DNA from: a virus
Virus record (IMG/VR): IMGVR_UViG_3300020204_000344
Span: 1 to 25,166 of that record
Strand: one strand, 5' to 3'
Length of the DNA stretch: 25,166 bases
The notes under the pieces were generated by a model. That model saw only the letters and a list, made by a program, of their open reading frames with translations. It was not told the origin of the DNA and did no database searches. Position 1 is the stretch's first letter. Each line of letters starts with the position of its first letter. Positions 1 to 25,166 of this stretch are shown piece after piece. The translations under genes and the position numbers were made by a program.

Positions 1-8
1 GAGAGCAT
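1..8 (-). CDS. Possible start of a gene leaving the window
   Basis: An ATG on the minus strand at 8-6 follows a GGA-type ribosome-binding sequence and lies about 20 bases downstream of a late-promoter-like AATAAATA. Only two codons are inside the window, so neither the frame nor the product can be judged. It is listed because promoter, leader and start codon are spaced as they are elsewhere here. Confidence 0.22.
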
Positions 9-28
9 AAGATTTTCCAGATGTAAGG

Positions 29-127
29 TTATTTATTTTTAGGTCGGAAGGGGCAATCAGGACATCCTGCCCCACAGCATCCCCTATTAGTTGATCTCAT
101 AGTTTTCCATATAGGGTTATTTAGCAT
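29..127 (-). CDS. Tiny cysteine-rich protein (32 aa), CCx3Cx2CP motif
   Basis: This 32-codon frame starts with an ATG that shares its A with the speD stop codon (TAATG), the classic arrangement for translational coupling. The product has an N-terminal segment MLNNPIWKTM, a cysteine cluster GCCGAGCPDCPF at about residues 16-27, and a basic end PKNK. Four cysteines in CC-x3-C-x2-C suggest binding of a metal such as zinc. The cluster resembles the CCGxGCxxCPY motif of small conserved proteins in bacteria and eukaryotes (DUF5522-like), recalled by eye only. A second in-frame ATG at 100 would give 23 residues with the cluster intact. Function unknown. Confidence 0.6.
   Translation of the reverse strand: MLNNPIWKTMRSTNRGCCGAGCPDCPFRPKNK
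30..37 (-). promoter_or_regulatory. Late-promoter-like AATAAATA
   Basis: The minus strand reads AATAAATA, a match to the NATAAATA form of the T4 late promoter (TATAAATA) known for T4-like cyanophages. It overlaps the stop codon of the 32-aa cysteine-rich gene and would drive whatever starts at the left edge. AT-rich DNA gives such 8-mers by chance, so position is the main support. Confidence 0.4.
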
Positions 128-453
128 TATCTTTCAATATAACTAAGTGTGTGTTTTTCTGCTCTAAGTTGCTCAATGATTATATCGCAACCGATCTTAG
201 GATTGCAATCACCACAAGTATAAACATCTATGGCAGCCTTACCCTCCTCTGGCCAGGTATGAATACTTATGTGACTCTCGGATAACAAACACAAAACAGT
301 AACGCCCTGTGGTTCAAATTTTTTGAATATTGTTTGGCATACAGTTGCTCCACTTGCAGCAGCTGCATTCTCCAATAGATCTATAAGATAATGCTCGTTG
401 TTCAAAAGAACAAACGAGCATCCATAAACATTTAATAAGTAGTGCTTACCCAT
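127..453 (-). CDS. speD: S-adenosylmethionine decarboxylase proenzyme (SpeD)
   Basis: This 108-residue protein is a prokaryotic-type AdoMet decarboxylase, which makes decarboxylated AdoMet, the aminopropyl donor for spermidine synthesis. The signature LSESHISIHTWPE lies at residues 57-69. Self-cleavage is expected between Glu59 and Ser60, with Ser60 becoming the pyruvoyl cofactor. His65 and Cys80 sit where the processing and catalytic residues of the Thermotoga enzyme (Ser63, His68, Cys83) would fall after a three-residue offset. The length fits the short class that works as a dimer. The start lies one base after the preceding stop, and the next gene overlaps the stop, so it is translated within an operon. 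speD is a common auxiliary gene of T4-like cyanophages; polyamines may serve DNA condensation or host growth during infection. Confidence 0.95.
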   Translation of the reverse strand: MGKHYLLNVYGCSFVLLNNEHYLIDLLENAAAASGATVCQTIFKKFEPQGVTVLCLLSESHISIHTWPEEGKAAIDVYTCGDCNPKIGCDIIIEQLRAEKHTLSYIER

Positions 454-454
454 T

Positions 455-646
455 TTACATCGGGTTCTCCTCTGCCTCTTTGATTAATTTACTTATAATA
501 TTTTCAGTACCATCCATTGTTTCAACTGCAAAGATAGCAGATCTTCTATACTTATTCAATTTTTTGTACTGCTTAAGAATTTTCTCAAGTTCACTATCAT
601 TAACAATGACCTTCGCTTTTCCTTGTTTTCCAAATCCAGAACTCAT
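455..646 (-). CDS. Conserved small cyanophage protein (63 aa)
   Basis: The 63-residue product is charged and probably soluble. It has a lysine-rich N-terminus (GKQGKAKVIV) and a predicted helical stretch ELEKILKQYKKLNKYRRSA, and ends in EEAENPM-like acidic sequence. Its ATG overlaps the stop of the 117-aa gene upstream in an ATGA, and its own stop is one base before the speD start, so three genes are coupled. No known domain recognised. Similar small proteins beside speD occur in other T4-like cyanophages as far as recalled; function unknown. Confidence 0.8.
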   Translation of the reverse strand: MSSGFGKQGKAKVIVNDSELEKILKQYKKLNKYRRSAIFAVETMDGTENIISKLIKEAEENPM

Positions 647-996
647 TTTCTTTTCTTTTTATCAGTTTGTTTATCTTGTCCCCAAAGTCTTGGATTTACT
701 CTTCCGTATCCAAAATCAATTTTTTGAATCGAATCTTTTCCAAACTTATCATAATAAAGATCAAAGATAGAAACTTTCTTACCTCGACATAGATCTTTTC
801 TCAACTCTCCATTCACAACATATTCTACAATATAGGCATCACTGGGAAAGGAAGGATCTTTAATTTCTGCAGGTGTAGAATTTACAAGAAGAATTTCGCA
901 ACCATACCGTTTAGCAAGATTTGTTTTTTCTTCTTGAGTCCATTCCACAATTGTTTCTTCCTTTTCTAAACGAACTTCATTACATACTTTACTCAT
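643..996 (-). CDS. Conserved hypothetical protein (117 aa)
   Basis: The chosen start (MSKVCNEV) overlaps the upstream stop in an ATGA at 993-996; an in-frame codon five residues earlier is less likely. The product has an N-terminal charged half (EWTQEEKTNLAKRYGCEILL), a middle with beta-strand character (AYIVEYVVNGELRKDLCRG), and a C-terminal FGYGRVNPRLWGQ motif followed by a very basic tail DKQTDKKKRK that could contact nucleic acid. No family recognised. Overlaps on both sides tie it to the operon that ends with speD. Confidence 0.8.
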   Translation of the reverse strand: MSKVCNEVRLEKEETIVEWTQEEKTNLAKRYGCEILLVNSTPAEIKDPSFPSDAYIVEYVVNGELRKDLCRGKKVSIFDLYYDKFGKDSIQKIDFGYGRVNPRLWGQDKQTDKKKRK

Positions 997-1571
997 GCAC
1001 GATTGCCCCATTGAATATCAGGATATGCTTCGCGGACATTATCAAAACTGATCTTATATTTATCGGAAAGTCTTTTATCCTTTACAAGACACAATAATTC
1101 AGCTTCAAGTGGATGTAGACCTTGAAGAATATTAATAAACATTGTTTCTTTACGAAGTTGAGTGATATCATTATTACCACCAACTACAAAGTTATAGAAT
1201 TTATTCCATTCTTTGCGAATAGATGTCTTTGATTTTTCATTTGAAAAATCTTCTGTGCCATAATAACCAGAAGTTTTTACACCATCATTCTTAACTTTAC
1301 TTTGAATCAATTCAGTCAAGTTACCACCAACAGATGTTTGTTCATCGTTATTTGCATAAGGAACATCACCCTCAGGAAGAGTGCTGCGAATACTTGGATC
1401 AAAGTTCCAAATAAGAATAGTAACTAAACCTTCATTTCTATATTTCTTTAGAACATCAACCTTTAGAGCATTCGACCTTTGCTTTGAAACAAGCTCTAAA
1501 ATTTCATGTTGAAATGGATTAGGTTGTAATTCTTTGACGGTTCTAGTCGTCGTCTTCGTCTTCGTCGTCAT
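993..1571 (-). CDS. Conserved cyanophage protein of unknown function (192 aa)
   Basis: The start is taken at MTTKTKTTTRTVKELQPNPF; a TTG four codons upstream is possible. Its first ten codons are read from the same bases that encode the acidic tail of the upstream membrane protein in another frame. After a threonine/lysine-rich start comes KELQPNPFQHEILELV, then a basic segment, a glycine-rich NNDEQTSVGGN region, and a C-terminal part rich in leucine and charged residues (FINILQGLHPLEAELLCLV). I recall uncharacterised proteins with a similar KELxPNPFxxEiLELV opening in T4-like cyanophages, but can assign no function. The stop overlaps the next start (ATGA). Confidence 0.8.
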   Translation of the reverse strand: MTTKTKTTTRTVKELQPNPFQHEILELVSKQRSNALKVDVLKKYRNEGLVTILIWNFDPSIRSTLPEGDVPYANNDEQTSVGGNLTELIQSKVKNDGVKTSGYYGTEDFSNEKSKTSIRKEWNKFYNFVVGGNNDITQLRKETMFINILQGLHPLEAELLCLVKDKRLSDKYKISFDNVREAYPDIQWGNRA

Positions 1572-1770
1572 AGTAATTTTCAAATCGTACTGCTAAAATT
1601 TCATCTGGTATAATATTACCGTTTTCATCAAACATTTCGGGATGTGTACTTAATGAGGAAAGGTAGTTTTTTTCATAGACATATTGTTTTGCCATCCATC
1701 CTAACATACCTCCCACAAGTAAAAACATTATAGAAATTAATGTTGTGAGGGTAAGAGTTACTGCTAACAT
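1543..1770 (-). CDS. Small membrane protein with acidic C-terminal tail (75 aa)
   Basis: The start at MLAVTLTLTT is preceded by GGGAG seven bases away; upstream in-frame GTG/ATG codons have worse spacing. Residues 1-26 form one hydrophobic membrane segment (LTTLISIMFLLVGGMLGWMA). A short linker follows, then HPEMFDENGNIIPDEIL and a tail of aspartate and glutamate (YYDDEDEDDD). The layout suggests one membrane anchor with a soluble acidic end. I recall comparable small proteins in other T4-like cyanophages; role unknown. A late-promoter-like AATAAATA lies about 70 bases upstream, so this may be the first gene of a transcript running to speD. Confidence 0.8.
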   Translation of the reverse strand: MLAVTLTLTTLISIMFLLVGGMLGWMAKQYVYEKNYLSSLSTHPEMFDENGNIIPDEILAVRFENYYDDEDEDDD

Positions 1771-1838
1771 TTGTTTTCTCCCGAGGTTGTTTAACTTAAA
1801 CCTAAAAAAAATCACCCTCCTTGCAGTAATGTTTTAGT

Positions 1839-1846
1839 TATTTATT
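1839..1846 (-). promoter_or_regulatory. Late-promoter-like AATAAATA
   Basis: The minus strand reads AATAAATA within AAAATAAATAAC, in the only real gap of the left cluster (1771-1846). It sits just after the stop of the 69-aa gene and upstream of the membrane-protein gene, where a new transcript is plausible. Match to the cyanophage NATAAATA form; unproven. Confidence 0.5.
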
Positions 1847-2056
1847 TTACTTAAATGTGATGCGAAATTCAAAAAACAAATCAATTTTTTTATTTTTGAA
1901 CCACGGGAGTAATTTTCCAAATTTAATTTGAAACCAAGGATTTGATGCATCCTTTGATTTTGCAGAAAGAGATTTAAGCATCAGTTCAAATCCCCTATTA
2001 ATGTGAGTCTGAGAGGAATTACTTGACTTTCTTCCTTCTTCCTGGCCTTTTGTCAT
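1847..2056 (-). CDS. Small basic protein of unknown function (69 aa)
   Basis: The start (MTKGQEEGRK) has a good GGAGA ribosome-binding site seven bases upstream and overlaps the preceding gene by 38 bases. A second ATG at 1981 (MLKSLSAKSK, with GGGG upstream) would give 44 residues without overlap. The C-terminal half, NPWFQIKFGKLLPWFKNKK then DLFFEFRITFK, is aromatic and basic and is the best-formed part. No domain recognised. Such a short, basic, aromatic protein could bind DNA or a membrane, but nothing decides this. Confidence 0.6.
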   Translation of the reverse strand: MTKGQEEGRKSSNSSQTHINRGFELMLKSLSAKSKDASNPWFQIKFGKLLPWFKNKKIDLFFEFRITFK

Positions 2057-2375
2057 GGTTATATCTCCATGCATCTTCCATTATTTTGTTTAAATAATTT
2101 TTAATTTTTCTTGCCTGTGGTTTAGGAATATGCCCATATGCTTCACGAAGTTGTTTGTGTGAACTATCCGAACCACCTTCAATATACTCGTCCAAATCTT
2201 TGGTAATAATTTGAATATTGCTTGCCGTAGCACTATGAATAAATTCTTCAACTTCAAGTCTTTTAGCATTTTTAACCTTTAAGTAACCATATAGATCCAA
2301 AACAAAATGACCATTGAATGCGAGATCAATGGCCTTCTCAACATCAAAATAGATTTCATTAAAGGTTGAGTTCAT
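2019..2375 (-). CDS. Conserved hypothetical protein (118 aa)
   Basis: The start overlaps the glutaredoxin stop (TAATG), so translation is probably coupled. The product begins MNSTFNEIYFDVEKAIDLAF and continues with a mixed alpha/beta stretch (GHFVLDLYGYLKVKNAKRL). It then has an acidic middle (ITKDLDEYIEGGSD) and a strongly basic end (ARKIKNYLNKIM, then HDKRPGRRKKVK). The basic tail suggests nucleic-acid contact. No family recognised; it is probably a conserved cyanophage protein given its place between glutaredoxin and the speD cluster. Confidence 0.75.
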   Translation of the reverse strand: MNSTFNEIYFDVEKAIDLAFNGHFVLDLYGYLKVKNAKRLEVEEFIHSATASNIQIITKDLDEYIEGGSDSSHKQLREAYGHIPKPQARKIKNYLNKIMEDAWRYNHDKRPGRRKKVK

Positions 2376-2626
2376 TACACCATCTTTTGTTCTTGAAGAT
2401 ATTTAACTGTATCAGTGCATCCACCAAGTTTTTCTTCATCTTCGCTTTCTTCATTTAGTACAACTTGAGGAAAAGTTGCACCCCATTCAAACTTTTCATA
2501 AAAGTCTTCTCTGGTAAAATCAAAATCAAGTCGATAAACAACATGATCGAGACTTGCTAATTCTAGCACTTGTTTGATCTTGTCGCAATAGGGACAACCA
2601 TCTTTAGAATAAACTGTAAATTTCAT
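2375..2626 (-). CDS. grx: Glutaredoxin
   Basis: The 83-residue protein has the whole small glutaredoxin pattern. The redox site is CPYC at residues 11-14, the cis-proline motif is TFPQV at 51-55 (Pro53), and the glutathione-binding turn is GGCTD at 68-72. Length is typical of a single-domain glutaredoxin. In T4 and T4-like cyanophages such proteins (NrdC type) supply electrons to ribonucleotide reductase for dNTP synthesis, so that role is likely though no reductase gene is in this window. An acidic insert NEESEDEE before the GGCTD turn is somewhat longer than usual. It lies downstream of three oxygenase genes and overlaps the next gene. Confidence 0.93.
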   Translation of the reverse strand: MKFTVYSKDGCPYCDKIKQVLELASLDHVVYRLDFDFTREDFYEKFEWGATFPQVVLNEESEDEEKLGGCTDTVKYLQEQKMV

Positions 2627-2664
2627 AACTTAATTTAAATCTTTTTAGTATATATGAATTTAAT

Positions 2665-3282
2665 TTAGATAAATGTGGTATTCATAAAATGTGTCATACA
2701 AAATCTACCATTTTTTTTACCACAAAACTCTGGTTTCATGATAACAGGATCAACAGAGTGCCAAATTGTAGATGGAAACATTATTGTTTTATTATTTTCA
2801 ACTTCAATAGTTAGATTAAATTCATCAAAATGCAAATTACCACCACTAAATTTTTTTGGTTCTTTGTAAAACCATGTTAAACTAGTCAAATATCCATGAT
2901 CTTTATGCCGTTTATAGTGATCTTGATTTTCATAATATGAAATTAAAGTTGTATCTCGGACAATATCAACATTATTGAAAAACCATGATGGGTGTTTAAC
3001 TACAATATCTGCCCATATATTAAATATTTTTCTATTAACTTGTAATATATTTGAAAGATTTCTATCTTTATATGCAGAATCTAACCATAAAGCAGAATTC
3101 TTTTTCAAAATAAAATTTTTGTCATCAAAAGCCGTCCCTGTGGATTCCGGTGGTTTTAATTTTTTATTGTAACACAAAAAATCTAATTCTTCCCATATTG
3201 ATTTTAGTTCATTTTCATCATAAAAATTATCAATTATTAAATATGGAAACTGATTTTTATCATTAAAGTAAGTTACATTCAT
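2665..3282 (-). CDS. 2OG-Fe(II) oxygenase, prolyl-4-hydroxylase-like
   Basis: The 205-residue protein shows the double-stranded beta-helix metal triad. His126-x-Asp128 is in YKRHKDHGYLTSLTW, the distal His175 is in FPSTIWHSVDP, and Arg193 (GRFCMTHF) would bind the 2-oxoglutarate carboxylate. SGGNLHF between them is typical of the P4H/PKHD-type branch. The enzyme should couple oxidation of 2-oxoglutarate to succinate with hydroxylation of an unknown substrate. It is the last of three consecutive oxygenase-like genes downstream of the glycine-rich adhesin. T4-like cyanophages commonly encode several such enzymes; substrates are not established. Base composition is more AT-rich than in the structural genes. 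Confidence 0.88.
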   Translation of the reverse strand: MNVTYFNDKNQFPYLIIDNFYDENELKSIWEELDFLCYNKKLKPPESTGTAFDDKNFILKKNSALWLDSAYKDRNLSNILQVNRKIFNIWADIVVKHPSWFFNNVDIVRDTTLISYYENQDHYKRHKDHGYLTSLTWFYKEPKKFSGGNLHFDEFNLTIEVENNKTIMFPSTIWHSVDPVIMKPEFCGKKNGRFCMTHFMNTTFI

Positions 3283-3288
3283 GTCATA

Positions 3289-3786
3289 TCAAAAATAATT
3301 TATATTTATTACACTTCTGTATTTCTCGTCAGTGCATGTTGATCCCGTATGCCGCATTAATGAATTAAATGTCAAAAGTCTATTCTCTACACTATTCACA
3401 ATAGTACCATCTAAAAATTTTGTAAACCCATCATTAGTATTTAAATAAAACACTGAGGTCATACATTCATAATCAACATCTGTATGAAATTTATATGTTA
3501 GTATACTTTCCGTTTTTGGGGTCAGATTAGCTTTTATTTTTACAATAGATCGACAATTTAATTTATCTATTAATGGATAAAGAAGTTGATAATAACTGCT
3601 ATTTTGTCTATTATTAAAAAAGAAATTATGAACTAATTGAAAATTTAAATTATCATCTTGATCAAAATATTCTGGTGTCAAAATAGTTGCAATATACCAG
3701 GGAAAATTATCAGAACATAAAGTTTCTTTTAATATAAGAAAATCATTTTCTGGAAGAAAATTATCACTAATAACATAATCTTTCAT
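3289..3786 (-). CDS. 2OG-Fe(II) oxygenase superfamily protein (165 aa)
   Basis: The start is taken at MKDYVISDNF, two bases after the preceding stop; a longer in-frame start is possible. The C-terminal half carries the family triad: His101-x-Asp103 in FHTDVDYECMTSVFYLN, His146 in SLMRHTGS, and Arg157 in KYRSVININYF. The stretch VENRLLTFNSLMRH matches the pattern 'gnrlvvFdsxxxHxg' that precedes the distal histidine. At 165 residues it is a minimal catalytic core. It lies between two other oxygenase-like genes with almost no spacing, so the three are probably co-translated. Substrate unknown; a protein hydroxylase role is an inference. Confidence 0.82.
   Translation of the reverse strand: MKDYVISDNFLPENDFLILKETLCSDNFPWYIATILTPEYFDQDDNLNFQLVHNFFFNNRQNSSYYQLLYPLIDKLNCRSIVKIKANLTPKTESILTYKFHTDVDYECMTSVFYLNTNDGFTKFLDGTIVNSVENRLLTFNSLMRHTGSTCTDEKYRSVININYF
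3303..3310 (-). promoter_or_regulatory. Weak late-promoter-like AATAAATA
   Basis: AATAAATA on the minus strand lies inside the last codons of the 165-aa oxygenase gene, about 20 bases upstream of the next ATG (3282). The surroundings are extremely AT-rich, so chance is a real explanation. Confidence 0.22.
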
Positions 3787-3787
3787 A

Positions 3788-4462
3788 CTAAACAAAATCA
3801 CCTTTTATTGACTTCAAATCTTTATTATTTCTTGGCACAGAAACACTAAGATTAATTGTAGAATCACACATGCCAAAGTTTCCAATTGGTATAATATTAA
3901 ATGCTAATGAATATCTATCCACAGGTGCTTTATGATATCCAACTTTATGCTTCAAATAACTTGGAAAAAATACTACAACATTTTTTCCAGGATCAATTTT
4001 CCATCCCGAACTATTATAAATGTTATACTCTAATGGTTCATTTACTAGAAAAGAAGATGTTCCTACAGAATCTCTATCAAACCAAAGGCCACCACAATCT
4101 TCAATATCATCAAAATATAAAACACCACTATAAAAACTATTTTTATGGTTATGAAGATGAGATGTTGCGTTTGGATTTACCTTTGTTAACCAACTAGTAG
4201 TGATTGCAAAGTCTGTATTCTGATACAAAAGAACTTCGTCTTTTACAATATAAAAAACTTTTAATAGTGTTTCTTTTAATTTTGGAAAATCATCAAGTAT
4301 TGTAAAACAATTACTTACATAACAGTTTTGATAGATAAAATTATCAATAAATTCATATCCGTCTTTCATTTTAGCATAATCTTCATCAAAATTATCCTCC
4401 AACTTTGTTTCAAAAACTACGGTTGGGAATAAAGGAATTATGCTATAATCTTGAATTGGCAT
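3788..4462 (-). CDS. Putative 2OG-Fe(II) oxygenase (TIGR02466-like, 224 aa)
   Basis: The protein opens with IPLFPTVVFETKL, as in the TIGR02466 family of putative oxygenases. It carries HLHNHKNSFYSGVLYFDD (His102, His104, His106), matching that family's HxHxxxxxSGVxY motif. FFPSYLKHKVGYH with distal His172 and a following DRYSLAFNI arginine complete the fold pattern. The first motif is HxH rather than HxD, so which residues bind iron cannot be settled by eye. It is the first of three oxygenase-like genes. A sigma70-like promoter overlaps the end of the adhesin gene upstream, so it may be expressed apart from the late structural genes. Confidence 0.82.
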   Translation of the reverse strand: MPIQDYSIIPLFPTVVFETKLEDNFDEDYAKMKDGYEFIDNFIYQNCYVSNCFTILDDFPKLKETLLKVFYIVKDEVLLYQNTDFAITTSWLTKVNPNATSHLHNHKNSFYSGVLYFDDIEDCGGLWFDRDSVGTSSFLVNEPLEYNIYNSSGWKIDPGKNVVVFFPSYLKHKVGYHKAPVDRYSLAFNIIPIGNFGMCDSTINLSVSVPRNNKDLKSIKGDFV

Positions 4463-4483
4463 GTTAATAAATTATTTAAAACA

Positions 4484-4512
4484 ACAATACTTCAAAAAAT
4501 TAATCTTGTCAA
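4484..4512 (-). promoter_or_regulatory. Sigma70-like promoter upstream of the oxygenase genes
   Basis: The minus strand has a perfect -35 box TTGACA (4507-4512), a 17-base spacer, and TATTGT (4484-4489, four of six matches to TATAAT). It lies just past the adhesin stop codon. The predicted start near 4477 leaves a leader of about 15 bases before the ATG at 4462. It would give the oxygenases early or constitutive expression instead of late. Confidence 0.42.
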
Positions 4513-4515
4513 CTC

Positions 4516-6144
4516 TTATCGTAGATAAATTTCTCCATCATTTGTATCTCCACTTGGGCCATAGAACGCATCTCTGCTTGGACTCATTGGAGACATCATT
4601 TGATTTCCCCATCCAGCATAACTTCCTAAAACAGGGTATGTATAATTAGAAGACTGCTGACCCCCACTATAACTTGCTGGGCCTATAGGATTAGCCAAAT
4701 AATCCGCATATGTATTCCAACCATTTGGCATGTCTGCAGTTGAAGACGGTGTATTAGAATTCCAGTCAGCATCACAGAAGAAATAATCAACCCCAGCACC
4801 AACTCTCATTCTAAAAACTTTATATGAAGGTGATGTATTTTGTATTAACCAATTTATATCACTATCGCTATACTTGCCTCTTTCAGTTGCGGGATTTCCA
4901 ACTGCAGCAGTAATTCCGGCAAGTTGAACTCCTCCAGTATTTCCGCCATTCATAACTCGCATCCATCCACCACCATCAGTTGTCATATCACAATAAACCC
5001 CATAAACACCACTACCCATTTGAATCCAATAAATTCCATCTTTTGATTCCGGAAAATCTTGAAGAATTTGCCAGGCGCTTACTCCTGGAGTAGTTTGTGT
5101 TCTACCGTCTCCTGGTCTGCTTGTACCCGTATTTGCATAATAACGGACAACTACAATACCAGTTCCTCCTTGGCCGCCTTGGTTATTTGACTGATAGTGC
5201 GCACCGCCGCCGCCACCGCCGCCTGTGTTTGCACCAGCAGGAGATCCAGGAGTATTTGCCCAGGTGTTGGTGCCACCACCAAAACTATTTGCTCCTGCAT
5301 TTAAGGCTCGTCCTCCACCGACAGGACCACCAACAGCACCGGCTCCTCCACCGCCGATTCCACCATCGCCACCCGAACCACTATATCCTGCACCACCTCC
5401 ACCACCACCCCAGTGATGAGCAGCACCTACAATATTTGAAAATCTACCTTTTCCACCGCCTGCTGGAACCCAAAATCCAGCTTGACTTGCTCCTCCACCG
5501 CCACCTGGATACCATGCATAATAAGACCATTGCCCAGAGTATCCTTGACCTGCTATACCTGATCCGGCAGCACCACCATAATTACCAGCAGAATATCTTC
5601 CACCAGATCCTCCTCCACCGCAACCACCGTTACCGGCCGGATAACTATTTGTATCGTGATCAGATGCTCCACCACCGCCGCCAGTAGCAGTTAAATTAAT
5701 AGAAGTGCCTGTAATAGAAGAACTTCCACCGTCACCACCTCTTGGGCCATTAGTTCCGGGGCCGCCACCACCGCCACCGCCTCCTACAGACACATTGAGG
5801 GTTTCAGATGTTGCAGTATTAATCAATGGATCAGAAGTGGTGAAATTATAGACACCACCACCGCCTCCGCCGCCGCCCATGTCACAGCCGCCACCACCGC
5901 CGGCGGCGACGATTAAATACTCTAAATAAGCACTATTAGTACCTCTAATTTGACGAGTATTTACCCAATGAATGGTGTTTGTAACTGTCATTGATGAAGC
6001 ACCCGTAGATGTCCATCTGTTAGATCTTAGACGATTTGCAAAATCAGTAGTTGCATTTCCACCAGAAACAGACCCAACTTTTCTAATATTATGTCCTGTA
6101 ATTCTAGGTAAAGATCTATTTTTAGATAAGTTAAAGACAGTCAT
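4516..6144 (-). CDS. Glycine-rich tail adhesin with C-terminal fibrinogen-like domain
   Basis: The 542-residue protein has three parts. Residues 1-75 form an N-terminal region (SKNRSLPRITGHNIRKVGS) that probably attaches it to a fibre or baseplate. Residues about 78-335 are very rich in glycine, with runs of GGGGGGGG and motifs such as GPRGGDGG and GNGGCGGGG. This resembles the glycine-rich domain of marine phage proteins and the polyglycine-II adhesin of Salmonella phage S16 gp38. Residues about 355-542 start AWQILQDFPESKDGIYWI and contain VYGVYCDMTTDGGGWMRV, the hallmark start of a fibrinogen C-terminal domain, which binds sugars in other proteins. Together these suggest a host-receptor-binding tip. 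GC is much higher in the glycine part. A tail-assembly-chaperone-like gene precedes it; oxygenases follow. Confidence 0.82.
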   Translation of the reverse strand: MTVFNLSKNRSLPRITGHNIRKVGSVSGGNATTDFANRLRSNRWTSTGASSMTVTNTIHWVNTRQIRGTNSAYLEYLIVAAGGGGGCDMGGGGGGGGVYNFTTSDPLINTATSETLNVSVGGGGGGGGPGTNGPRGGDGGSSSITGTSINLTATGGGGGASDHDTNSYPAGNGGCGGGGSGGRYSAGNYGGAAGSGIAGQGYSGQWSYYAWYPGGGGGASQAGFWVPAGGGKGRFSNIVGAAHHWGGGGGGAGYSGSGGDGGIGGGGAGAVGGPVGGGRALNAGANSFGGGTNTWANTPGSPAGANTGGGGGGGAHYQSNNQGGQGGTGIVVVRYYANTGTSRPGDGRTQTTPGVSAWQILQDFPESKDGIYWIQMGSGVYGVYCDMTTDGGGWMRVMNGGNTGGVQLAGITAAVGNPATERGKYSDSDINWLIQNTSPSYKVFRMRVGAGVDYFFCDADWNSNTPSSTADMPNGWNTYADYLANPIGPASYSGGQQSSNYTYPVLGSYAGWGNQMMSPMSPSRDAFYGPSGDTNDGEIYLR

Positions 6145-6164
6145 TGTTTTAAATCTTTAAAAAT

Positions 6165-6629
6165 TTACTGTGGAACTTCAGGCCAGACTATTTCTTCCAT
6201 ACTAGAAATTGTCGAAATAGTGCTCGGAAGATCTCTTAATTTTTGTCTGTAAGAACTCCATTCTTGTTTTTTCTCATCAGAAAGAGGAGAATCTTGAACA
6301 AGAACCCAATCAGACTTCGTTAAACGAAAATCTCTTTCTGCTCTAAATATTACCCAAAGTTCTTCTTCTGTAAATTGCCTTTGTGATTGGGTATTCATTG
6401 GAATTTTTTGAACAAAAAAACTTAATGTTCCAGAATCCCAAACTAACATTTCAGTGTTTGCATCATATTGTGGTGCTTCATATGGCCCACTAAATCCGGC
6501 ATCTTTTATCTCTTCTTCTGTAAAAGATTCTCTATCAGTTCTACTTCTACCATCACTTAATAAAATTTCATGAGGTAATTCTCGTGGTTCTTGACCCATA
6601 TGAGAGTAAAGTCCAGTAATATCTAACAT
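6165..6629 (-). CDS. Tail fibre assembly chaperone-like protein (154 aa)
   Basis: The start MLDITGLYSH has AGGAGA seven bases upstream, which decides against an in-frame TTG six codons earlier. The C-terminal half has RAERDFRLTKSDWVLVQDSPL and WSSYRQKLRDLPSTI. This is the 'RdxxLxxtDWxxLxDxPL...WxxYRQxLRDLP' signature of the phage tail assembly chaperone family (Phage_tail_APC). Such proteins help fold or attach tail fibres and adhesins and usually sit beside the gene they serve. Here the next gene is the glycine-rich adhesin, the likely client. The N-terminal half (EPRELPHEILLSDGRSRTD) is not recognised. It may also be a virion component. Confidence 0.75.
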   Translation of the reverse strand: MLDITGLYSHMGQEPRELPHEILLSDGRSRTDRESFTEEEIKDAGFSGPYEAPQYDANTEMLVWDSGTLSFFVQKIPMNTQSQRQFTEEELWVIFRAERDFRLTKSDWVLVQDSPLSDEKKQEWSSYRQKLRDLPSTISTISSMEEIVWPEVPQ

Positions 6630-6643
6630 TTTTATTTCTCCTA

Positions 6644-7021
6644 TCAATCAATAATTGCTTCATATGAACAAGTAACATCTAAGTCATTAGCTGCAGATGC
6701 TGTAGCTGTAATAGATGCATTTTCTGGCAAATAAATTGAAGATGCTTTATCCAAAATAACAAGAGTTGACTTAGCAGAAACATCAATTGCAAATGCTAAT
6801 CTAGTTGCAGTGCCAGCACCAGAAGCAGAATCGTGCAAATTAAGAGTAATATTTGCAGTTGCGGCACCATCATCATTTGCAACAATGATTGAGTTTATTT
6901 TATAAACATATTGACTATTAGCAGGATTACTAACAATCACATTAGCAGAAGTATTGGCAAGACTTATTGAAGTCGTGATCCCAGTAATGGTTGTTACACC
7001 TACAATATTTGGAGCTACCAT
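6644..7021 (-). CDS. Small virion structural protein (125 aa)
   Basis: The sequence is threonine-, alanine- and beta-strand-rich (VGVTTITGITTSISLANTSA), with alternating hydrophobic residues and almost no charged ones, as in single-domain phage beta-sandwich proteins. The middle (YVYKINSIIVANDDGAATANITLNL) and the end (YLPENASITATASAANDLDVTCSYEAI) fit the small virion proteins found in cyanophage fibre clusters, where the end resembles a receptor- or fibre-binding sandwich. A late-promoter-like CATAAATA lies upstream. No named family can be given. Confidence 0.7.
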   Translation of the reverse strand: MVAPNIVGVTTITGITTSISLANTSANVIVSNPANSQYVYKINSIIVANDDGAATANITLNLHDSASGAGTATRLAFAIDVSAKSTLVILDKASSIYLPENASITATASAANDLDVTCSYEAIID

Positions 7022-7056
7022 GATTTTTTCTGAATAACTAATTTGTTAACTAAGTT

Positions 7057-7064
7057 TATTTATG
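7057..7064 (-). promoter_or_regulatory. Late-promoter-like CATAAATA
   Basis: In the 47-base gap between the 96-aa and 125-aa genes the minus strand reads CATAAATA, fitting the NATAAATA form, about 36 bases upstream of the ATG at 7021. It would start a transcript covering the 125-aa protein, the chaperone-like protein and the adhesin. Confidence 0.45.
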
Positions 7065-7068
7065 TACT

Positions 7069-7359
7069 TTATGATCTTAAAGGGGGATCGGAAAGAAGAT
7101 ATTTTAGTGCTACAACTTTACTCAATGTAGTTGTAGCATCAATTCCTGTTAATCCAGAAGCATCACCAAAATAAGACGAAGAATAAAGAGTATTAGAAAT
7201 AGAAGTATCTACATTTATAGTTTGGATCGTTGAAATTCCAGAAACATTAAGATTCCCATAATTATTAATTATATTTTGCCCAATATTAATTCCTTCTGGA
7301 AAAGATGGAGGAGATTCTCCATTAGAACCAACTATAGAGTCTACTTTAATATCGATCAT
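7069..7359 (-). CDS. Small tail-fibre-like paralogue 3 (96 aa)
   Basis: This is one of three adjacent related proteins. It starts IDIKVDSIVGSNGESPPSFPEG, has a central NVSGISTIQTINVDTSI and then SYFGDASGLTGIDA, and ends SKVVALKYLLSDPPLRS. The DASGLTGI element equals the GDGSGLTGL turn of its neighbours and of many phage fibre proteins. The start overlaps the preceding stop in ATGA. It is probably a small virion or fibre-associated protein. It is the most diverged copy, with NIGQNIINNYGNLNV where the others have PPxGTLxVNG. Confidence 0.7.
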   Translation of the reverse strand: MIDIKVDSIVGSNGESPPSFPEGINIGQNIINNYGNLNVSGISTIQTINVDTSISNTLYSSSYFGDASGLTGIDATTTLSKVVALKYLLSDPPLRS

Positions 7360-7646
7360 GATCTAAATGGCAAAGGATCTATAATCATTTTAAGTGCGAC
7401 AACTTTACTTTGATTTACTGTAGGTAATCCAGTCAATCCAGATCCATCTCCAACAAATGATGTTGCAGTGATAGTTTGGGATAAAACAGTATCTGCTTGA
7501 ATAGATTGAAGTGTTGAAACACCGACAGTGTTTATACTTCCATTTACAGTTAAAGTTCCACCAGGTGGTATAACGGCGCTATATGGAAATATTGGAGCTC
7601 CTGTATCAAATCTATTTACAATTGAATTTACTTTAATTCTTGACAT
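7356..7646 (-). CDS. Small tail-fibre-like paralogue 2 (96 aa)
   Basis: The middle of the three paralogues. It opens SRIKVNSIVNRFDTGAPIFP, shares PYSAVIPPGGTLTVNG with the next gene to the right, then has VGVSTLQSIQADTVLSQTI, SFVGDGSGLTGLP and the closing SKVVALKMIIDPLPFRS. The common ending SKVVALK-(x)-DP-P-RS joins it to paralogue 3, and the PYSAVIPP block joins it to paralogue 1. No clear ribosome-binding site is seen; the start lies nine bases after the previous stop. Likely a virion protein of the fibre cluster. Confidence 0.72.
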   Translation of the reverse strand: MSRIKVNSIVNRFDTGAPIFPYSAVIPPGGTLTVNGSINTVGVSTLQSIQADTVLSQTITATSFVGDGSGLTGLPTVNQSKVVALKMIIDPLPFRS

Positions 7647-7655
7647 AATTTTTTT

Positions 7656-7934
7656 TTAAAATATTAAAGATAAACCAACTACTTTTGAATCATTAACTAT
7701 TGGCAATCCTGTTAATCCAGAACCATCTCCTACAAATGCTGTAGCAACAATAGATTGAGAAACAACAGAATCTACTCTTAAATCTGCCATTGTAGAAACT
7801 CCGACAACATTTATATTTCCATTAACATTAAGAGTTCCTTCTGGAGGTATAACAGCACTGTATGGAAGTTCTGGAGAAGAAATTCCATATACATCAACAA
7901 TACTATCTACTTTAAGTTGTGATTTTTCTATCAT
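7656..7934 (-). CDS. Small tail-fibre-like paralogue 1 (92 aa)
   Basis: This copy reads KSQLKVDSIVDVYGISSPEL, then PYSAVIPPEGTLNVNG, VVGVSTMADLRVDSVVSQSI, AFVGDGSGLTGLP and SKVVGLSLIF. It ends earlier than its neighbours and lacks the DPxPxRS tail. The start lies four bases after the upstream stop with an A-run and no good ribosome-binding site, so coupling is likely. Its similarity to paralogue 2 along the whole length points to duplication of one small structural gene. Confidence 0.72.
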   Translation of the reverse strand: MIEKSQLKVDSIVDVYGISSPELPYSAVIPPEGTLNVNGNINVVGVSTMADLRVDSVVSQSIVATAFVGDGSGLTGLPIVNDSKVVGLSLIF

Positions 7935-7938
7935 TTTT

Positions 7939-8241
7939 TTAAGTTATTAATGTTAGAGCAATTGCCTTTCCATTCGGAAGTCCAGGAATATTAGTTAATC
8001 CTATAGCACCTGCAACACCAGTAAATGTAGTTGCTGTACAAACTCCAGTAATATTAATAGTTTGTGTATTTAATGTTGGAGCAGTCAAAATACCAGTAGG
8101 AGAACTAATACCAATTCCGAGACGAGTTGTGCTTTGTGTGGTAGTCTCAAAAGATACATTTTCTGGAAAAGTGACTCCTTTAGTAAATTCTACAGGACCA
8201 TCTTCAAGACTTGTTATTTTATTAACTCTAAGTGTTGACAT
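7939..8241 (-). CDS. Small virion/fibre-like protein (100 aa)
   Basis: A GGAGA site six bases before the ATG supports the start. The protein begins STLRVNKITSLEDGPVEFTKG, contains RLGIGISSPTG and the fibre-type segment QTINITGVCTATTFTGVAGA, and closes NGKAIALTLIT, which echoes the SKVVALK end of the three genes downstream. It may therefore be a more distant member of the same group. The INITGVCTATTF element is the 'l.VtGVsTATsF' strand repeat seen in marine phage tail fibres, including the 2610-aa protein here. Confidence 0.7.
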   Translation of the reverse strand: MSTLRVNKITSLEDGPVEFTKGVTFPENVSFETTTQSTTRLGIGISSPTGILTAPTLNTQTINITGVCTATTFTGVAGAIGLTNIPGLPNGKAIALTLIT

Positions 8242-8253
8242 AAATTTTCTCCA

Positions 8254-8646
8254 TTAAATTACAATGTAAGAAACACCAGCGCCAATCGTGACTGTTGCTC
8301 CAACAGAAACACTTATTGGACCAGCCATAGCATAATTAGTTCCTTCTTGATAATAAGAAGGCATAAACAATTCATCAATAATTGCATGATTGTTTGCAAA
8401 ACCTCTACAAGTTGCAATCGTATTTGTAGAAATACCGCCCTGGATAAAAATATCCATCTGATTTAAGGCTGCATTATAATTAAAGGTGTTACCTGCTCCG
8501 ATAAAATTGAGCATGGTAACACCTAATCCAATAATATTACTTTCATATTCAGTTGTAGATTTTATACCAACACCTAAACCTGTGTTAATATTGACCAAAT
8601 TTCTCTGGTCATCAATAACAGTAACTCCTCCAATTTTTATTGCCAT
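8254..8646 (-). CDS. Small virion structural protein (130 aa)
   Basis: The start MAIKIGGVTVIDDQRNLVNI is typical of short cyanophage fibre proteins; GGAGA lies upstream at workable spacing. The rest is glycine- and beta-rich (GLGVGIKSTTEYES, GAGNTFNYNAALNQMDIFI), ending in hydrophobic strands (VSVGATVTIGAGVSYIVI). It immediately follows the giant fibre gene behind a late-promoter-like GATAAATA. Exact role unknown; probably a fibre-associated component. Confidence 0.7.
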   Translation of the reverse strand: MAIKIGGVTVIDDQRNLVNINTGLGVGIKSTTEYESNIIGLGVTMLNFIGAGNTFNYNAALNQMDIFIQGGISTNTIATCRGFANNHAIIDELFMPSYYQEGTNYAMAGPISVSVGATVTIGAGVSYIVI

Positions 8647-8676
8647 CTTCGTGTCTCCACTCGGCTTAGCTTCATA

Positions 8677-11600
8677 TTATTTATCAAGTTTTGCTTTTAG
8701 TTCATTAACTTCTTTTTGAAGTTCTTTAACTGCTTCAATCAGAATACCAACTAATCCATTATAGTTAACAGACTTAGTTTCACCTTGACCAATGAGTTCA
8801 GGAAGAACTTTTTCGACTTCTTGAGCAATGACACCCATAGAAGGTCTCTTTGTTTCTTTCCAATCAAATCTTACACCCTCAATTTCAGTAATGAGATCTA
8901 GAGAGTTTTCAATTAGTCTTATATTGGTCTTGAGATTAGCATCAGATGTTGCATTAAAGTCAGTGGCAGTTGCAACTCCCGTAACAGTTAATCCAGCATT
9001 AAACTCAACATGACCTGTGAATGTAGGAGTATTTGTAAGATTATATGCTGATCCATTTCCAATTAGAATTGAACCTACCTGAGGAACTCCATTTAATCCA
9101 GTACCACCTCTGGTAATTTGAACAACACCAGTGTGATTATTTGCACTGAGATAATATGCACCAGATTGTCCACCAAGAGTGGAAGCATCGACATCACCTG
9201 TATTAGAGTTTCTAATTCCAACAGCACCATTTGAGCCAATTTCAAATGTCGATGACTTAAATCTCGCAATACCTAAAGTTGAATAGAGATCAAGGGAAGA
9301 TTCAACTCTATTTGGTTCAATGATTATATCTCCATAATGAGTATTAACTCCAACACCACCCGGTGCAAGATCTTGAGATGTTGATTGAATTTGTAATGGT
9401 GTTGTTGTTCCAATACCAACAGATGTTGCAACTTTTTTGAATGAAGAATCACCTGCAAGGAAAGTGAAATCTGTTGCAGAACCAGATCCAAGTCTTGTTG
9501 GTGAAACTATACCGGTTACAATATTTGCAGCATCAATGTCCTGCTTAGCAAGCAATGACCAGTTGCTTTCAATTGATGATGAAGTATTAACCGTGGCACT
9601 ATACTGGACATTTTGCTTAGTAAATGTGAGTGTAGTTGCAGAACCAACTGTTGTAATTCCAACAGCGTTCAGAGTAAATCCATTAACAGATGCAGTTGAC
9701 TCAGCACGAGTTCCATGCAGTGTAAATGAATTTGTAGTTGCAGAACCAACATAGTAGAATGATCCAACACTAAGACCAGTTGGAGCACTACCAGTCAGTT
9801 TTACAGGATCACCAGTTACAAATCCATGATCTTCAAAAATAATTGTATTTTTATCTGTATTGATTGGTGTTCTGGTTAAAGAATGAGTTCCAGTTCCACT
9901 AGAAAGAAGAGTTACGATAGAAGACAATCCATAAGTTGGATGGAGTTCAATAGAACTAACTCCAACTTTCTTAATATAATATGTTTGGCCATCGGTTAAC
10001 CCACCTATACCATTTCCACCTTCTGAAGAATAAACAACAGGATCTCCATTATCAAGGTTTGTATTATCAACAATTATCCTATATGTCGTAAAGTCAACAC
10101 TACCACCCGTCAAATAGTTGGTTGGAGAGAATGTAACTGCTAGTCCAGCATTATTTACGGTCGTTTGTATTCCAATTGCATCTCCATCAGAAACAAAATC
10201 TGGTAATGCAGCTGTTCCTGGGAATTTGGCACTGTTAGTCAAAGACATGTACAATCTAGTTTGTACATCGTCTATTTTAATCGTAAAGTTTGATCCATTA
10301 GATCTTCCACCAATTCTACTTGGATCATTAATTGTTAAAATATCATCAGATTGATAATACCTACCACCAGTTTCAATGCCAACTGCTGTCACATTTCCGC
10401 CGGCACTAATTGTAACTGTTGCAAGAATATCAGTACCAATACCAGTAACTGTGTCAAGTAAGATGGATGTATAAATTCCGGGGTTAGTATATCCAGAACC
10501 ACCAGAAAGGGTCTTGAGACTTAATGCGACACCCTTTACAAGACCGGTTGTTCCATATCCAACATAAGTTGGAGCAGTAACAATACCAATTGCAGTTCCA
10601 GCAGATAGAGCACTAATTACTTCATCTCCATTTTGGAAATTATAATTTCTTGTATCTGTATCGAGAATTAAGAACTCACTCAATGTATCATTTACAAGTA
10701 CAAATGAATTTTCTGGTTCAACAACAGTATCACCTTGCTTAATATTTGCTGCTGGAATTCTGTTTACAAGAGTTGTTTTTGCACCGTTTACATTTGTAGT
10801 AATAAAGTTAACAACTTTTGGTGGAATAAGGTCTGGGTTAATTTGACCATTACTGTTCAATTGAACAACAGAATTTGGAATTGCACTTGTAGAAACAGTC
10901 TTATCGATAAAGTCGCCAAGTCTGTTATTCAAGAAAGATCTTACTGCCAATTGAGTAGAAACTCTCCTATTAAGAGGCCCTCCAATTTCTCCTTCACCTA
11001 AGTTCTGATCTGTTGAGAACTCTTCAACAACAACACCACCAGAAAGACTCAATCTAAGAGAATCTAACTGGCCAATAGTAACTTTATTATTGAAGATGAT
11101 ATTACCAGTTCTGTTGAAAGCAGTAATAAAATCTCCGATCTTAAAGTCTCCAAGTTCGTTAGTACCTGAGGCATAAACACGACCACCTAACTCGGAAACT
11201 TGTTCTTTAGCATAATCCGTTTTACCACCATTTTGAGGAAGTGCATTATAATCAATTCCAGAACCAGCATATTCCCAAGTGTGAGAAGATGAGTTAATAA
11301 TAGATGGACGATGGAAGTGTATATAATAGTTCTCAGGTAAAGTGCTAATACCAATAATTACATTTCCTGGTTGAGTAGAATCAACTTTAAATTCTGATGT
11401 CCAATAATCAGATCTACTCTGAACTGCGGTTAGTCCAACAGAAACGGGTGATGGACTGTGATCAACAATTGGATTTCCTGTAGTAGAGAAGAATCTTCTA
11501 GATCCAGCAACAGATTCGACAGAAACAATAAGTTCTCTAGTAGATGAACTATATGTCAAAGCAATACCAGTTGCAGTTCCCGTAGGAAGTGTCTGAGTAA

Positions 11601-14600
11601 TTTGTCTACCTGAAACAAATACTAATGGATTAGCAGTAGAACCAAGACTAATTGTTTGATATGAGTTGTGTTTATCAATAACTTCATTTACAATAAACTC
11701 TTGATTATTTCCAACAAAAGTATTAATACCAACAAATGTTGAACCTAGCGCCACAAGAGTTTCTAGTCCTTCATCTTCATAGAGTCTAAATGATGATGCA
11801 TTAATATAACCAATATAGTAGACGTTTCCACTTATAAGACCATTAATTTGAATTGGTGGATCTACACTTTCATCCCCATAGTAAACCACAGACTCTTCAT
11901 TTTGGAAAGGATGTCCAGGAATAATAAAGATATCATTTACATCATCAACAGCAACACCAGTAAATTCCTGAGTCGTTACAAGTGGTTTAAAGAGTGATGT
12001 TTTATCTTCTAAGTTGCTGTTAAGGAACTTAAGAATAAAGAGTTCTTGATCTGCTCTACCTAAACCAACTGCTTTCAGCGTCTGAAGTCCACCACTAACA
12101 CCAGTAGCCGTGATACGACCACGGTCAAACCCGAACGAATTTCTACTATAACCAGTAGATCTTAAAGCATAAAGACCAAAGTTAGTTGCGGAGTTGGTAA
12201 TTGAGAGGTAACCACCAGACTGAGTTAATGATCCATAACGGCAGAAAATTTGGAAGCAAGAAACAACCTGTGCATAACCGTCATTAATTGTTCTCCAACC
12301 AACACCACCAAATGAAATCATGGTGAATGTTGCCGCAACCATTGACTTACCAAACTCTGGTTGGTCGCCAACGGGTGGTTTTTCGCCTAATTCTGGAATA
12401 ACAGCCTTGTTTGGTGAAAGAACTTTATCACCATCAACAAGAATACCATTACCACCAAGAGAAGAAATAATAGAACAGTTTTGAATATACGGAGACTTAT
12501 TAATTACGGGTTTTGAAAGTCTCGCAGTGCCGTCCTGAACATAATAATGAGCCCAACCATTTGTATGAGGTTCTGTCTTAATCTCAAAAGTATAGTCATT
12601 GATAACTTTACGAACTGGAAAATCCTTTTGTCCACTAGAAAGTTTCTCTGGATATCTCCAAACTTCTTGAACAATTGGAACTCTACGAACAGTACCACCA
12701 CCAAGATAAGTATGAGGTATAGTTGAAATGCCTGCATTATAAACAAAAGTAGTGCTGTCGGGAACTGAAGTGACTACAAAAGTATAACCATCATTTGATG
12801 CACTAGTTACCGTACCATCAGGGAAGAAGTCTGTAGTAATACCGGATCCACCTGGGCAGGTAAATTGAAGCATGGATGGTGCAATTCTATCACCAACTTT
12901 GAAACCGTGTGCTGATGCTGTTACTGCAGTAGAAATACCAGTAGTATTTGTATAAGCAAAAGTACTAATTGCAACTGTTGGCCAACCCTCGTAAATGTGA
13001 GGAATTGTTGAAACACCAGCATTAAAAGTTACTGTTTTTGCTGCAGTATTGATGCCAGTAATAGTGAATACTCTTCCATATTGACTTGTTCCATCTGGGA
13101 AGATAGTTGTTGTTACACCTGCGTGCTCTGCTCCACATGAGAATGGAAGATTTGCAAGGAACAATTCATCATCAATCTTATATCCCTGATTTCCCGTTTC
13201 TCCAAATAAAGCACTACTAAAGAAAGTAATTGTAGATACGCCAGTTGTGTGATCATATGCAAAGGTATTAATACCAACTTCATCATACCCACAAGTAAAT
13301 GCCAAACCAGCAAGACGAACTGTTAGATTTCTATAAAGTTCATGCTCTTGTTGGGTAGTAACCGTTGCAATCCCAGTAATGTGATTATACTTAAAGTCAG
13401 TAACAGTTAGTATTCCAGGGCAAGCATATCCAGTCCTGTCCACATTTGAATTAAATGGATCATCAAATGCAACAGAATATTCAAAGGTATGTTGTGGAAC
13501 TTGAGTCGATGGGTCAACATAATCATTAAATGTCATTCCTGTGATATAACAGGCACTTCTTAGTTTAAATAAATCCTTACCAGCATTTAGAGGTCTAACA
13601 ACAATATTTCTAAGAGAGTCACCAATAATAGAAACATCATCATAAACAATGATTGGGTTATCTTCAATATATTCTCCAGTCTCAACATAAATGGTTACTC
13701 TTTGCCCAATCTTAGAAGCTAATTGAGTTGCTTTTTTGAGAGTTCTGACTGGCAAAATACTGCCGTCGTTCTCATCATCACCATTTGCCTGAGAAACTCT
13801 AATCACATAATCAGAACCACCAGCACCTCCAGTTTTGAAGGATAGATTACCAAATCCATCAGTCGTTACAACTTGACCTGGTAAGCCATCTGCAGTTGGA
13901 AATGAAAGTCCTGCACCAATAACTCTACCAGCAGTAACGATTCCAGAAACATTTAGATGATCAATATCAACAGTACCAGCACCCGAAATAATTAAGTTTT
14001 GGAAACTACCGATTCCAGAAGAAACCTTGTTATTTGTTCCATCCAAAACAACATTTGAACCAACTATAAGTGTTTCTGTAACTCTTTCATTACCAGTAAC
14101 AAGAAGTTCGGTATTACCAACTCCAAGACGAACACTCTTGAATGCATTTGTGCCAGCAACATGAACATCATTTTCGAAGGTAGATATTCCAGTTGCTCTT
14201 AAGTGATTAACTCTTGATGTATTTGTATGAAGTGTTACATTGTTGCCAATATTAAGAGTATTTGTATCTCCATTGATGGTAACTGTTCCAGAACCAACTG
14301 TCAATACTCCAACAATTTTAGCATCACCTTCAACAATTATATCGTCTTGAACTCGAATATCGTTAAAAGTAGATCCACTAGAAACATTAACTGTGTTAAA
14401 CTGAGCATGATCTGTTACATTTAAGTCATTAGATGTAGTAATTCCAAGTACATTTACATAATCTAATTTAAGGTTACTTCCTTCGGAATCATATCGAACA
14501 ATATCTAATATTGATTCATTAGAAATGAAAGATGCATTGGCATCTGATATATCGATGATAATTGAATCACGAACATTATACAGTGTACTAAACCCAACAA

Positions 14601-16509
14601 CAGAAGATGTTGGGATAGCAGATCCAATACCACTACTTATACTAACAGCTGGTCCTTCAACAAAAATATACTGTGTAAATGATACTGCAGTTCCTGTAGA
14701 AATTGATGTCCCTACAGTATTTGCAGTTCCAATAACAACAGCATTAGTAATTGGTGTAACAAATGTACTAAATCCAACTGTGGTTCCAGTACTTATTGAA
14801 GCACCATGAGTATCTGCGATACCAATTAAAACTGCATCACCAACGCGATTTGTTTGAAAATCATTTACTGTAACTAGAGTACCTGTTGATATTGTTGATC
14901 CATATGTATCGCCAGGATCTATTCCAATATAAGTATCCCCAACACTGACAATTGAAATATTATTAAATATCCCATCAATCAATAAATATTGACTTGTTGT
15001 TATTCCAGTTGGAGGAGGAGTAATATAAATTGTAGTTGATGCTGCGCCAACAGTTGTTGAAATTGAAAATGTATTTGAAGGAAAATAAGCATCAGGAAGA
15101 GATACTGTAGTTAAACCGACAATTTCAACATTATCAAATATGCTATCAATATTCAAATATGGATTATTGTAACTTGTAGATGGACCAATATTTACAGGTA
15201 TTATAGTAGATCCGAGGCCAACAGTAGTTGATATCCCAGTTGAAGAAAATTGCTGATAAAATGATGGCAAATTAAGTGTTGTTAAATCAACTATAGGAAC
15301 ATTTGTTATAATACCAACTGTAGATGCTGGTGTTACTGTAATAGATCCACCCATATTACTATGATTCTCACAGACATAATAATAAGTGCCTACAGTTTGA
15401 GGTGTCCAGGTTAATGTTCCAGATTGAATTCCATTATTTGTAATATTTTCAGTTACAACATTTGCTGGATTATATGCTCCTGGAGATGTTTGAATCCAAA
15501 AAGGATGACCAGATGCATTAATATTTAAAATTAAAGTATCTCCGGCATTTATTGTGATTGCTAGATCAGTTCCATTAATTTGACCAGTAAAAACATAATC
15601 AGAAAAACCAAGATTATTAACAGTAGCTGCAATAGAAACTGGATTTTGTGATTGATTTACTGAAATATAATCTCCAGTTTCTATACCAGCAATAGAATTT
15701 ACGCCTAAAATTGTGGATCCAATAGCTACTGTAGTACTTATTCCGGTAGTTCCAATTACACCAAATATATCAGTAGTTACGGCAATTGTAGTGATACCTG
15801 TTACTTCTATATTTGTTAAGTAACCGTCAATTGTTATATAATTGGTCAAATCAGTGTTAATTGATCCGGTAGATGCAATACCTATTATTGTAGAATTAAT
15901 TCCAGTAACAACAGTTGTTGTTGTTTGAGAATAAGGAGAATAATATGGAATAACAGTTACTGTACCAAATCCTATTATAGATACATTATTATAATATCCA
16001 TCAAGATACAATCTATCATCAACTATTAAAGAATCTATATTATTAACAGGAATTACAGTTGTAAATGGAGTTAACTCAGTCTTTATAATTTTCTGAAAGG
16101 AATCCAATAAAATTGGATCATCAGTAATTCTAATTCTACTAGAGCGAATTGTTTCTGCGCTAATTACATCGTTAATACCATCAATAGTAATAGAAGAAGA
16201 ACCTACAGTAAGGACACCAGTAACTCTAGCATCACCTTTGACAACAAGTTCAGTATTTCCTATACCTATTGTTATACCAGTTGTGCTAGATATTCCTACT
16301 GTATTAACGGTCAATTCACCATTAAACTCAGCACTACTTACATTATTCAGATCAATCCTAGCCAACTCTTGACCAGCAGTAGTTATGCCATTATGTACAT
16401 GAACAGAACTATTAGTTGTATTTACTGTTACTTCACCTGGAGCTCCCGTGAATGCCTGATGTTCAGCGGCTGTTCCTCTTCTAAATTGAACTCTTTTGGT
16501 ATTCGCCAT
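8677..16509 (-). CDS. Giant tail fibre (2610 aa) with cupredoxin-like domain and S74 chaperone
   Basis: Residues 1-55 (RVQFRRGTAAEHQAFTGAPG, VHNGITTAGQE) are a fibre N-terminal domain of the Mtd/phage-fibre type. Residues about 100-750 hold repeated beta units (ISTTVGxxSTxIxV, LxIDGIFNNIxIV). Inside them, about 303-395, is a cupredoxin-like domain with His335, Cys380, His383 and Met386. Residues about 900-1005 begin a pectate-lyase-like beta-helix (NGDDENDGSILPVRTLKKAT, TIYVETGEY). The end from Ser2522 (SDANLKTNIRLIE, MGVIAQEVEKVLPELI, then a coiled coil) is a peptidase-S74 intramolecular chaperone. It should trimerise the fibre and cut itself off before Ser2522. Repeated low-complexity beta sequence and an exceptional length indicate a long trimeric host-recognition fibre. 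Confidence 0.9.
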   Translation of the reverse strand: MANTKRVQFRRGTAAEHQAFTGAPGEVTVNTTNSSVHVHNGITTAGQELARIDLNNVSSAEFNGELTVNTVGISSTTGITIGIGNTELVVKGDARVTGVLTVGSSSITIDGINDVISAETIRSSRIRITDDPILLDSFQKIIKTELTPFTTVIPVNNIDSLIVDDRLYLDGYYNNVSIIGFGTVTVIPYYSPYSQTTTTVVTGINSTIIGIASTGSINTDLTNYITIDGYLTNIEVTGITTIAVTTDIFGVIGTTGISTTVAIGSTILGVNSIAGIETGDYISVNQSQNPVSIAATVNNLGFSDYVFTGQINGTDLAITINAGDTLILNINASGHPFWIQTSPGAYNPANVVTENITNNGIQSGTLTWTPQTVGTYYYVCENHSNMGGSITVTPASTVGIITNVPIVDLTTLNLPSFYQQFSSTGISTTVGLGSTIIPVNIGPSTSYNNPYLNIDSIFDNVEIVGLTTVSLPDAYFPSNTFSISTTVGAASTTIYITPPPTGITTSQYLLIDGIFNNISIVSVGDTYIGIDPGDTYGSTISTGTLVTVNDFQTNRVGDAVLIGIADTHGASISTGTTVGFSTFVTPITNAVVIGTANTVGTSISTGTAVSFTQYIFVEGPAVSISSGIGSAIPTSSVVGFSTLYNVRDSIIIDISDANASFISNESILDIVRYDSEGSNLKLDYVNVLGITTSNDLNVTDHAQFNTVNVSSGSTFNDIRVQDDIIVEGDAKIVGVLTVGSGTVTINGDTNTLNIGNNVTLHTNTSRVNHLRATGISTFENDVHVAGTNAFKSVRLGVGNTELLVTGNERVTETLIVGSNVVLDGTNNKVSSGIGSFQNLIISGAGTVDIDHLNVSGIVTAGRVIGAGLSFPTADGLPGQVVTTDGFGNLSFKTGGAGGSDYVIRVSQANGDDENDGSILPVRTLKKATQLASKIGQRVTIYVETGEYIEDNPIIVYDDVSIIGDSLRNIVVRPLNAGKDLFKLRSACYITGMTFNDYVDPSTQVPQHTFEYSVAFDDPFNSNVDRTGYACPGILTVTDFKYNHITGIATVTTQQEHELYRNLTVRLAGLAFTCGYDEVGINTFAYDHTTGVSTITFFSSALFGETGNQGYKIDDELFLANLPFSCGAEHAGVTTTIFPDGTSQYGRVFTITGINTAAKTVTFNAGVSTIPHIYEGWPTVAISTFAYTNTTGISTAVTASAHGFKVGDRIAPSMLQFTCPGGSGITTDFFPDGTVTSASNDGYTFVVTSVPDSTTFVYNAGISTIPHTYLGGGTVRRVPIVQEVWRYPEKLSSGQKDFPVRKVINDYTFEIKTEPHTNGWAHYYVQDGTARLSKPVINKSPYIQNCSIISSLGGNGILVDGDKVLSPNKAVIPELGEKPPVGDQPEFGKSMVAATFTMISFGGVGWRTINDGYAQVVSCFQIFCRYGSLTQSGGYLSITNSATNFGLYALRSTGYSRNSFGFDRGRITATGVSGGLQTLKAVGLGRADQELFILKFLNSNLEDKTSLFKPLVTTQEFTGVAVDDVNDIFIIPGHPFQNEESVVYYGDESVDPPIQINGLISGNVYYIGYINASSFRLYEDEGLETLVALGSTFVGINTFVGNNQEFIVNEVIDKHNSYQTISLGSTANPLVFVSGRQITQTLPTGTATGIALTYSSSTRELIVSVESVAGSRRFFSTTGNPIVDHSPSPVSVGLTAVQSRSDYWTSEFKVDSTQPGNVIIGISTLPENYYIHFHRPSIINSSSHTWEYAGSGIDYNALPQNGGKTDYAKEQVSELGGRVYASGTNELGDFKIGDFITAFNRTGNIIFNNKVTIGQLDSLRLSLSGGVVVEEFSTDQNLGEGEIGGPLNRRVSTQLAVRSFLNNRLGDFIDKTVSTSAIPNSVVQLNSNGQINPDLIPPKVVNFITTNVNGAKTTLVNRIPAANIKQGDTVVEPENSFVLVNDTLSEFLILDTDTRNYNFQNGDEVISALSAGTAIGIVTAPTYVGYGTTGLVKGVALSLKTLSGGSGYTNPGIYTSILLDTVTGIGTDILATVTISAGGNVTAVGIETGGRYYQSDDILTINDPSRIGGRSNGSNFTIKIDDVQTRLYMSLTNSAKFPGTAALPDFVSDGDAIGIQTTVNNAGLAVTFSPTNYLTGGSVDFTTYRIIVDNTNLDNGDPVVYSSEGGNGIGGLTDGQTYYIKKVGVSSIELHPTYGLSSIVTLLSSGTGTHSLTRTPINTDKNTIIFEDHGFVTGDPVKLTGSAPTGLSVGSFYYVGSATTNSFTLHGTRAESTASVNGFTLNAVGITTVGSATTLTFTKQNVQYSATVNTSSSIESNWSLLAKQDIDAANIVTGIVSPTRLGSGSATDFTFLAGDSSFKKVATSVGIGTTTPLQIQSTSQDLAPGGVGVNTHYGDIIIEPNRVESSLDLYSTLGIARFKSSTFEIGSNGAVGIRNSNTGDVDASTLGGQSGAYYLSANNHTGVVQITRGGTGLNGVPQVGSILIGNGSAYNLTNTPTFTGHVEFNAGLTVTGVATATDFNATSDANLKTNIRLIENSLDLITEIEGVRFDWKETKRPSMGVIAQEVEKVLPELIGQGETKSVNYNGLVGILIEAVKELQKEVNELKAKLDK
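8678..8685 (-). promoter_or_regulatory. Late-promoter-like GATAAATA overlapping the giant fibre stop
   Basis: The minus strand reads TGATAAATAATAT across the stop codon of the 2610-aa gene, and the same 13 bases recur across the stop of the 1302-aa gene at 16616-16628. The next ATG is about 32 bases downstream. The repeated context makes chance less likely than for a lone 8-mer. Confidence 0.5.
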
Positions 16510-16607
16510 TACTAGTAAGTCTTTTAATAGTATTTATTAAATAATATAGATCATCAACTTACGCCTACGTCTTCGTTACCGCGATAAAATCACCGCAATT
16601 ACTAGTA
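16504..16607 (-). repeat. Direct repeat around the giant fibre start codon
   Basis: The 14 bases TACTAGTAATGGCG covering the start codon (16504-16517) recur with one change as TACTAGTAATTGCG at 16594-16607, exactly 90 bases upstream. The upstream copy has lost the ATG (ATT), so it looks like a vestige of a duplicated or earlier gene start. The 117-base gap contains no open frame of note and also holds the two late-promoter-like motifs. Confidence 0.6.
16531..16538 (-). promoter_or_regulatory. Late-promoter-like AATAAATA before the giant fibre
   Basis: AATAAATA on the minus strand, 21 bases upstream of the ATG at 16509. It competes with the GATAAATA at 16621-16628; this one would give a very short leader. 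Confidence 0.35.
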
Positions 16608-16620
16608 GCTAATCTGATAT

Positions 16621-16628
16621 TATTTATC
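16621..16628 (-). promoter_or_regulatory. Late-promoter-like GATAAATA overlapping the 1302-aa gene stop
   Basis: GATAAATA begins within the TGA stop of the 1302-aa gene, in the same TGATAAATAATAT context found at 8673-8685. It would give the giant fibre gene a leader of about 105 bases. Confidence 0.5.
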
Positions 16629-19600
16629 ATATAATATAAATTCTTGTTGTAGTTGGGGGTTCATATTCAACATATCTATCTTGAGACTTACCTCTAAGAA
16701 TAATATTTCCTTCTTCTTTAAAGGATCCTTGTACATATGCTTCTAAAGCAGACCCACCAATAATAAAGAGAACTTTGGTAACATTGTAAATTGCAGTAAA
16801 TACCTCTGCAGAACCGCTGAGAGTATCAATTGATCCCGATCCATTATATGCTTCAGTGTTTCTTTCTGCTGCTGTACCAACAAAAGTAAATACAGTTCCT
16901 CTAATAGATGGTACGAATAGAACAGATTCTTCTTTGCTATTAAACATAGCAAGAGATCCGGATCCAATATGGACATCTGGTGTAAAGGATTCTTGTGCTG
17001 TTCCAATAATATCAAACAATCCAGAAGCAATCGTTTTAAGTTTGAATACAGTAGTTGCGGATCCATTAACTTCAAGAGTTCCTTTTCCAATCTCAGATCT
17101 ATTGAACTTAGTCTCAGACTCACCATTAACTTTAATAGTTCCAATAGTCTCAACATTTGAAACCTTGGATTCTGTTTTACTAATAAAGGTAAAGATGATA
17201 CCAGAACCAATGTGTCCCTGGAGTGTACTTTCTTCAGTTTTTCCATCAAGATTAACAAGACCATTGCCAACATGCTTGTTAGCAAACTTAACTTGTGACG
17301 ATCCAAATACCTTGAATAGACCTGTTGTAGATACAAACTTAGTTCTAGATTCTACTCCACTAGAGAATTCAAAGAGTCTACCTGAACCTCTGTAAGATTC
17401 GACATTCTTCTCAATCGCAGATCCAGTAACTTTAAAGAGTTGTGGGGTTTCTGGAGGATTAGATCCTGATACCTCAGCAGCACTAATGAATGTAAAGATT
17501 GATCCAGAACCAACATAAGAATCTCTACTCTTTTCAATTGCAGATCCAGTGATCTTGAAGAGACCCGTTGTTTTTGCAAAGTAAGTGAGTGATTGAGTAG
17601 AACGACCAAATTCAAAGAGTCTACCTGAACCTCTGTAAGATTCGACATTCTTCTCAATTGCAGATCCAGTAACCTTGAAGAGACCAATAGTTGAAACAAA
17701 CTTAGTTCTAGATTCCGCAGATTTAATAAATGTGAAGAGTGAACCAGAACCAATATGAGGATTGGCTCTTTTCTCATTAAGAGAACCAGAGATCTTAAAG
17801 AGTTGTGGGGTTTCTGGAGGATTAGATCCTGATACCTCAGCAGCACTAATGAATGTAAAGATTGATCCAGAACCAATATGATTAAGACTAAAGATTGTAG
17901 TTGCCTTATCATTAATGTCGAATAATCCAGATCCAATATAAACCTCTGTATTCTTCTCAACAGCAGATCCAGTAATCTTGAAGAGTTCAGTAGATTCTGA
18001 TGGGTTTGAAGTTATGGTTTCGGAAGATCCAATGAAAGCAAAGAGCGATCCTGTACCAATGTGCGGTGCTGGAGTTCTAGACTCAAGACCTCTACCAGTA
18101 ATCTTGAAGAGTTCAGTAGATTCTGGTGGATTAGATCCTGATACCTCAGCAGCACTAATGAATGTAAAGATTGATCCAGAACCAACATAAGAATCTCTAC
18201 TCTTCTCAACAGCAGATCCAGTAATCTTGAAGAGTTCAGTAGATTCTGGTGGATTAGATCCTGATACCTCAGCAGCACTAATGAATGTAAAGATTGATCC
18301 AGAACCAACATGTGGGGATGGTGTCGTAGACTCATTAGCAGAGTCATTAACATTAACAGATCCAGAACCAATGTGGCCAAGTTTGAATATAGTAGTTGCA
18401 GAAGAATCAATATTAATGATTCCTAATCCAGAATGATATTCTGTATTCTTCTCAACAGCAGATCCAGTAATCTTGAAGAGTTCAGTAGATTCTGGTGGAT
18501 TAGATCCTGATACCTCAGCAGCACTAATGAATGTAAAGATTGATCCAGAACCAATAAATGGTGTACGAATATATGATTCATCACCTTCACCAGAAACTTT
18601 AACAGATCCAGATCCAATATGCTTAAGTCTAAAGATTGGGGTAATCTTTTCACCAATAAAGATTCTACCAGAACCAAAGTAAGATTCGGTGTTCTTTTCA
18701 ATGATAGATCCAGTAATTTTGAATAGTTCAGTAGATTCTGGTGGATTCCAAATAACAGTTTCTACTTGAGTAAAGAATCTAATATCTGGATTAATATTCT
18801 TATCAATTACATTACTAATGGTTGCCGATCCAGAACCAATATATCTAAGTTTGAATATAGTAGTTGCTTTATCACCAATTCTGAATAGAACTTTACCAAA
18901 TTCTTTTGGAGTTGAATCAATCTCAGCAGCAGAACTGAATGTAGCAACACCAGATCCAGAATATGGATATACTTTATCAAACTTATCATCTGCACTACCA
19001 CCAATCTTAATCTTACCATATGGAATCAGAGTTCCATCTGGTTCTAAGAATCCATAATCTTCTTGCTGCCATGGATAATATGAATCTCCAGAAAGCAATC
19101 CATAGTCTTCTTCAGATATTGGTGATTGATTAATAAATCCATAATCATCGCCAAATGTACCAACATAAGCTGATTCATTATAAACATAAGTTCTCTTTTC
19201 AACCTTACTAGAGAACTTAAAGATTGATCCGGAACCCGACCAGTCAAATAGTGCTGTTGTATAAACAGAACCACCAATCTTAAATAGTCCTCTACCGGTT
19301 TCTCTTGGTTTTGCAATTGCATAAGCATTTCCATTGAGATTTAACCTTCCGGAACCAATAATCCTTGAGGATAGTTTTTCTGTCGCATTACCACCAATCT
19401 TAATCTTACCATATGGAATCAGAGTTCCATCTGGTTCTAAGAATCCATAATCTTCTTGCTGCCATGGATAATAAGTACTTTCTAATAAAGATCCATAATC
19501 ATCCTGATCAACTATAGCATCTGCAATTGATCCATAATCATCGCCAAATGTACCAACATAAGCTGATTCATTATAAACATAAGTTCTCTTCTCAACCTTA

Positions 19601-20535
19601 CTAGAGAACTTAAAGATTGATCCAGATCCCGACCAGTCAAATAGTGCTGTTGTATAAACAGAACCACCAATCTTAAATAGTCGTCCTCTACCGGTTTCTC
19701 TTGGTTTTCTAATTGCATAAGCATTTCCATTGAGATTTAACCTTCCGGAACCAATAATCCTTGAGGATAGTTTTTCTGTCGCATTACCCTCAATATTAAT
19801 ATTGCCATATGGGAAGATTGATTCATTATTCGTTATGAATCCATAATCTTCTTGCTGCCATGGATAATAAGTACTTTCTAATAAAGATCCATAATCATCC
19901 TGATCAACTATAGCATCTGCAATTGATCCATAATCATCGCCAACTGGATTTACTACAGATGATTGATTATAACTTACTGTTATATTTTCTAGACCACCAG
20001 AAAGACCTAGTAATGATCCTACTCCCTCATAAGAAGCAGTTTGTTTTTGACTGGAAACTCCATGCGCGACCAGATAACCAGAACCATATATGAGTGGAAG
20101 AATCGCAACATCAGAATTTCCTGATAGGGAAAAACGGACTCCACTAATAATTGATATTCTGGTTAAACTTTCTGCAGGTGTGTTATTGATTGCATAAAGA
20201 ATTCCAAATGGCCTTAAAGTCGTATTATTTGTTATTAACCCATAATCTTCTTGTTGCCATGAATAATAAGTATTATTTGCAATTGATCCATAATCCTCTT
20301 GATCAACTATGGCGCTTGTAATTGATCCATAATCATCACCATCGGGCCCTACTATTGATGATTCATTATAATCATACGCTATACTTTCGCTTAGTTCTCC
20401 TTTTGAATTCAAGATCTTACTTGAACTTGTGGAAAAAGTAGATACTATAAAATCTGCATATGTGCTAATCTGCTCATCAGCAACATCTGCAATGGTAAAT
20501 GGTATTCTTTCAGCAATATATGAGTAAACTGCCAT
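16627..20535 (-). CDS. Large repetitive virion protein (1302 aa)
   Basis: The N-terminus (YSYIAERIPFTIADVADEQI) is unique; the rest is built of repeats. Residues about 60-520 contain blocks of DDYGSIxxAIVDQxDYGSL and PWQQEDYGF, alternating with YGKIKIGGxATEKLSSRIIG and GSGxLNLNGNA. Residues about 520-1220 are repeats of the form GSGSIFTFISAAEVSGSNPP, ESTELFKITGSAVEK, with a glycine-serine turn and two beta strands per unit. This is the look of an extended fibrous virion protein, and its place just upstream of the giant fibre suits a tail-fibre component. No enzymatic domain is seen. At DNA level several repeats are nearly identical, which implies recent duplication or ongoing homogenisation. 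Confidence 0.82.
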   Translation of the reverse strand: MAVYSYIAERIPFTIADVADEQISTYADFIVSTFSTSSSKILNSKGELSESIAYDYNESSIVGPDGDDYGSITSAIVDQEDYGSIANNTYYSWQQEDYGLITNNTTLRPFGILYAINNTPAESLTRISIISGVRFSLSGNSDVAILPLIYGSGYLVAHGVSSQKQTASYEGVGSLLGLSGGLENITVSYNQSSVVNPVGDDYGSIADAIVDQDDYGSLLESTYYPWQQEDYGFITNNESIFPYGNINIEGNATEKLSSRIIGSGRLNLNGNAYAIRKPRETGRGRLFKIGGSVYTTALFDWSGSGSIFKFSSKVEKRTYVYNESAYVGTFGDDYGSIADAIVDQDDYGSLLESTYYPWQQEDYGFLEPDGTLIPYGKIKIGGNATEKLSSRIIGSGRLNLNGNAYAIAKPRETGRGLFKIGGSVYTTALFDWSGSGSIFKFSSKVEKRTYVYNESAYVGTFGDDYGFINQSPISEEDYGLLSGDSYYPWQQEDYGFLEPDGTLIPYGKIKIGGSADDKFDKVYPYSGSGVATFSSAAEIDSTPKEFGKVLFRIGDKATTIFKLRYIGSGSATISNVIDKNINPDIRFFTQVETVIWNPPESTELFKITGSIIEKNTESYFGSGRIFIGEKITPIFRLKHIGSGSVKVSGEGDESYIRTPFIGSGSIFTFISAAEVSGSNPPESTELFKITGSAVEKNTEYHSGLGIINIDSSATTIFKLGHIGSGSVNVNDSANESTTPSPHVGSGSIFTFISAAEVSGSNPPESTELFKITGSAVEKSRDSYVGSGSIFTFISAAEVSGSNPPESTELFKITGRGLESRTPAPHIGTGSLFAFIGSSETITSNPSESTELFKITGSAVEKNTEVYIGSGLFDINDKATTIFSLNHIGSGSIFTFISAAEVSGSNPPETPQLFKISGSLNEKRANPHIGSGSLFTFIKSAESRTKFVSTIGLFKVTGSAIEKNVESYRGSGRLFEFGRSTQSLTYFAKTTGLFKITGSAIEKSRDSYVGSGSIFTFISAAEVSGSNPPETPQLFKVTGSAIEKNVESYRGSGRLFEFSSGVESRTKFVSTTGLFKVFGSSQVKFANKHVGNGLVNLDGKTEESTLQGHIGSGIIFTFISKTESKVSNVETIGTIKVNGESETKFNRSEIGKGTLEVNGSATTVFKLKTIASGLFDIIGTAQESFTPDVHIGSGSLAMFNSKEESVLFVPSIRGTVFTFVGTAAERNTEAYNGSGSIDTLSGSAEVFTAIYNVTKVLFIIGGSALEAYVQGSFKEEGNIILRGKSQDRYVEYEPPTTTRIYII
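17451..18553 (-). repeat. Five near-identical 62-bp repeats inside the 1302-aa gene
   Basis: Copies lie at 17451-17512, 17814-17875, 18123-18184, 18246-18307 and 18492-18553. They encode FTFISAAEVSGSNPPE-type units. Spacings (363, 309, 123 and 246) are all multiples of three, so gain or loss of units keeps the frame. The DNA identity is higher than needed for the protein, pointing to recent copying. Confidence 0.88.
19139..19788 (-). repeat. Long tandem duplication (about 255 bp) in the 1302-aa gene
   Basis: The segment 19139-19392 recurs at 19532-19788 with few changes, offset by 393 bases (131 codons). The left copy differs by an in-frame three-base deletion (GRGLFKIGG against GRGRLFKIGG) and one codon (AIAKPRE against AIRKPRE). 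A neighbouring 69-base block at 19013-19081 is also repeated at 19405-19473. Confidence 0.88.
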
Positions 20536-20560
20536 AGGCTTACTCTAACTTTAGGTTATG

Positions 20561-20575
20561 CAAGGTACATCCTTG
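20561..20575 (-). other. Small hairpin in the leader of the 1302-aa gene
   Basis: CAAGG-ATGTA-CCTTG forms a perfect five-pair stem 25 to 40 bases upstream of the ATG at 20535. There is no T-run, so it is not a terminator; it may shape the mRNA leader. Confidence 0.3.
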
Positions 20576-20589
20576 ACTTTATCTGATAA

Positions 20590-20596
20590 TATTTAG
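20590..20596 (-). promoter_or_regulatory. Possible late-promoter variant CTAAATA
   Basis: CTAAATA on the minus strand in the 67-base gap before the 1302-aa gene. It deviates from NATAAATA at one base and is listed because this large gene otherwise lacks a motif. Confidence 0.25.
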
Positions 20597-20602
20597 TTTA
20601 TA

Positions 20603-20827
20603 TTAATAAAGGGTCAGACTAGTAGACCCAACACCAACTACATTAAAAGTTAAAATATTTTCGGATACACTTATTTGGACGGCATTTGTAATGCCTATAC
20701 CACTAGTAAATCCGCCAATAGATGTTGTAACTCCAGAATAATTATTAAAAACATCTTCCGCAAGAGCATTAATAACTTGTCTCTGATATTCAAATGTAGA
20801 ATTTATACCCACAAATCGTGCTGACAT
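20603..20827 (-). CDS. Small virion-cluster protein (74 aa)
   Basis: An AGGAG site six bases before the ATG supports the start. The sequence is SARFVGINSTFEYQRQVINA, a short helical part (LAEDVFNNYSG), then beta- and glycine-rich sequence (GGFTSGIGITNAVQISVSEN, ILTFNVVGVGSTSLTL). The second half has the composition of the fibre proteins around it. No family recognised. A terminator lies immediately upstream, so it needs a separate promoter or read-through. Confidence 0.7.
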   Translation of the reverse strand: MSARFVGINSTFEYQRQVINALAEDVFNNYSGVTTSIGGFTSGIGITNAVQISVSENILTFNVVGVGSTSLTLY

Positions 20828-20840
20828 AATTATCTCCTAA

Positions 20841-20878
20841 AAGAAAAAAATAGGAGGAGTTACTAATGCAACCCCTCC
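20841..20878 (-). terminator. Rho-independent terminator after the 460-aa gene
   Basis: On the minus strand GGAGGGGTT, a loop of eight bases, and AACTCCTCC pair over nine positions (one G-U), followed by TATTTTTTTC. It lies 25 bases past the stop of the 460-aa gene. Confidence 0.82.
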
Positions 20879-20903
20879 ATGATAAATTTATGAATATAAC
20901 TAA

Positions 20904-22286
20904 TCAGTCAAGACTAATATTCAGAGTAACTTTAATTTCGTCACCATTATTTTGAATATTGTATGGGCCATTTGTGAATCTTTCGGCAAACATAATGCTG
21001 CTATAAAGAGTTGCATCTCCAGAACCATCTAGTGCAGGACTAGTCAAGAAGGTTGTTGAGGAAGGTACAGATGCAATAGTGTATGTAGAAGATGTTGTAG
21101 TTACATTCCCCGTTCCAGCAGCAATATAGATTACATCTCCAGCAACGAGTCCATGAGCAGTAGAACCAGTACTAACTTCACTTTGATTGAAGTAAACTGT
21201 TGAACCGGTTGCAGCCTGAATGTTATTAGTTAATGCACTACTTAAAGTAAGAACTCTTGTGGATTCATCAATACCAATAACTTTAGTTCCTGCAGGAATA
21301 GCATCGGTTTCTCCAGGAAGGAATCCATGAGTAACTCCCATACCAACACTGAGATTCTCAGTTACATTGGCATAAAAAGTTGTGACTCCACTAACAGATC
21401 CAGTATTTGGTTTGTCGAGATAAACAGTTGTTCCGATTTTGCCTGTTACTCTAGCGCCATCAGCAATACCAGTTCCAATTACTCTTTGAGATGTACTAAT
21501 GCCAGTTGCACTGGAAACTGTAATTGTAAAATCACTTACGGCTCCAGTTCCCGTTGGACTATAAATTGTCTCAAACAAGGTAATATAGTTATTTCCAATA
21601 ACACCGATATTTGATGTTTTAGCAATTCCAGCTGATGCACTAACTGTTGCAGCATCTTCAACACCATGAATCTCATAAGGCATATTATTTGCTCTTACCA
21701 AATAGTAACCATACTGGTTATTTGCAGCACTGGTAAAGGTAAATGTTTGCTCTGGATATGATGCGGTAGTTGTACCAACACCAAATTCAAGAGTGCCACT
21801 TACAGTTCCGCTGTTTGCAACAGTAAGAACAAGAGTGCTTCCGTTAATTGCAGCAACTGTTGCATTTGCACCAATTCCTGTACCAGTTACATAATGACCA
21901 ACAGCAATGTTTGTTGTAGATGCAACTGTAATTGTATATTGACCTGTTGTTCCGCCAGTCGCTGTTGTTGTTGCAATTGGAGTAAGAATAGTTCTTACAT
22001 TCCAACGATTACCATTCAAAAGAATGCCATACTGACTTGAATAACTTTGATCGTTTCTGTTATTGACTACAGAGGGATAACCTGTGCTTGGTGCAGTTCC
22101 GTATCCAACTGAACCTGTAGAATCAAATGGTTCATAATACTTGGTTTGTGAAGGAACATCAGATTCCGCAGGAGTTGTGTCGCTGGTGTATAATTTCAGA
22201 ATTAAATTCCTGGGAATACTATGGTTACTATTTACAAGGTAACGAAGTGATTGAAGTTCCCCATTATCGTGAACTAAAAGTGCCAT
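20904..22286 (-). CDS. Virion structural protein with repeated beta domains (460 aa)
   Basis: GGGAGA upstream supports the start. Residues 1-130 (LLVHDNGELQSLRYLVNSNH, LKLYTSDTTPAESD, GNRWNV) look like the N-terminal part of cyanophage virion proteins found near the fibre genes. The rest has units of the form TITVASTTNIAVGHYVTGTG, GANATVAAINGSTLVLT and DFTITVSSATGISTSQRVIG, GTKVIGIDESTRVLTLSSAL. This is the 'v.vGm.VtGtGI..gt.V..i.g.tvtLs' pattern common in phage tail proteins. The C-terminus (IMFAERFTNGPYNIQNNGDE, IKVTLNISLD) closes with beta strands. It has its own late promoter (exact TATAAATA) and terminator, so it is probably a separately expressed, abundant virion protein. Confidence 0.82.
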   Translation of the reverse strand: MALLVHDNGELQSLRYLVNSNHSIPRNLILKLYTSDTTPAESDVPSQTKYYEPFDSTGSVGYGTAPSTGYPSVVNNRNDQSYSSQYGILLNGNRWNVRTILTPIATTTATGGTTGQYTITVASTTNIAVGHYVTGTGIGANATVAAINGSTLVLTVANSGTVSGTLEFGVGTTTASYPEQTFTFTSAANNQYGYYLVRANNMPYEIHGVEDAATVSASAGIAKTSNIGVIGNNYITLFETIYSPTGTGAVSDFTITVSSATGISTSQRVIGTGIADGARVTGKIGTTVYLDKPNTGSVSGVTTFYANVTENLSVGMGVTHGFLPGETDAIPAGTKVIGIDESTRVLTLSSALTNNIQAATGSTVYFNQSEVSTGSTAHGLVAGDVIYIAAGTGNVTTTSSTYTIASVPSSTTFLTSPALDGSGDATLYSSIMFAERFTNGPYNIQNNGDEIKVTLNISLD

Positions 22287-22330
22287 GTATAAATCTCCCT
22301 AGACGGAATAAAAAAATGTATTTCTCCTTT

Positions 22331-22338
22331 TATTTATA
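22331..22338 (-). promoter_or_regulatory. Exact T4-type late promoter TATAAATA
   Basis: The minus strand reads TATAAATA, the full T4 late consensus, in the 72-base gap before the 460-aa gene. The predicted start leaves a leader of about 40 bases. This is the best late promoter in the window. Confidence 0.7.
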
Positions 22339-22340
22339 AC

Positions 22341-22358
22341 TTTTAGAATCCTCTAAAA
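22341..22358 (-). other. AT-rich hairpin after the 229-aa gene stop
   Basis: TTTTAGA-GGAT-TCTAAAA pairs over seven bases just past the stop codon. It is AT-rich and lacks a following T-run, so it would be at most a weak terminator or an mRNA 3' end stabiliser. Confidence 0.35.
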
Positions 22359-23048
22359 TCAAATCTTCAATCTAAGAAAAACAGAACATTTGGTGATTCC
22401 AGAACAAGAAAGAACTCTAAAATCCAATATATCTCCGGCATTAATATTTACATTCCAAGTAGATAAATTATCATCTCGATTTTTACTTTGAGATTGAAGT
22501 CTTGGAAATTCACTACCAACTATAGAAGTAAATCCATTAGGAAAATTTGAATAATTAGTCTTCAATATGTCTATAGCTATATTTCCAGTATCTTCAGATA
22601 CAACTGTCCAAGATTCAATAACGCCAGAGACATCAATATTTAAATAACCTTTCGAACCAGTTGTTATGTCTTGTGATCCATTATCTAAAAGAAAAACAAC
22701 TGTTCTTGTAAGATCCGCAGCAGTTACTAAAGCAACACCGAAAAAGGCATGACCATTAGTCGGTGCTGTTGTAAAATAAATATTGCTTCCAGAAATTTGA
22801 TAATCACTTCCTGGATCTAAAATAACATCATTGATTGAAATAATTAATTGCTGCTCGCTTGATGGAAAATATGCTTCTCCATTTACTGTTAATGGAAATG
22901 TTTGGGTTGATCCATTAAACAAATTACCAATATCATCAAGAATTAAATTAGAATACTGAACTTGTTTTGCCGGTATTCCATAGTTTACTCCAAGTGTATA
23001 CTCGTGATTATAACTTGTATCGTCTAGGGTAATTAAATAATCCGACAT
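22359..23048 (-). CDS. Virion structural protein (229 aa)
   Basis: The start overlaps the stop of the 111-aa gene, so the two are coupled. Residues about 55-110 (TVNGEAYFPSSEQQLIISIN, DVILDPGSDYQISGSNIYFT, TAPTNGHAFFGVALVT) match the small domain 'lNGvxLxPGxDYxvsGxxItFttAP.aG' found in many phage tail proteins. Residues about 130-229 (GYLNIDVSGVIESWTVVSED, IDILKTNYSNFPNG, LSTWNVNINAGDILDFRVLS) resemble a jelly-roll or lectin-like domain of phage minor tail proteins. Together they suggest a tail or fibre component. Confidence 0.8.
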   Translation of the reverse strand: MSDYLITLDDTSYNHEYTLGVNYGIPAKQVQYSNLILDDIGNLFNGSTQTFPLTVNGEAYFPSSEQQLIISINDVILDPGSDYQISGSNIYFTTAPTNGHAFFGVALVTAADLTRTVVFLLDNGSQDITTGSKGYLNIDVSGVIESWTVVSEDTGNIAIDILKTNYSNFPNGFTSIVGSEFPRLQSQSKNRDDNLSTWNVNINAGDILDFRVLSCSGITKCSVFLRLKI

Positions 23049-23383
23049 TAGTAAGTGGCTCCTGGACTTACAAGAATTGACCCCATAACAACTCTCGTTT
23101 TAAGACCAGATGGTGCAGTCAATACTACATCATAAACATGCCTACCCTCTTTTAATTGAGTAGTTTGAGTATCTGTCATAGAAATATTAATAACTCCATT
23201 TACACGATTTACAAATGTAACAGTAAATGGATATTTTATTACTGCAGTATGGTGCTTTCTTACATAACTCTCAGCACTATAACCAAGAAGATTTAAAGGT
23301 GATTGATCTTTATTTCTCACCGTAAAAGTTGCGTCATAATCAACCCCCTGCTCAATTGTGAGATTTAAGGGTATGGCAGCCAT
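23048..23383 (-). CDS. Virion protein with immunoglobulin-like fold (111 aa)
   Basis: The sequence IPLNLTIEQGVDYDATFTVR is followed by PLNLLGYSAESYVRKHH, GVINISMTDTQTTQLKEGRH and VYDVVLTAPSGLKTRVVMGS. The pattern 'i.qG.df..tf.v.......dLtGy.a...ir......g.i.i.lt...T..l..G.Y.YDv.l....g...ri..G.i.v.p.vT' is that of small phage structural proteins with an Ig-like sandwich, also seen at the start of BppU-type baseplate proteins. The protein is the size of a single domain. It is coupled with the 229-aa gene and is probably a tail or baseplate accessory protein. Confidence 0.8.
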   Translation of the reverse strand: MAAIPLNLTIEQGVDYDATFTVRNKDQSPLNLLGYSAESYVRKHHTAVIKYPFTVTFVNRVNGVINISMTDTQTTQLKEGRHVYDVVLTAPSGLKTRVVMGSILVSPGATY

Positions 23384-23509
23384 TTAATCTTTTCCTACTT
23401 TTATTTTATTTATCGTATCGTTTGTATTATTTTTAGGGGAATTATAAAGATTGGGCCAAGTTGCTCTAATAATTTCTGCAAGTTTATGTGGTGTTTCTGA
23501 AGTAATCAT
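23384..23509 (-). CDS. Small protein (41 aa), start uncertain
   Basis: The frame begins at an ATG one base after the preceding stop and ends immediately before the start of the 111-aa gene (TAAATG). It reads MITSETPHKLAEIIRATWPN then LYNSPKNNTNDTINKIKVGK. The frame is open upstream to a TTG at 23545, giving an extra LKIWNTLQKDFE that looks like real protein (leucine- and tryptophan-containing helix), so a 53-residue product from a TTG start is possible. No function recognised. The tight packing between two genes and sensible amino-acid composition argue that it is real. Confidence 0.6.
   Translation of the reverse strand: MITSETPHKLAEIIRATWPNLYNSPKNNTNDTINKIKVGKD
23407..23414 (-). promoter_or_regulatory. 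Late-promoter-like GATAAATA
   Basis: GATAAATA on the minus strand lies inside the end of the 41-aa frame, 24 bases upstream of the ATG at 23383. It would start the structural block with the 111-aa and 229-aa genes. Confidence 0.48.
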
Positions 23510-23510
23510 C

Positions 23511-23672
23511 TCAAAATCTTTTTGGAGTGTATTCCATATCTTCAAGAAGTGTGTCTAACATTGCTCCATATTCTTTAAATCTTTTATCTCCTGCTATAAA
23601 ACATCTTTGACGCATCCAAATGGCATCTGCTAAAAGTTTAACTTGCTCTTCAGTAAGTGATAGGTTTTTCAT
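23511..23672 (-). CDS. Small helical protein (53 aa)
   Basis: The product MKNLSLTEEQVKLLADAIWM, RQRCFIAGDKRFKEYGAMLD, TLLEDMEYTPKRF is rich in charged and leucine residues and probably forms two or three helices. There is no strong ribosome-binding site. A TATAAT-like -10 box at 23688-23693 lies just upstream, but its -35 region is poor and the leader would be only about ten bases. Similar short 'LTEEQxxLLxxAI' proteins are frequent in cyanophage genomes; function unknown. Confidence 0.7.
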   Translation of the reverse strand: MKNLSLTEEQVKLLADAIWMRQRCFIAGDKRFKEYGAMLDTLLEDMEYTPKRF

Positions 23673-23697
23673 ATTTTTAGGGAAACCATTATATGTA

Positions 23698-23772
23698 TTA
23701 GATATACTGAGTAATAGACATTAAGAAAAGAAACAGTCCAAAAAGTTGAAAAAGGATGAGGATGAGGAGCAT
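23698..23772 (-). CDS. Possible hydrophobic micropeptide (24 aa)
   Basis: An ATG directly after the T-run of the Mom-like gene's terminator opens a frame MLLILILFQLFGLFLFLMSI-TQYI, which is almost entirely a membrane segment. No ribosome-binding site is visible and T-rich DNA easily makes such frames, so this is speculative. Apart from it, the 126-base gap 23673-23798 holds only the terminator and a TATAAT-like box. Confidence 0.22.
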   Translation of the reverse strand: MLLILILFQLFGLFLFLMSITQYI

Positions 23773-23797
23773 AAAAAAAAGGAGTTCTCAGAACTCC
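23773..23797 (-). terminator. Strong rho-independent terminator after the Mom-like gene
   Basis: GGAGTTC-TGA-GAACTCC forms a perfect seven-pair stem with a three-base loop, followed on the minus strand by eight T. It begins one base after the stop codon of the Mom-like gene. Confidence 0.9.
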
Positions 23798-23798
23798 C

Positions 23799-24455
23799 TT
23801 ATTTAGTTTTCAATCTATAAATGTAGATATGTTTTCCTGGTGTTTCAATATACTTTGCATCTCCTTTTGCCAAAGCATCTTTTACACGCTGTGCGAATGG
23901 TTTTAATTTTTTATTTCCATCTTTATCCACATAATAAGTTCTAATACATTTATCATGATAAGTTCTATCTTCGTATTTTATAATTCTTCCCTTTGAAGTA
24001 AGACCACCATATTCAAAATTTGATGCCTTATATATTGTCCCCTGATGATTGTGAAAGGTATCGGCATATGAAATAATAATTTTATAATCAGTGTTCTTTT
24101 TTAACCATTTTAAAGTTTTACCAATGAAATAACTTTCAGTATTTTTAGGAGTATTGTCAATGCAGCATAGTCTTCTAAGTTCTATGATTTCATTCTCTGA
24201 GCTAGCATACTTCTTCCAAGTATTTGCCATTCCTAAAGGACCATAAATCATGGCACCAATTAAATTATCCTGATAAAATAATCCAAAGACATTAGAAATT
24301 CTCAGTCCATTTACATTGGAAGAATAATGCCATTTTTTAACGAATTCAGAAACAACTTGAATAGTGGTTGGTTTAACCACAAAGTCTTTTACTTTAATAT
24401 TCCTACAATCTACCTCATCATAGAGTAGGGAAGATAGTGGATTTGACTTCATCAT
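23799..24455 (-). CDS. Mom-like DNA adenine modification protein (GNAT fold)
   Basis: The 218-residue protein shows the pattern of the phage Mu Mom family. Motifs in order are KKWHYSSNVNG (about 40-50), VFGLFYQDNLIGAMIYGPLG (about 56-75), ENEIIELRRLCCIDNTPKNT (about 88-107), then ESYFIGKTLKWLKKN, KIIISYADTFHNHQGTIYKA, SNFEYGG. 'ELRRLxxxDxxxNTES', 'SYAD...HxGTIYxAxNFxYxG' and the HYS opening are the recognisable blocks. Mu Mom is a GNAT-related enzyme that converts adenine in DNA to a carbamoylmethyl form, which blocks host restriction. A C-terminal basic region (KLKPFAQRVKDALAKGDAKY) may bind DNA. The start overlaps the end of the putative endonuclease gene by 38 bases. Modification chemistry here is inferred, not shown. 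Confidence 0.8.
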   Translation of the reverse strand: MMKSNPLSSLLYDEVDCRNIKVKDFVVKPTTIQVVSEFVKKWHYSSNVNGLRISNVFGLFYQDNLIGAMIYGPLGMANTWKKYASSENEIIELRRLCCIDNTPKNTESYFIGKTLKWLKKNTDYKIIISYADTFHNHQGTIYKASNFEYGGLTSKGRIIKYEDRTYHDKCIRTYYVDKDGNKKLKPFAQRVKDALAKGDAKYIETPGKHIYIYRLKTK

Positions 24456-24972
24456 AAGTTTCCCGAATTACTTTTACAATAGTATCATAAAGGTCATCAT
24501 AATCAATACCAATTTTTGACCAGAATGTTTTACCACCAATATACAAAACTCCATCTTTTAAATACTCATATGAATCTCCAAGAGCAGTAACAAAAAATGG
24601 ATTTGTATTATTTTTTATTGTGGTCTCAAGTAATTTATTTAATGAATCCTTTTTATGAGTTCCTGTCTGAGTATTTTTACCAAGTTTCATTTGACCTTCG
24701 CCAAACGAAGATCGAATATCAATACCAAGAGTCTTTTTTTCTTGTTTATCAATATTAACTACATTTTCTCCACATACAGAAGCAACTTCCTGAAGACTAT
24801 TGCCTAAACATGTAGAAAATGTTCTCTCAAAAGTTCCATAAACATTGATTTCAGGAACTACAGATTTTAAAATATTAAGATTTTGAGGATCTTCTTGTAA
24901 GTTTTTTTTAATTTTACAAATTGTTTTTTCTTTAATGGGAATTAAAACTTTGTAAATTTTTGAATCAACCAT
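24418..24972 (-). CDS. Putative PD-(D/E)XK-type endonuclease (184 aa)
   Basis: The start MVDSKIYKVLIP is chosen because in-frame codons further upstream lie in the psbD terminator and promoter. The region GIDIRSSFGEGQMKLGKNTQ-TGTHKKDSL holds Asp85 and Gln94-x-Lys96. With Glu62 in GNSLQEVAS, this fits a variant PD-(D/E)XK active site (D-x8-Q-x-K) like those of some type II restriction enzymes. FFVTALGDSYEYLKDG and GKTFWSKIGIDYDDLYDTI look like later strands and helices of such a fold. The gene overlaps the Mom-like gene, which favours a partner role. By analogy it might cut DNA lacking the modification. It could instead be an unrelated cyanophage protein; the endonuclease call rests on a short motif. 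Confidence 0.5.
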   Translation of the reverse strand: MVDSKIYKVLIPIKEKTICKIKKNLQEDPQNLNILKSVVPEINVYGTFERTFSTCLGNSLQEVASVCGENVVNIDKQEKKTLGIDIRSSFGEGQMKLGKNTQTGTHKKDSLNKLLETTIKNNTNPFFVTALGDSYEYLKDGVLYIGGKTFWSKIGIDYDDLYDTIVKVIRETYDEVKSTIFPTL

Positions 24973-25004
24973 AAAAATAAAAAGGAGACCCTCGGGGAGT
25001 CTCC
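24973..25004 (-). terminator. Rho-independent terminator downstream of psbD
   Basis: GGAGAC and GTCTCC pair over six GC-rich positions around a nine-base loop, followed on the minus strand by TTTTTATTTTT. It begins 31 bases after the psbD stop and runs up to the ATG of the next gene. Confidence 0.85.
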
Positions 25005-25006
25005 TC

Positions 25007-25035
25007 ATTATACCACCAAAATTAAGTCGAGTCAA
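25007..25035 (-). promoter_or_regulatory. Near-consensus sigma70 promoter overlapping the psbD terminator
   Basis: The minus strand has TTGACT (25030-25035, five of six), a 17-base spacer, and a perfect TATAAT (25007-25012), directly after the psbD stop codon. The predicted start near 25000 falls inside the 5' arm of the terminator hairpin. It would be read by host RNA polymerase early in infection and drive the endonuclease and Mom-like genes. Confidence 0.72.
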
Positions 25036-25166
25036 TCAAAGAGCATTGCCTCGTGGCAAAACTTCCTCTGGGAATACAAAGTTCTCGTGTGGTTGATCAA
25101 CAGGTGCCATCCAAGCACGGAGTCCTTCGTTGAGAAGAATGTTCTTCGTGTAGAAAGTTTCAAACT
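25036..25166 (-). CDS. psbD: Photosystem II D2 protein, C-terminal end (partial)
   Basis: The last 42 codons are present; the gene continues beyond the right edge. The translation [42 protein letters not shown] matches the C-terminus of D2 (typically [38 protein letters not shown]), not D1. D2 forms the PSII reaction centre with D1 in the thylakoid membrane. Cyanophages carry psbA and often psbD to keep photosynthesis running in infected cells. The reading frame is intact here and ends in a normal stop, followed by a terminator. Confidence 0.97.

Follow-up and report, generated by a model that had tools for sequence, protein, structure and literature searches.

Layout of the locus downstream of psbD

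The window, meaning the whole 25,166-nt stretch that was analysed (positions 1 to 25,166 of virus record IMGVR_UViG_3300020204_000344), carries two overlapping genes on its minus strand directly after psbD, itself cut by the window end. The features of this locus, in the order in which they are read, are:

25036-25166 (-): psbD 3' end, truncated where the window stops; 82% DNA identity to the psbD end of contig L042
25007-25035 (-): sigma70-like promoter TTGACT-17-TATAAT, 11/12 matches, with TG ahead of the -10 element
24982-25006 (-): hairpin and T-run between the psbD stop and the nuclease start; 10-bp stem with 5 GC pairs and a T-rich tail
24418-24972 (-): putative PD-(D/E)XK nuclease, family A; 184 aa
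24685-24720 (-): putative catalytic block D85...E92-G-Q94-x-K96 of the family A nuclease
24418-24455 (-): overlap of the nuclease 3' end with the mom 5' end, 38 nt
23799-24455 (-): mom-like gene, Mom family; 218 aa
23778-23800 (-): intrinsic-terminator-like hairpin closing the cassette; 10-bp stem followed by a T-run

Along the minus strand the psbD stop is followed directly by the promoter, then by the first hairpin, the nuclease start codon, mom and the second hairpin with its T-run. The L042 ORF matched by the window's psbD stretch belongs to Pfam Photo_RC, and the hairpin just past the -10 element probably terminates psbD and insulates the cassette. With its own promoter and a terminator hairpin, the nuclease/mom pair therefore looks like a separate transcription unit. 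Of 22 marine-type cassettes, 13 have a promoter match of 11-12 of 12 positions within the 90 nt preceding the nuclease, compared with 1% of random 90-nt windows from the same contigs; no such promoter is present in the freshwater-type relatives (L001, L012-L015). No methyltransferase gene was found inside the cassette, and the partner of the nuclease is the Mom-family protein. The original prediction, which had described a Mom-like modifier overlapping a possible endonuclease, proved exact in its coordinates, strand and 38-nt overlap (24418-24455), and the near-consensus promoter and terminator that it gave the pair were recovered as the TTGACT-17-TATAAT element (11/12) and the hairpin with T-run at 23800-23778 (-).

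Judged by sequence, 23799-24455 (-) is unambiguously a genuine Mom-family gene, as had been proposed. Its product matches the Pfam Mom family PF25680 at E 2.1e-37 (129.2 bits against a cut-off of 27.1) and phrog_1384, 'Mom-like DNA modification protein', at E 3e-60, and the solved Mu Mom structure 8bv8 aligns to it directly by sequence (E 4.6e-6). In that alignment H43-Y44-S45, S129-Y-A-D132 and Y142 of the window protein stand opposite identical residues. H43, Y44, S129, Y130, A131, D132, Y142 and the block E92-L-R-R-L96 are also invariant among the Mom proteins of seven diverse phages.

The 184-aa protein encoded upstream has no match in Pfam, PADLOC or NCBIfam. It is nonetheless a real ORF under purifying selection, since relatives share 52-75% identity and pairwise dN/dS of the nuclease gene, with the overlap excluded, is well below 1 (~0.04-0.28). 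A PD-(D/E)XK fold had been named beforehand as the check on the endonuclease assignment. An AlphaFold (AF2) model built from 17 sequences (pLDDT 89, pTM 0.84) fits the restriction-nuclease fold, with EcoO109I as its top PDB fold match (Foldseek probability 0.99, E 0.012) and AvaII next, followed by Hjc resolvases, BsaWI and AgeI. Superposition on EcoO109I with VIA gave a moderate match (Z 7.7, rmsd 4.4 over 175 aligned residues). The predicted D85/Q94-x-K96 site lies at the positions first given, and D85, G93, Q94 and K96 are invariant in 17/17 aligned sequences, E92 in 16/17; Q94 stands where an acidic residue is usual, giving QxK rather than (D/E)xK. Three of 13 aligned sequences have weak, sub-threshold matches to the Pfam family RE_EcoO109I (PF14511), the best relative scoring 17.7 bits against a gathering score of 22.5 and the window protein giving no match to this family. 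The moderate Z score agrees with the invariant D85, Q94 and K96 and with these independent weak Pfam matches, and the modelled protein is a probable PD-(D/E)XK nuclease with a restriction-endonuclease-like core. PDB sequence searches with the nuclease or its profile returned nothing real, complement factor H at E ~2 being noise.

Several other genes were observed elsewhere in the window. Four consecutive small paralogous genes (7069-8241 (-); 92-100 aa) have a common GDGSGLTG-type block and are a tandem duplication of a probable tail-fibre-associated module. A 1302-aa protein with many degenerate repeats (GSGSIFTF..., DDYGSI...; 16627-20535 (-)) adjoins a 2610-aa probable tail fibre (8677-16509) whose C-terminus resembles an S74-type chaperone domain, and a 542-aa glycine-rich protein (4516-6144 (-)), which resembles fibrinogen in a stretch close to its C-terminus (VYCDMTTDGGGWMRV), is possibly an adhesin.

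Occurrence and genomic places of the pair

Searches for relatives of the nuclease recovered one of 50,697 phage records, Synechococcus phage DSL-LC03, where the order nuclease then Mom and the 38-nt overlap are also present. In IMG/VR, nuclease searches found 22 contigs and a Mom search added L054 and L058, and about 25 relatives keep the order nuclease then Mom. No relative was found in plasmids, nor in 84,980 bacterial and archaeal genomes covered by two degenerate-motif scans sensitive to close relatives only. Mom is far commoner than the nuclease, occurring in 319 phage records.

The original prediction had made its case depend on the two genes occurring together, and this is what relatives long enough to show it display: nuclease and mom are together in every one. 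Mom lies directly downstream of the family A nuclease in 55 of 56 loci (several loci per contig), the lone exception lying on a contig that stops within the nuclease gene. The overlap is 38 nt in most family A relatives and 32 or 41 nt in a few. Mom can occur without the nuclease, as in S-SSM7, and among the 80 nearest Mom loci 33 show no nuclease of either family described here, in some cases because the contig is short. No nuclease without Mom was found among relatives long enough to show the neighbour. Because the nuclease always occurs with Mom and Mom often occurs alone, the pattern indicates a one-way dependence, as expected of restriction enzymes, which need protectors, and of protectors, which can stand alone.

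The cassette appears to be mobile, occurring at several loci. It follows psbD in the window, lies between psbA and psbD or plastocyanin in L042 and L022, sits between regA and hsp20/DNA polymerase (gp43) in L028, and is ~50 kb from psbA/psbD in DSL-LC03. In L031 a D12 adenine methyltransferase gene lies upstream of it. Given this variety of locations, the psbD neighbourhood named in the original prediction is incidental and was rejected as a functional clue.

Other neighbours of mom were noted during these searches. In L089 and L095 (275-2998 in each) a complete gcvP, encoding the glycine cleavage P-protein (Pfam GDC-P, E 2e-165), overlaps the phage mom start by 10 nt, and this link to glycine metabolism may hint at what donates the group that Mom adds. 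In L091 (2301-3008), L093, L097 and L101 the mom start is overlapped by another, divergent gene of the Mom family (Pfam Mom, E 1e-18), giving tandem Mom paralogues without a nuclease. Immediately upstream of mom in the nuclease-free relatives L110 (1-1005) and L112 is a gene for a radical SAM/SPASM protein. In Geobacillus phage PK3.6 (L003, 2014-3196) an annotated HNH endonuclease gene overlaps the annotated mom start by 59 nt, possibly an independent pairing of Mom with a nuclease. A tblastn Mom match in Microbacterium phages Dropshot, Blett and Appa also touches a neighbour annotated as a ParB-like nuclease or partition protein.

The nuclease has been replaced beside a retained Mom

Scanning Mom loci revealed a second protein family of ~180 aa in the nuclease slot, designated family B, which a dedicated scan found in 28 contigs. 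Its motif D70...E79-x-K81 is invariant, it is followed by Mom in all 48 of its loci (several per contig), and most of its members have the 38-nt overlap. BLAST between families A and B gave 22-31% identity, the lowest E being 6e-5 in a small database, and hhalign gave a probability of 66% with E 5.7e-5 over 83 columns; on these comparisons the two families would be distant relatives at best. The structure model for family B is weak (pLDDT 69) and a fold search gave no firm match, so we call it nuclease-like because of its motif, its position in the slot and its similarity to family A.

Nucleases of the two families are 24-29% identical in protein, yet the adjacent Mom proteins are up to 92% identical. 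The clearest case is the pair L031 (family A) and L066 (family B), which have 82.8% DNA identity over the 908 nt that end at the nuclease start codon, no alignable DNA across the nuclease, 87.6% identity in mom and 97.3% over the 979 nt downstream. In the Mom tree parsimony places 8 changes of the family B label, of which well-supported branches force at least 4. The bootstrap of this tree is not fully settled and some joins are uncertain, but the comparison of the L031 and L066 flanks is independent of it. Within families, too, the nuclease has diverged more than Mom, with mean identities of 60% against 73% among A cassettes and 65% against 85% among B cassettes. The nuclease has thus been replaced in place beside a retained Mom.

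Proposed function and relation to known systems

We propose that the pair is a mobile two-gene modification-plus-nuclease cassette resembling a phage-borne restriction-modification unit, with Mom protecting the phage's DNA and an exchangeable nuclease attacking DNA that is unmodified, and we put the probability of this reading at roughly 0.6. Its nuclease fold is predicted, and we infer the modification chemistry, the cleavage, the protection and the target. By analogy with Mu, Mom would attach its bulky group to adenines in phage DNA, marking many of them rather than one cognate site. The small EcoO109I/AvaII-like PD-(D/E)XK enzyme encoded upstream would cut DNA that lacks this mark, whether the host chromosome, rival phages or both. 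Counted against the proposal are the moderate fold match, the Q94 in place of an acidic residue, the weak family B model, and the position of the nuclease gene first in the operon, which raises the problem of early self-cutting.

The arrangement at several loci, including ones adjoining psbA and psbD, could also be the work of a free-standing endonuclease of homing type, which would carry itself and its neighbour Mom into cassette-free phages by cutting their vacant sites, with Mom as a passenger or a protector of the donor. We considered whether the nuclease is the psbA-linked F-CphI of S-PM2, and rejected this identity because F-CphI uses an Endo VII motif. F-CphI is a cyanophage homing endonuclease, and homing enzymes of the PD-(D/E)XK type form a recognised family (PMC6083498), but the Endo VII motif of F-CphI belongs to another nuclease class. 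Homing does not predict in-place replacement by a divergent nuclease, the nuclease is never seen without Mom, and the window protein matches no Pfam homing family. We regard homing, the main rival, as unlikely.

A role for the nuclease in phage DNA metabolism, such as junction resolution, repair or packaging, with its place beside Mom a matter of operon convenience, seems less likely still. Archaeal Hjc resolvases are among the VIA-align matches too, at Z 5-6, and a Pfam search with one relative gave a weak match to a Holliday-junction-related endonuclease; however, the EcoO109I match is full-length and scores above Hjc. The nuclease is also linked to Mom every time and has been replaced by a divergent protein, and a gene found in a single one of the 50,697 phage records is dispensable to T4-like cyanophages. 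That the enzyme is instead a modification-dependent nuclease attacking the Mom-marked DNA of competing phages, or that nuclease and Mom are antagonists, is very improbable: the 319 phage records with Mom mean that Mom-marked rivals exist, but such an enzyme would cut the phage's own Mom-modified DNA, and its pairing with a strongly conserved Mom is obligatory.

Returning to the modification-plus-nuclease cassette, if Mom acts at many adenines, one Mom could shield against nucleases of differing specificity, so that the nuclease would be exchangeable while Mom is retained. This suggests a bolder proposal, to which we give somewhat less than even weight, of 'one shield, many blades': a broad adenine-modifying Mom may protect against several exchangeable nucleases docked in one overlapping slot, with specificity changed by recombination and no new matching modification enzyme, unlike in classical restriction-modification. 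If true, cutting specificity would no longer be tied to modification in these phages: under a promiscuous protector they could swap nucleases freely, and so possess a quickly evolving means of attacking hosts or competing viruses in the abundant cyanobacterial systems of sea and fresh water. Mom would also gain natural partner enzymes whose inhibition by its mark is directly assayable.

The pairing of Mom with a nuclease had at first been thought new. However, Iyer et al. 2021 (PMC7824862) predicted Mom-REase coupling for jumbo phages, shielding phage DNA and attacking host or superinfecting DNA, so the core idea has already been published as a prediction, and the pair itself is annotated in DSL-LC03. 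Both cases combine a Mom-family enzyme with a restriction-fold nuclease under the same predicted logic, but the jumbo-phage case is described in PMC7824862 as fused domains, whereas the T4-like cyanophages have two separate overlapping genes, an exchangeable nuclease and several locations. In the two jumbo Aeromonas phages checked for such fusions, the AS-zj Mom is 219 aa and the AsFcp_2 Mom protein 294 aa, and family A and B profiles match nothing in the latter. The DSL-LC03 genes WJZ47912 and WJZ47913, annotated 'type II restriction endonuclease' and 'Mom-like DNA modification protein', are homologous to the window pair (54% and 69% identity, with order and overlap kept) and lie at another genomic place; the DSL-LC03 genome paper (PMC10611076) does not discuss them, 'mom' being absent from its text. 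Nuclease swapping around a constant Mom and the mobility of the cassette appear to be new, and an incomplete collection of papers yielded no account of such swapping, of the cassette's differing locations or of the cassette in its unfused cyanophage form.

Family A is like the EcoO109I/AvaII type II enzymes in its predicted fold and its weak sequence similarity to PF14511; it is unlike them in length (184 versus ~270 aa), in scoring below the Pfam cut-off, in having QxK for (D/E)xK, and in being paired with Mom rather than with a cognate SAM methyltransferase. As in type II restriction-modification, the nuclease gene adjoins the modification gene, and the overlap is kept in relatives, but the cassette has no cognate SAM-dependent methyltransferase. 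T4 spares its own broadly modified genome with a hydroxymethylcytosine shield while EndoII and EndoIV degrade host DNA, a combination that the proposed cassette would resemble. The enzymes of the cassette are unrelated to these, its mark would be on adenine where that of T4 is on cytosine, and it is tightly paired and found at several loci. The mom gene of phage Mu is encoded together with com and is not known to have a partner nuclease. The cyanophage Mom is like Mu Mom (8bv8) in family and conserved residues, and differs from it in having a nuclease partner.
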